From a bacterium ADurb.Bin236 (lineage in GTDB: Bacteria; UBP15; UBA6099), in contig MWCD01000028.1 of assembly GCA_002069885.1 (NCBI GenBank), forward strand, positions 1 through 49,390: a stretch of DNA of 49,390 bases. Reading direction: 5' to 3'. Under the pieces are notes generated by a model. It was not told the origin of the DNA and did no database searches. It saw nothing but the letters and a program-made list of their open reading frames with translations. The translations under genes and the position numbers were made by a program. Every line of letters begins with the position of its first letter. The stretch's first letter is position 1. Positions 1 to 49,390 of this stretch are shown piece after piece.

Positions 1-2
1 GC

Positions 3-1544
3 ACTCTCGGCGTGTTCGACAAGATGCCGGAGGACGGAGGCGAGCCGATTTCCTTCGAGGAGGAGGACGCGGGCCTAGTGACCATTATCGCGAATCAGGC
101 GGCGATGGCTATTGAGAACGCCCGCTTATATGCCGAGAAGGACGCCCGCATCAGCGAACTTCAACTTCTGCTTGAGATAAGCAACATCATGCGCGGAACG
201 CTCGATTTCGAGTCCCTGCTGTACATAATCCTCACCAGCGTGACGATGTCTCAGGGATTCGGGTTCAACCGGGCGCTGTTGTTTCTACACGACGAAAAGA
301 GCGGGACGCTTAAGGGAGAGATGGCCGTGGGGCCGCTGAGAGCGGCGGACGCCTCGCGGCACTGGCACTCGTTCACGCCTAAAGGAAAGACCCTTCAGGA
401 AGTGGTTCTCGAATACGGGAAGTTCAATCGCGAGGCGGGTTTCGAGATAGACATGCTGGTGAAAAAGATGTCGGTTCCGGTGAAGCCGGATAAAGGAGCT
501 TTGGCGCGAACAGTCTTGGAAAGGACTTCGTTCAACGTGGCGGACTATAGTCCTGCCGAGGGCGGCGAGGAGTCGGCGCTGTCAGCGATGGGGTTTTCAA
601 CCTTCGCGACTGTTCCCCTCATAGCGCGAGAGAAAGTGGTCGGGATAATGGTGGTGGACAATCTGGTGACTCGCGCGCCGATAACCGACGAGCAGCTTGA
701 ATTCGTGCAGCTTTTCGCCAACCAAGCGGCCAGCGTTCTGGAGACCAGCCGGCTGTACAAGAACATAGAGCAGGCGAACCGGAGGCTGGTGGACGCCAGA
801 GAACTGCTGGTGCGCTCGCGGACACTGGCCACTCTCGGCGAGTTCTCTGCGGGCATAGCGCACGAGCTTCGCAATCCGCTGGTGTCTATCGGCGGGTTCG
901 CCCGGCGGTTGGCTCGCAAACTTCCTCCCGACTCGGAGGAGGCGAGGCACGCCCGCATCATATTCAATGAAGTCGAGGGCATGGAAAAGATACTCAGCCA
1001 GATATTAGAATTCGTGGGCGGCGCGAAAACGGAAACGCAGCAGGTGGACATAATAGGCGTGTTCGAACAGGTGTTCGTGTTGCTTCACGACGCGATAAAC
1101 TCAAAGAACATATCTTTGCAAACCGACTTCGACGAGCGCGCTCGGACGTTGCTCGTGGATGAAGTGCAGATGCGGCAGTTATTCATTAATCTTATTAAAA
1201 ACGCGGTGGAGGCGATGAAGGGCGAGGGCGGCTCTCTCAGGGTGAAAACCACTCTGATGGAAACGGAAGAGGGCGGCGTCGGGCTTGAAATTAGCGACAC
1301 CGGCGTGGGAATATCATCGGAAGACCTCGAACACGTGTTCGACCCGTTCTTTACCCGGAAAAGTTCAGGGACAGGGCTTGGGCTTTCCGTCTGCGCGAGA
1401 ATCGTCGAGGGAAACCACGGCGGAAAAATGTTCATAGACAGCCGCAAGGGAGAGGGCACGAGCGTGCTGATATGGCTCCCGCCGGAGACGCTGGCGGGAG
1501 GCGAAAGCGGTGGCGGGCGGGGGCCGCTCTCCGGAAACGGATGA
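3..1544 (+). CDS. GAF-domain sensor histidine kinase (5' end missing)
   Basis: Cytoplasmic sensor kinase expected to autophosphorylate on histidine and signal to a response regulator that is not in the window. The frame is open from the first complete codon, so the gene starts upstream. Counting from the GTG at 12: the tail of one GAF domain (to about residue 45), a full second GAF domain (about 50-250) with the usual short helix linking it to the kinase core, then HisKA with GIAHELRNPL (phospho-acceptor His near residue 284), the N box INLIKNAVEAM, the G1 box DTGVGIS (near 429), the F box FDPFFT and the G2 box GTGLGLSV (near 452). All ATP-binding boxes are intact. No membrane segment is present in the visible part. 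The signal sensed cannot be told from sequence. Confidence 0.93.
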   Translation, partial: TLGVFDKMPEDGGEPISFEEEDAGLVTIIANQAAMAIENARLYAEKDARISELQLLLEISNIMRGTLDFESLLYIILTSVTMSQGFGFNRALLFLHDEKSGTLKGEMAVGPLRAADASRHWHSFTPKGKTLQEVVLEYGKFNREAGFEIDMLVKKMSVPVKPDKGALARTVLERTSFNVADYSPAEGGEESALSAMGFSTFATVPLIAREKVVGIMVVDNLVTRAPITDEQLEFVQLFANQAASVLETSRLYKNIEQANRRLVDARELLVRSRTLATLGEFSAGIAHELRNPLVSIGGFARRLARKLPPDSEEARHARIIFNEVEGMEKILSQILEFVGGAKTETQQVDIIGVFEQVFVLLHDAINSKNISLQTDFDERARTLLVDEVQMRQLFINLIKNAVEAMKGEGGSLRVKTTLMETEEGGVGLEISDTGVGISSEDLEHVFDPFFTRKSSGTGLGLSVCARIVEGNHGGKMFIDSRKGEGTSVLIWLPPETLAGGESGGGRGPLSGNG

Positions 1545-1650
1545 GTTGGGCCTGCGGGGCTTTTCAGCGCTCCGGTCTTTCTAAATATCCGCTCGCGGGT
1601 TAAAATGAAAGACTGCCGGCGGGCGAAGACAATCTTCACGGAAGGCCGAA

Positions 1651-3345
1651 ATGGCGATACCCGAACAGTTTGTGCCGGATTTTTACAAGAAATACGTGCG
1701 TATGACGGCGGTCGCTTCCGTTTTTTTCAAGCACGGGTTTTTCTGGGCCGCAGAGGCTCTTGAGCTTACCCGCCTGTTTCCCCGCAAGATGCGCGAGCGA
1801 GTGCTCGCATCCGACGAATATCAGCTTCCCCTTCCGGTCCGGCTCCGCAGGGTTATAGAGGAACTCGGCCCCACGTATGTAAAATTCGGCCAGATTTTAA
1901 GCACCCGCCCGGACCTTATTCCGCCGGACATCGTTAAAGAGCTTTCAAAGCTTCAGGACGAAGTGTCGCCTTTCCCGTTCGAGCAGGTTCAGGAGTGCGT
2001 CGAGGAAGAACTCGGCAGGCCGCTTGATCAGGCGTACAAGTCGTTTTCTCGCGCGCCCATCGCGTCGGCTTCCATCGGGCAGGTTCACGAGGCGACGCTC
2101 GCGGACGGGCGCGAGGTCGTCGTGAAAGTTCAGCGCCCCAATATCGAAAAAATCATAAAAATCGACACTGAAATAATGCTTGATCTGGCGGTGAAAGCCG
2201 AAAAAAGGTTCGAAGAGGCTCGCCTGTTCAATCTCGTCGAGCGAGTCGAGGAGTTCACAAAAACCATTCATCAGGAGCTGGACTACACGAACGAGGGACA
2301 GAACGCGGACAGATTCCGAGTCAACTTTGAGGACGACGACTCCATCCACATTCCGTTCGTGTACTGGGACTACACCACGCGCAGAGTCCTCACGATGGAA
2401 TACATTCACGGAATAAAAATCAAGGACAAGGAAAAGCTTGTCGCCAGAGGATACGACCTGACGTATCTGACGGAAGTGATTGCGAACGCATATATAAAGA
2501 TGATATTGCTGGACGGGTTTTTCCACGGGGACCCGCACTTCGGGAACATATTCGTGACCGAGGGGCAGGTGGTGGCGCTGATTGATTTCGGCATGGTGGG
2601 CGTGGTGGACCCGATAATGAAGAAGAACATGGCGAGGTATTTCATATCGCTTGTGAACAAGGACGCTACGGCGCTGGTCGAAGTGCTGGAAGAGATAGCG
2701 ACCATCGCGCCGGACGCGGACCGGGACGCGCTGACGCGCGAAGCCGGAAGGATGATGCAGAAGTATTCGGACGTCTCGCTGGGACAGATAAAGCTGGAAG
2801 ACCTTGTGATGGAGTTGTATAACCTCGGGATGAAATACAAGATAACGCTGCCCGGCGAGTTCACGCTGATGGACAAGACGCTGGTGACGCTCGAAGGGCT
2901 TGGAAGGCATTTGGATCCGGGGTTTGACCTAGTGGGGACGGCGGCGCCGGCGGCGCGGATGCTGTTCAGGCGCGAACTGGACTTCCGCCAGTTCGGCGGC
3001 GACATGGTGCGCACTTTCCTCGACCTGCGCGACCTCATGGCCGCGCTCCCGCGCAGGCTCGACAGAATTTCGAAAAACATCGAGCAGGGTCATCTTAAAG
3101 TCAGGATCGAGATGGACAGCTACGTGGAGACGGCGCGCTCGATGGTGGACCGCCTGAGCCAGAGTTTCAACCGGCTGTCGATGTCGATCGTGCTGGCGGC
3201 GCTGCTGATAGTGGTGGCCCTCATCCTGCCGGACAGGGATTCGGCCGTCGCGTTCGGCATGTCTCTGCGAGAGATAGCGCTAGGATGCGTTCTTCTGCTG
3301 TCGGCGGCATGGATAATCTCCCTGTTCCGCTCCGGCGGCAAATAA
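1651..3345 (+). CDS. AarF/UbiB (ABC1) family atypical kinase
   Basis: Member of the ABC1/ADCK/UbiB family of atypical protein-kinase-like ATPases, linked in other bacteria to isoprenoid-quinone lipid metabolism. It carries the family hallmarks in order: KFGQ (residues 78-81), the alanine-rich loop ASIGQVH (140-146) that replaces the glycine loop, VVVKVQRP with the invariant lysine (K159), the catalytic loop HGDPHFGN (292-299) and metal-binding DFG (312-314). Two hydrophobic segments close the C-terminus (about 515-562), as in membrane-anchored UbiB. Length of 564 aa is typical. ATG is preceded by GGAAGG. No other quinone gene is nearby, so the substrate is open. rsmI follows 24 bp downstream. 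Confidence 0.93.
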   Translation: MAIPEQFVPDFYKKYVRMTAVASVFFKHGFFWAAEALELTRLFPRKMRERVLASDEYQLPLPVRLRRVIEELGPTYVKFGQILSTRPDLIPPDIVKELSKLQDEVSPFPFEQVQECVEEELGRPLDQAYKSFSRAPIASASIGQVHEATLADGREVVVKVQRPNIEKIIKIDTEIMLDLAVKAEKRFEEARLFNLVERVEEFTKTIHQELDYTNEGQNADRFRVNFEDDDSIHIPFVYWDYTTRRVLTMEYIHGIKIKDKEKLVARGYDLTYLTEVIANAYIKMILLDGFFHGDPHFGNIFVTEGQVVALIDFGMVGVVDPIMKKNMARYFISLVNKDATALVEVLEEIATIAPDADRDALTREAGRMMQKYSDVSLGQIKLEDLVMELYNLGMKYKITLPGEFTLMDKTLVTLEGLGRHLDPGFDLVGTAAPAARMLFRRELDFRQFGGDMVRTFLDLRDLMAALPRRLDRISKNIEQGHLKVRIEMDSYVETARSMVDRLSQSFNRLSMSIVLAALLIVVALILPDRDSAVAFGMSLREIALGCVLLLSAAWIISLFRSGGK

Positions 3346-3369
3346 CCCCGCCGGGGCGCGAAGCCTTAT

Positions 3370-4257
3370 ATGACAAAGACCGAACCCGCTCCCGGAACGC
3401 TGTACGTTGTGGCCACTCCTATTGGCAATCTTGAGGATGTGACATTGCGCGCGCTGAAGGTGCTCGGCGGGGCTGACTGGATAGCAGCGGAAGACACTCG
3501 CCGGGGCAGGACTCTCCTCGAACGGCACAAAATAAAGACGCGGCTCATCAGCTTCGGCGGCGATATGGAGGAGCGGAAGACTCCTGCTCTTCTGGAGCGG
3601 CTGGCGGCGGGCGAGCGCGGGGCGCTGATAAGCGACGCAGGAACTCCGGGAGCTAGCGACCCCGGCGCGCGGCTCGTCGCGGCGGCAGCCGCCGCTGGCA
3701 TCCCTGTCTGCCCCATCCCCGGCGCGTCCGCGGTGGCGGCCGCGTTTTCGGTGTCCGGCCTTGAAAGCCCCCGGTTCGTGTTCGAAGGTTTTCTTCCTCG
3801 CTCCGGGGAGAAGAGAAGGCGCGCGCTGGCCGCTATGAAAAATGAAGAACGCGCGGCGATTGTTTTCGAATCGGCAAACAGGATGCCGGCCACGATGGCT
3901 GACTTGTTCTCGGAACTGGGCGACAGGCGGTTGTCGATAATGCGCGAGATGACGAAGTTCAACGAGGAAATCATCAGGACGACTCTCGGCGAGGCTGCCG
4001 GGGGCGCGGTTAAACTGAACCCGAAAGGGGAATATACTATAGTAATCGAAGGCGCGCGGGAGCGGGACGCCTCCGCCGTGGATGACGACGGGGACGAGCG
4101 TCTGCCGCGTCTTTTGAGGATACTGGCGGGAGCGGGGATGTCCGCCCGGGACGCGGCGAAGGCGGCGTCCGAGTTCCTCGAAGTCCCCCGAAACAAAGCT
4201 TACGCGGAAGCGACGCGGCTGAATCAAAGCCCGGAGCATGAGCGCGAGGAGGATTAA
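3370..4257 (+). CDS. rsmI: 16S rRNA (cytidine-1402-2'-O)-methyltransferase
   Basis: SAM-dependent tetrapyrrole-methylase-fold enzyme that 2'-O-methylates C1402 in the decoding centre of 16S rRNA. The N-terminus LYVVATPIGNLEDVTLRAL is the family signature; it is followed by AAEDTRRGRTLL, the substrate/SAM loop ALISDAGTPGASDPG, and PIPGASAVAAAFSVSGL. 295 aa is the usual length. There is no obvious Shine-Dalgarno before the ATG. The gene sits 24 bp after the AarF gene, so translation may be coupled within one transcript. Its last codons contain a GAGGAGG stretch (4247-4253) that does not precede a usable start at normal spacing. Confidence 0.95.
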   Translation: MTKTEPAPGTLYVVATPIGNLEDVTLRALKVLGGADWIAAEDTRRGRTLLERHKIKTRLISFGGDMEERKTPALLERLAAGERGALISDAGTPGASDPGARLVAAAAAAGIPVCPIPGASAVAAAFSVSGLESPRFVFEGFLPRSGEKRRRALAAMKNEERAAIVFESANRMPATMADLFSELGDRRLSIMREMTKFNEEIIRTTLGEAAGGAVKLNPKGEYTIVIEGARERDASAVDDDGDERLPRLLRILAGAGMSARDAAKAASEFLEVPRNKAYAEATRLNQSPEHEREED

Positions 4258-4306
4258 AAGTTCCGGAGCGGGCCGGTCAGCGCGGCCCCGGATTCGGACT
4301 GCGGCG

Positions 4307-7300
4307 ATGAAAGCGGGATTTGGCAAAACGGCGAAGTGGTTTTTCGCGCTAGTTGTGGCGCTGGCTGCGGCGCGCGCGCTTTCGCCCGCGACGGCGCTCG
4401 CGGCGGTGTTCGAGCTTGAAATCGCGGGCGGCGCGGCGGTGAGGGTGGGCGAGGTTGCCTACCTTAAGATAACGATGGAACAGGGGACGGACCCGGCCGT
4501 CGGCGCGCAGTGCTCGCTGAGCGCGGATCCGGCGATGATCGAGTTTTTGCCTGACCGCAACCTGTACGCCGCCGACGCCCTTTTCAGCATGGTCGAGAAA
4601 TTCAAGGTGTCGCCTGAAACGGGCACGGTGGTTTTCCACGCGCGCGCAAACGAGCCTCCCGGCGGCAGGGTTGTTTTTCTCAAAGCTCCGTTCAGGATGA
4701 AAAGGCCGGGGGCGACGTTCGTGAGTTTCTCTTCGACCGCCTTGTTCGGGGAGGAGGAGAAACGCGCTTCGAACCCCGGATACGTTAGACTGCTGGGATA
4801 CGAAGGGGAGAGCGCGGACCCGCTGTTGTACGCGACGCTGGCGGGAGACAACGCGCTTCTCAGGACAGGCGCGCGGGAGAGCATGTTCGAGACATCCGCA
4901 GCCGGGCCGCGAGGCTCCTCGCTCGATCAGGAGCTTGCCCTTATGGATATGGGCATGCGCGCGCTAGACAAAGCCCAAGACGAAAAATCCGCGGACGTCG
5001 TCATCGGATTCAGCAAGAGGCAGGTCCGAATCGGCGTCAACCAGTGGACCCGGCTGGACATCGTGATAGACAAGTTCCCGGAATACGAAACCATGACCGG
5101 GATCGAGGTGACGATAAAATACGACCCCAGATATCTCATGCTGACAGACAGGCTGGGAAGGGAGACGACTTCCGTCGAGGTGCTCGAGCCGCTGGACGAT
5201 ATGACGCGCGCGCAGTTGCTCAAGATGATGGAGGAGATGGGGCTAGCCGCCCCGCCGGACGCGGAAGCGGACACGCTCCGCTCGATAATAGACGGCGCGC
5301 GCAGGTGGGACTACCGCAGCATCTTTACCCTGCCTTTCTCAAACAGGGTGGACAAGTCGAAGGGCGAGATCAAGCTGGCCCTTCTGGCCAACCTGACGGC
5401 GGCGGCGGGAGAGACGAAAGCCCCTATGACTGTGGCCACTCTGCTGTTTAAAGGGCTCCGCTCAGGACAGAATATCCCCGTAGAGATGATTGACGCGATG
5501 GTCCCGGTTAGCAAAGGAACACAGCACGTCCGCAACGCTTTGATCACCATCGACTCCTCTCAGAAGGGGTGCGACGAGTCCCTTCCTCCGTCGCTCTGTT
5601 CGGGCACTTTCAAGATAACCGGCAACATGCAGTTGACGCTCGACAGGGCGAGCATAGACAGGAAGTCGCTGGTCGGCTCCAGCAAAGAAGACCACACCAC
5701 GGTGGACACCAAGGTCGAAAAGCTGAATCTTCAGCAGGCGTGGAACGTCTATCTCGACGGCAGCTTCCGAAACGGGATGACGGTGAACGGGAACATGAGC
5801 GACAGCCCCGGCCAGCCGGAACAGCATCTGGACGTCGAAGTGGCAAGCAAGTACGGAACTGTCAGGTTCGGAGACTTCAACACGAATTTCGAGAGCGGAA
5901 CGATGGTCAGCATGGACCGGCAGAAGATAAACGGCATGCAATTCGACTACAAGTCCGGGGGAGTGGAGTTCGCGGCGCTGCTCGCAGAATCCAGATCCAG
6001 CACGAAGTTCTCCGCTCTCCCCGACGGTCAGAATATCACAGGCCCGTACAAATTCAACGCGGGAATGATAATCCCCGGAACCATCCACATATTCAAATCG
6101 GACGGAACCGAGATTGCGGCAACGCAATACACCGTCAACTACAGGACGGGGGAGATATACTTCGTCGAGCCGGTTCCATCCGGCGAAAAACGCTCGATAA
6201 GCTATGAAGAAACGTCGTTCCTGTTCTCTACCGGGAACCTGCGGGCGTACAGGATGTCGTATAAAAAGACGGACGCGGCCGGAAGAAACGATAAATTTAA
6301 AGTGGGGGCGGTGTACCGCGTCGCGTCCGCTCCTAAAAGCACCTCGGTCATCCTCGACGGCGAGGAGCTTGTGGACGTCTCCCACAGTTCCATCGAGCAG
6401 GTCCCCTGCCCATACAACACGAGCAAAACCTGCGCCGTAGTGAACCTGACTCAAGCCTATATTCTGAAAGGCTCGGTGACGGTCACGCACGGAGGCAAGG
6501 CTTACAATCCGAGCGTTAGCGGCGGGCCTGTATATGCGGGACATCGAAGCTACCTTCACGGCAGGTTCCATGTCGAAAGGGGCGTAACCGGAACGGGCAT
6601 ATACGGTCAGATATCAATAAAATATTCATACTACAATCCCGAACAGATATCTTCTCAAGGATACATGGTGTACAGGATTCCCGACAACGGGTTCGACACG
6701 GCAGACAGTTCGACGATGGGAACGTACTGGTCGTGGCCATCGAACGCGTTCCCCGGCAGCGAGACCGTCCTGCTGTCCGACACCGACTCATACGAAGAAA
6801 AGTGGGATGATGTGGCCATCTGCAACGGGCTGACTCAAGCGGTAACGGGGGGCGGAACGACCATCGTTAGGTCGGACAACACGACGTTTTGCCCGGGCGA
6901 CTATGACAAAACGCTAGACAATATGTCCGTATTCTATCAATTCTACGACGCCGGAACCGATTCGTTCCTTAAGTTCTCAAACTGGGTGAACCTGCCGAAT
7001 ACCGACCCCAGATACAAAGAATACAGATACCTGAAAATAAGATATTTCACAACGCCGATGGAGTCATCAGTGGGGTCGGAGTTCGAAAAGACGGCTCTGG
7101 GATTGACGGCGTCGGCCAACCTCGGAAGGCGTCTGACCGTCGAGGGAGAATACGCGCTCACCAACTCAGACCTCGCGGCCTCCTACGGCTCCGGAGAGGA
7201 GACGGTGACGATAGACGCCGACTCGTACACGCTTGGCGGCAAGGAAACGGGAAGCCTTTGCGTTTACGACGGAACGAACGCGGCAGACAGGACGCTGACG

Positions 7301-9076
7301 TGCAACTTGCCGAACGGCAATATCGTCGGCTCTGTCAAGGTGATGGTTCGCCACTGCGAGCGCGTGGACGCCAATCCCATCAACTCCTGCCTTTGCGACA
7401 AAGAGGGATTGGACCCCGGAAACGACTGCTACGACCCGCTGACGGGAACCAACAAGATAAAGTATCAGGCCGAGACGTTCGAGATAAGCAGGCTTTACGT
7501 GAGGGAGGAGCGGGCGGACGGAAGGGTCGTCCTTGTCCGTCGCGCCGTCGGGCTTCTCCCCGGCGGTTTCACTTACGACCTAGGCTTTGCCGACAGCGGA
7601 CACTACTTCCCCCGCAAGTTCGACCAGCTCGAAGTGAGCTATATCTACAACCGCGTTCTCGGTTCGATCGTCGAGGGAAGCAAACATAGCCTGAGAGCTA
7701 ATTACAACGGAAAACTGGTCAAAGTCAGCCTGACCAAAGGTTTCACCGACCCGTTCTTCGACACCAGCGTGGGCGGCTCGAAATCGGCTTTGGCGAACAC
7801 CGACTCGACTTTGTTGACATTGAACACAACAGTGAAGAAATGGCAGTTGACTTTCACCAGAAATGAAACTGAAACAGGCAGCATAAACGCGAGCACTCTA
7901 GAACCGTCATCATTAAGCTCGTCCGTGACGAAAGGCGTTGACGCCTCATTCACCGGACGCAAACACATAAGGGGCTTTACGATAAAGACCAGCATCGTGG
8001 ACAGGATGAACGCAAGCTCGATGGGCACAGCCTCGGAGACCGTGGCGGAAACCACTGAGAACTCGACGTCGGTGGCGATGACGAACAGCTTCATGAAAGA
8101 CCTTCTGGCGATAACTTCGGGGTTAAGCCTGCTGGACAAAAAGAACGCGGACAAAAGCGACCTTGACACGAGCGCCATCGGAAAATCGCTGAACATAAAC
8201 TTCAAACCCCGCAGAAACATCGGGCTGATTCTAGACTTCAAGGACAACCGCACAAGGTCTGAGCAGGCGTCCGTCAAGGACGTGGTGGGTCGAACGAACA
8301 ACTACACGCTCAACTACAGGCCTCTGGAGCTGATGGACATCAACGCTACGCTCGCAAGAAGCGCCTCCGGAAGCGCCGGCAAGACCACCGTTCAGGAAAC
8401 ATCGAATTACAATTTTAAAGTTTTAAAGGATTGGCGAAGGTTCAGCGGGGTAAATCTGACATTCAGCAAAACCCGCACCCCGTCTGAAACCTACTCAAGC
8501 TCCAGCGACTCCCGAAACCTTACTATGAATATCCGCCTCCCGTGGAAAATGACTCTGATTCCGACTTTCACTAGAAACGTGTCCGGCTCCGGGACGGGAT
8601 GGAACAAGTCCGATACCCGGAACCTTCGCCTCACATACGCGCCGACAAAAGGAAAAATCAAGAGCGCAAGCTGGATAAACAACAACCAGAGCAGCGAGCG
8701 TCCGGCTACAACGACATCCGCCGAAACCAAAACCAGAACGGCCACGGACACGCTGGCGATGACGGTGGCCCCGTCGTCAAAGGGGACGGTCGCGGTGAGC
8801 TACAACAGGACGCCCGCCAGTTATAACCATAAGTTCTCGATGACAGGGAACTACTTGTGGCGCAACAACATAAACGTCGGCTTCAATGTGAGCCAAGACC
8901 ACAAAGGCGGAACCATTCCGTCTCGCACCACGTCGCTGGGCTTGAACACGTCGTACCAGCTCAACGCCTTGACCAGTTTCAGCCTCACGTTCAAAAGGGA
9001 CTTGGTAAAGAGCGAAACGCCGGGGACCAAATCAACGACAAATCTAAGAGCGACGCTGAACACTAGGTTCGATTGA
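4307..9076 (+). CDS. Giant secreted cohesin-like / beta-barrel-like surface protein
   Basis: About 1590 aa. I start at the ATG at 4307 because it opens a clean signal peptide (MKAGFGKTAKWFFALVVALA, cleavage near ATALAA); the earlier in-frame ATG at 4238 overlaps rsmI and would add an Arg-rich leader. Visible parts: a cohesin-like beta domain right after the signal, a second cohesin-like domain around 4990-5150 (VTIKYDPRYLMLTD), a SprA-like element near 6050-6180 (GPYKFNAGMIIPG ... YTVNYRTGEIYFVEP), a Cys-containing insert (about 7255-7440), then long Ser/Thr/Asn-rich alternating strands to a terminal SFSLTFKRDL...NTRFD that resembles a barrel closing strand. Probably exported to the outer membrane or surface. 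Function unknown; adhesin, scaffold or secretion channel are all possible. Cohesin-like folds suggest binding of a partner module, but no dockerin gene is seen here. Confidence 0.8.
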   Translation: MKAGFGKTAKWFFALVVALAAARALSPATALAAVFELEIAGGAAVRVGEVAYLKITMEQGTDPAVGAQCSLSADPAMIEFLPDRNLYAADALFSMVEKFKVSPETGTVVFHARANEPPGGRVVFLKAPFRMKRPGATFVSFSSTALFGEEEKRASNPGYVRLLGYEGESADPLLYATLAGDNALLRTGARESMFETSAAGPRGSSLDQELALMDMGMRALDKAQDEKSADVVIGFSKRQVRIGVNQWTRLDIVIDKFPEYETMTGIEVTIKYDPRYLMLTDRLGRETTSVEVLEPLDDMTRAQLLKMMEEMGLAAPPDAEADTLRSIIDGARRWDYRSIFTLPFSNRVDKSKGEIKLALLANLTAAAGETKAPMTVATLLFKGLRSGQNIPVEMIDAMVPVSKGTQHVRNALITIDSSQKGCDESLPPSLCSGTFKITGNMQLTLDRASIDRKSLVGSSKEDHTTVDTKVEKLNLQQAWNVYLDGSFRNGMTVNGNMSDSPGQPEQHLDVEVASKYGTVRFGDFNTNFESGTMVSMDRQKINGMQFDYKSGGVEFAALLAESRSSTKFSALPDGQNITGPYKFNAGMIIPGTIHIFKSDGTEIAATQYTVNYRTGEIYFVEPVPSGEKRSISYEETSFLFSTGNLRAYRMSYKKTDAAGRNDKFKVGAVYRVASAPKSTSVILDGEELVDVSHSSIEQVPCPYNTSKTCAVVNLTQAYILKGSVTVTHGGKAYNPSVSGGPVYAGHRSYLHGRFHVERGVTGTGIYGQISIKYSYYNPEQISSQGYMVYRIPDNGFDTADSSTMGTYWSWPSNAFPGSETVLLSDTDSYEEKWDDVAICNGLTQAVTGGGTTIVRSDNTTFCPGDYDKTLDNMSVFYQFYDAGTDSFLKFSNWVNLPNTDPRYKEYRYLKIRYFTTPMESSVGSEFEKTALGLTASANLGRRLTVEGEYALTNSDLAASYGSGEETVTIDADSYTLGGKETGSLCVYDGTNAADRTLTCNLPNGNIVGSVKVMVRHCERVDANPINSCLCDKEGLDPGNDCYDPLTGTNKIKYQAETFEISRLYVREERADGRVVLVRRAVGLLPGGFTYDLGFADSGHYFPRKFDQLEVSYIYNRVLGSIVEGSKHSLRANYNGKLVKVSLTKGFTDPFFDTSVGGSKSALANTDSTLLTLNTTVKKWQLTFTRNETETGSINASTLEPSSLSSSVTKGVDASFTGRKHIRGFTIKTSIVDRMNASSMGTASETVAETTENSTSVAMTNSFMKDLLAITSGLSLLDKKNADKSDLDTSAIGKSLNINFKPRRNIGLILDFKDNRTRSEQASVKDVVGRTNNYTLNYRPLELMDINATLARSASGSAGKTTVQETSNYNFKVLKDWRRFSGVNLTFSKTRTPSETYSSSSDSRNLTMNIRLPWKMTLIPTFTRNVSGSGTGWNKSDTRNLRLTYAPTKGKIKSASWINNNQSSERPATTTSAETKTRTATDTLAMTVAPSSKGTVAVSYNRTPASYNHKFSMTGNYLWRNNINVGFNVSQDHKGGTIPSRTTSLGLNTSYQLNALTSFSLTFKRDLVKSETPGTKSTTNLRATLNTRFD

Positions 9077-9141
9077 CCGAGGGCCGCCGGGATTGATGGC
9101 GCGATTCGAAAGGCGCAGGCGGCCGCGCGGGAGGGGGCGCA

Positions 9142-10971
9142 ATGACTCTAGCGGGAGAAAAAATAAACAGGCAGCTTCTCAAGCTCGCGGACAGGCCGCG
9201 TCCGGACTGGTCCCGAGAAAGCCTGCTTTTGCTGAACGGCGAATGGGAATATCGGGAGGACGGGCTGGGCATCGGGCGGCTCGACCGATGGAGCGACGCG
9301 CGCGCGTTCGACAAGACCATCGAGGTTCCTTTCTGCGTCGAGTCTGAGGCCTCCGGCGCTGCGATAAAGAATCCTTCCCGCGTCGTCTGGATGAAAAAAC
9401 GTTTCAGGGTTGACTCGGCTTTCAGGCGGGGGCGATCTCTCATCCTTAACTTCGGCGCAGCCGACTACGAGGCGCGCGTGTGGCTTAACGGCAAATATCT
9501 CGGCTCCCACAAGGGGGGCTACTCCCCGTTCAGCTTCGACATAACCGAGACAGCGAGCGCGGGCGAAAACGCGCTGGCAGTCAGAATCTCCGACTCGCGC
9601 GATCCGCGCATCCCGCGCGGAAAACAGACTTTCCTCCACAAGCCTTTCTCGATTTTTTACTCCACCGTAACCGGGCTGTGGCAGCCTGTCTGGATAGAGG
9701 CTGCGGGAGGGATTCGCGCGGCTGGAGCGCGCGTCGATTCGGATCCGGCGGACGGGCGCGTCAGATTATCCATCGAGCTGGAAGGTCCCGAGCCGCCGAC
9801 GGCGATCCGCGTCTCTTCGACACTCCCTTCCGGAAAGGCTTTGTCTAGGACTTACACGGGCGGCGAACTCCGGATGGAGGGAAAAAAGGCGCAAGTCGAG
9901 TTCGAAGTTCCGGAGGTCGAGACATGGTCGCCTGATCGGCCCCGGCTCTATCCTATGAGAATCGAGCTGCTTGACGCGCGTTCGCGGACCGTTGATGCCG
10001 TGGATTCGTATTTCGCCTTCAGAACCGTCGGGATATCCGACGGTCGAATATTGCTAAACGGCAAACCGCTCTATCAGAAGCTGCTGTTGGATCAGGGCTT
10101 CTTTCCGCGCGGACACTACACGCCTGTCGATCCCGCGGAGTTCAGGCGAGACGTCGAAATGGCAAAGTCTATGGGATTCAACGGCGTCCGCAAACACCAA
10201 AAAATTGAGGATCCGAGGTCGCTTTTCTGGTGCGACGCGCTGGGACTGCTCGTCTGGGAGGAGATGCCGTCGGCGTTTCTGTGGTCGGCGAAGATGCGCG
10301 GCGCGCTTGAATCTCAATGGCGCGAGGTTGTCGCGCGAGACCGCAACCATCCATGCATAATCGCATGGGTTCCTTTAAACGAAAGCTGGGGCGTGAATAA
10401 TTTGATATTCTCATCCGCCGCCCGCGATTTCGTCGCTCGCATGTATGACCTTACGAAAGAGATGGACCCGACGCGTCTCGTCGTGGACAACAGCGGGTTT
10501 GAGCATGTCAAGACGGACATCGTCGATCTGCACCATTACCTCGGCACGGCGCAGAAGGCGCGGGAGTGGCACGCGAAACTGCGCGACCCGAAAAACATGG
10601 AGTTCGACTACGCGAACCTTTTGCGCAGGCTTAACCCGGCGGAGAGCGCGGCGTGCCCGCTCGCTCCCGGCGTGAAATACGAAGGGCAGCCGATGCTTGT
10701 CAGCGAGTACGGCGGTTTCGGTTTTTACAAAGCCGAAGACAAGTCGCTTATCGAAAACTTCCGAGATTACACTCTTGCAATAGCCGAAGAAGACATATTT
10801 CAGGGATACTGCTACACGCAGTTCTACGACACTGAACAGGAGCGCAACGGGCTTCTGAATTTCGACAGAACGCCGAAAATTCCGCTGGAAGAAATCAGGA
10901 AGGTGAACGAGGAGGCGGGCCGCCTCGCAGCCGAAAGGGACAAAGAACGCGGGAGAAACCGGAATGGATGA
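9142..10971 (+). CDS. Glycoside hydrolase family 2 protein (beta-glucuronidase/galactosidase-like)
   Basis: 609 aa GH2-type retaining glycosidase. Domain order is the family's: sugar-binding jelly roll (LNGEWEYRE ... VWLNGKYLGSHKGGYSPFSFDIT), an immunoglobulin-like domain (about 200-300), then a TIM barrel. Catalytic residues are visible: acid/base glutamate in VPLNESWG (about E414) and nucleophile glutamate in LVSEYGG (about E522); the barrel also has NGVRKHQK and DALGLLVWEEMP. No signal peptide, so it probably acts in the cytoplasm on an imported or internally released glycoside. A GGGAGGGGG ribosome site precedes ATG. The specific sugar cannot be assigned. The next gene overlaps its stop by a few bases (ATGGATGA). 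Confidence 0.9.
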   Translation: MTLAGEKINRQLLKLADRPRPDWSRESLLLLNGEWEYREDGLGIGRLDRWSDARAFDKTIEVPFCVESEASGAAIKNPSRVVWMKKRFRVDSAFRRGRSLILNFGAADYEARVWLNGKYLGSHKGGYSPFSFDITETASAGENALAVRISDSRDPRIPRGKQTFLHKPFSIFYSTVTGLWQPVWIEAAGGIRAAGARVDSDPADGRVRLSIELEGPEPPTAIRVSSTLPSGKALSRTYTGGELRMEGKKAQVEFEVPEVETWSPDRPRLYPMRIELLDARSRTVDAVDSYFAFRTVGISDGRILLNGKPLYQKLLLDQGFFPRGHYTPVDPAEFRRDVEMAKSMGFNGVRKHQKIEDPRSLFWCDALGLLVWEEMPSAFLWSAKMRGALESQWREVVARDRNHPCIIAWVPLNESWGVNNLIFSSAARDFVARMYDLTKEMDPTRLVVDNSGFEHVKTDIVDLHHYLGTAQKAREWHAKLRDPKNMEFDYANLLRRLNPAESAACPLAPGVKYEGQPMLVSEYGGFGFYKAEDKSLIENFRDYTLAIAEEDIFQGYCYTQFYDTEQERNGLLNFDRTPKIPLEEIRKVNEEAGRLAAERDKERGRNRNG

Positions 10972-11344
10972 GCGCCCGCCGCGCGAAGTCGCCGGCTCCG
11001 GATATCCTAGTCGCGAAGACGCGCCCGGAGGCCCGGAGCCTCAGATGTCTTCGTTCTCTTTCAGCTTCGGATCAGGCGCTCCGGGCAAGGCGTTTCTCCC
11101 GTTCGCGATAGTGTTGTTCCTTGTCAGTTGCGCGTCGATGGCGGCGATGGCCGTTATCGGCTTGCTCGGCGCGGGTGTGGGAGCTTTGCTGGGTCTGGCG
11201 CGAGGCGCAAAACGCAAACCTTATTTCATCAATCGCTCTTTCAGCCGAGAAGGAACAAGCAATGACAACGTCATAGATATTGAAGCTGTCGAAATCAAAC
11301 CCCGCAATTCGGCCGAGCTGCCTGAAAAAGCCGACTCTCCTTGA
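10964..11344 (+). CDS. Small membrane protein of unknown function
   Basis: 126 aa, start ATG overlapping the stop of the GH2 gene (8-base overlap), implying translational coupling. A polar Pro/Gly/Ser-rich N-terminus (about 1-42) is followed by two adjoining hydrophobic stretches (about residues 43-82: FLPFAIVLFLVSCASMAAMA then VIGLLGAGVGALLGLA) with small Gly/Ala residues suited to helix packing, then a basic stop-transfer (RGAKRKPY) and a charged tail. I do not recognise a family. It converges on the maf gene with a 37-bp gap. Confidence 0.6.
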   Translation: MDERPPREVAGSGYPSREDAPGGPEPQMSSFSFSFGSGAPGKAFLPFAIVLFLVSCASMAAMAVIGLLGAGVGALLGLARGAKRKPYFINRSFSREGTSNDNVIDIEAVEIKPRNSAELPEKADSP

Positions 11345-11381
11345 TCAGGAGATATATCTGATTGAGCCGGGGGCGAAAGAG

Positions 11382-11999
11382 TTAAACATCGACGCCGAAC
11401 GTCTTTTCGAGCGCGCAAAAAAGCGCGGACACCGGAAGTCCTACTACGTTCGAGTAAAGCCCTTCGACCTTTTCCACGAACAGGGCGGCGCGCTCCTGAA
11501 TGCCGTAAGCCCCGGCCTTGTCGAAAGGCTCTCCCGTCTCCACGTATGCGGCTATCAAATCGTCGCCGAGCGCGCGGAACGAGACGATTGTGGTGTCCAC
11601 GAAGGAAGAGCCCCGGAGCGGGTCGTCGGACGCGGCGAACGCGACTCCGGTGTGAACCTTGTGCGCGCGACCGGAAAGGGCGCGGAGCATGCGCCGAGCG
11701 TCTGCGGCATCGGCAGGTTTTCCGAGGGTCAGCCCGTCGGCGTCCACCACGGTGTCTGCGCAGACAACGGCGAACCCGGGGCGGCCCGCCGCCGATTCGA
11801 GGGCGCGGCCCAGTTTAGAGCGCGCTGATTCGAGCGCGAACTCCGCCGGGGCCGCTCCGTCAGGCGCGCCTGTCTCGATGTCTGAGTAATCCGCTCTGAG
11901 AACTTCGAAATCCACGCCAGCGCGCGTTAGCAGTTCAGCTCGTCTCGGCGACGCCGACGCGAGCAGTATTTTTCTTCCGCCGAAACTTTTAATCCACAT
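11382..11999 (-). CDS. Maf family nucleoside triphosphate pyrophosphatase
   Basis: House-cleaning enzyme that hydrolyses non-canonical or modified NTPs to NMP plus pyrophosphate. Signature features: ILLASASPRRAELL near the N-terminus, the central VVCADTVV (catalytic aspartate) and LGKPADAADARRMLRALSG, HKVHTGVA, and the C-terminal KAGAYGIQERAALFVEKVEG. 205 aa fits the family. The ADTVV and GAYGIQ forms are those of the dTTP/UTP-type Maf (YhdE-like) more than the m7GTP type, but this is a family-level reading. GGAGGCGG precedes the ATG. Confidence 0.93.
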   Translation of the reverse strand: MWIKSFGGRKILLASASPRRAELLTRAGVDFEVLRADYSDIETGAPDGAAPAEFALESARSKLGRALESAAGRPGFAVVCADTVVDADGLTLGKPADAADARRMLRALSGRAHKVHTGVAFAASDDPLRGSSFVDTTIVSFRALGDDLIAAYVETGEPFDKAGAYGIQERAALFVEKVEGLYSNVVGLPVSALFCALEKTFGVDV

Positions 12000-12146
12000 T
12001 CCGCCTCCAGAGCCGCCGGGCCTTCGCGCGCTTCGCCTTATATGATAATCTCCCCGCGCCTCCGTTTTCCAGAGATTCGCTTCTGTTTCTGTTTCGGCCC
12101 GGTTTGTTGTATATTATCTCGTAGTCCCGCCGGAGGGAGCGACGAT

Positions 12147-12974
12147 ATGGAAAACGCAAAAATGGACTCCAGAACAATTGAGGCATTCGCGGGAGACCGC
12201 GTCCCCAAGTTCCTCGCCACAGCATCCCCGGACGGGGTCCCGAACATCGCTCCCGTCATATCTATTGAAGCTTGGGACGAGACGACTCTGATTTTCGGCG
12301 AACTGATGATCTGGAAGACAAAGGCAAACCTTCTTGCGAACCCTAAAGTCGGGGTCTCTGTTCTGACGGACGACATGAACTGCTGGACGGTTAGAGGAGT
12401 TTTTCAGGGCTTCGAGCGGACGGGCGAGCGGTTTGAAAAGATAAGCATGAACGACATGTTCAGGTACAACGCATACACCGGTGTGCGGAACGTGGGCGTG
12501 ATAAAAGTCGAGTCAGTTCGCCGGGTGAAAGGGATGATGTCGCCCGCGAGGCTGATGGAGATGGGATACGGGGCGCTGAGGGCGCGCGGAGTGAAGTTCG
12601 AGCGCGCCGGCCCGATGCCGCCGCAGGTCACCGAGAAATTCTCCCGTGTGAAGGCCGCAAAACACATCTGCTATGTTGACTCCGACGGGTATCCTCTTTC
12701 CCTGCCTTCGATAACTATGTTTCCGACCGCGCACGGCGTTCTGGAATTCGGCGCGGCGGAGATGAAGGGTTTTACAGAGGCGCCGCCCGCGCTGCCGTTG
12801 CGCGCCGCGGCCGCCATCATCACTTCCGACCCGGTCGCTTATCAGATAAAAGGAACAGTCTCCGCCTCGAAAAGCGGCGTAGGCCTCCGGCTCGCGCGCC
12901 TCGACGTTGAAGACGTTTATTCCTCGTCTCCCCCCGTTCCCGGAAAACGCATCAACATAGAGAACGAAAGCTGA
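12147..12974 (+). CDS. Pyridoxamine 5'-phosphate oxidase-like flavin-binding split-barrel protein
   Basis: 275 aa. The start at 12147 is set by a strong GGAGGGAG at 12132-12139; an upstream in-frame ATG (12042) would add a non-homologous, Cys-rich leader. The N-terminal half (VPKFLATASPDGVPNIAPVI ... TKANLLANPKVGVSVL) is the FMN-binding split barrel of the PNPOx-like superfamily. The C-terminal half contains a second related segment (AKHICYVDSDGYPLSLPSIT) that may be a degenerate repeat of the same fold. Substrate unknown: such proteins include heme-degrading, F420-dependent and purely flavin-binding members. A possible -10 (TATATT at 12110) lies upstream. Confidence 0.75.
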   Translation: MENAKMDSRTIEAFAGDRVPKFLATASPDGVPNIAPVISIEAWDETTLIFGELMIWKTKANLLANPKVGVSVLTDDMNCWTVRGVFQGFERTGERFEKISMNDMFRYNAYTGVRNVGVIKVESVRRVKGMMSPARLMEMGYGALRARGVKFERAGPMPPQVTEKFSRVKAAKHICYVDSDGYPLSLPSITMFPTAHGVLEFGAAEMKGFTEAPPALPLRAAAAIITSDPVAYQIKGTVSASKSGVGLRLARLDVEDVYSSSPPVPGKRINIENES

Positions 12975-13110
12975 GCCCGAAAACCTAGCGTCATTTTCAA
13001 AAACGAAACGCTGAATATGCTCGAAAGACATGTAGTCCGGCTTGTCGGCGGGCTTGCTGTTTTTTAGCGCGTTTTTTCTTGTGAAAAATCGGATTCGCGC
13101 GCGAACGCCG

Positions 13111-14070
13111 CTACGGAGAACAGGCGGAGAGGTGGAGAATTGAGGATGAGCTTGTGAGCGCGCAACCGAGGATGCGGGGCGACGACAGGAAAATGCCGGA
13201 AGCGGAGGCGATTTCAAAGGAGGTTGAGCGGGCAAGCTTGATTCTTTTAAGGGCGTCGCGGGCGGAGTCGGGGCCGGGCGATTTGGATGGCGGGACGTTG
13301 TGTCCTCGCTCTAGCCGGAGCAGAGCGTCGAAGCAGTGTCCGCGAACTACGCCGCGAAAGTATTTGAGGAACAGGTCTCTGTTTGCGAAGATGTCTGCGA
13401 ACCAGATGTCTTTGTCGAGGAAAGCGATGAGTCCAGTCTGATTGTGAAAGGCGCTGAAACGAGCGCAGAAAGAGCGTATCGGGGCGTCCCAATGCTCGTA
13501 GAGGTCGTGAAGGTCGAGCGCGCGGGATGCCGCGCCGGATTCACCGAAGAGCCTGACGATGTGTTCCCAGACATCTTTCTGATTTGGGGCGAAAAGGCCG
13601 CCTGAGCCGGCGGACTTGGCGGCGGAAGCCATGCGGGCGCGCCGCAGGCTTCCCATTGAGAAATCGGCGCGGCGGAAGGTTTTTTTGTCGTCCGGTATCG
13701 GGTCTGCGGCTCCGGGCCGGCAGTCCCAGCGGCGGACTTCGACGCAGCAGGAGGGCAGTTCCGCCTCGGCGCCCGGAGCGACGGCCGCCCCTGCGGAGAT
13801 CAGCCTGCTTTGCGCGCCGCCTTCGAGCGTCTCCCCCTCAAGCGCGGCGAGCGGGCGCGGGCCGTTGTTGACAATCAGCATACGTTCCATCGAGCCGGTT
13901 TCGAGCGCGCGCGCCGTCCCTCTCGCGATGCCTTCTGACAACGGCGAGAACTCCGTCCCGTTTTTCTCAAATTCAGGAGAAATCAGGCAGACTGGAAAAA
14001 TCCAAAGGCCTTGCCACGAGGAGCCGTTTTTTACTGTCAGCCCGTCTAGGAAAGCGGCGGCGGAAATCAT
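13111..14070 (-). CDS. ARPP-1/DUF6569-like domain protein
   Basis: 319 aa, soluble. The middle of the N-terminal half, MLIVNNGPRPLAALEGETLEGG followed by AQSRLISAGAAVAPG and ELPSCCVEVRRW, matches the recurring pattern I know from the ARPP-1/DUF6569 fold (dGE.l.GakQnR ... ipVSCVE.gRW). The C-terminal ~120 residues (WFADIFANRDLFLKYFRG) resemble nothing I can name. Biochemical role of the family is not established. AAGGAG precedes the ATG; the gene is last in a minus-strand set with GT2, radical SAM and GT-C-like genes, 26 bp after the GT-C stop, so a role in that envelope pathway is possible but is context only. Confidence 0.55.
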   Translation of the reverse strand: MISAAAFLDGLTVKNGSSWQGLWIFPVCLISPEFEKNGTEFSPLSEGIARGTARALETGSMERMLIVNNGPRPLAALEGETLEGGAQSRLISAGAAVAPGAEAELPSCCVEVRRWDCRPGAADPIPDDKKTFRRADFSMGSLRRARMASAAKSAGSGGLFAPNQKDVWEHIVRLFGESGAASRALDLHDLYEHWDAPIRSFCARFSAFHNQTGLIAFLDKDIWFADIFANRDLFLKYFRGVVRGHCFDALLRLERGHNVPPSKSPGPDSARDALKRIKLARSTSFEIASASGIFLSSPRILGCALTSSSSILHLSACSP

Positions 14071-14096
14071 TCGGACTCCTTCGGCGGTGGGATTCT

Positions 14097-15977
14097 TCAG
14101 GGCAGCAGTATCGAGAAGTTTTCAGGCGGGTCGGTTATCCTGATGAATCCGACGGGGTCATCGGGAGTTTCGAACCTTGATATGTCGATGGCGGGAACGG
14201 TTCTGTGCGGAGACATCCAGTGATACTTGAGGATGAGTTCGCCGTTTTCGGCGCGTGCGTTGCGCACATCAATGCGCCCGTATCCGGCAGAGACATCGCC
14301 GCCGCCGCGAATGAAGTATGAAGGCTCGAAACCGGAGACCTCGAATATGTCGAACCTGCCGGCGCGGTCGATAAGAGCATAGTAGCCGCTGAATTTCGAG
14401 AAGTATTCCTTTGCCGCGCCGGACCAGCATACGATCCATTTCACGTTGTAAAGCTTGAGCCGGTTCAGCAACTCGTCAGGCCGGGAATCGGCCAGACGGG
14501 AGCCGAACGCGCGGGCGTCGTAGAAACCGGCGCGCCTGTGTTTGAGAAACACGTAAGGGTAGGGGCCGCCGATGAATTCGCGTCCCGTCCAGACTCCGAA
14601 GAGCGCGGGGAGTTGCGATTTGCCGAATATCTGGCCTTCGCTTTCCTCGTCCATGGAGCCGGAGTCTTCGAGCATGACGCGGGCGCCGGGGGGCAGTTGT
14701 TTTAATACTTCGACGAGTTGGAGCGCGTCGGGCGGGGCGGGTTGGCGCAGGAGGTTGTCGTAGAAGAAATGGGCGCGGGCCGAGCCTATGACCATGAGAG
14801 CGGCGCAGACGATGGCGGCGAGCAGGGCGGCGGCGCGGCCTGCGGAACGCCGCGACCGGGACTCCGCCCATGAGGCGATGCCGACTCCGCCTGCCGCGGC
14901 CAGAGCGAACTGCGAGAGCGGGAAGTATCTGGACGGGTTGAGGGTCTGCCCGCCGGGGAGGAACGCGCCGTAGTAAGAGTAGAGCCAGAAGAAGGCGGCG
15001 AAGGCGGCGAGGAAGGCGGCGGAGCCGCGCGCGCCTCTGCGGCGCAGAGCGACAGCGCCCGCCGCGCCTGTTCCCAGCAGCAGCCAGAGCGTGGCGGCGT
15101 GCGCCGCTCCGAACGCGCCGCCGAACTCGTGGTTGTTCATCGAGACCGACGCCGTGAAGTAGTCTTTAAATGGCCGCCAGATGTCGAGGTTCATCCAGAA
15201 ACGAGCTTCGGGAACGCTCTCCATGTCGGGCATGAAGCGGAACATGACGGCCACCCACTGGATGTTGGCGAGAAGCATGACGGCGGGGATTGCGGCGACA
15301 AGGACCGCCCTGAGGAAGCGCCGCCGCAGGAGCGCCCATGCCGCCGCCGCGAGGAACGCGGGAGCTAGAGCGACGGCGGAGGTTTTGTGGACGAACAGCG
15401 CCAGAGCGCACGCGGCCGCCGCTCCAGCCCACGACGCCGCGCGGCCTTCTTTAGCGAATTTGAACACAAAGGACGCGGCGAGGAGTGACAGACAGGTTCC
15501 CGCGCCTGCGGTCGGCATCCCGCCGAGGAAAAACAGCATGGGCATTCCCGCCATGAAATAAGCTCCGCCGAGGGCCATGCCGAACGCGGCCTCGCTCCGG
15601 GTCAGCCCGAAATTCCTCAAAGAGACCCACCACAGCGGCGCGAACAGGAGAAGCCCGATGGAGATAAAGGCTTTCAGGACGGAATCGACGGAGGCGTCCG
15701 GGAAGAGAACGGCGAGGCGCTGAAGAGCGATGTTGCTGTTCCAGACGAAGCCCAGAGGGAAACCGGCCATGAAATGCGGGTCGTATCCCCATATCGCGCC
15801 GGACGCCGAGTGGAACTCGCGCGCGGCTTCGCACTGGTATTTCAGCGCGGCGAAATCGTTGAACAGCAGAGGGGCGTCCTTCATCCGGAAACTGCGCTCA
15901 GCGTTGCCGGTAAGCAAAACAACCGCCAAGCCCCCGGCGAGAACATATATCCACGCTTTCGACATTTTTTTAATCAT
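14097..15977 (-). CDS. GT-C-like integral membrane protein (probable polyprenyl-sugar glycosyltransferase)
   Basis: 626 aa with roughly 11-12 hydrophobic segments from residue 8 to about 410, then a soluble C-terminal part (residues 420-626) ending in a small beta domain with LKYHWMSPHRTVPAID. This layout, a first extracytoplasmic loop rich in acidic residues (FRMKDAPLLFNDFAALKY), and its place directly after a GT2 and a radical SAM gene fit a GT-C fold enzyme using a lipid-phosphate sugar, or a relative such as the PTPS-related membrane family. The start at 15977 has GAGGGA upstream and overlaps the radical SAM stop by 8 bases. The acceptor is unknown; I cannot confirm catalytic residues by eye. 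Confidence 0.65.
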   Translation of the reverse strand: MIKKMSKAWIYVLAGGLAVVLLTGNAERSFRMKDAPLLFNDFAALKYQCEAAREFHSASGAIWGYDPHFMAGFPLGFVWNSNIALQRLAVLFPDASVDSVLKAFISIGLLLFAPLWWVSLRNFGLTRSEAAFGMALGGAYFMAGMPMLFFLGGMPTAGAGTCLSLLAASFVFKFAKEGRAASWAGAAAACALALFVHKTSAVALAPAFLAAAAWALLRRRFLRAVLVAAIPAVMLLANIQWVAVMFRFMPDMESVPEARFWMNLDIWRPFKDYFTASVSMNNHEFGGAFGAAHAATLWLLLGTGAAGAVALRRRGARGSAAFLAAFAAFFWLYSYYGAFLPGGQTLNPSRYFPLSQFALAAAGGVGIASWAESRSRRSAGRAAALLAAIVCAALMVIGSARAHFFYDNLLRQPAPPDALQLVEVLKQLPPGARVMLEDSGSMDEESEGQIFGKSQLPALFGVWTGREFIGGPYPYVFLKHRRAGFYDARAFGSRLADSRPDELLNRLKLYNVKWIVCWSGAAKEYFSKFSGYYALIDRAGRFDIFEVSGFEPSYFIRGGGDVSAGYGRIDVRNARAENGELILKYHWMSPHRTVPAIDISRFETPDDPVGFIRITDPPENFSILLP

Positions 15978-17127
15978 CGCGGTCCCTCGCGGCGACGAAG
16001 TATCTCCGCCTGAATTCTTTGTCGGAAGCCGCCTTGCGGACGAACCATGGGACTACGGCTCCGGAGAAGAAAACTGAAGGGTTGATGTCGCACTCGATCC
16101 AGCAGCCGGGGCAGGAGAGGACTTTGCGGCGGACGGCGTCCGCGCGCGGGCCGCGCCACAGAGAGGAGAACGGCTCTGCGGCGGCGTTTCCGGCGGTTTC
16201 GCCGCGCAGTCCGCTGCAGGGGAACACATCGCCGCCGGGGGACATCCTGAAGTGGGCGAACATCGCCATGCACGGCGGGGCAGGCTCTGATTTGCCGCGC
16301 AGCAACCTGTTGGCTCCGCCCTCGTTGAGGTAGTCCTCGGAGACGTCGCGGAGGAAAGCTCCGGCGGAAAGGGCGCGGGCGCGCGCGGCGGCGGGAGAGC
16401 CTTTCGCGGCAGCGTGCGAGCGGTAGAAGCTCTCTATCTCCGCCCTCGTCATGTCCTCCTGCGTCTCGAACCCGCCGGGGGCGGCGTCCGTCTTGCCCTC
16501 GTGGTTCTTCGCGCCGAGGAAGACGCTGTGGCCGAGCCCGAGGCTTTCCGCCAGCCTGCCGACAGGCTCTATCTGGTCTAGGTTGCTTTTCAGCGCCGTC
16601 TGGTTTATCCCCGCGTGGAATCCGAGGCGTTTTTTCAACTCGGACAGCCGGCGGAGCGTTTCCATAGCGCGTTCCGACGCTCCGGGGACGCCGCGCGCCT
16701 CGTCATGGACGTCATTGAGCGCGTCGAGGCTGACCTGAATATGCAGCAGGCGGGCGAGACTGCCCGCGCTCTCGACCAGCTCCGCCGCCCTGTCCGGCAG
16801 AAGCCCGTTGGTGGTGACGTAGAAGAATCGCAGCGAAGGCGCTCGCTCCGTCGCCAGACGGAAGAACTCGGGGAGGTCGTCCCTTAGGAACGGCTCGCCG
16901 CCCGTGACTCGGACGACTTCAAGTTTCGAGAGGGCGGGGTCGCGGACGATTTCGCCGAGCCGAGCCGCGGGCAGTTCATCGCTCTGAGGCCAGCCGTGAA
17001 TGTCGCACATTTTGCAGCGGGCGTTGCAGCGGTTGGTGATGTTGAGGGTCATCAGGAACGGAGGAGATGGCCGCCCGAAGGCTCTGCGCGCGCGCGCCGC
17101 CGCTATGTCCGCCAGCGTTCTAATCAT
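15970..17127 (-). CDS. Radical SAM protein with SPASM-like C-terminus
   Basis: 385 aa. The [4Fe-4S]-SAM motif is CNARCKMC (C34, C38, C41), followed by RVTGGEPFLRDDL (GGE motif) and VTTNGLL. The C-terminus has a SPASM-like auxiliary-cluster arrangement: CMAMFAHFRMSPGGDVFPCSG and CPGCWIEC. SPASM proteins modify peptides, small molecules or lipids by radical chemistry. It overlaps the GT2 gene by 4 bases (ATGA) and the GT-C-like gene by 8 bases, so the three are probably translated together. No precursor-peptide gene is visible nearby, which argues against a simple RiPP maturase. Confidence 0.85.
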   Translation of the reverse strand: MIRTLADIAAARARRAFGRPSPPFLMTLNITNRCNARCKMCDIHGWPQSDELPAARLGEIVRDPALSKLEVVRVTGGEPFLRDDLPEFFRLATERAPSLRFFYVTTNGLLPDRAAELVESAGSLARLLHIQVSLDALNDVHDEARGVPGASERAMETLRRLSELKKRLGFHAGINQTALKSNLDQIEPVGRLAESLGLGHSVFLGAKNHEGKTDAAPGGFETQEDMTRAEIESFYRSHAAAKGSPAAARARALSAGAFLRDVSEDYLNEGGANRLLRGKSEPAPPCMAMFAHFRMSPGGDVFPCSGLRGETAGNAAAEPFSSLWRGPRADAVRRKVLSCPGCWIECDINPSVFFSGAVVPWFVRKAASDKEFRRRYFVAARDRDD

Positions 17128-17849
17128 CCCTTGCCGCTCCCGCGCCCGGCTGCCGATATCTCTTTCCTGAAACGTTTGAGGTCTTGATAGAGGATTTTCA
17201 GGTTTGCGGAGCTTATGGAGCTTGAGCGGCCCGAGCGCCGGGGCGCGCAGGACACCGTGGACTCTTCAACCCGCCGACCCGCGAGGCTCATCCGTATCAC
17301 AAGCTCGCCCTGCATGAAAATCCCGTCGGTCGACGGCGGGGCGACGCTTTGGAGCGCGTCTCTTTTCAGCGCCTTGATGCCGCAGCCGAGGTCTCGCGCG
17401 GGAGAGCGGAAGAGCGCTCGCGCCATCGCGTTGTACGCCCAAGACATTGCGGCCCGGGCCGGGCCGTTGGGGTATCTCGCGCGGCGTCCCTGAACGACGT
17501 CCGCCCCCGCCAGCAGCATGTCCAGCATAGCCGGCAAGTCGCCGGGGTCGTACTGTCCGTCGCCGTCCATCACCGCGATGAGCGGGTGAGCCGCGCGGGC
17601 CAGCCCGGTGGAGATCGCTCCGCCGTGCCCCTTGTTCTTTTCGTGATGCAGAGCGGTCACTTCGGGATGCCGCGCCGCCAGAGCGTCCGCCGCAGCCGCC
17701 GTGCCGTCCGGGCTGCCGTCCTCGACGATGATGATTTCGAGCGCGCCGCACATCGGGCCTAGAACGTCCAGACACCGCAGAACCAGCGGCCCGATGTTCG
17801 CCTCGTCATGGTACGCCGGACATATCACGCTCACCGCCTCGTATCTCAA
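17124..17849 (-). CDS. Glycosyltransferase family 2, dolichol-phosphate-mannose-synthase-like
   Basis: Transfers sugar from a nucleotide donor, in this subfamily typically to polyprenyl phosphate. Motifs: VICPAYHDEANI (N-terminal nucleotide fold), VEDGSPDGT, MDGDGQYDP (DxD-type metal site), then VVQGRRARYPNGPARAAMSWAYN and LGCGIKALKRDAL. No C-terminal membrane helices, so it would rely on a membrane partner. I choose the TTG at 17849: it has GGAGC seven bases upstream and begins just before the conserved fold; the ATG at 17963 would add about 38 Arg/Gly-rich residues. It overlaps the radical SAM start by 4 bases and heads the minus-strand operon 17.85-13.11 kb. Confidence 0.85.
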   Translation of the reverse strand: MRYEAVSVICPAYHDEANIGPLVLRCLDVLGPMCGALEIIIVEDGSPDGTAAAADALAARHPEVTALHHEKNKGHGGAISTGLARAAHPLIAVMDGDGQYDPGDLPAMLDMLLAGADVVQGRRARYPNGPARAAMSWAYNAMARALFRSPARDLGCGIKALKRDALQSVAPPSTDGIFMQGELVIRMSLAGRRVEESTVSCAPRRSGRSSSISSANLKILYQDLKRFRKEISAAGRGSGKG

Positions 17850-17973
17850 TACCCTGCTCCGTTTGATTATCTGTCTGCCATGAATAAATCTTAACACAAA
17901 CGGATAAGCGCGCCACCCGCGCGGAGAAATAGGGTCGCCGCCGCGTCCGCGCCGTCCCTCCATCCCGCCGCGT

Positions 17974-18002
17974 TTGACTCAGTTTTTTTTTGCCGATATA
18001 CT
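17974..18002 (+). promoter_or_regulatory. Sigma-70-type promoter upstream of the pyruvate-kinase-domain gene
   Basis: TTGACT, 17-base spacer, TATACT (17997-18002). Predicted start near 18009, giving a ~20-base leader that holds GGGAGGAGAGAGG before the ATG at 18029. Seen directly in sequence; activity is inferred. Confidence 0.65.
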
Positions 18003-18028
18003 AATAACGTTCGCGGGAGGAGAGAGGC

Positions 18029-18583
18029 ATGTATTTCAAGGAACCGGGACCGAAGAACACGGATGCCACGCTAGATATCGCGCTGAAGGAAGCGATGGCC
18101 CGCAAGATCAACCACATCGTCGTGGCGTCGACGAGCGGCGAGACGGGAGTGAAAGCGGCGCGAAAATTTCAGGACTGCCCGGCCCGCGTCGTGGTCGTCA
18201 CCCACAACACAGGCTTCTCTCAGGAGGGCGTCAACGAGTGTTCCGAGGAGAACGCCGAGTTGATCCGGCGCATGGGCGGTCGCGTCCACACCGGGACCCA
18301 CATCCTGCGCGGTCTCGGCAACGCCATCCGACAGCGCTCCGGCAACTACAGCGAAGAGCAGATCGTCGCCAACACCCTGCGCATACTCGGCGAGGGCGTT
18401 AAAGTCTGCGTCGAGATATGCGCTATGGCGTGCGACTCCGGGCTGATTGATTTCGAGGACGTAATCGCCATCGCGGGAACAGGCCGGGGAGCGGACACCT
18501 GCGCGGTCGTCGCCGCCAACTCGTCAAACAAGTTTTTCGACATAAGAGTAAGGGAGATACTCGCGAAACCCAGCGGGTTCTAA
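18029..18583 (+). CDS. Stand-alone pyruvate kinase C-terminal (alpha/beta) domain protein
   Basis: 184 aa, equal to the regulatory C-terminal domain of pyruvate kinase without the catalytic barrel. The match is in NHIVVASTSGETGVKAARKF, VVVVTHNTGFSQEG and the C-terminal VIAIAGTGRGADTCAVV. Free-standing forms are known in archaea and bacteria with unclear function; the domain binds allosteric phosphate ligands in pyruvate kinase. It has its own strong promoter and ribosome site and is followed 25 bp later by a small orphan gene and then a MaoC-type gene, perhaps one transcript. A small-molecule sensing role is only an inference. Confidence 0.8.
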   Translation: MYFKEPGPKNTDATLDIALKEAMARKINHIVVASTSGETGVKAARKFQDCPARVVVVTHNTGFSQEGVNECSEENAELIRRMGGRVHTGTHILRGLGNAIRQRSGNYSEEQIVANTLRILGEGVKVCVEICAMACDSGLIDFEDVIAIAGTGRGADTCAVVAANSSNKFFDIRVREILAKPSGF

Positions 18584-18608
18584 TAACACACACAGGGAAA
18601 CCAAAGCC

Positions 18609-18902
18609 ATGCCAAAAGCGGCGAAGGTGTTGATATCGTTCATAGACGGCTCATATCTGTACGCGCTGTTGTCGAAGAAGCTCGAACCGAACGACGCGCT
18701 CCTGATGTGCCATACGATAATCGGGCTGCCGGAAGGTTCCCCGGCGGACAAGCCGACCATCGCCGCGGCCATCGTCAGGCAGACCAAGGCCGCTCCCCCC
18801 GTCGATTTCGCCATCCCCATGTCCCGCATCAACGGCATCAGCGTCATTGAGGAATACCTCGGCAAAGATGTGCCCAGCGACATGCAGGACTTATGGAAAT
18901 AA
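18609..18902 (+). CDS. Conserved-looking small protein of unknown function
   Basis: 97 aa, soluble, mixed alpha/beta composition, no signal or membrane segment. It lies 25 bp after the pyruvate-kinase-domain gene and 45 bp before the MaoC-type gene, all co-directional. Sequence shows a hydrophobic N-terminal strand (KVLISFIDGSYLYALL), a Pro/Ala middle and a C-terminal MSRINGISVIEEYLG. I do not recognise a family. Codon use resembles its neighbours and the spacing is tight, so it is probably real. Confidence 0.6.
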   Translation: MPKAAKVLISFIDGSYLYALLSKKLEPNDALLMCHTIIGLPEGSPADKPTIAAAIVRQTKAAPPVDFAIPMSRINGISVIEEYLGKDVPSDMQDLWK

Positions 18903-18947
18903 ACGCCCCGCGCCGACCCCGGACGCGGCTCTTTCGAGGCCTACGCA

Positions 18948-19832
18948 ATGGAGCTTGATTCCCGGTTCGCCGGAACCGCGCTGAAGGACTTTTTCATGGA
19001 TGTCGAATGGCGCGACACCATGAACTACGCCGCGTCCGTGGCGGACGACAACCCGGCGTATTTCGACGACACGCGGCCCGGAGGCGTTATCGCTCCGCCG
19101 ATGTTCTGCGAGGCCGCCGCGTGGCGAATATCTGAACGCATCCGGGAGCACATCGACGTCCCCGGTTTCCCCTTCCATCTGCTGATGACTCAGGTGCACT
19201 ACAGCGAGCGCGCCGATTTCCACCGCCCGGTCGTCCCTGAAGACAAGCTTAAGATATCAGGCCGCATCGCCGCCATCCTTCCGCACAGGGCCGGAACTCA
19301 CGTCGTTATCCGGTACGACGCGATGGACAAAAAAGGCGAGCCGGTGTTTACCCTCCACTCCGGGGCGATGCTCAGGGGGGTCAAATGCGCCGGCGGAGGC
19401 GCGGGGCAGGATGCCCTGCCGGTCGTTCCGCCTGCGCCTCAGTCGGAATCTCCCGCTTGGGCTGTCCCGGTAGAGATAACCCGTCTGGCCCCGCACATCT
19501 ACGACGGTTGCGCCCGAATATTTTTTCCCATCCACACTTCCGAACGGTTCGCGCGCGGCGTCGGCCTGCCCGGAACTATCCTTCAGGGAACCGCCACGCT
19601 CGCCATCGCCGCGCGGGAGATTGTGAACCGGGAGGCGGGGGGCGACCCGCGCCTGCTCAAATCTCTCGCCTGCCGCTTCAGCGGCATGGTCCTTCCCGGC
19701 ACGACTATCTGCGTCCGCGCGTTCTCCCGCGAAGAGTCCGCTGGCGAGATAATCCTCCGTTTCGAAGTCCTCAACGCCGCCGGCGACAAAGCTGTCTCCC
19801 ACGGCTTCGCCCGCGTCGCAAAAAACTGTTAA
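18948..19832 (+). CDS. MaoC-like double hotdog hydratase/dehydratase family protein
   Basis: 294 aa built from two hotdog halves. The first half (MNYAASVADDNPAYFDDTRPGG, VIAPPMFCEAAAW) resembles the FAS1-like/MaoC N-terminal dehydratase domain; the second (YDGCARIFFPIHTSERFARG, GLPGTILQGTATLAIAAREI) resembles the MaoC domain, where the usual catalytic Asp/His pair may be altered (HTSERFARG in place of the typical D-x-N-P-x-H). In this family members hydrate enoyl-CoA or related thioesters. Substrate unknown; no acyl-CoA ligase or dehydrogenase gene is adjacent. No strong Shine-Dalgarno. Confidence 0.75.
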   Translation: MELDSRFAGTALKDFFMDVEWRDTMNYAASVADDNPAYFDDTRPGGVIAPPMFCEAAAWRISERIREHIDVPGFPFHLLMTQVHYSERADFHRPVVPEDKLKISGRIAAILPHRAGTHVVIRYDAMDKKGEPVFTLHSGAMLRGVKCAGGGAGQDALPVVPPAPQSESPAWAVPVEITRLAPHIYDGCARIFFPIHTSERFARGVGLPGTILQGTATLAIAAREIVNREAGGDPRLLKSLACRFSGMVLPGTTICVRAFSREESAGEIILRFEVLNAAGDKAVSHGFARVAKNC

Positions 19833-19852
19833 GAATAAATTGAAGAAATGCA

Positions 19853-19975
19853 TTAAGGGAAAACTTTTGAAAAAGTTTTCCTTAAAATCCCTTCAAAACT
19901 TTTCTTTGCGCGCGTCGAAGCGGGCGCGTTCGCGCCTCCGCTCCGCCGCGCTCATGTGAAAAGTTGTTGGGAAAG
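19853..19975. repeat. Two-hairpin repeat, copy A (also likely bidirectional terminator)
   Basis: Lies between convergent genes (MaoC-type and PilZ-like). Hairpin 1 has arms 19853-19868 and 19871-19885 around TTTTGA, with one bulge. It is followed by a second, long imperfect stem: AACTTTTC (about 19897) pairs with GAAAAGTT (about 19958) around a GC-rich core with AGCGG-GCGCG against CGCGC-CTCCGCT. The end CATGTGAAAAGTTGTTGG corresponds to CATGGGAAAAGATGTTGG in copy B at 37.16 kb. The remainder of the gap to 20094 shows nothing else. Confidence 0.7.
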
Positions 19976-20094
19976 GTTTATCAGGAGAAACGCATTCAGA
20001 ATGGTTCTTTTTTCGGGCTTGAGAGATAAACAGCAATAATAAAACAATGCATTAAAACAGGATATTGAGGAAGGCAAGGTCGGCTGCGTTGCGG

Positions 20095-20760
20095 TCAGTA
20101 CATCTTCTTTTTGCGGAGGATGCGTTGTTTGTCGAAGATGTATTTGACGATTTTGTCCTGTTCGCCGGGGCGGATGATGTCGTATTTGACGCGGGTCTCG
20201 TATGAGACTTGGGCTCCGCTTTTGACTTCGTTGACCTCGGTGACTTTCCCGACAAGCGACACTTGAACGTCTCCGGGGAGCATGTAGGTAAGCTCGACGT
20301 AGCTGTCTGGGTTTATCTTGGCGATGGTGGCGATGACGGCGTCGCTCTGGCTTAATGAGACGGTCTCGCCTTTCTTTATGTCAGAAATGGGGGTGACAGG
20401 GTCTCGAAGGATGCGGTAGGTGAGGGGCACTTTGTCTTTGAGGCCGTAGGAGCTTTCTTTGGAGGAAGCTCTGAGCTGGTCTTCGACGGGCCGGTTCACC
20501 TGAACGGTGGGCGGGTTTCCGGGATGTATGGCGCTGACTTCGCCGACGAAGGATATGTAGCAGTCGTCCGCGTGTATGGTGATATTGAGCGGGACTCCGC
20601 GTTTTAGGGCCGCGCTCGAATGTTGCGAGCCGGGCATCGGGAAGTAAACTGAATTGTCATTTTTTCTGACAATCATGCTCCCGAAGTTGTAGTCCTGCTT
20701 CATCACGGACACGGTCATTTCAATCCGCTGCTTTATATGTATCTGATCCCATACTGACAT
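20095..20760 (-). CDS. PilZ/YcgR-like protein
   Basis: 221 aa from the ATG at 20760, chosen because GGGGAG lies at proper distance; an upstream in-frame ATG (20826) would add 22 residues. The N-terminal half (IHIKQRIEMTVSV ... SVYFPMPGSQHSSAALKRG) resembles the YcgR/PilZN beta barrel, the C-terminal half (KVPLTYRILRDPVTPISDIKKGE ... MLPGDVQVSLVGKVTEV) the PilZ fold. The arginine motif (RxxxR) needed for cyclic-di-GMP binding is not clearly present, so it may be a degenerate, non-binding PilZ-like protein. No flagellar genes are in the window. Confidence 0.6.
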   Translation of the reverse strand: MSVWDQIHIKQRIEMTVSVMKQDYNFGSMIVRKNDNSVYFPMPGSQHSSAALKRGVPLNITIHADDCYISFVGEVSAIHPGNPPTVQVNRPVEDQLRASSKESSYGLKDKVPLTYRILRDPVTPISDIKKGETVSLSQSDAVIATIAKINPDSYVELTYMLPGDVQVSLVGKVTEVNEVKSGAQVSYETRVKYDIIRPGEQDKIVKYIFDKQRILRKKKMY

Positions 20761-20779
20761 AACTTTCTCCCCAGTCTTA

Positions 20780-20808
20780 TTGACCGCAAGGGTTTTATGT
20801 AATAAAAA
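20780..20808 (+). promoter_or_regulatory. Possible promoter for the EF-G-like gene
   Basis: TTGACC, 17-base spacer, TAAAAA (20803-20808). Predicted start near 20815 leaves a ~50-base leader with AAGGAGG before the ATG at 20867. The -10 is a weak match. Confidence 0.35.
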
Positions 20809-20866
20809 ATAGCAATGCCTAGGCAAAAAGTCAAGGCGACAGCGTTAACAAGGAGGAAATGCCGTT

Positions 20867-22931
20867 ATGGGCGTCATTCGCAGCGTGGGCCTAATCGCCC
20901 CGAAGGGAACGGGAAAAACATCACTGGCTGAAGCCATTCTTTTCAACGCCAAGGTTATAAAAAGGCTGGGCAGGGTTGAGGACGGCAACACGGCGATGGA
21001 CTTCGATCAGGAGGAGATCGACCGGGGCATGACTCTTATGCCGTCGGTTTTCTCGTTTGACCTGAAGGGCGCGAAGATACACATGATCGACACGGCGGGG
21101 TATCCGGACTTCATCAATGAGACCCGCATGATGACCGGGATTTTCGACAACGCGATATTCGTGTTGAACGGGGCGGAGGGCGTGAAATCTCAGAGCCTGA
21201 AGCTGTGGAAGATGCTCAACGACCGGGGTATGCCCCGGATGATTTTCATAAGCAGCATGGACAAGGAGCTTGCCGATTACGGTTCGGTTCTGGATTCGAT
21301 ATCGAATGTGTTCGGGATGCCGGCGGCTCCGGTGACTATGCCGGTGACGAAGGACAAGAAGCTGGTCGGGGTAGTCGATCTGGCGAAGATGAAATATTAC
21401 GCGGACAAGGGCGGCGGGGCGGTCGAGGAGTCGGACATCCCGGCGGAGTTGGCCGACGAAGCCGCAGAGTACAGGGAAAAGCTGGTGGAGTCCGCCGCCG
21501 AGCAGAGCGACGAACTGATGGAGAAGTATCTGGACAGCGGCGAGTTGACTCCGGACGAGGTTGAGAAGGGGTTGCGCGGCGGGGCGGCGGCGGGCAAGAT
21601 TTGCCCGGTGTTCGCCGGTTCGTCCACGCTCAACATAGGCGTGTCGAACCTGATGAGCTATCTGGCCGAGCTGACGGCAGGCCCGGAGAGCGCGGCGAAT
21701 TTCGAGGCGAAGGACACTGACGGCAATCCGGTAACGGTCGCCGTCAGCCCGAAGGAGCAGTTCGCGGGGATAGTGTTCAAGACGATGGTGGACCAGTATG
21801 CTGGAAAGATAAGCGTGTTCAAAGTGCTGACGGGGACGCTGAAGCCGGAGACGCAGATAACGCTGCCGAGGGTGAACCGGAAGGCTCGCGTGGGCAACTT
21901 GTTCCTCGTGAACGGCAAGACGCAGACTCCGACGGACAAGGCGGAGCCGGGCGACATCGTGTGCGTTGTGAAAGTGGACGACCTTCTGACGGGGGAGACG
22001 CTGTGCGACCCCGCCAGACCTATCATATTCGAGCTTCCCGCGATACCGGAGCCGGTCATAGCTCTGGCCGTCGTGCCTAAGGAGAGAGGAGAGGAAGACA
22101 AGCTGAGCCGCGGCCTCGGAAGCATTCTTGAAGAGGACCCGCTGTTGAAGACCCGCCGGGACGAGCAGACGAAGCAGCTTACCGTGTGCGGCTCCGGGCA
22201 GATACATCTAGACTCGGTGGTGAGCAGGCTGCGCAGGCGTTTCCAAGTGAACGTGGACGTGGCTCCGCCGGAGATTCCATACAGGGAAACGGTTACCAAG
22301 TCGGCTAAGTACGTGGAGTACACGCACAAGAAGCAGACGGGCGGGGCGGGGCGCCCGCGTGTTCATCGACCTAGAGCCGGTTGCGCGCGGCGAAGGCTAC
22401 GAGTTTGCGGACAAGATTTTCGGCGGGGTGATAGACCAGAATTTCCGTCCGTCGGTGGACAAGGGCGTGAGGGCGAAGATGGCCGAAGGAATCCTCGCCG
22501 GGTATCCGGTGGTGGATGTCCGGGTGTCGCTGGTGGACGGCAAGACGCACCCGGTGGACAGCAAGGACATAGCGTTTCAGGTGGCAGGCAGGGAAGTGTT
22601 CAAGAAAGCGGCTATGATGTGCAACCCCATCCTGCTGGAGCCGGTGATGTCGGTGGAAATAGAAGCTCCCGACGAGTGCATGGGAGACGTGATAGGCGAC
22701 ATCAACAGCCGCAGGGGCCGTGTGAACAGCACCGAACAGGCCGCCGGAGCAACCATAATCAAGGCGCAGGTTCCGTTGGCGGAGATGCTCAGGTACGCCC
22801 CCGACCTCGACGCGATGACTTCGGGGCGCGGCACGTACACCATGGAGCTGGGCCATTACGAGGAAGTGCCTAAAAGGGTCGCGGACGAGATCGTCGCCAA
22901 GTATAATAAACAGAGGCAGGACGCGGAATAA
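20867..22931 (+). pseudogene. EF-G-like translational GTPase (EF-G2 type) with internal frameshift
   Basis: Reads as one EF-G-like protein of about 688 residues split by a frame change near 22351. Part 1 (20867 to about 22351) has G1 APKGTGKTS, DTAGYPDF (G3; the EF-G histidine is Tyr), ISSMDKE (G4-like) and domains II-III; part 2 (from about 22359) gives VFIDLEPVARGEGYEF ... ILLEPVMSVEIEAPDE, GDINSRRGRV and the C-terminal domain V, ending at 22931. The family motif around TGGxGQFxxVF lacks its QF: a loss of five bases after 22351 would explain it exactly. Divergent G motifs mark it as the EF-G2/EF-G-like group, not the housekeeping fusA. Shine-Dalgarno AAGGAGG is strong. True mutation and GC-tract sequencing error cannot be told apart here. 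Confidence 0.85.
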
Positions 22932-22987
22932 GCCCGCATAAAAAATGCGGAATAATGATTTCTGTCGCGCCCGGAGCTGTTTGGCTG

Positions 22988-22993
22988 TATAAT
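22988..22993 (+). promoter_or_regulatory. -10 element close to the secreted-protein start
   Basis: Consensus TATAAT 13 bases before the ATG at 23007. The predicted start near 23000 leaves a ~7-base leader with no Shine-Dalgarno. No good -35 is visible, so confidence is limited. Confidence 0.4.
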
Positions 22994-23006
22994 GTAGCCG
23001 GACAAT

Positions 23007-24038
23007 ATGAAAACAAAAGTAGTTTTCCTGATAATGCTGATAGTGGCGGCGCTGACGCCGGGGGCGGCGCGCGCTCAGATTGCGACCGCCGAACTGGCCT
23101 CGCTAGCCATCAAACAGAATCAGGACGCCCTCAAGATAAAAATGTCGCAGCCGCGCACGCCGACCGTCAGCAGGTTCGGCGCGAGGAACAGAATCGCGTT
23201 CACATTCGAGGACTCCGCCGCGATGTCGTCCCTGAAATCTCTGGCGGGCAAATCGAGGGGAAGCTGCGTCGAGAAATACGAGATACAGATGTTTATGAGG
23301 GGGGCGGCGACGATTCCCGGAGGCGGAGTATACGCTCCGGCGGCGCGCCCGACTCTGATACTCATCGCCTATGTCGAGAACGACGTGGACGCCGAAGTGT
23401 CCGTCGATTACGACGAGGTGACGATACAGTTCTTCCGAATCGGAGCCGAGCCGGCGCAGAACCGCCCGCTGCCGTTCATATCAATCGACGAGTTCGGATT
23501 TTCCAGAGAAGGCGCGCACGAGGTCATCTCCATCTTCACTTCCGCGCCCATCACGCCTTCGATATTCGAGGCTTTCAAGCCGCGCCGCCTTATGCTTACG
23601 TTCGACAGCGCGACAATGACCGACCGGGCTAGGAACCAGATGAAGAGCTACATGCAGACTCCGAAGCTGGCGCGCGCCGAGGCGTTCGACATCGCGGCGC
23701 TGCCGAAACCGTATAATTCGGCTGCTCCGGGCCGCGAGTTCCATTTCGTCGGATACCCGCCCCCGCTGCGCTCGGACGATTTCAGCATGTTTGAGGCCGG
23801 ATATCAGTCCAACTCGGCGGCGGTTTCTTTCTTCCTCGAAAAAGACGTGGACTACGCGATAACCCGCAAGGGCGGGCGCGTGCTGGAGATAATTTTCACC
23901 AAGCCGCCGAAGGCCGAGCCGGACGCCTGTCTCGCGGTTCCTTCCGCAGACAATGACTACGCCCGCCCCGGCGCCCTGCCGGAAATTTATCCGGTCGAAG
24001 ACGAAGAGGGCCGCAAGTTCAACGTGCCTCTCGACTGA
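23007..24038 (+). CDS. Secreted protein of unknown function, possibly AMIN-like
   Basis: 343 aa with a clear signal peptide (MKTKVVFLIMLIVAALTPGA, cleavage after ARA). The mature part is beta-rich with repeated short strands (RIAFTFEDSAAM, EVISIFTSAPITPSIFEAF, RRLMLTFDSATMTD) that resemble AMIN-domain strand patterns used for envelope or secretin localisation, but the match is by eye only. A Pro/Glu-rich tail ends the protein. It stands alone after the EF-G-like gene with a near-leaderless promoter candidate. Periplasmic or outer-membrane-associated location is likely. Confidence 0.6.
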   Translation: MKTKVVFLIMLIVAALTPGAARAQIATAELASLAIKQNQDALKIKMSQPRTPTVSRFGARNRIAFTFEDSAAMSSLKSLAGKSRGSCVEKYEIQMFMRGAATIPGGGVYAPAARPTLILIAYVENDVDAEVSVDYDEVTIQFFRIGAEPAQNRPLPFISIDEFGFSREGAHEVISIFTSAPITPSIFEAFKPRRLMLTFDSATMTDRARNQMKSYMQTPKLARAEAFDIAALPKPYNSAAPGREFHFVGYPPPLRSDDFSMFEAGYQSNSAAVSFFLEKDVDYAITRKGGRVLEIIFTKPPKAEPDACLAVPSADNDYARPGALPEIYPVEDEEGRKFNVPLD

Positions 24039-24049
24039 CCGCTCCTTTT

Positions 24050-24078
24050 TTGACACCTCGAATCCTTTTTGTTAAACT
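24050..24078 (+). promoter_or_regulatory. Promoter upstream of dcd
   Basis: Consensus TTGACA (24050-24055), 17-base spacer, TAAACT (24073-24078). Start predicted near 24085, giving a ~22-base leader with GAGAGGAA before the ATG at 24107. Confidence 0.7.
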
Positions 24079-24106
24079 TCTCCGAATTCGCTGAGAGGAA
24101 TAGCGC

Positions 24107-24658
24107 ATGGTTAAAAATGACGAATGGATAATTAAGACGGCGACGGAAAAACGGATGATTGAGCCGTTCGAGCCGGGACAGGTCCGCGACGGCGTCATCT
24201 CATACGGCGTGTCGTCGTACGGCTACGACATGAGGCTGTCGGATGTGTTCATGGCTCCCGTGTTCGACGGTCGCTCGGAGCTTGACCCCAAGAATCGGGA
24301 CAGCGTCAAATTCGAGGAAGTGACGACGAGTTGTTTCGCGTTGCAGCCGGGCTGTTACGTTCTGGGCCGCAGCGTGGAATATTTCCGCATCCCGCGAGAC
24401 GTGCTGACGCTTTGCTCCGGCAAGTCCACGTACGCGAGGTGCGGCGTATTGATAAACGTCACGCCATTCGAGCCTGAGTGGGAGGGGCATGTGACCATCA
24501 GCGTGGCGAACACGGCTCCGGTTCCAGTGCGGCTGTACGCGGGGGAGGGCATCGCGCAGGTGGTGTTTCTGGGAGCGGAGAAGCAGTGTCGGACGTCGTA
24601 CGCGGACAGGCAGGGGAAATATCAGGCGCAGCAGGGAATCGAACGGGCGAAACTGTGA
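24107..24658 (+). CDS. dcd: dCTP deaminase
   Basis: Trimeric dUTPase-fold enzyme that deaminates dCTP to dUTP for dTTP synthesis. 183 aa, typical length. Motifs: GVSSYGYDMRLSD near the N-terminus, YVLGRSVEYFRIPRDV, CSGKSTYARCGV and INVTPFEPEWEGHVT containing the catalytic glutamate, and GIAQVVFLGA in the last strand; C-terminal KYQAQQGI covers the active site in the family. Has its own promoter and ribosome site; pepA follows 56 bp downstream in the same direction. The monofunctional and bifunctional (dUTP-forming versus dUMP-forming) forms are not separable by eye. Confidence 0.95.
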   Translation: MVKNDEWIIKTATEKRMIEPFEPGQVRDGVISYGVSSYGYDMRLSDVFMAPVFDGRSELDPKNRDSVKFEEVTTSCFALQPGCYVLGRSVEYFRIPRDVLTLCSGKSTYARCGVLINVTPFEPEWEGHVTISVANTAPVPVRLYAGEGIAQVVFLGAEKQCRTSYADRQGKYQAQQGIERAKL

Positions 24659-24714
24659 GGCGCGCGGCGCGCGCGCCTTTATAATGAATGAATAGAGCAC
24701 AAGGAGATAATGAA

Positions 24715-26229
24715 ATGAAGATCAAAGCCGTAGCGGGGGACATAGCGGGACACAAATGCGAGGCGCTGATTGTCAATTTGTTTGAAGGGGTGAAAAAGCC
24801 GGGCGGGGCGACCGGGGCGGTCGATTCCGCGCTGGGCGGGGCGATATCAAAGCTGATCGCGCGCGGGGAATTCTCCGGCAGGAAAGGCGAGACCGCCGCG
24901 CTGCCCGGAGGAGGCAAGCTGGCGGCCGGGCGCGTTATAGTGGTCGGGCTGGGCAAAAAGGAAAAGTTCGACGCGGAAGCGGCGCGGGCGGCGGCGGCGG
25001 CGGGCATGGTCCGCGCGCGCTCGATGAAAGTCCGAGGCGTCGGAGCCGCGCTCACGGGCGCCGGGGCCGGAGGGCTTGACCCGGAAACGGCGGCATGCGC
25101 GTTCGCCGAAGGCGCCATCCTCGGCCTCTACAAATTCGACAAATATAAAACCAAGGACGCAAAAGACAAAACCTCGGAGGTCGGGATTTCCGAGTTGGCG
25201 ATAGTGACGAACGACGCGGCGGCGGCGCGCGCGGCGGGCAAAGGGATTAAACTGGGCGAGATTTTGGCGAACGCCGCGAACGCGGCGCGCGACCTCGTCA
25301 ACGAGCCGCCGAATGTGATGAACCCGGCTGAGCTTGCTTCTCGCGCCCGCGCGATGGCTAAAAAACGCGGACTCAAGACAACCGTGTTCGGCAAGAAGGA
25401 CATCGAAAGGATGAAGATGGGCGCGTTGCTGGCTGTCAACCAAGGCTCGGTCAACCCGCCCGCATTCATCGTCATTGAATACAAAGGCGACCCGAAATCA
25501 AAAAAGACCGCCGCGTTCATCGGCAAGGGCATCACGTTCGACTCCGGCGGGTTGTCCCTCAAACCGCCCAACTCGATGGAGGACATGAAGTCCGATATGT
25601 CGGGCGCGGCGGCGGCGATAGAGGCTATGGATGCCATATCGCAACTTGCTCCCAAGATTAATATAACCGCGATTATCCCCGCGACGGAAAACATGCCGGA
25701 CGGCGGCGCGGTCAGGGTGGGCGACATCGTGCGCGCGATGAACGGGCGCGCAATCGAGATTCTCAACACGGACGCCGAGGGCAGGCTCATTCTTGCGGAC
25801 GCGATATGCTACGCGGTGAGCAAGGGGATGTCGCCGATTGTGGATCTGGCGACGCTGACCGGGGCGTGCGTGGTCGCGCTGGGGAGCGTCAGGGCCGGAC
25901 TGTTCTCGACAGACGACAAGCTGGCGGCCAGAGTGGAGGCGGCGGCGGATCTGGCGGGCGAACGCGTCTGGCGCATGCCCACAGACGACGACTACAAAGA
26001 GTTCATCAAGAGCGACATCGCGGACATTAAGAACGTCGGCAACAGGTACGCCGGAGCGACCACCGGCTCGCTGTTCCTCGAATATTTCACGGACGGAACG
26101 CCGTGGGCGCACTTGGACATCGCCGGAACGGCGTACATGGACAAGAAGACGGGCTACTACGTCAAAGGCGGAACGGGGACGGGGGTCAGGACGCTGGTCC
26201 GGCTGGCGCTCGACATGGCGCGCGGATGA
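24715..26229 (+). CDS. pepA: Leucyl aminopeptidase (M17)
   Basis: Cytosolic hexameric dimetal aminopeptidase removing N-terminal residues from peptides. I start at 24715: AAGGAG (24701-24706) has correct spacing, while the upstream ATG (24688) is before the ribosome site. The C-terminal catalytic half has all hallmarks: FIGKGITFDSGGLSLKP (metal ligands), DMSGAAAA, NTDAEGRLILADA (the M17 signature) and GAFLEYF-type end (ATTGSLFLEYF). The N-terminal macro-like domain (VAGDIAGHKCEALIVNLFEG) is normal. 504 aa. TATAAT at 24680-24685 may give it an additional promoter. Confidence 0.95.
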   Translation: MKIKAVAGDIAGHKCEALIVNLFEGVKKPGGATGAVDSALGGAISKLIARGEFSGRKGETAALPGGGKLAAGRVIVVGLGKKEKFDAEAARAAAAAGMVRARSMKVRGVGAALTGAGAGGLDPETAACAFAEGAILGLYKFDKYKTKDAKDKTSEVGISELAIVTNDAAAARAAGKGIKLGEILANAANAARDLVNEPPNVMNPAELASRARAMAKKRGLKTTVFGKKDIERMKMGALLAVNQGSVNPPAFIVIEYKGDPKSKKTAAFIGKGITFDSGGLSLKPPNSMEDMKSDMSGAAAAIEAMDAISQLAPKINITAIIPATENMPDGGAVRVGDIVRAMNGRAIEILNTDAEGRLILADAICYAVSKGMSPIVDLATLTGACVVALGSVRAGLFSTDDKLAARVEAAADLAGERVWRMPTDDDYKEFIKSDIADIKNVGNRYAGATTGSLFLEYFTDGTPWAHLDIAGTAYMDKKTGYYVKGGTGTGVRTLVRLALDMARG

Positions 26230-26269
26230 CGGCGACCGGGGGAAAGACGGGGCGCGGAGGATGGGGCGC

Positions 26270-27193
26270 ATGAAATCAGGCTCGCCCGGCGGCGCGGACC
26301 CAGCGCATCCGCCCTACCTCAAATGGTCTCTCAAAGACCGGCCCGACCCTCTGCGAAAAATTCTCATGGGCGCCTACATGGGCCGCGCCATCGACGTCAT
26401 CGACTTCTACGAATTCCTCGCGCGAACCGTCAGAATACCGCTAATCGGCAAATATTTCTTCAAACCCATCATCAACCTTTACGGGGCGAAATATCACTCC
26501 GGCAGGGCGACGCCGCTCAGAGACGTTCTGCCGCTGCTGGCAGAGGCGAAATCGCTGGCGGTTTCCGAGTGCTCGTGCCGGGCGCGTATGGGGGCCTGCT
26601 CCCACTCGACCCGCACATGCCTGAAGATTAACACCGGCGCCGAGGTCGAGGAGCGCAAGGGGCAGCTCAAGAGCGAAAGAGTAGACGCCGCAGAGGCCGC
26701 CCGCATCGTCTCTCAGGCGTTCGACGACGGCTTGATGCTTCAGGTAGAGTGGTGCATCGAGCCTTACACCTACTGCGTGTGCTGCTGCTGCGAGTGCTGC
26801 TGCGTGACGCGGCGGTTGCGGTTCGACAGCGGCATAGAGAGCGGGGTGTCCCCCAGCGAGTATCTGGCAGAGATAGACGCTGCGGCCTGCTCGCGCTGCG
26901 GCGCGTGCGAGCGTCTGTGTCCGGGCCGCGCGATAACGATACCGCAACTCGGGGCCGGCGATCCGTCCGTGCGCGAAAAGGATTGCGTCGGCTGCGGGCT
27001 GTGCGAGCGCCACTGCCCGGCGGGGGCGATTTCGCTGCGCTCCGTCCGCCCGCCCGCCGTCGCTCGCGATCGCGGCTGGTTCCACCACTTCATCATTTAC
27101 CTCTCATGCTATCTCGTTCTGGCCCCGCACTTCTACGTCTACCTTTTCCTCAAAGGCGGCCCCGGCGACCGCTCCCGCCCCCTCGACTGGTGA
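26270..27193 (+). CDS. 4Fe-4S ferredoxin-type membrane-anchored protein with extra Cys cluster
   Basis: 307 aa. GGAGG at 26256-26260 is nine bases before the ATG at 26270; the in-frame ATG at 26261 abuts it and is unlikely. Order of features: a Cys motif CSCRARMGACSHSTRTC (about 101-117), a striking run CVCCCCECCC (about 169-178), two classical 4Fe-4S motifs, CSRCGACERLCP (about 207-218) and CVGCGLCERHCP (about 239-250), and a C-terminal hydrophobic segment (FIIYLSCYLVLAPHFYVYLF). Probably an electron-transfer protein at the membrane; partner unknown. The first two Cys groups resemble the N-terminal region of a family of ferredoxins I have seen only as uncharacterised proteins. Confidence 0.8.
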   Translation: MKSGSPGGADPAHPPYLKWSLKDRPDPLRKILMGAYMGRAIDVIDFYEFLARTVRIPLIGKYFFKPIINLYGAKYHSGRATPLRDVLPLLAEAKSLAVSECSCRARMGACSHSTRTCLKINTGAEVEERKGQLKSERVDAAEAARIVSQAFDDGLMLQVEWCIEPYTYCVCCCCECCCVTRRLRFDSGIESGVSPSEYLAEIDAAACSRCGACERLCPGRAITIPQLGAGDPSVREKDCVGCGLCERHCPAGAISLRSVRPPAVARDRGWFHHFIIYLSCYLVLAPHFYVYLFLKGGPGDRSRPLDW

Positions 27194-27396
27194 CGATCAA
27201 AGAGCGCGATGCTTACCAGATAAGAATTGGTATATTATCTTTATTCGTTGCTGAAGGATGGTTTGATGCAACACATCGTGAAAACCGCGAAAACAAAGAT
27301 ACATCCATGCGGCAATTTCATTAACGCGCTATTAGCTGTCAATGGGCGCGCAACTGAGATATTTTGAGAAACGCTACACCACAAAAGCAATAGCAT

Positions 27397-29145
27397 CTAT
27401 TGTTCAGACACAGGAGCAAATTTCTGAATACGCTCGTTGCCATTGTCGGCAACATATATATAGCCTTTCGAATCCACTGCGATGCCAATGGGGTTCTGGA
27501 ACTCGCCGGGACCGGTTCCCTCGCTGCCAAATACCGACAACAGTTTTCCATTCTCATTTGCCACTATGATACGGTCATTCCCGCTGTCGCTAATGTATAC
27601 CTTGCCGTCTGGCCCGATGCACGCTCCCCTAGGAAAAGAAAGGTTTTCAATGATCGCAGCATCTAAGTTTGGGAAACGTAGCGAGGTTTCGCTTGGTGTG
27701 ACAATACCGAAATTGTCTGCCGAGGAATGCGACTCGATGATGAGGCTTTCCAGACTGTATTCACTCTTTGAAGGATCGCATTGATTTTCATATTTGTCGG
27801 TTTCTCTCACAAAATGTCCACTGCTGTCAAAAATAATGTGGGTTTTCTTGCCTGAGTCGAAAACGAAGACTTCGTCATTGCTATTTATGCAAAGCCCGGT
27901 TATTCCCTTATTCATAGAAGAGCCGGAAAATGCCCCCGGTTTTTCGCGGTCAATGCCGAGAGTGAGAAGGCGATTGAAGTCAGGATCGTACTTAATCACG
28001 CTATCGCCGAAAACATCCACGACCCATATGTTGCCATCATTGTCTTCCTTCAATGTGATAAACATTAAAAAGTCGTTAGAGTTTATTGCTCTTGCCAGCG
28101 GACTGTTCATGATGTCTGCTTCTATAGAGCGTATGATTGTTCCGTCCATTCTCTCAAAGAACAGTTTGCCGTCGCGGTATTCCAAGAGTTTAGGCTCCAT
28201 GTTGCTATTAATAAAAAAGGTGTAAGCGTTGCTTGCTTTTTCAGTGTTGCCATCTTCGCTGTTTGGCTCGTCGCGGATTAAATAATCTCTGTATTGCCAT
28301 ATTCCTTCAGGGAGAGTTATTGTTGGCTCGCTAGCTGAGTTATAAGCATTTTCCTCTGTCTGGAAGGATTCGAGGGCTATTGACGATTCAATCGAGCCTT
28401 TGTCCATGTCGACAATTAGCAGATGATATCCAGAGAACTCGGATTCAAGACAGTCGGAATTATCCGACGAGGATGTCGACAGGAGAAGGAGGGCCAATGT
28501 GTTATCTCCGGGTTTCGAATACGCTCCCACAGAGAAACTCGTAGACGCGCCCATAGAGATAGACATGTCGTGAAGAAGGAACGCAAAACTCATACGCATG
28601 ATAGGCAGTCCCGCTATTGCGTCTATGTCGATGGTTTTTTCCAGTATGAAAGGAGGCACGAAGTAGTTGTCAGCGAAATCAATGCCTGTTTCATCGAATT
28701 CCGAGCTGTTGAAGTCTTCGTCGCGTAGATTGGTTTTCTTCATAATGAATATTTTTGACCAACCTGCGTCTAAGATGAACACTCGGTCGCCGTTTGGAAT
28801 CACAGCTATCGGCCATTTTAGAGAGAAGTTCTCAAAACGGTTCACGCCGATTGCGGTGTAATATTTCCCAGTCGGACTAAATATCTGAATTCGAGAGTTT
28901 AGTGAATCGGCAATATATATCATCCCTCGATCATCAATCGCCACATCCGTCGGACGCCAAAACTTTCCCTTCCCATGTAGATCTGTAGCCCACTCATTTG
29001 CCTCAATGACAAAGTTAGGGGCGCTGTAGTTCAGATAAGAAATAGGCGATGCTATAGAGTTTTCTATTTGGGCACATTCGCACATCGCTTTAATCCCAGA
29101 AACCGATAATAATGTCAAGATAAAAGCGTATAATCGCAAGCTCAT
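27397..29145 (-). CDS. Secreted NHL-repeat (beta-propeller) protein
   Basis: 582 aa from ATG at 29145 (AGAGG just upstream); an upstream ATG (29166) lacks a site. Signal peptide MSLRLYAFILTLLSVSG. NHL-type propeller blades are visible at both ends: FWRPTDVAIDDRGMIYIADS, NSRIQIFSPTGKYY; and GPGEFQNPIGIAVDSKGYIY, VADNGNERIQKFAP; a middle part is less regular and Ser-rich. Such propellers act in extracellular or periplasmic binding or as scaffolds. The gene is visibly A/T-richer than its neighbours (TTT/AAA/ATT-rich codons), suggesting acquisition by transfer. Its 5' side abuts a gene-free stretch holding a dRS3-like palindrome. Confidence 0.8.
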   Translation of the reverse strand: MSLRLYAFILTLLSVSGIKAMCECAQIENSIASPISYLNYSAPNFVIEANEWATDLHGKGKFWRPTDVAIDDRGMIYIADSLNSRIQIFSPTGKYYTAIGVNRFENFSLKWPIAVIPNGDRVFILDAGWSKIFIMKKTNLRDEDFNSSEFDETGIDFADNYFVPPFILEKTIDIDAIAGLPIMRMSFAFLLHDMSISMGASTSFSVGAYSKPGDNTLALLLLSTSSSDNSDCLESEFSGYHLLIVDMDKGSIESSIALESFQTEENAYNSASEPTITLPEGIWQYRDYLIRDEPNSEDGNTEKASNAYTFFINSNMEPKLLEYRDGKLFFERMDGTIIRSIEADIMNSPLARAINSNDFLMFITLKEDNDGNIWVVDVFGDSVIKYDPDFNRLLTLGIDREKPGAFSGSSMNKGITGLCINSNDEVFVFDSGKKTHIIFDSSGHFVRETDKYENQCDPSKSEYSLESLIIESHSSADNFGIVTPSETSLRFPNLDAAIIENLSFPRGACIGPDGKVYISDSGNDRIIVANENGKLLSVFGSEGTGPGEFQNPIGIAVDSKGYIYVADNGNERIQKFAPVSEQ

Positions 29146-29549
29146 ATGATCCTCTTTGATAAACATTCAATTTTATTTATATTCAAAGAGTAATATATAT
29201 CAAAGCATCTGACTTTCACAAGGCAATTTGGAATTATGCGGCAGTTTATGTTTCTTTCAATCAGCGTGATTGTTGCAACATCGCGAAGGTGTTAGTGTAG
29301 CAAACACAGTGAGATATGGTATGGTTTTGAATTTAGGAATTCACATAAATGGCGAGTGTTTATAAGCGCATCGGAGCGGGCGATGGGAATGTATTTTGGG
29401 CGGGAGAAGAAATGTTTTGGTTTGAAAATGGGTTCCCGCTTTCGCGGGAATGACGGCACAGGAAAAGGGAGAATGAAGACAAACAGAAAATGGAACGGCA
29501 ACGCAAGATGAACAATGAAGGCACATGAAAGAAAAGGGAATGATGCCGG
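29146..29549. other. Gene-free stretch upstream of the NHL gene with REP-like palindrome
   Basis: No supportable gene. Contains an A/T-rich zone near 29150-29220 likely to hold the NHL promoter, and the dRS3-like palindrome at 29433-29450. A short minus-strand reading frame here translates as the SFPRKREP pattern typical of that repeat read in the wrong frame. Confidence 0.6.
29433..29450. repeat. REP/dRS3-like palindrome
   Basis: TTCCCGC TTTC GCGGGAA, flanked by TGACGG. It fits the pattern known from Neisseria dRS3 and widespread REP-like sequences (read as VIPAKAGT/SFPRKRE in shadow frames). Only one copy is seen in the window. Confidence 0.7.
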
Positions 29550-30749
29550 TTAGACAATTTCCGAGAGGAAGAAGCGATCGCGGGAGAGCATGGCTGGGGC
29601 GGCGGCGACGGCGATTCCGGCGAAGACCTGCCGGGCGCGTTTTGCGGACAGGCCGAGGTCGGGGTTTTCTCCTATGGCTTTCTGGACGAGTTGTATCAGG
29701 GGGAGCGGGGGAGGGGCCCACGGTGCGAAGTTCCGCATGCCGGCCAGCGTCAGCAGGCATCCGTTGCAGTAGCAGACAGTGGCGTCGGAGCGCGGCACGG
29801 CTGACTCTAGGGTTCTGCGAAATCCGGCGCGGGCGAGGTCTATCATCGCGTATCTGGAACACCCGGCGGCCACGCCGCAGCAGCCGGACTCTTTTTTCGT
29901 CAGCTTCATCTCGACCACCTTCGCGCCGAGTCTTTTCAGCAGCGCGCGCGGCGAGTCGTACATCCGCTCGTCCATCGTTTTCAGGTGGCACGAGTCCTGA
30001 ATTGACACCGTCATGTTGAGAGGCGCGCGGACTTCCAGCTCTCCGGAGTCGAATTTTTCGGCGAACCAGTCGGTTATGAGAACGGCCTCGAAGTCGAACT
30101 TCACGCCGAATTCTTTGGGGTATATGTTCGAGAGCATGTTCATGCAGGCGGCGCAGGGGAAGACGATTCTGCGGGCGTTGAGGCCGCTGAAAACGCGTCG
30201 CATCTTGAGAGCGGACTGTCTAGCCGCGTCGAACAGGCCCATGCGGTAGAACATCTCGCCGCAACAGTAATCGAAAGAGCCGAACGCGGGCAGGCTGTCG
30301 AACACGCGCGATTGGAGCGTTTCGGCGATGACGAGCGTGTTGCAGCCTGTGAACAGGACTTCATCGGAGTCTGGCGGATTCTTGATTTTTTCCAAGATGG
30401 ATTTCTGCGCGCGCGATTGCGGGACGGACGTGCGGAAATTGGGGAACTCGGTTGGAATGAGGTTGCGCGCTTTTTCCGGCAGACCTTCTTCGGCGTACCT
30501 CTCGCCCCAGCGAGTTCGGATGAGGGAATAGGGTCGGCAGCCGTTCGGGCATGCCGGGTCGCACGACCAGCAGCCCGCGCACAAATCGAGAACAACAGAG
30601 GGGCGGCCTTCCTTGAGATTGCGCATCTCCGCCGCCGCGCGTTTGGGGGTCAGGCTCATGTATGAGCATTTCGACAGGCATTCTCCGCAGGTTTCGCACT
30701 TCGAGAAGTCGAAAACTTCGGAAGGGTCGTTGTAGGTTTTGTCCGTCAT
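29550..30749 (-). CDS. Fe-S oxidoreductase with two CCG (heterodisulfide-reductase-type) domains
   Basis: 399 aa. N-terminal ferredoxin-like pair: CETCGECLSKC (about residues 18-28) and CAGCWSCDPACP (about 57-68), followed by two cysteine-rich CCG domains: DYCCGEMFYR with CAACMN, and DSCHLKT, SGCCGVAAGC with CNGC. This is the layout of HdrD/GlpC/LldE-type subunits that transfer electrons or reduce disulfides and ketoacids. No flavoprotein, hydrogenase or quinone partner is adjacent. The gene is divergent from the TamB-like gene with ~195 bp between starts. Ribosome site GGAG before the ATG. Confidence 0.85.
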   Translation of the reverse strand: MTDKTYNDPSEVFDFSKCETCGECLSKCSYMSLTPKRAAAEMRNLKEGRPSVVLDLCAGCWSCDPACPNGCRPYSLIRTRWGERYAEEGLPEKARNLIPTEFPNFRTSVPQSRAQKSILEKIKNPPDSDEVLFTGCNTLVIAETLQSRVFDSLPAFGSFDYCCGEMFYRMGLFDAARQSALKMRRVFSGLNARRIVFPCAACMNMLSNIYPKEFGVKFDFEAVLITDWFAEKFDSGELEVRAPLNMTVSIQDSCHLKTMDERMYDSPRALLKRLGAKVVEMKLTKKESGCCGVAAGCSRYAMIDLARAGFRRTLESAVPRSDATVCYCNGCLLTLAGMRNFAPWAPPPLPLIQLVQKAIGENPDLGLSAKRARQVFAGIAVAAAPAMLSRDRFFLSEIV

Positions 30750-30840
30750 GCCGCGCGCTCCGGGAGAAACCGCGCGGCAACCGCGCCCGCGCGCCTCCAG
30801 TTTGATTTTTTCAATATTAACGTAAAAGTGTCATGGTCGG

Positions 30841-30846
30841 TATAAT
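30841..30846 (+). promoter_or_regulatory. -10 element upstream of the TamB-like gene
   Basis: Consensus TATAAT, predicted start near 30853, leaving a ~92-base leader before the ATG at 30945. No good -35 is visible at normal spacing. Confidence 0.35.
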
Positions 30847-30944
30847 ATTTCTGTTAATGTGGCGAGGGCCGCGAAGCAACGCGGTCGGTGTTTGCGCGCG
30901 CGCATGAGCGGATAACGGCGCGCGGCGCGGGCGGCGGCTCGACT

Positions 30945-33900
30945 ATGAAGAAAAAAAAGTCGCTTAAAAGGAAACTATTCGCGTTCGCCGCGTATGCGGC
31001 GCTGGCTTTTGCTTTGTCGTGGGCTGTCGGGATATACGCGTTGAGCCGGATGGAAGTTCCCGGCCGCGCGGTGAAGGAGATTGAGACGCGCCTTTCGGGC
31101 GTCCTGAAGTCCCCGTTGGTCATCGGCAAAGTCAGGATAAATTATTTCGGGCAGATAGTGATAGACGGAGCGAGGCTGGGTTCCGAGGAAGACCCGATGG
31201 TTTCCATCGAGAAGATAACCGCGACGCTGAGCATTGCGCGGCTGCTGAAGGACAAGGGCAGCCCGGCCAACATCGTGCGAAAAGTGTCGCTGGAATCGCC
31301 GCGGATATGCATACGGAGGCTCGACGACGGATCATTCAACTTCGACGCGCTGATATCCGGCGGCGGCGGGGGCGCGGAAGCGGCCATGCCGGATTTCCCG
31401 ATAATAATCAGAAACGGATTTCTGGAGTTTACGGACGCGTTCGACGAGGCTCCGTTGCCCGTGCGCGCCGCCGCGCTCAAGGATTTCGAGGGAACAGTGG
31501 AGTTGCGAGGCGAGCGGGTTATCGCCATAAAGATACGTTCCTCCGAAGCGAGCCTCGCGGACGCGCTGGAGGCTGAATTCGAATTCGACCTGCGGGCCGG
31601 GTGGCGGCTGGACACGAAGCTGACCGGAGCGCCGCTTGCGATGGTCGCGGAAATCGCGGGGCTGAAGGGCGCGCGGGTAGGAGGCAATGCGGACATCCTG
31701 ACGTTCCGCGCGACGTCCACATACACCACAGTCGGGAATCCGCCCCGTTACTCTTGGGGCGGAGAGATCGAGGTGTCGGACGCGTGGCTGACCACCGCGG
31801 ACGGCGCGCATGAAATAACTGACATCAGAGGCAGGGCTACATATTCGGAGACGGCGGCTGCGATAGAGCGGGCCGGGTTCTCGATGCACGGAGGAGAGTT
31901 CAGGGCGACCGGCGCGGCGTTGCTTGGCGGCAACCTTGAATTCAACGGCAGGGCGAGTTTCAAGGGGGTTTCGCTTGGGATGGCGGCTGCGGCTTTATCC
32001 GTTCCGGCGGGCCACATCCCGGCGGGGCGGGCGGACGGGTTCGCCTATGTAAAGCTTGGGGGCGGCGCTCCGGCGGTCTCCGCGTGGGCGGCGGCGACGG
32101 GCGTCGAGTATCGCGGCCTTTCATTCGACAGTCTGGACGGCCAGTTGGCATACGACGGCGAAAGGGCGGAATACGGATTTAACGCGAGCGGCCCCAGCGG
32201 GTCGCTGGAGGCGCGCGGAACCGCAGTCATAGTTCCCGGCGGCGCTCCGACGGTGAAGGCGGTCGTCGAGTTCTCAGGATTCGAGCTGGCGGAAGCGTTG
32301 GCGGCGGCGGAAATCGACCCCGGCGTCCCCGCGAGCGGTTTGCTGGAAGGCGAACTGTTCATAGGCGGCGGGATTTCCGCCAAGCGGCTGCCTGACGCGT
32401 TCGGCACGGCGAGGGGCGCGGACATGAGGATAGCGGACGCGAGCGGGGTGTCCGCCACGTTGAGTTTCAGGCATTCGGCGGGCGTTTTCACAATCGAGAA
32501 CCTCGTGGCGGAAGCGGAAGACGAGTTGCTGATTGCCGACGGGACAATAGGCGCGGACGGCGCGCTGGACATATCGGTCGACGCGGCGGTGGCTAGAGTG
32601 ACCACGGCGCTGGCGCTCGCCAGACGCGAGGACATTCCCGGCGCAGGCGCGATAAAGCTTTCAGGAGCCGTCGGAGGCTCTATTTCAGCTCCCACATTCC
32701 GGGGTTCCGTCGAGGGCCGCGACATAATGGTCAGCGACATGGCCGCCGACAGAGTGACTGGCGGCGTGGCGTATTCGGCGGACGTGGTCAGGCTTTCCGA
32801 ACTGAAAATCTACACAGGAAAGAACGTTCAGGTGGTTGACGGCAGCTTGGACTTGGCGCAAAGGACGGCGAACCTCGAAGTGAGGATGCGCGACGCGTCC
32901 GTCGCCGGGTTGGCCGGGCTGGCGGCGGACACCTTCCGCTCCGATTTCGAGCCGCCCGCGGACCTAGACGGCTTCATTGATGTCGACGCGCTCGTTTCAG
33001 GCTCTTTCGACTATCCCGTGATTTCAGTCAAGGTGTCAGCGCGGGACATCGTGGCATACGGCGAGAAGATAGACCGCGCGGCCGTCTGGATGGAATATGA
33101 CAGGTTCCTGAGAATAGCCGAGGGGTCCACGGTGTCTGCTTTCGGAGGCGAGACGAAGGTTTCGGGGCTGCTGGACCCCGAAGCGATAGACCTGATGTTC
33201 GAGGCGTCCGGGATTCAGGCTGAAAAGATATCGCGGGGCAAGGACTTCGGCGTTTCGGGCAAGATAAAAGGTTTCTGTTCAGTCACAGGCTCTTTCAGGT
33301 CGCCTCTGGCGAGGATGAGTTTCACATCCTCCGGGCTGGACATACTCGGCTCCCGGTTCAAGCTGGAGAGCGCGGGCGTGGAACTGAGGCAGTCCAACAG
33401 GGTGACGATAGACGGAGTGGAGTTGTCGCGCGGCTCGGAGAGGTACAGGATCGACGCGACTTACGAAGCCGAGACAGGCGGGCTGGACATGACGGCGACG
33501 CTGGCGGGAGCCCAGTTGAGGACGCTTGCGGACATGTTCGAGGGAGCGGCGCGGCTGGAGGCGTACTCCGAAGGACAAAACGCGACTCTGCGCATCGACC
33601 TGCCCGGAGGAATGTCGGGCGCTATCGACGGCAGCGTCCGCGTGTTCTCCGCCGCTGACGGACTTGCCGGGGCCATCGACCTGTCGGGCGAAGGGCTTGC
33701 TCTCGGCGCGTATCCGATAGACGAGATGGAATTCTCCGGCGGCTTCATTGGCAAATCCATAGAGATACGGAAGTTCGAGGCGCAGAACGAGCTGGCTCTC
33801 GTGGAGGCGAACGGCAAGCTCAACCTTGAACGCGCGGAGTCGTCGCTGCTCAAAGTGAGCGCCACCGGCATCGAGCTTAAGCGGCTGTCCGACTCCGGCG

Positions 33901-35561
33901 TGGTGTCAGCGCCAGTCAGCGGGATGCTCGACCTAGACATAGACATCGTTTCGGAGTCCGGCAGGCAGAAGATGGAAGGCTCGCTGTACGTCTCCGAGCC
34001 GTCGGCGCTGGGAGTCAGGATGGACAGGATGAGGGGGCAGTTCGAGTTTGACGGGAAAGCCCTTTCGCTGAAGAACCTGCAGGCGCAGCGCGGCTCGGAC
34101 CTGCTGGCGATATTCGCAGTGTTGCCGGTCAGCAAAGACTACGGCGACAGGTTCTCGATGTCGCTGAACTCCGCGGGGATGGACCTCTCGCCGCTGAATC
34201 CGCTGCTGGGCGGGGACATAACGGTGACGGGCCGCGCGGCGATCGAGAACGTCCGTGTCTCCGGCGGGCTTGAGAACCCGTCTTTCTCAGGAGAGGTCAG
34301 GCTGCTTAACGCTGGCCTGTCGGCTTCGGTTCTTAAACCCGCGCTTTCGGCCATAAACGGCTCGCTCATATTCTCGAAGGACTCTTTGCGCTCGCAGGAT
34401 TTGCGAGGAATGATGGGCGACCGCGCAGTGACCGCCGCGCTCAGCGCCAAATTCAAAGGCGTATCCGTCGAGACCGCTTCGCTCGATATCGGAGACATCG
34501 AAAATCTTAACGTGGAATATTCGAACATATACAAAGGGCGCGCGACCCTGACCGGAATCGCGCTGAGGTACTCTCCCGGCAGGCTGGATGTCGGAGGCAG
34601 GGAAGGAGCGACGCCGACGCTCAAGGCTCACAACGGCTCGTTCATGATACCGAGTTTCAGCGCGGGCGGCGCTCCGGCCAAACCAGCCCTCGCTGTCCAT
34701 TTCGGCCCGCAGCCGCTCAACATCGTCGTAGGCGACGGCTTCCAAGTGCAGAGCGCGTGGAGGAACATGCGGCTCACTCCGACCGGGCGCGTTCAGGTGT
34801 CCGGCAGTATTGATAATCCGCAACTTAAAGGATGGCTCTCCGCCACGCGCGGCCACATCGGATTCTACACCACCACTTTCAGGACGACCGAGACGATAAT
34901 CGGGTTCAACACAATCGAGGGCGTCGGGGTGGTTCCGATATTCTATACCGAGGCGGTGGCGAACGCGCAGGGCACGGAGATAACGATGCGCGTGTCCGGC
35001 CCGATGGTGGACATCGCGCTGTATCCTGCGTATCAGGAACTGTGCGGGACTGCGGGAGGAGACGCCGGGGTCGGCGCAGCCGACGCCATAGGCGCTCCGA
35101 CAATAGCCATGGGCGACGCCGGCGACATAGTCGTCCCGGTGTGTCCGCGCGCGAGGTTCGAGGCGTATGAGGACAATGACATAGCGGGCCGCCCGCTGAC
35201 CGAGGAGCAGATACTTATGCGGCTCGGCATGGTGGACGCCCTAACAGGCGACCGCTCCGCCGCCGACGCGCTTGAAACTCTCGCAGTCGGCGCCGTCTCC
35301 CCCTTCGTCGGCTCCGTCATCGAAAGGGGCGTAAACCTTGAAAACTTTACAATTAACCTTGACCCTAACAAAGATGTGCTTGTAAAATTGGAAAAACGTC
35401 TCACGGACAGTGTTTCTATCCGTTATGAAAGACTGTTCTCAGAAGACGAAACAGAACTATTAGAACTGCGGTACGAATTCAGGAAACGCAGCTTCCTGAA
35501 GTGGGGGATAGATCAGGATAGCGAAACCGACTACCAAGTCGAGTATCGACTTAGGTTTTGA
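30945..35561 (+). CDS. TamB/AsmA-like intermembrane bridge protein
   Basis: About 1538 aa. I start at the ATG at 30945, which opens an N-terminal membrane anchor (LFAFAAYAALAFALSWAVGI). The body is long repeating beta structure with many ISGN-like short repeats, as expected for the groove-forming bridge proteins that move phospholipids between membranes or aid barrel assembly. The C-terminus matches the TamB/DUF490 domain: GWLSATRGHIGFYTTTFR, FNTIEGVGVVPIFYTEAVA, LTEEQILMRLGMVDAL, KLEKRLTDSVSIRYERLF and the final QVEYRLRF ending in Phe. Length compares with other TamB-like proteins. The sigma factor gene starts 9 bp after its stop, so they probably share a transcript. Confidence 0.85.
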   Translation: MKKKKSLKRKLFAFAAYAALAFALSWAVGIYALSRMEVPGRAVKEIETRLSGVLKSPLVIGKVRINYFGQIVIDGARLGSEEDPMVSIEKITATLSIARLLKDKGSPANIVRKVSLESPRICIRRLDDGSFNFDALISGGGGGAEAAMPDFPIIIRNGFLEFTDAFDEAPLPVRAAALKDFEGTVELRGERVIAIKIRSSEASLADALEAEFEFDLRAGWRLDTKLTGAPLAMVAEIAGLKGARVGGNADILTFRATSTYTTVGNPPRYSWGGEIEVSDAWLTTADGAHEITDIRGRATYSETAAAIERAGFSMHGGEFRATGAALLGGNLEFNGRASFKGVSLGMAAAALSVPAGHIPAGRADGFAYVKLGGGAPAVSAWAAATGVEYRGLSFDSLDGQLAYDGERAEYGFNASGPSGSLEARGTAVIVPGGAPTVKAVVEFSGFELAEALAAAEIDPGVPASGLLEGELFIGGGISAKRLPDAFGTARGADMRIADASGVSATLSFRHSAGVFTIENLVAEAEDELLIADGTIGADGALDISVDAAVARVTTALALARREDIPGAGAIKLSGAVGGSISAPTFRGSVEGRDIMVSDMAADRVTGGVAYSADVVRLSELKIYTGKNVQVVDGSLDLAQRTANLEVRMRDASVAGLAGLAADTFRSDFEPPADLDGFIDVDALVSGSFDYPVISVKVSARDIVAYGEKIDRAAVWMEYDRFLRIAEGSTVSAFGGETKVSGLLDPEAIDLMFEASGIQAEKISRGKDFGVSGKIKGFCSVTGSFRSPLARMSFTSSGLDILGSRFKLESAGVELRQSNRVTIDGVELSRGSERYRIDATYEAETGGLDMTATLAGAQLRTLADMFEGAARLEAYSEGQNATLRIDLPGGMSGAIDGSVRVFSAADGLAGAIDLSGEGLALGAYPIDEMEFSGGFIGKSIEIRKFEAQNELALVEANGKLNLERAESSLLKVSATGIELKRLSDSGVVSAPVSGMLDLDIDIVSESGRQKMEGSLYVSEPSALGVRMDRMRGQFEFDGKALSLKNLQAQRGSDLLAIFAVLPVSKDYGDRFSMSLNSAGMDLSPLNPLLGGDITVTGRAAIENVRVSGGLENPSFSGEVRLLNAGLSASVLKPALSAINGSLIFSKDSLRSQDLRGMMGDRAVTAALSAKFKGVSVETASLDIGDIENLNVEYSNIYKGRATLTGIALRYSPGRLDVGGREGATPTLKAHNGSFMIPSFSAGGAPAKPALAVHFGPQPLNIVVGDGFQVQSAWRNMRLTPTGRVQVSGSIDNPQLKGWLSATRGHIGFYTTTFRTTETIIGFNTIEGVGVVPIFYTEAVANAQGTEITMRVSGPMVDIALYPAYQELCGTAGGDAGVGAADAIGAPTIAMGDAGDIVVPVCPRARFEAYEDNDIAGRPLTEEQILMRLGMVDALTGDRSAADALETLAVGAVSPFVGSVIERGVNLENFTINLDPNKDVLVKLEKRLTDSVSIRYERLFSEDETELLELRYEFRKRSFLKWGIDQDSETDYQVEYRLRF

Positions 35562-35570
35562 TGGAGAGCC

Positions 35571-36218
35571 ATGATTGAAGCGTATCTAAACGAGCTCTCC
35601 AAGGTTCGGTGTCTTGAGCCTAACGAGGAAGCCGAACTTTGGAAGCAGTACAAGAACCACGGAAGCGTCGCCGCCCGAGCAAAGATAATCGAAAGCTATC
35701 AGCCCCTTGTCTATAAGATCGTCTCCGGAGCCAAGGCCGGGCCGGATGTCATGCTTGATCTTATGCAAGAGGGGACAGTCGGCCTAATCGAGGCCGTCGA
35801 ACGGTTCGACCCGGACAAACAGATAAGGTTCACCACCTACGCGCCTTTCCGCATCCGGGGCCGCGTCATCAACTACCTCGACAAGAACAAGAATAAGGAC
35901 ATCGCGCTCGACGGCGGCGCCCAAGCCATGCAGGAACTCCTCGGCATGGCCAGCATGTTCGCCGACCCCACGAACACCGTCAAAAACGTCGAAAAACTCG
36001 CCGAAGACGAGATGCTCCTCAACGTCGTTCTCAAAAGCCTTTCTCGTCTCACCGAGAAAGAAAAACAAGTGGTCATCGGCATTTATATCGAAGACAAAAA
36101 AGCCACCGATTTGGCAAAAGAACTCGGCATCAGCAATTCGTACCTGAGCAGACTTCAGAAAAAAGGCATCCGCCGCTTGCGAGGCATGCTTACAAGGGTT
36201 ATGAAAGAGATGAAATGA
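35571..36218 (+). CDS. Sigma-70 family RNA polymerase sigma factor
   Basis: 215 aa. Region 2 is clear: LMQEGTVGLIEAVERFDPDK and IRFTTYAPFRIRGRVINYL (core binding and -10 recognition). Region 4 is clear: LTEKEKQVVIGIYIEDKKA, TDLAKELGISNSYLSRLQKK (helix-turn-helix for -35). Region 3 is short, as in group 3 (FliA/SigB-type) factors. GGAGA precedes the ATG and the gene is 9 bp after the TamB-like stop. No anti-sigma gene is next to it; a STAS-domain protein lies 2.4 kb away. The regulon cannot be told from the window. Confidence 0.93.
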   Translation: MIEAYLNELSKVRCLEPNEEAELWKQYKNHGSVAARAKIIESYQPLVYKIVSGAKAGPDVMLDLMQEGTVGLIEAVERFDPDKQIRFTTYAPFRIRGRVINYLDKNKNKDIALDGGAQAMQELLGMASMFADPTNTVKNVEKLAEDEMLLNVVLKSLSRLTEKEKQVVIGIYIEDKKATDLAKELGISNSYLSRLQKKGIRRLRGMLTRVMKEMK

Positions 36219-36309
36219 GGCGAAAAAGGCGGATATCGCGAGATATCGGGAATGATATGGATGCATATTCCGCCAACCGTCCGCATTCGCCCGAAATGCA
36301 AGGTTATTT

Positions 36310-36339
36310 TTGATTTATTTGCTTGATATTAGTTATAAA
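36310..36339 (+). promoter_or_regulatory. Promoter for the Pro/Ala-rich membrane protein
   Basis: TTGATT (36310-36315), 18-base spacer, TATAAA (36334-36339). Start predicted near 36346, leaving a ~36-base leader with GGGGGA before ATG at 36382. Confidence 0.5.
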
Positions 36340-36381
36340 AGCAGAACTACTATTAGAAGAGCAGTAAACGGGGGAACGGAA

Positions 36382-37032
36382 ATGAACCACCAAGACGTCG
36401 ACACCGACAAAATTCTTAAACACATCGAGTACACGAAACACTGGCTCGATAAGGCGAATAAGAATTACGAGGAAAAAAGCTTCGCAAACGGGGGCGTGAC
36501 CTTGAACTTGGCGCGCGCGGAACTTACCGCCGCGTGGGAAGAGGCCATGCAGCTTAAAACCCGCATTTTTAAAACCATTCCGAGCAAGGCGAAAGCAAAT
36601 TGGAAACCCATGACATCCGTCGGCATGCTTGCCAGCGGATTTCTTATCGCGTTTTTCATGATAAGGTTCACAAACAACAATGTTCCCGAACCCGGAGCGT
36701 CGGTAGAGACGCAGTTGCCGGCCGCCATCGTTGAAAGCGCCGCAGAGCCTCAGGCTGATGCGCCGGTTGTCGTCGTGCCCGCGCTGGACTCGATTGAAAA
36801 AGCTCCGGCTCCCAAGCCCCGGCCCGCCGTTGCGAAAGTTTCCGCCCCGGCCTCTCAGCCTGCCGCCGTCGAATCTTCCGAGCCTCAGACCGAGGCCGTC
36901 TCAACCGAGCGCGAAACGGTTGAAATCCAGCCCGCTCCCGCCGCCGCTCCATCCGCTCCCGCTCAACGCGAACTCAGCCAGTCGGAAATAATCGACCTTA
37001 TGAAAGCCGCCGAACGCGCGCTTGTAAAATAA
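36382..37032 (+). CDS. Single-pass membrane protein with Pro/Ala-rich extracytoplasmic tail
   Basis: 216 aa. GGGGGA upstream sets the ATG at 36382 (an earlier in-frame ATG at 36310 lies inside the predicted promoter). The cytoplasmic part (about 1-75) is helical and charged (HIEYTKHWLDKANKNYEEKS, LARAELTAAWEEAMQLKTRI), one membrane helix follows (about 78-94, SVGMLASGFLIAFFMI), then a Pro/Ala/Val/Glu-rich spacer and a short helix (LSQSEIIDLMKAAERALVK). Layout recalls TonB-like or cell-envelope linker proteins but no such signature motif is present. Function unknown. It is 163 bp downstream of the sigma factor stop and has its own promoter. Confidence 0.65.
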   Translation: MNHQDVDTDKILKHIEYTKHWLDKANKNYEEKSFANGGVTLNLARAELTAAWEEAMQLKTRIFKTIPSKAKANWKPMTSVGMLASGFLIAFFMIRFTNNNVPEPGASVETQLPAAIVESAAEPQADAPVVVVPALDSIEKAPAPKPRPAVAKVSAPASQPAAVESSEPQTEAVSTERETVEIQPAPAAAPSAPAQRELSQSEIIDLMKAAERALVK

Positions 37033-37063
37033 TTCCTCGCGATGGTTGTTAATTGTTAGGAAT

Positions 37064-37196
37064 TTTTAAGGGAAAACTTTTGAAAAAGTTTTCCCTTAAA
37101 ATCCCTTTCAAAATCTTTCACGCTGGCGCCGATGTCGCGGCTGCGCTCGCGCCATCGGCGCATATCATGGGAAAAGATGTTGGAAAAGGGTTTTCA
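37064..37196. repeat. Two-hairpin repeat, copy B
   Basis: Hairpin 1 is a perfect 18-bp inverted repeat: arms 37064-37081 and 37084-37101 with a GA loop. Hairpin 2 follows: ATCTTT (about 37113) pairs with AAAGAT (about 37174) around a GC core (GCGCCGATG and CATCGGCGC). Compared with copy A, the outer pairs differ in a compensating way (AA with TT versus AT with AT). Sits 31 bases after the Pro/Ala-rich membrane protein stop. Confidence 0.75.
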
Positions 37197-37227
37197 GTGG
37201 AATCCTATTCATAAATGATTTTACATG

Positions 37228-37271
37228 GGTCGTCGGGAGGGAATCGCGGTAGCGATTCTCTCCCGACGACC
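37228..37271 (+). repeat. Strong 20-bp stem-loop
   Basis: Arms 37228-37247 and 37252-37271 with a GGTA loop. All pairs are Watson-Crick except one G-T (37240 with 37259), which stays paired (G-U) only in a plus-strand RNA. No run of T follows, so it is not a normal terminator. Confidence 0.7.
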
Positions 37272-37293
37272 ATTGAAACGTTTTGAAGAGATT

Positions 37294-37327
37294 CCAAAGA
37301 GAAACTTTTTCAAAAGTTTCTCTTTGG
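37294..37327. repeat. Perfect 16-bp palindromic hairpin (CCAAAGAGAAACTTTT type)
   Basis: Arms 37294-37309 and 37312-37327 with a TC loop, followed by GCCGCCGGAGGC (GC-rich). It shares the A/T-rich core pattern of hairpin 1 but differs in the outer arms. Likely transcription terminator or mobile-repeat half. Confidence 0.65.
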
Positions 37328-37350
37328 CCGCCGGAGGCGTTCTAATGCGA

Positions 37351-37420
37351 TTAAGGGAAAATATTTAAAAAAGTTTTCCCTTGAAATCTATTTAATTTTT
37401 TTCACGCTAGCGCCGCTGTC
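37351..37420. repeat. Two-hairpin repeat, truncated copy C next to ddl
   Basis: Hairpin 1 is imperfect (about 37351-37385, TTAAGGGAAAA against TTTTCCCTTGAA). It continues with TTTCACGCTAGCGCCGCTGTC, matching TTTCACGCTGGCGCCGATGTC in copy B, and is cut off at the ddl stop codon region (37419). Confidence 0.6.
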
Positions 37421-38366
37421 ATTTGACCAGAGAGGCGGAAGAGAGGATTTCAAGGACAAGAGAGTCGTAGGAGCCGCCTTCGGCGGCGATTTCCTCCGGC
37501 AGGTCGCTGGTGGGGGTCATGCCGGGGATGGAGTTAAGTTCGAGAGCGAACATGTCGCCGTCGGGAGCCACAATGAAATCGACGCGGGAAACGCCGTGGC
37601 AACCGAGCGCGCGGTGCGCCGCCACAGCCAGTTTCATCGCCCGCTCCGTTGTCGCCGCGTCCAGCCTTGCGGGGCAAATCAGTTCGGTCATCCCCTTGGT
37701 GTATTTCGCTTCGAAATCATAGAATTCGTTTTTCGGGACAAGTTCGAGAACAGGAAGGGCGCGCAGAGATTCGCCGCATCCGAGGACGCCGACTGTTATC
37801 TCGCGGCCTGATAAGAACCGTTCGACCATCGCGCGTCCGAACTTTTCGACGAGCCTCCCGACGGCGTCCCTGAGAGCGCGCTCGTCGCGCGCGATTTCCA
37901 CTCCGAGGCTTGAGCCTTCGGAAAGCGGTTTGACGATTGCTGGCAGCCCGGTCGCCGCAATTGCCTCCGCGCAGGATACGTCTAGTTTTTTCGACCTGTC
38001 CGGATATGAGTCTTCGAGGACGGGAACGCCCCTGTGCCTGAAGACGAGCTTGGTCAGTTCTTTGTCCATCGCCACCGCGCTCGCGGCCACGCCGGAGCCG
38101 GTGTACGGAATTCTCATTGTTTCAAGCAGGCCTTGAATCGAGCCATCCTCGCCGCCTTTTCCATGCAGAGCGATATAAGCGACTTCCACATTCTCGTCCC
38201 GCAGCCTTTCGGCGACATCCGCTCCAACATCTATTCCCAAGGCGTCGTAACCCTGTCTAGTCAGGGAGTCGAGAACCCCTTTTCCGGAGCGGAGAGACAC
38301 CTCGCGCTCTCCCGAAGTTCCGCCCATCAACACGCCGACGCGATTTCCCCCGAATGGCTTTGTCAT
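37419..38366 (-). CDS. ddl: D-alanine--D-alanine ligase
   Basis: ATP-grasp enzyme joining two D-Ala for peptidoglycan. I start at the ATG at 38366 (AGAGGACC upstream), giving 315 aa; the longer frame to 38513 would add non-homologous residues. Motifs: VGVLMGGTSGEREVSLRSG, ALHGKGGEDGSIQGLLE, YTGSGVAASAVAMDKELTK, PAIVKPLSEGSSLGVEIA, and the C-terminal metal site FALELNSIPGMTPTSDLP. No mur gene is adjacent, unlike many genomes where ddl sits in the dcw cluster. Its C-terminus converges on the repeat-rich gap. Confidence 0.95.
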   Translation of the reverse strand: MTKPFGGNRVGVLMGGTSGEREVSLRSGKGVLDSLTRQGYDALGIDVGADVAERLRDENVEVAYIALHGKGGEDGSIQGLLETMRIPYTGSGVAASAVAMDKELTKLVFRHRGVPVLEDSYPDRSKKLDVSCAEAIAATGLPAIVKPLSEGSSLGVEIARDERALRDAVGRLVEKFGRAMVERFLSGREITVGVLGCGESLRALPVLELVPKNEFYDFEAKYTKGMTELICPARLDAATTERAMKLAVAAHRALGCHGVSRVDFIVAPDGDMFALELNSIPGMTPTSDLPEEIAAEGGSYDSLVLEILSSASLVK

Positions 38367-38523
38367 GATCTGGTCCTCTGCGATTCCGCGCTGCGAAGCG
38401 GGCATATCTCCCGTTCGCGCTGTATAAAATAGTTTCACTTTAAGAGAGAAAAAGTTGCGCTTTTTTTCGAGCGCGCGTAGGCGTGTTTTTTTCCGGCCGC
38501 CGGGACTGCTCATTCTTTTGGGG

Positions 38524-38529
38524 TATAAT
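38524..38529 (+). promoter_or_regulatory. -10 element for the STAS gene
   Basis: Consensus TATAAT. Predicted start near 38536 gives a ~43-base leader with GGAG before the ATG at 38579. The -35 region is poor. Confidence 0.4.
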
Positions 38530-38578
38530 CACAATTGAAACACGGTTTCATCCAACCGTTCGGCGGCGGAGACACGCT

Positions 38579-38950
38579 ATGAGAGTCAACGAGTTTGAAT
38601 ACAGGGCGCGCGTTGTGGATTCCGAAAACGGCACTGTGGCGGTCGACCTCGTCGGTGGCGTCTTCATGTCGAACATGGAAGACTTCCGCCGCGCCGTGAA
38701 ACCGCAACTGGGCATACAGGTGAAGAATCTTGTGCTCAACTTCAAAGATATGGACTTCATCAGCAGCAGCGGAATCGGGCTGCTCGTGGAGAGCAGCCAG
38801 TCGTTCAAAAAAGCCGGAAAGCAAATATGGGTGGTCGGCCTCGAAGGCGAACTTGCCAGAGTTTTCGACCAGTTTTCTCTGCGCCAGATACTGATGATTC
38901 TGCCCGACGAAAAAGACGCGCTCGAAAAAATCGCCTCAGCGCGCGGCTGA
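38579..38950 (+). CDS. STAS-domain anti-sigma factor antagonist
   Basis: 123 aa. SpoIIAA/RsbV-like: FKDMDFISSSGIGLLVESSQ carries the serine that is phosphorylated in this family, and GLEGELARVFDQFSL matches the C-terminal helix. In such partner-switching systems the phosphorylation state decides binding of an anti-sigma kinase. I start at 38579 (GGAG upstream) and not at the longer in-frame ATG (38483), which would start in the GC-rich upstream region. No kinase partner is adjacent. It might act with the sigma factor at 35.6 kb, but that is context only. Confidence 0.85.
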   Translation: MRVNEFEYRARVVDSENGTVAVDLVGGVFMSNMEDFRRAVKPQLGIQVKNLVLNFKDMDFISSSGIGLLVESSQSFKKAGKQIWVVGLEGELARVFDQFSLRQILMILPDEKDALEKIASARG

Positions 38951-39280
38951 ACGCTCCCTCAATATAAAACGGAAGAAGAAAAGCCGAAATAAGAGGCAGA
39001 CGGCGGCTGTCGGGGAAAAAACCTCGAAAAAGGGTTGTCCTCCGAAACCTTTTCCAAAGCTTCCTAATATTATTATTTAATTGCTGAAGCGCGACAAATG
39101 TGTTTGAAACGCGTTTGCCTTTCACCGCAGGAGAAGTGTCGCGACACAAATCCAGAACTCAATCGTAGAACGTTGTCAGCATAGCGCGCCGACGCCGATA
39201 TCCCTAGCTTTTAGGCGTTGCGTTGCCGCAATAAAAACCGCGCGGACGCAGGAAAAACAAAGCGCCTTTTTGCGAAAGGA
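38951..39280. other. Gene-free stretch between convergent genes
   Basis: No supportable gene. It contains a weak, decayed relative of the two-hairpin repeat (about 39010-39060, GGGAAAAAACC with AACCTTTTCC) and an A/T-rich part (about 39068-39085). A short inverted repeat near 39266-39281 may terminate the minus-strand operon. I see no RNA gene. Confidence 0.5.
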
Positions 39281-42238
39281 TTAGTTTTCGATGAAAGGCT
39301 GATAGGGGTCGGAGGGGGCGGGTTGGCCGGGGTTGGTCGCCCTGTCGATAAGGATGTTGAACTGTTCCCTATGGGTTGGGAATCTGCGGGCGGCGCCGCG
39401 CAGAGTGGAGATGGCTTGGTCGGGTTCATCGCAGTTGCCGTAGCTGATGGCAAGAGAGAGGTGAAGCTGCGGTTCGTCTGGCATTCTCTTAATCAGTTCG
39501 GACAACACGGTAACGGCTCTCTCGCAATCGAGAGATGAATAGAATTTCTGGAGCGGGAATTCGGGGTCGATGTCTCTGATTTCGCGGACGGCCCGGGCGA
39601 AGTTGTCGTGCTGGCCAACGTTGCGGAATAGTATGGCGAGGGCGTAGAGGAGTTCGAGGTTGCGGTCGAACTCGGCCATGATTTCCTCTACTTCGCGGGC
39701 GTAGAGGTGCTGAAGGCGGCAGTTGTAGTATTGTTCGGCGATCTCTATGCGGAGCCAGAGCATGTCGCGGCGTTTTTCTTTTGCGTGGTCGAGGACTTCG
39801 ACGGCTTTCGAGCAGGCCCCCATCTGGTTGTAAATGCGGGCGAGGTTGATGTAAGGGGAGGCGTAGTAGGGGTCGAGGTTGGAGGCTGCTTCGTAGTATT
39901 GAATGGCGGCGTCGCGTTGACCGAGGGCGACGAGAGCGCCTGCGATGTTATGAAGGGCGCGGGAGTTGTAGGGGTCGAGGGCGAAAGCTGTTGTCCAGAG
40001 GGCGACGGCCTCGGAGATCGACTTCTGGGTCTGCTGGCGGAAAAGAACGGTGGCGAGGGCCTCGTACAACTGGGGGTCGAGCGGGTCGAGCTTCAGGGCT
40101 TTGCGCATCAACTCAAGGCCTTTTTCCCTTTGCCCGAAGTAGAACTGGCAATGGCCTTTGTTTGAGAGGGCTTTCGAGTTGAGGGGGTCGTATTTGAGGG
40201 CGAGGTTGAATTCTTTTAGAGCGGTTCTGAAATATTTTTGGTCGCCTGTTTGAGCGCCGTAGTCGAGATAGATTTTTCCGCGTTCGTTGTGTATGGAGGA
40301 GATGTTGACGGCGCTTGAGTCGTCTAGGGAGATGTAGCGCGGGCCGCCGCCGAAAGCTTTCCATTGGGGGGTGGCGTCGGCTTCGAGCATGGAGTCGATC
40401 TCATCCGGGGAGATGTCGCCGGGAGCGATTCTGTATACCGCGCCTCTTGGGACTGTGCGGTAATCCATTTCGAGAGGTATGAAAAGGAAGTCGGAATAGA
40501 AGGCGCGGGACGGGTTTGCGCGCATAAGTTCGACGGCGTATCTGGCGCGGGCGGGGTCGTCCACTCTGAAGACGGGTTTTTCTTCCTCGAACAGAGAAGT
40601 GTCCGGGAATATCACGTCGGGGTAGTGTCGCCGCAGGCGGTCAAGCTCCCATTTGAAGGGGAGGAACGAGACGGGGACGACGGTTATTTCGCGGCGTTTG
40701 AAGATGTCGCCCTCGCAGGCTCTGAAGTAGCCCATTATGCCGGGCGTCTGGGTTCCGATGAAGACGACGCTGTTTGATCTGACGTCGTCGATGATAGCCT
40801 CGCCGAGGATGCGGGCGCCGCCGGCGCGGTTCATGTGGCGGCGGTCCGCGCCGGTGAGGTTGACGCCGACTATGAAGAGGATTAGGGCGGCGGCGGCGAG
40901 CCTGAACGGGGCTTTCCACAGAGCGCCCCGGAGGGGCCGCCAGCCGACCACCGCCGCAGCTCCGGCTCCCGCGAACAGGCTCATGACGATGAACAACTGG
41001 ACTCGGAGGGCGTCGGGTTTTCCGTGACTGATCAGCAAAGAGCCTGCGAGCGCGCCCGCGCCGCAAAGCAACGCGAAAAGCGTGGAGCGCCAGTCTTTGC
41101 GGAACAGGAGGACGAGGCCGGGCAGTCCGAGCGCCATCATCGCCGGCGACATCTGTCCGAGGAACATCTTTATGTTCACTCGCTTGAGCAGTTCCATTTT
41201 GTCGGCAGGGAGCGTGGATTCATATCCCTGAAGGAAAAGGAGGTTCAGGAAGTTGACGGGATTTCTCGGCCCCCACCAGTCCGAGACGGGGCCGCGCGCG
41301 GAAGCTAGAGGGAGATAGGCGAAAACGAGAGAGACGGCGGCGGCGGCGGCGAGGATGGCGAGAGCGCCGCTGATGAAGCGGACGAGACCTTTTCTTTTCA
41401 GTCCGATGAAAACGAGGTATCCGGCGTACGCGGCTCCGATCGCGGCGAGCGCCCAGACGGCGTATTGTGTCAGCGCCGGGACGGCGTCAAAGGCGCGAAA
41501 CAGGTTAATCATTGCCGCGCCGAAGAGGATGAGCAGAGGCCCTGCGAGCGCGCGCCATCTGTGTCCGGGCAGCAGAGCAAGATGGATGATTGCGGCGCCG
41601 AGAGCGAAAGCCATGAGCAAATGGTGAGTGAAGCCGAGGAAGATGAGAAGTAGAGCGCCGGAGACCAGAGGGCGGGAGCCGCGCGAGCGGTCGATGGCCA
41701 GAAGGAGAATGACCCCCGCAAACAGCGCGGCGTGCGCCGCGTAGACCTCTGCAATGAGACCGAAATGGACGAACGAGCGGCAGCCCGCCAGCGCGGCGAG
41801 CGTTACAAGCCCGGCGAAAACCGAGCGGGACATCCTGACGACGGCGATGTAGAGCATTGTGGCGGCAAGCGCGGTCAGCAGCGCGCTCATCACGTTCGCC
41901 CTGAACGGGAACTCGTCAAACGGGAGAAGCGCGAACAGGCGCGACAACTGGGTGAACAGGGGGTAGCCGGGGGAGTGGGCGACGCCGAGGTTGCAGGAGA
42001 CTGAGACAAGCTCCGCGCTGTCGCCCCAGTAGAGCGTCGGGGCGGCGCAGTAAAGCAGCCAAGCGAAGGCGGCGAAGAACACAGCGGCCGGGGCCGCCCC
42101 TTTTCCGGCGCGCGCGGCGACGGCGGCTCTAACTGAGTCCGCTTTGGCGGACAGTTCCGAGACCTTTAACTCAAGAGCGGAAGGCTCTTTCGCGGGGCGC
42201 GCGGTATGTTTTTTCTTCTTTGCTTTTTTTGCGCTCAA
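39281..42238 (-). CDS. DUF2723 membrane glycosyltransferase with C-terminal TPR repeats
   Basis: 985 aa starting at TTG (42238), whose start overlaps the stop of the radical SAM gene (TTGA). A Lys-rich N-terminus is followed by about 11-12 membrane segments with the DUF2723 signature: WGDSAELVSV (residues 71-80), VAHSPGYPLF (86-95), and EVYAAH. The GD pair after the first helix is the putative catalytic/metal site of GT-C folds. The soluble part carries several TPR motifs (KYDPLNSKALSNKGHCQFYF, LDPLDPQLYEALATVLF, DPYNSRALHNIAGALVALG, YASPYINLARIYNQMGA). Probably an envelope O-glycosyltransferase or relative, with TPRs for protein contact. Acceptor and sugar unknown. Confidence 0.85.
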   Translation of the reverse strand: MSAKKAKKKKHTARPAKEPSALELKVSELSAKADSVRAAVAARAGKGAAPAAVFFAAFAWLLYCAAPTLYWGDSAELVSVSCNLGVAHSPGYPLFTQLSRLFALLPFDEFPFRANVMSALLTALAATMLYIAVVRMSRSVFAGLVTLAALAGCRSFVHFGLIAEVYAAHAALFAGVILLLAIDRSRGSRPLVSGALLLIFLGFTHHLLMAFALGAAIIHLALLPGHRWRALAGPLLILFGAAMINLFRAFDAVPALTQYAVWALAAIGAAYAGYLVFIGLKRKGLVRFISGALAILAAAAAVSLVFAYLPLASARGPVSDWWGPRNPVNFLNLLFLQGYESTLPADKMELLKRVNIKMFLGQMSPAMMALGLPGLVLLFRKDWRSTLFALLCGAGALAGSLLISHGKPDALRVQLFIVMSLFAGAGAAAVVGWRPLRGALWKAPFRLAAAALILFIVGVNLTGADRRHMNRAGGARILGEAIIDDVRSNSVVFIGTQTPGIMGYFRACEGDIFKRREITVVPVSFLPFKWELDRLRRHYPDVIFPDTSLFEEEKPVFRVDDPARARYAVELMRANPSRAFYSDFLFIPLEMDYRTVPRGAVYRIAPGDISPDEIDSMLEADATPQWKAFGGGPRYISLDDSSAVNISSIHNERGKIYLDYGAQTGDQKYFRTALKEFNLALKYDPLNSKALSNKGHCQFYFGQREKGLELMRKALKLDPLDPQLYEALATVLFRQQTQKSISEAVALWTTAFALDPYNSRALHNIAGALVALGQRDAAIQYYEAASNLDPYYASPYINLARIYNQMGACSKAVEVLDHAKEKRRDMLWLRIEIAEQYYNCRLQHLYAREVEEIMAEFDRNLELLYALAILFRNVGQHDNFARAVREIRDIDPEFPLQKFYSSLDCERAVTVLSELIKRMPDEPQLHLSLAISYGNCDEPDQAISTLRGAARRFPTHREQFNILIDRATNPGQPAPSDPYQPFIEN

Positions 42239-43611
42239 AATTGCCGTCCCCTGAAAACCACCCTAAAGAACTTCCTTATAAGATACATCAGATGGGCCGG
42301 AGAGTGAATACGCCGAAACGCAAGAGTCAGCAGAGTGAGCGGTCTGTAGAAGAACCGGCGGTTGGCCAGCCTGAACATTTTTTCCAGCGTCGCGGCGTCG
42401 AATTTGCCGGGCATTTCGTAAGCGGCCCTTCCGAGGAAGAAGCCCTGTTCATACATGTTTCGGTCGTTGTGGAACAGGAAACGGCCTTCCTTTACGGCGA
42501 TGTCGTGCAGGTCCGTGCCGGGGAAGGGGATGACGATGAAGAACATGGCCTGATGGAGCGGCAGCGAGCGCGCGTGCTCTATGTTGCGGCGCATGGACTC
42601 CTCAGTGTCGAATGGGAGGCCGAGCATGAAGAAGCCGTTCATGAGTATGCCGGCGCGGCGCGCGGCGGAGATCGTGCCGCGCACTTTTGAGACATCCACT
42701 TTTTTGCCGAGCTTGGTCATGATTTCCTGATCGCCCGTCTCGACGGCGATGCAGAGGGCGTAGAATCCGGCGCGCCGCATCAGTTTAAAAAACTCATAGT
42801 CCCCGATGTCCGGCTTTATGCCGGAGGGTATCATGATGCTGACTTTTCTATCTCTGCGCTTGATGAGGTTTTCGCAAATTTCTTCCGCGCGGTCGCGTTT
42901 AAGAGTGAAGTTGTCGTCCCAGAAGTGGACTTCCCGCGCTCCGTGTTTGAGAGTAAGCTCGTCGAACTCGGCCATGACGGTGTCGATTTTTTTATATCTG
43001 ATGCGGTTCTGGAAGATGATGTCGGATGCGCAGAAGATGCAGTTGTAAGGGCAGCCCCGGCTGGTCATCATCGGGAGAACGGGGTTTCGTTTCGTGTGTT
43101 CGAGCCTGTATTTGTCGATGTCGCCCAGATGCCAAGCGGGGAACGGCAGGGCGCTGAGGTCTTCTATGAGGGGCCTTCGTCCGTTAGAGACAATGCCGGA
43201 GCCGTCGAAGAAAGCCAGCCCGGCGATTTCGCGCAGAGGTTTGCCGTCTTCGATTTCAGACACAGTTTCCTCGGCCTCGCCGATAGCGACTGCGTCCGCC
43301 CATTCAGGGATAAGCTCTTCGTATTTGACGGTCGGGTAAGGGCCGCCCATTATGATTTTCAGCGAAGGATATTTTTTACGGACGTATTCGATGACTTTAA
43401 TGGCGGGGCCGATTGAGAGAGTGTTGGCGGTGATGCCGAACCATTCGTGGTCGGGGACGGCGCGGTCGAGCGCTTCCTCCCATTTTTTTTCATAGTTGGC
43501 GTCGATGTATTCGATTTTGCGGCCCCTGCTTTCGAGGGTGGCAGCGATGGATAGCATGCCCATAGAGGGGAATCTGTAGCCTTCGTAACAGTCTGGGTTA
43601 AAAAATATCAT
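42235..43611 (-). CDS. B12-binding-type radical SAM protein (second of the locus)
   Basis: 458 aa. N-terminal cobalamin-binding-like Rossmann fold (PSMGMLSIAATLESRGRKIEYID, SLKIIMGGPYPTV; no DxHxxG), then radical SAM with CPYNCIFC (C187, C191, C194), WDDNFTLKRDRAEEIC and a C-terminal part that resembles lipid- or hopanoid-modifying members. Overlaps the DUF2723 genes on both sides (14 bases upstream, 4 bases downstream), so production is coupled. Substrate unknown; methylation or C-C bond formation on a lipid or glycan carrier is a reasonable guess from the family and context. Confidence 0.88.
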   Translation of the reverse strand: MIFFNPDCYEGYRFPSMGMLSIAATLESRGRKIEYIDANYEKKWEEALDRAVPDHEWFGITANTLSIGPAIKVIEYVRKKYPSLKIIMGGPYPTVKYEELIPEWADAVAIGEAEETVSEIEDGKPLREIAGLAFFDGSGIVSNGRRPLIEDLSALPFPAWHLGDIDKYRLEHTKRNPVLPMMTSRGCPYNCIFCASDIIFQNRIRYKKIDTVMAEFDELTLKHGAREVHFWDDNFTLKRDRAEEICENLIKRRDRKVSIMIPSGIKPDIGDYEFFKLMRRAGFYALCIAVETGDQEIMTKLGKKVDVSKVRGTISAARRAGILMNGFFMLGLPFDTEESMRRNIEHARSLPLHQAMFFIVIPFPGTDLHDIAVKEGRFLFHNDRNMYEQGFFLGRAAYEMPGKFDAATLEKMFRLANRRFFYRPLTLLTLAFRRIHSPAHLMYLIRKFFRVVFRGRQF

Positions 43612-45481
43612 AGGCTTTCAGTTTCCAATCGGCGCAAAGAGCGCGGAATTTTTCTGCCTCGGCGGAGGCTCCCAGTTTGGCGTGGGCGTCTGCCAGTCCG
43701 CAGTGAATTGTTTCGTTCTGAGAGTATTGTAAGGCAAGGGATAGAGAGGACACAACATCGGAGTGTCTGCCGGAATCGGCGAAATGGCGGGCGCGCTCTG
43801 TGAGCATGTCCGCCGTCAGAGCGTCGAACACCGAGGAGAGGGAGCCGGCTGAGGCGAGCGCGGGCGGGCTTTCGTCCCGGGGAGTTCCTTCGCGGGCGTT
43901 CAGCGCGAACAGGGAGCCGGACGGCAGGGGCGTCATCGTCGATTCGAGAATCGGGTTGTGGAACATGCGGGTGGTGTTGGCGAGAACGTCGCAGCGGCCC
44001 GCGTTGGCTTCCGCGATTTTCGCGGTCTGAATGTTGACGGAAGGCAAATTTATCGTGCGGCCCTCGCGTAGCCGAGCGAATTCCTCAGGGGTGAGAGGGT
44101 ACTGTTTGCCGCTTTCGACGGCGAGGTCGATTTCCGGGATGGCGGCGGGGTGGCCTTGTCCGCGAGCGCGTTCGCCCATGTACCCGGCGTACCACGGGAA
44201 CGCAAGATACAGGCGGTGGAACACGAAGGCGTCGCGGCGGACATTTGGTATGAACTGATAGTGGAGCGGGGGGGCGACCGTGTCGTTTGCGACGTGGTCT
44301 ATGAATATGATGGCGTCCCGGGGCGCGTCGCGGAGGATGGCTTCAGAGTAGGCGCGCGGGGAGTCGTCGAGGCGGACGGCGAAAAGTCGGTTGTTTCGAT
44401 ACAGCAGCCACGCCGGATGCGCTACGCACGCGGCGGCGATGACGACTGCTGCCAGCTTCCGCGCCGGGGCGGGATTCGCTTTGCCCGCGAGCGCTCCAAG
44501 TCCCGCCGCGCCTAGTAGCAGGAACGCAGCGCACGCCGGGAGGAAAAACTCCTCTTTCTCGTGCGTGGGATACATCACAGGGAAAAACGCGCCGAGAGCG
44601 AACACTCCCGCGAGCAGCCATCTTCTGAACCCGGCGGCAGGAGAGATGAAAAACGCCGCCGCCGCGCCCGCCGCCAATAAAATGGACGACTGTGAAAGCA
44701 GCGACCCGGCCAGAGATTTCGCTGCGGCAAGCATGATCGCCGCCTTGTATTCCCCGGCCACCCAGAAATCTCTGCCGCTCATCAGTACAGGAAGGTTCCC
44801 GGCGCGCTCGACTAAATTCCAGTCGAACAGGTCGGAGCGGGCGGACATCAGGGGAAGAGAGGCGTAAGCGGAAAGCCCGGCGCAGATGATGAAAGCGCCG
44901 CAGAAAAGGACTAGAGGCAGAGAGCGGCGGTTGGTCCACAGACCCGCTGCGCCGAGCAGAAGGGCGGGGAATGCGAGGGTTCCATGGTTGCCGAGGCCGA
45001 CGGCTCCCGCGAAGAATACGGCGGCCCACGCGCGCCCCGCGCCGCCTGACGGCAGCGCCAAGGCGAGCAGCGCGACGCAGAACAGCAGGTTCAAAGTGTA
45101 AACTTCGAGAGCTACGGCGGACGACCACAGGAAGGTGGACGCGCCGAGAACGAGTGCGGCGTAAACCCCCGCCGGAGCGCCGCCGAGCCGGGCAGCGACG
45201 CGGAAGAAGACCGCGAGCGCCGCCGCCGCCGACAAAACGCTGACAAGGCCGAACCTGAAACCAGCCTCTCCTGTGGGGACCGCCAGAGCAAGTTTGCCCA
45301 ACAGGGTGACGAGCGGGTATCCGGTGGGGTGCGCGACGCCGAGGTAGTGCGCGGACAGCACGAAGTCGGCGCTGTCGCCCCAAGCCATGTCCGGTCTTGC
45401 CGACCACAGGAAAAGGGCGGCTCCCGCAAGGTATATCGCCGCAGACAGCGCGCCCGCGCCGCGCGGCTTACTTAGCCACAT
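43598..45481 (-). CDS. DUF2723 membrane glycosyltransferase, shorter form
   Basis: 627 aa. DUF2723 signature: AWGDSADFVLSAHYLGVA (residues 33-50), HPTGYPLVTLL (51-61), VALEVYTLNLL. About 11 hydrophobic segments, then a soluble C-terminal part (about 360-627) with a region rich in beta strands and a weak TPR-like pair at the very end (RHSDVVSSLSLALQYSQNE, CGLADAHAKLGASAEAEKF). Overlaps the first radical SAM stop by 14 bases and the second radical SAM start by 14 bases. Same family as the TPR-bearing 985 aa neighbour, so the two may be paralogs with different partners. Confidence 0.82.
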   Translation of the reverse strand: MWLSKPRGAGALSAAIYLAGAALFLWSARPDMAWGDSADFVLSAHYLGVAHPTGYPLVTLLGKLALAVPTGEAGFRFGLVSVLSAAAALAVFFRVAARLGGAPAGVYAALVLGASTFLWSSAVALEVYTLNLLFCVALLALALPSGGAGRAWAAVFFAGAVGLGNHGTLAFPALLLGAAGLWTNRRSLPLVLFCGAFIICAGLSAYASLPLMSARSDLFDWNLVERAGNLPVLMSGRDFWVAGEYKAAIMLAAAKSLAGSLLSQSSILLAAGAAAAFFISPAAGFRRWLLAGVFALGAFFPVMYPTHEKEEFFLPACAAFLLLGAAGLGALAGKANPAPARKLAAVVIAAACVAHPAWLLYRNNRLFAVRLDDSPRAYSEAILRDAPRDAIIFIDHVANDTVAPPLHYQFIPNVRRDAFVFHRLYLAFPWYAGYMGERARGQGHPAAIPEIDLAVESGKQYPLTPEEFARLREGRTINLPSVNIQTAKIAEANAGRCDVLANTTRMFHNPILESTMTPLPSGSLFALNAREGTPRDESPPALASAGSLSSVFDALTADMLTERARHFADSGRHSDVVSSLSLALQYSQNETIHCGLADAHAKLGASAEAEKFRALCADWKLKAYDIF

Positions 45482-46883
45482 AGTCGGCCACCACCGTGCG
45501 CGCCTGTTTCAGCAGAGAATACGCTTCCCGCGCGCTCCTTATCGAAAACGCTTTTTTTATTATGTACCCCGGACGGAGATAAAATTTCGAGTAACCGCGC
45601 CTGAGCAGTTCCGCCAGTTCGGGGCGTTCGAGCCGCCGGGACAGGATGGGCATGTCGCGCGCGCCCGCCGCCATATCGTCCCACACCGAGCGGTCAATCT
45701 CGCCTGCGGCCAGCCGCCTTTCGTATTCGCGGGCGCCCGGAAACAGGGAGCCGATGTTGAACACGGCGAAATCGGGAGAAAGCTCAATGGCGCATTCGAT
45801 AGTTCTTTCTATGTCCTCGCGCGATTCGTCCGGGCCGCCGATCATGAGGAACGCGTTGATAGTCAGGCCCGCCGCGCGGCAGGCGGAGAAAGCCCTGTCG
45901 AGGGCGGCGTCTGAGACCGGTTTGTCGGCGGCCTGCCGCGCGCGTTCGTCTCCGAACTCCACGCCGAAAGAGACATTGACGCAGCCCGCGCGCCTGAACT
46001 CGATTGCTGCCTCCTCGTCGAGAAGGTCCGCGCGCGTCTGGCACGACCATTTCAGTCCGGCTCCGAGGCGCTTGATGCCGCGCGCGATTTCGATGGCGCG
46101 CTCTCGGTTGAATGTGAAAGTCTCGTCGATGACGGACACAAAGCCGTAGCCCTCGCGGGCGGCAAGTTCGATTTCGGCCATAGCGCGCTCGACGCTTGCC
46201 GGCCTGTGAGCGCCCATAGACAGGGTTCGGCAGCAGAAGGAACACTGAAATGGGCATCCGCGCGCCGACAGCAGAGTGGTGGTGCGCGTGTTAATGAACG
46301 GGTTGAAATAAGCGCCGGAATTGCGCAGCAGGGAGCGGGAAGGGAGGGGTATCGACTCCAGATCGGCCATAGCGGGAGTCGGGGCGGCGGTGTCTCCGGG
46401 GGCGACTACGCCCGATTCCGGGCCGGGGACGCGTCCGCCGCGAAGAAGCGCGTCCGCGAGCGCGGAGAAGGCTTCCTCGCCGTCGCCGACCACGCCGTAG
46501 TCCGCGCCGAGCGCGCGCAGTATGCCGGGGTCGCAGGAGACGTGCGGGCCGCCGGCCACGATGGGCGCGTCCAATCTCTTCCTAAGCGCGGAGATGAGCT
46601 TGCGCGCCTCGCCGAGCGCCGGGGTCGTAACGCTCACTCCCGCCAGCCTCGGCTTGCGGGAAGCTATCAGGTCGGCCAATTCCTCATCGCTTCCAGCGTC
46701 CACCTGCCCGTCGAATATCTCGACGCCGAAACCGCGCGCGGACAGCGACGCCGCTATCGAGCATAGCCCCAGAGGCGGGTAATAAAGATAGTAACCCGCC
46801 TGCTTTGCCCGCTTTCCGCCGGCGCTGTTCATCTCCGAAAAATCGTATCCCGGAACAGCCAAAGCCACGTCTGGAAATGCCAT
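45468..46883 (-). CDS. B12-binding-type radical SAM protein (first of the locus)
   Basis: 471 aa from ATG at 46883. N-terminal cobalamin-binding-like domain (YYPPLGLCSIAASLSARGFG, APIVAGGPHVS), radical SAM motif CPFQCSFC (C210, C214, C217), DETFTFNRERAIEIARGIKR and VEFGDERARQAADKPVSD. The upstream ATG (46934) would add an unsupported leader and lies upstream of the -10 element. Its transcript is predicted to start on the ATG itself. It is first in the operon that alternates radical SAM and DUF2723 genes. Substrate not assignable. Confidence 0.88.
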   Translation of the reverse strand: MAFPDVALAVPGYDFSEMNSAGGKRAKQAGYYLYYPPLGLCSIAASLSARGFGVEIFDGQVDAGSDEELADLIASRKPRLAGVSVTTPALGEARKLISALRKRLDAPIVAGGPHVSCDPGILRALGADYGVVGDGEEAFSALADALLRGGRVPGPESGVVAPGDTAAPTPAMADLESIPLPSRSLLRNSGAYFNPFINTRTTTLLSARGCPFQCSFCCRTLSMGAHRPASVERAMAEIELAAREGYGFVSVIDETFTFNRERAIEIARGIKRLGAGLKWSCQTRADLLDEEAAIEFRRAGCVNVSFGVEFGDERARQAADKPVSDAALDRAFSACRAAGLTINAFLMIGGPDESREDIERTIECAIELSPDFAVFNIGSLFPGAREYERRLAAGEIDRSVWDDMAAGARDMPILSRRLERPELAELLRRGYSKFYLRPGYIIKKAFSIRSAREAYSLLKQARTVVADYVAK

Positions 46884-46889
46884 GAATTC

Positions 46890-46918
46890 ATTATAGCAAC
46901 ATCTTGTATTAATGTATA
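46890..46918 (-). promoter_or_regulatory. Leaderless promoter for the radical SAM operon
   Basis: On the minus strand: TATACA (46918-46913), 17-base spacer, TATAAT (46895-46890), then six bases to the ATG at 46883. With standard spacing the start site is the A of ATG. No Shine-Dalgarno is present. Confidence 0.65.
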
Positions 46919-46982
46919 ACCCGGCGCGCCTCAATTTCGAAAAACTTTATGCAGAGCGCGTTTTTCGCCGCGCGGGGTTTAT

Positions 46983-47011
46983 TTGACACGCGCGCCGCGC
47001 GGCAATACAAT
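46983..47011 (+). promoter_or_regulatory. Leaderless promoter for moxR-DUF58
   Basis: TTGACA (46983-46988), 17-base spacer, TACAAT (47006-47011), then GAAAAA and the ATG at 47018. With standard spacing transcription starts on the A of ATG. No ribosome site precedes it. Confidence 0.75.
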
Positions 47012-47017
47012 GAAAAA

Positions 47018-47959
47018 ATGAATGAAACTTCGCAAAAAATCCAACTCCTCATAAGCAATATCGAGCGCGTTTTCGTCGGCGGACGGGACACCGTCGAGCT
47101 TTCACTCATCGCCCTGTTCTGCGGCGGACATCTTCTCATAGTCGATCTGCCCGGCGTCGGGAAAACCACGCTCGCCAAGGCGATTGCCCGCTCGATTCAG
47201 GGCAAAACGAAACGCGCGCAGTTCACTCCCGACCTGCTTCCGGCGGACATAACGGGAGTGAATATTTACATCCATCAGAAAGGCTGTTTTGAGTTCCACC
47301 CCGGGCCGGTGTTCTGCAACATACTGCTGGCCGACGAGATAAACCGGGCCACCCCGCGCGCGCAGTCGAGCCTGCTCGAAGCGATGGAGGAGTTTCAGGT
47401 CTCCGTCGACGGCGTCACTCATAAGCTCGAACAGCCGTTCATGGTTATAGCGACGCAGAACCCGGTGGAGATACAGGGCACGTTCCCGCTTCCGGAAGCG
47501 CAGTTGGACAGGTTCCTAATATCGGCGGCGATAGGGTATCCGTCGCGCGCGGATGAGGCGCGGATACTGAACGACAGGGCGGAGTCCGACCCGCTGGATT
47601 CGCTTGAGCCGGTGATGACTCTGGAAGATGTCGAGCGGGTGAAGAAAGCGGTGTCCGCCGTCCACCTGTCCGAGCCGGTGAAGAACTACGCGCTGGACAT
47701 CGCCGCGGCGACGCGCGATAGCGACGAGATATTGCTCGGGGCGAGTCCGAGGGCGACGCTCGCGCTGGCGAGGGCGGCAAGATGCGAGGCTCTTTTTAGG
47801 GGCCGCGATTTCGTGGCTCCCGAAGACGTCAAGGCGGTGGCCGCTTCAACGCTTGCGCACAGGATAGCGCTGCGGTCGGCTTCCCGGCTCAACCTTGAAC
47901 GCAACCGCGCCGCCGTCTCCGCTATCGTTGACAGGCTGCCCGCGCCTCGTCCGGGGTGA
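47018..47959 (+). CDS. MoxR family AAA+ ATPase
   Basis: 313 aa. AAA+ features: Walker A DLPGVGKTTLA (43-53), Walker B ILLADEINRA (102-111), sensor 1 in MVIATQNPVEIQGTFPLPEAQLD, and sensor 2/arginine-finger region (ILLGASPRATLALARAARC). MoxR proteins act as chaperone-like ATPases in metalloprotein or envelope complex assembly and are usually encoded next to DUF58 genes. The ATG at 47018 is placed at the predicted start site; the earlier frame (46949) lies upstream of the promoter. DUF58 begins 4 bases after the stop, as a pair. Confidence 0.93.
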   Translation: MNETSQKIQLLISNIERVFVGGRDTVELSLIALFCGGHLLIVDLPGVGKTTLAKAIARSIQGKTKRAQFTPDLLPADITGVNIYIHQKGCFEFHPGPVFCNILLADEINRATPRAQSSLLEAMEEFQVSVDGVTHKLEQPFMVIATQNPVEIQGTFPLPEAQLDRFLISAAIGYPSRADEARILNDRAESDPLDSLEPVMTLEDVERVKKAVSAVHLSEPVKNYALDIAAATRDSDEILLGASPRATLALARAARCEALFRGRDFVAPEDVKAVAASTLAHRIALRSASRLNLERNRAAVSAIVDRLPAPRPG

Positions 47960-47963
47960 GAAC

Positions 47964-48676
47964 GTGATCGAACGTCTCGCCGCATTCGGCAGGCTCATCT
48001 TTCTCGCTCTCTGGGCGGGACTGCTTTTTCTCATAGCCACAAACATTCAGTCGGGCTGGCTGTACGTCGTCATCTCCTTCATGCTTATTCTTGCGGCGGT
48101 GTCGGTGGCTGCCCCGAAATCGGCGCTGCGCGCGGTGTCCCTCGAAGCTGCTCTTCCCGAACTCTGCGAGCGCGGTTCTCCCGCTACCGCCGTCCTCACA
48201 ATCAGAAACAACTCCCGAATCTCCCGGCACATGCTGAGGATAGAGTCTCTGTCATGTCCGGGAATAAGATTCGAGCCCGACCGGGTGTTCATCGTGTCGC
48301 TGCCCGCCCGCTCGTCCCTGACTGTTTCAGCTAGATTTTTGCCGGAGAGCAGGGGGCGGCTGAAGATGGAGAGGGCGGCGGTCAGTTGCGGCGCTCCTCT
48401 TGGGATTTTTACCGCGCGGCGCGAGTTTCCGCTTCGGGCAGTCTCGCTTGCGCACCCCCGAGTGGACCGCGCGGAAGGGGAGTCTCTCGCCGAATACGGC
48501 GGCCGCGCCGACCCGCGCGCCAACCCCGCGAGATTCGAGCTTCGCGACTCTTATAACTACAGACTTCGGGAATACGTCCCCGGCGACTCGCTCCGCCAGA
48601 TACACTGGAAGCTGACGGCGCGCGCGGGGGAGCCGATTGTCAAACAGAACGACGGCGCGGCGGTGTGCATCATCGT
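47964..48676 (+). CDS. DUF58 family protein, interrupted at a join
   Basis: Starts at GTG 47964 (GGGGTGAG upstream), just after moxR. Two N-terminal membrane segments (AAFGRLIFLALWAGLLFLIA and SGWLYVVISFMLILAAVSVA), then a beta domain, then the DUF58 core YNYRLREYVPGDSLRQIHWK followed by PIVKQNDGAAVCIIVV. DUF58 proteins continue for some 150 or more residues after this, but from about 48680 the reading frame has no DUF58 character and the DNA matches another gene on the opposite strand. The C-terminus is therefore missing here. Function: partner of the MoxR ATPase, probably envelope-associated. Confidence 0.8.
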
Positions 48677-48682
48677 CGTGTC
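48655..48682. other. Probable chimeric junction
   Basis: Up to about 48677 the plus strand reads as a DUF58 gene; from about 48660 the minus strand reads as an ABC substrate-binding protein (GATGWADTTMMH). The ~20 bases in between fit both, the pattern expected of a join at short shared sequence. The simplest reading is an assembly or amplification chimera. Confidence 0.75.
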
Positions 48683-49390
48683 GGCCCACCCGGTCGCCCC
48701 CTCTTCCGGCACCGTGCTCGCGATCGGCTGGTTCTCCGACTTGAGGATGTTGACCTGGAACGGCCAGGACGAGGAGGCGACGAAGCCCTCGTTCTTGAAG
48801 TCGTCCATCTGGACGAAGGCGTCGTGCCAGTAGCGGCTGACGATCTGGCGCTGGGCGCGCAGGAGCTCGAGGGCCGCCTTGTACTGATCTTCGGTCAGCT
48901 CGTAGGGGTCCTTGATGCCGAGTTCGGGCTTGTGCTTCATCAGATAGAGCGCGGCGTCGGCGATGTAGATCGGACCGTCGAAAGCCTGCACGCGGCCCTT
49001 GTTCGGCTTGCCGTCGGGAAGGTTCATCGCCTCGAAGACGATCTTCCAGCTTGTCGGCGCCTCCTTGAACACCTCGGTGTTGTACATGAGGACGTTCGAG
49101 CCCCACTGATAGGGCACGCCGTAATGGACGCCGTCGACGGTATGCCAGGGGGCATCCTGCAGGCGGGGATCGACCTTGCCCCAGCTCGGGATCAGGCTCG
49201 TGTTGATCGGCTGCACGCGCTTGCCCGAGATCAGGCGGAGCGACGCGTCGCCCGACGCGGTGACGAGGTCGAAGCCGCCTTCGTTCATCAGGGCGACCAT
49301 CTCGTCCGACGTTCCTGCGGTCTTGATATTGACCTTGCAGCCGGTCTTGGCCTCGAAATCGGTGACCCAGTCATAGGCCTTGTCGGTCTC
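48660..49390 (-). CDS. Polyamine-type ABC transporter substrate-binding protein, partial
   Basis: Open from the window end through to the join, about 240 residues of the middle of the protein. It reads ETDKAYDWVTDFEAKTGCKV, TSDEMVALMNEGGFDLVTAS, SWGKVDPRLQDAPWHTVDGV, YGVPYQWGSNVLMYN, FKNEGFVASSSWPFQVNILK and ends in STVPEEGATGWADTTMMH: the PotD/YdcS family that binds spermidine/putrescine-like ligands in the periplasm. Both ends are missing (the start lies past the window, the C-terminus is replaced at the join). Codon choice is uniformly GC-ending in a way unlike the other genes, typical of an alphaproteobacterium. Probably not part of the main genome. Confidence 0.85.

Follow-up and report, generated by a model that had tools for sequence, protein, structure and literature searches.

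TMEM260 is a human, disease-linked O-mannosyltransferase whose bacterial relatives are widespread. TMTC1-4 (GT105) are also O-mannosyltransferases, in which a GT-C module is followed by TPRs, and ArnT and other GT-C enzymes glycosylate lipids. TMEM260 itself is a member of family GT117; it uses a lipid-linked (polyprenyl-phosphate) mannose donor, its acceptors are folded protein domains, and its C-terminal TPRs have been proposed to recruit them (PMC11292533). The corresponding Pfam family PF11028 (CAZy GT117), formerly DUF2723, is now named “Protein O-mannosyl-transferase TMEM260-like.” We found no paper on DUF2723 in the open-access literature, none there joining a B12-binding radical SAM protein with a mannosyltransferase, and no paper assigning a bacterial function to the relatives of TMEM260.

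AprD4 is a radical SAM diol-dehydratase whose substrate is an aminoglycoside sugar, MoeK5 acts on a sugar of the phosphoglycolipid moenomycin, and HpnJ, HpnR, and the ladderane protein remodel membrane lipids. Cobalamin radical SAM methylases that use sugars as substrates take part in making gentamicin and moenomycin; GenK, GenD1, and MoeK5 are examples (PMC8992657). They sit in secondary-metabolite clusters without a TMEM260 partner, unlike the operon described here, which comes from an uncultured member of the candidate phylum UBP15 and combines two B12-binding radical SAM proteins with two TMEM260-like enzymes. The superfamilies of all four proteins are known, and their lineage-restricted combination appears to be undescribed. 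We tentatively read the operon, with somewhat less than an even chance of being right, as a co-transcribed and translationally coupled system of glycan modification, in which a sugar would be radically modified and then transferred by the GT-C enzymes to an exported protein. Its conservation points to an undescribed route by which a sugar, its carrier, or its target is altered before attachment at the cell surface, and the link between two TMEM260-like enzymes and radical enzymes offers a handle on both the sugar attached and the acceptor.

Gene order and start of the operon

The window, i.e., the whole stretch of 49,390 nucleotides that was analysed, belongs to a 3.87 Mb genome that is 92.6% complete. 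The four genes follow each other on the minus strand in the order rSAM1, GT_A, rSAM2, and GT_B, the radical SAM proteins alternating with the GT-C enzymes (Table 1). The sequence-only reading had described this order with overlaps of 14, 14, and 4 bases, and both were borne out on the DNA (rSAM1/GT_A, GT_A/rSAM2, and rSAM2/GT_B, respectively).

Table 1. Features of the operon in the window, in the direction of transcription.
Feature	Coordinates	Strand	Basis
Promoter, extended -10 TGcTATAAT	46883..46910	-	TATAAT ends 6 bases 5' of the rSAM1 ATG
rSAM1, B12-binding + Radical SAM, 471 aa	45468..46883	-	Pfam; CxxxCxxC
GT_A, TMEM260-like GT-C, 627 aa	43598..45481	-	PF11028; 9rql similarity
rSAM2, B12-binding + Radical SAM, 458 aa	42235..43611	-	Pfam; CxxxCxxC
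GT_B, TMEM260-like GT-C + C-terminal TPR, 985 aa, TTG start	39281..42238	-	Pfam

The rSAM1 open reading frame spans 45468-46934, and the 471-residue protein starts at the ATG at 46883. The promoter, which the same reading had called leaderless, was located by a consensus scan whose result is weak when taken alone (4 found vs. 2.2 expected). The TATAAT-N6-ATG arrangement is nevertheless kept before rSAM1 in two other genera (L062 in G004 and L063 in G005) although the DNA farther upstream has diverged, and the predicted leaderless start of rSAM1 is thus supported.

The MoxR gene divergent to rSAM1 has a TACAAT -10 box 6 bases 5' of its ATG (47006-47020, to be compared with the TATAAT of rSAM1 at 46883-46910). 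TATAAT at exactly the 6-base spacing shows a small excess in the loci of relatives (4 cases in 9, including orthologous ones), so that leaderless starts may be common in this lineage. Relative to the window, G003 carries about 1.8 kb extra between rSAM1 and the divergent MoxR (L058, 11691-13509). Toward the end of the window, the sister genomes match at 96-97% up to position 48664 and have no match beyond (48665-49390); the DUF58 gene (47895-48833) stops mid-domain and runs into a fragment of a solute-binding protein on the opposite strand (48557-49390). Positions 48665-49390 are probably a chimeric contig end.

Radical SAM proteins and TMEM260-like transferases

The Pfam B12-binding and Radical_SAM families matched rSAM1 at 78.8 and 76.6 bits and rSAM2 at 52 and 69.6 bits, and the CxxxCxxC motif was invariant (C210/C214/C217 in rSAM1, C187/C191/C194 in rSAM2). 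On these domains and this motif, both classify as cobalamin-type radical SAM proteins, with the B12-binding plus radical SAM architecture by which we liken them to GenK, GenD1, and MoeK5. Their chemistry is not fixed by homology, since neither reaches any NCBIfam equivalog or subfamily cut-off, including those of HpnR and PhpK, and all scores lie far below. Of the solved structures, AprD4 (6fd2) has the sequence most similar to rSAM1 (134 bits) and also to rSAM2 (96.5 bits), yet the two proteins score only 134.2 and 99.9 of the 500 bits of its NCBIfam cut-off, so that neither classifies as an AprD4 diol-dehydratase; a further difference from AprD4 is the clear Pfam B12-binding domain of both proteins. 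Among NCBIfam families, rSAM2 and its kin come closest to HpnJ, BchE, and the ladderane-lipid family, which also rank among the best for rSAM1, although the scores are at most about one third of the equivalog cut-offs. The hopanoid enzyme HpnJ was rejected on its score (181.6 of 577.6 bits) and because a search of the 92.6%-complete genome gave no squalene-hopene cyclase. The AlphaFold models had mean pLDDT values of 49.8 for rSAM1 and 33.8 for GT_A, too low for the models to be of use.

GT_A and GT_B matched PF11028 at 51.5 and 62.2 bits, against a gathering score of 24.2, and by this measure classify as members of the TMEM260-like/GT117 family. With GT_A as the query, TMEM260 (PDB 9rql) was the only convincing solved structure retrieved, whether by the single sequence (E = 1.2e-21) or by a profile (E = 3.2e-30); the similarity covers residues 13-445, or 14-437 with the profile, and the profile of GT_B resembles TMEM260 over its first 160 positions. 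Both proteins have the N-terminal GT-C module of TMEM260 (9rql/9rqm/9rqn) and share with it the first-loop motif GDS.(E/D)......GVAH..GYPL, including the conserved acidic residue. Hydrophobic or transmembrane segments number about 9 in GT_A, which ends in a hydrophilic part, and about 11 in GT_B. Pfam TPRs were found in the C-terminus of GT_B and none was detected in GT_A. GT_B is thus built like TMTC1-4, with a GT-C module followed by TPRs, but its GT-C domain matches PF11028/TMEM260. TMEM260 is a eukaryotic ER enzyme without a link to a radical SAM gene, whereas the UBP15 proteins are bacterial and two divergent members are encoded in each operon. TMEM260-like genes were present in 173 of the 386 sampled genomes. 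Three of them stand in tandem at L074 (7180-14287, G030) and L207 (7307-14633, G177), an arrangement kept in two genera of another family.

Conservation and origin of the gene set

When the four-gene order was sought in other genomes, it proved to be kept as a unit, between unrelated flanks, in one family, where two genera carry it, and also in a second, and the block was present in every sufficiently contiguous genome examined from these two families of the order. G001 and G003, from the genus of the window, have the whole block with 97-99% protein identity. G002, whose contig starts within rSAM2, has rSAM2-GT_B. In the other genus (G004), rSAM1-GT_A ends one contig and GT_A-rSAM2-GT_B starts another; in the other family (G005, L063) rSAM2 is in tandem, giving the order rSAM1, GT_A, rSAM2a, rSAM2b, GT_B. 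Identity to the window across genera was 56% for rSAM1, 62-69% for rSAM2, 44-53% for GT_A, and 44-49% for GT_B. The GT_A/rSAM2 overlap measures 14 bases in all three genera; rSAM1 and GT_A overlap by 11 bases in G004 and are separated by a gap of ~60 bases in G005, and GT_B of G004 has the TTG start and 4-base overlap of the window. Each genus has its own flanking genes: MoxR/DUF58 and STAS border the block of the window, that of G005 is flanked by further radical SAMs and a histidine kinase, and still others are found in G004. The dN/dS ratios between G000 and G003 were 0.11 for rSAM1, 0.07 for GT_A, 0.05 for rSAM2, and 0.04 for GT_B, and the block is under purifying selection. Chance adjacency or an artefact is ruled out because gene order and overlaps recur in other genera and dN/dS is 0.04-0.11. 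Three divergent radical SAM genes, two of them with a B12-binding domain, adjoin the operon of G005 (L063, 845-14600), whose block and neighbourhood hold six radical SAM genes in all.

Conservation as a unit has its limits. In G006, from a third family, the gene after rSAM2 (57% identical) is alpha/beta-hydrolase-like, and a GT_B-like N-terminus lies at the end of another contig, behind a PilC-like gene (both neighbours named by eye); no orthologue of rSAM1 was found in this assembly, which is 78% complete. Outside the order, 51 TMEM260-like genes had six or more flanking genes, and in 2 of these 51 loci a B12 radical SAM gene lay within six genes of the TMEM260-like one. This rate is about that of chance, given that genomes of the lineage have some 20 B12 radical SAM genes each. 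A general linkage of the two families across phyla is thereby ruled out, and the four-gene unit is accordingly lineage-specific rather than a general system. One of the two positive loci (L149) is an operon of a polyprenyl-phosphate-sugar-synthase-like GT2, a polysaccharide deacetylase, the B12 radical SAM, a small gene that is methyltransferase-like by eye, and TMEM260.

A tree of 86 B12 radical SAMs placed the orthologues of rSAM1 and those of rSAM2 in separate, fully supported clades, the sisters of rSAM1 being proteins of G092 and G232. The TMEM260 tree likewise separates GT_A from GT_B, with full support for each clade, although long branches make the deep placement uncertain. A recent duplication of an rSAM-GT module is ruled out, each gene standing in its own clade, and, as judged from these trees, the operon is a set assembled from four lineages. 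The “doubled module” of the sequence-only reading was thus misleading. Its treatment of the four genes as one unit fared better, being upheld by conservation in two families, but not by the genes lying apart in G006 or by the rarity of the pairing outside the order.

These patterns bear on the possibility that the radical SAM pair and the GT-C pair belong to different pathways and share nothing but a transcript in this lineage, which we consider unlikely. Adjacency is cheap in a genome with some 20 B12-binding radical SAM-sized genes, and the dispersal in G006, the lack of enrichment in other phyla, and the fact that neither pair consists of duplicates all fit such a convenience. The strict alternation of the genes, the persistence of start-stop overlaps between genera (in the case of GT_A/rSAM2, also between families) despite a complete change of flanks, and the retention of the tandem rSAM2 duplicate within the block of G005 argue against it.

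Candidate roles of the operon

In the mechanism that we propose for sugar modification followed by transfer, rSAM1 and rSAM2 would perform C-H chemistry on a sugar in the cytoplasm, most likely C-methylation or, alternatively, a deoxygenation of the AprD4 kind. The sugar would probably be modified on, or en route to, a polyprenyl-phosphate carrier, the donor being made by a DPMS/ArnC/GtrB-like GT2 encoded elsewhere in the genome, and the loaded carrier would then flip across the membrane. GT_A and GT_B, through the predicted catalytic Asp/Glu of the first outer loop (GDSA[D/E]..GVAH..GYPL), would take the sugar off polyprenyl-phosphate and attach it to an exported protein, which the TPRs of GT_B may dock as proposed for TMEM260 and the TMTCs. 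The presence of two distinct radical SAMs and two distinct GT-Cs suggests two modifications or two classes of acceptors. The analysis establishes the families, the operon, and its conservation; we infer the reaction type, the substrate, the order of the steps and the link between them, and the acceptor.

The sequence-only reading had already suggested such a modification and transfer. Its second half is in line with a GT-C family that uses polyprenyl-phosphate mannose and with the proposed recruitment by TPRs (PMC11292533), whereas methylation by the radical SAMs, a lipid-linked sugar as their substrate, and a single pathway for all four proteins are putative. A dedicated radical-modified O-glycan system, in which the B12 radical SAMs would put C-methyl or deoxy groups on a lipid-linked sugar for TMEM260-type enzymes to attach to exported proteins, seems somewhat unlikely to us as a whole. 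If true, it would bring to surface protein glycans a type of cobalamin radical chemistry that has been seen mainly in the making of antibiotics, hopanoids, and cofactors.

The radical SAMs could instead modify the acceptor protein in the cytoplasm (e.g., by side-chain C-methylation), with the GT-Cs glycosylating the same protein after export and the TPRs recognising its modified form. B12 radical SAMs acting on proteins or peptides are known, such as Mmp10 (PMC8992657), RiPP C-methyltransferases score against both rSAM1 and rSAM2 in NCBIfam, and folded domains are the acceptors of TMEM260 (PMC11292533). We nevertheless hold this possibility to be improbable, as no candidate substrate gene or RiPP-type recognition element lies in or beside the block, and the best matches, of the BchE/HpnJ/AprD4 types, act on small molecules or lipids and are not peptide maturases. 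It would be no more probable that the radical SAMs remodel a membrane lipid and that the GT-Cs glycosylate this lipid rather than a protein. The proximity of rSAM2 and its kin to the HpnJ, BchE, and ladderane-lipid families and the existence of lipid-glycosylating GT-Cs such as ArnT would agree with a glycolipid product, but a hopanoid substrate is unlikely since no cyclase was found, the GT-Cs match a protein O-mannosyltransferase, and TPRs such as those of GT_B are more usual for protein acceptors.

For the favoured sugar modification and transfer, candidate donor synthases (DPMS/ArnC/GtrB-like GT2) are present in the genome, none of them within the operon, which contains neither a polyprenyl-phosphate sugar synthase nor a flippase. 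In three further places of the same genome, radical SAM genes adjoin glycosyltransferase genes. One is a second overlapping operon of the radical SAM/glycan type in the window (14097-17963, minus strand), which encodes a DPMS/ArnC-like GT2, a radical SAM/SPASM protein, and a multi-pass protein of 626 aa that matches nothing in Pfam or the PDB; the others are C18 and C9. Outside the order, the nearest relatives of rSAM1 (G092/G232) lie in a glycan-type cluster next to another B12 radical SAM, and in G232 a YfhO membrane protein also adjoins the relative. Despite the many B12-binding radical SAM-sized genes (about 20), CobS was not found in the 92.6%-complete genome, and the host is possibly a corrinoid auxotroph with a heavy demand for B12. 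At C18, a third TMEM260-TPR protein is accompanied by a GT2 and, in convergent orientation, by a B12 radical SAM, and in G001-G003 TMEM260 and a B12 radical SAM are, as at C18, ~4-10 kb apart. C9 carries three B12 radical SAMs together with a GT2-type gene (named by eye) with three membrane segments.
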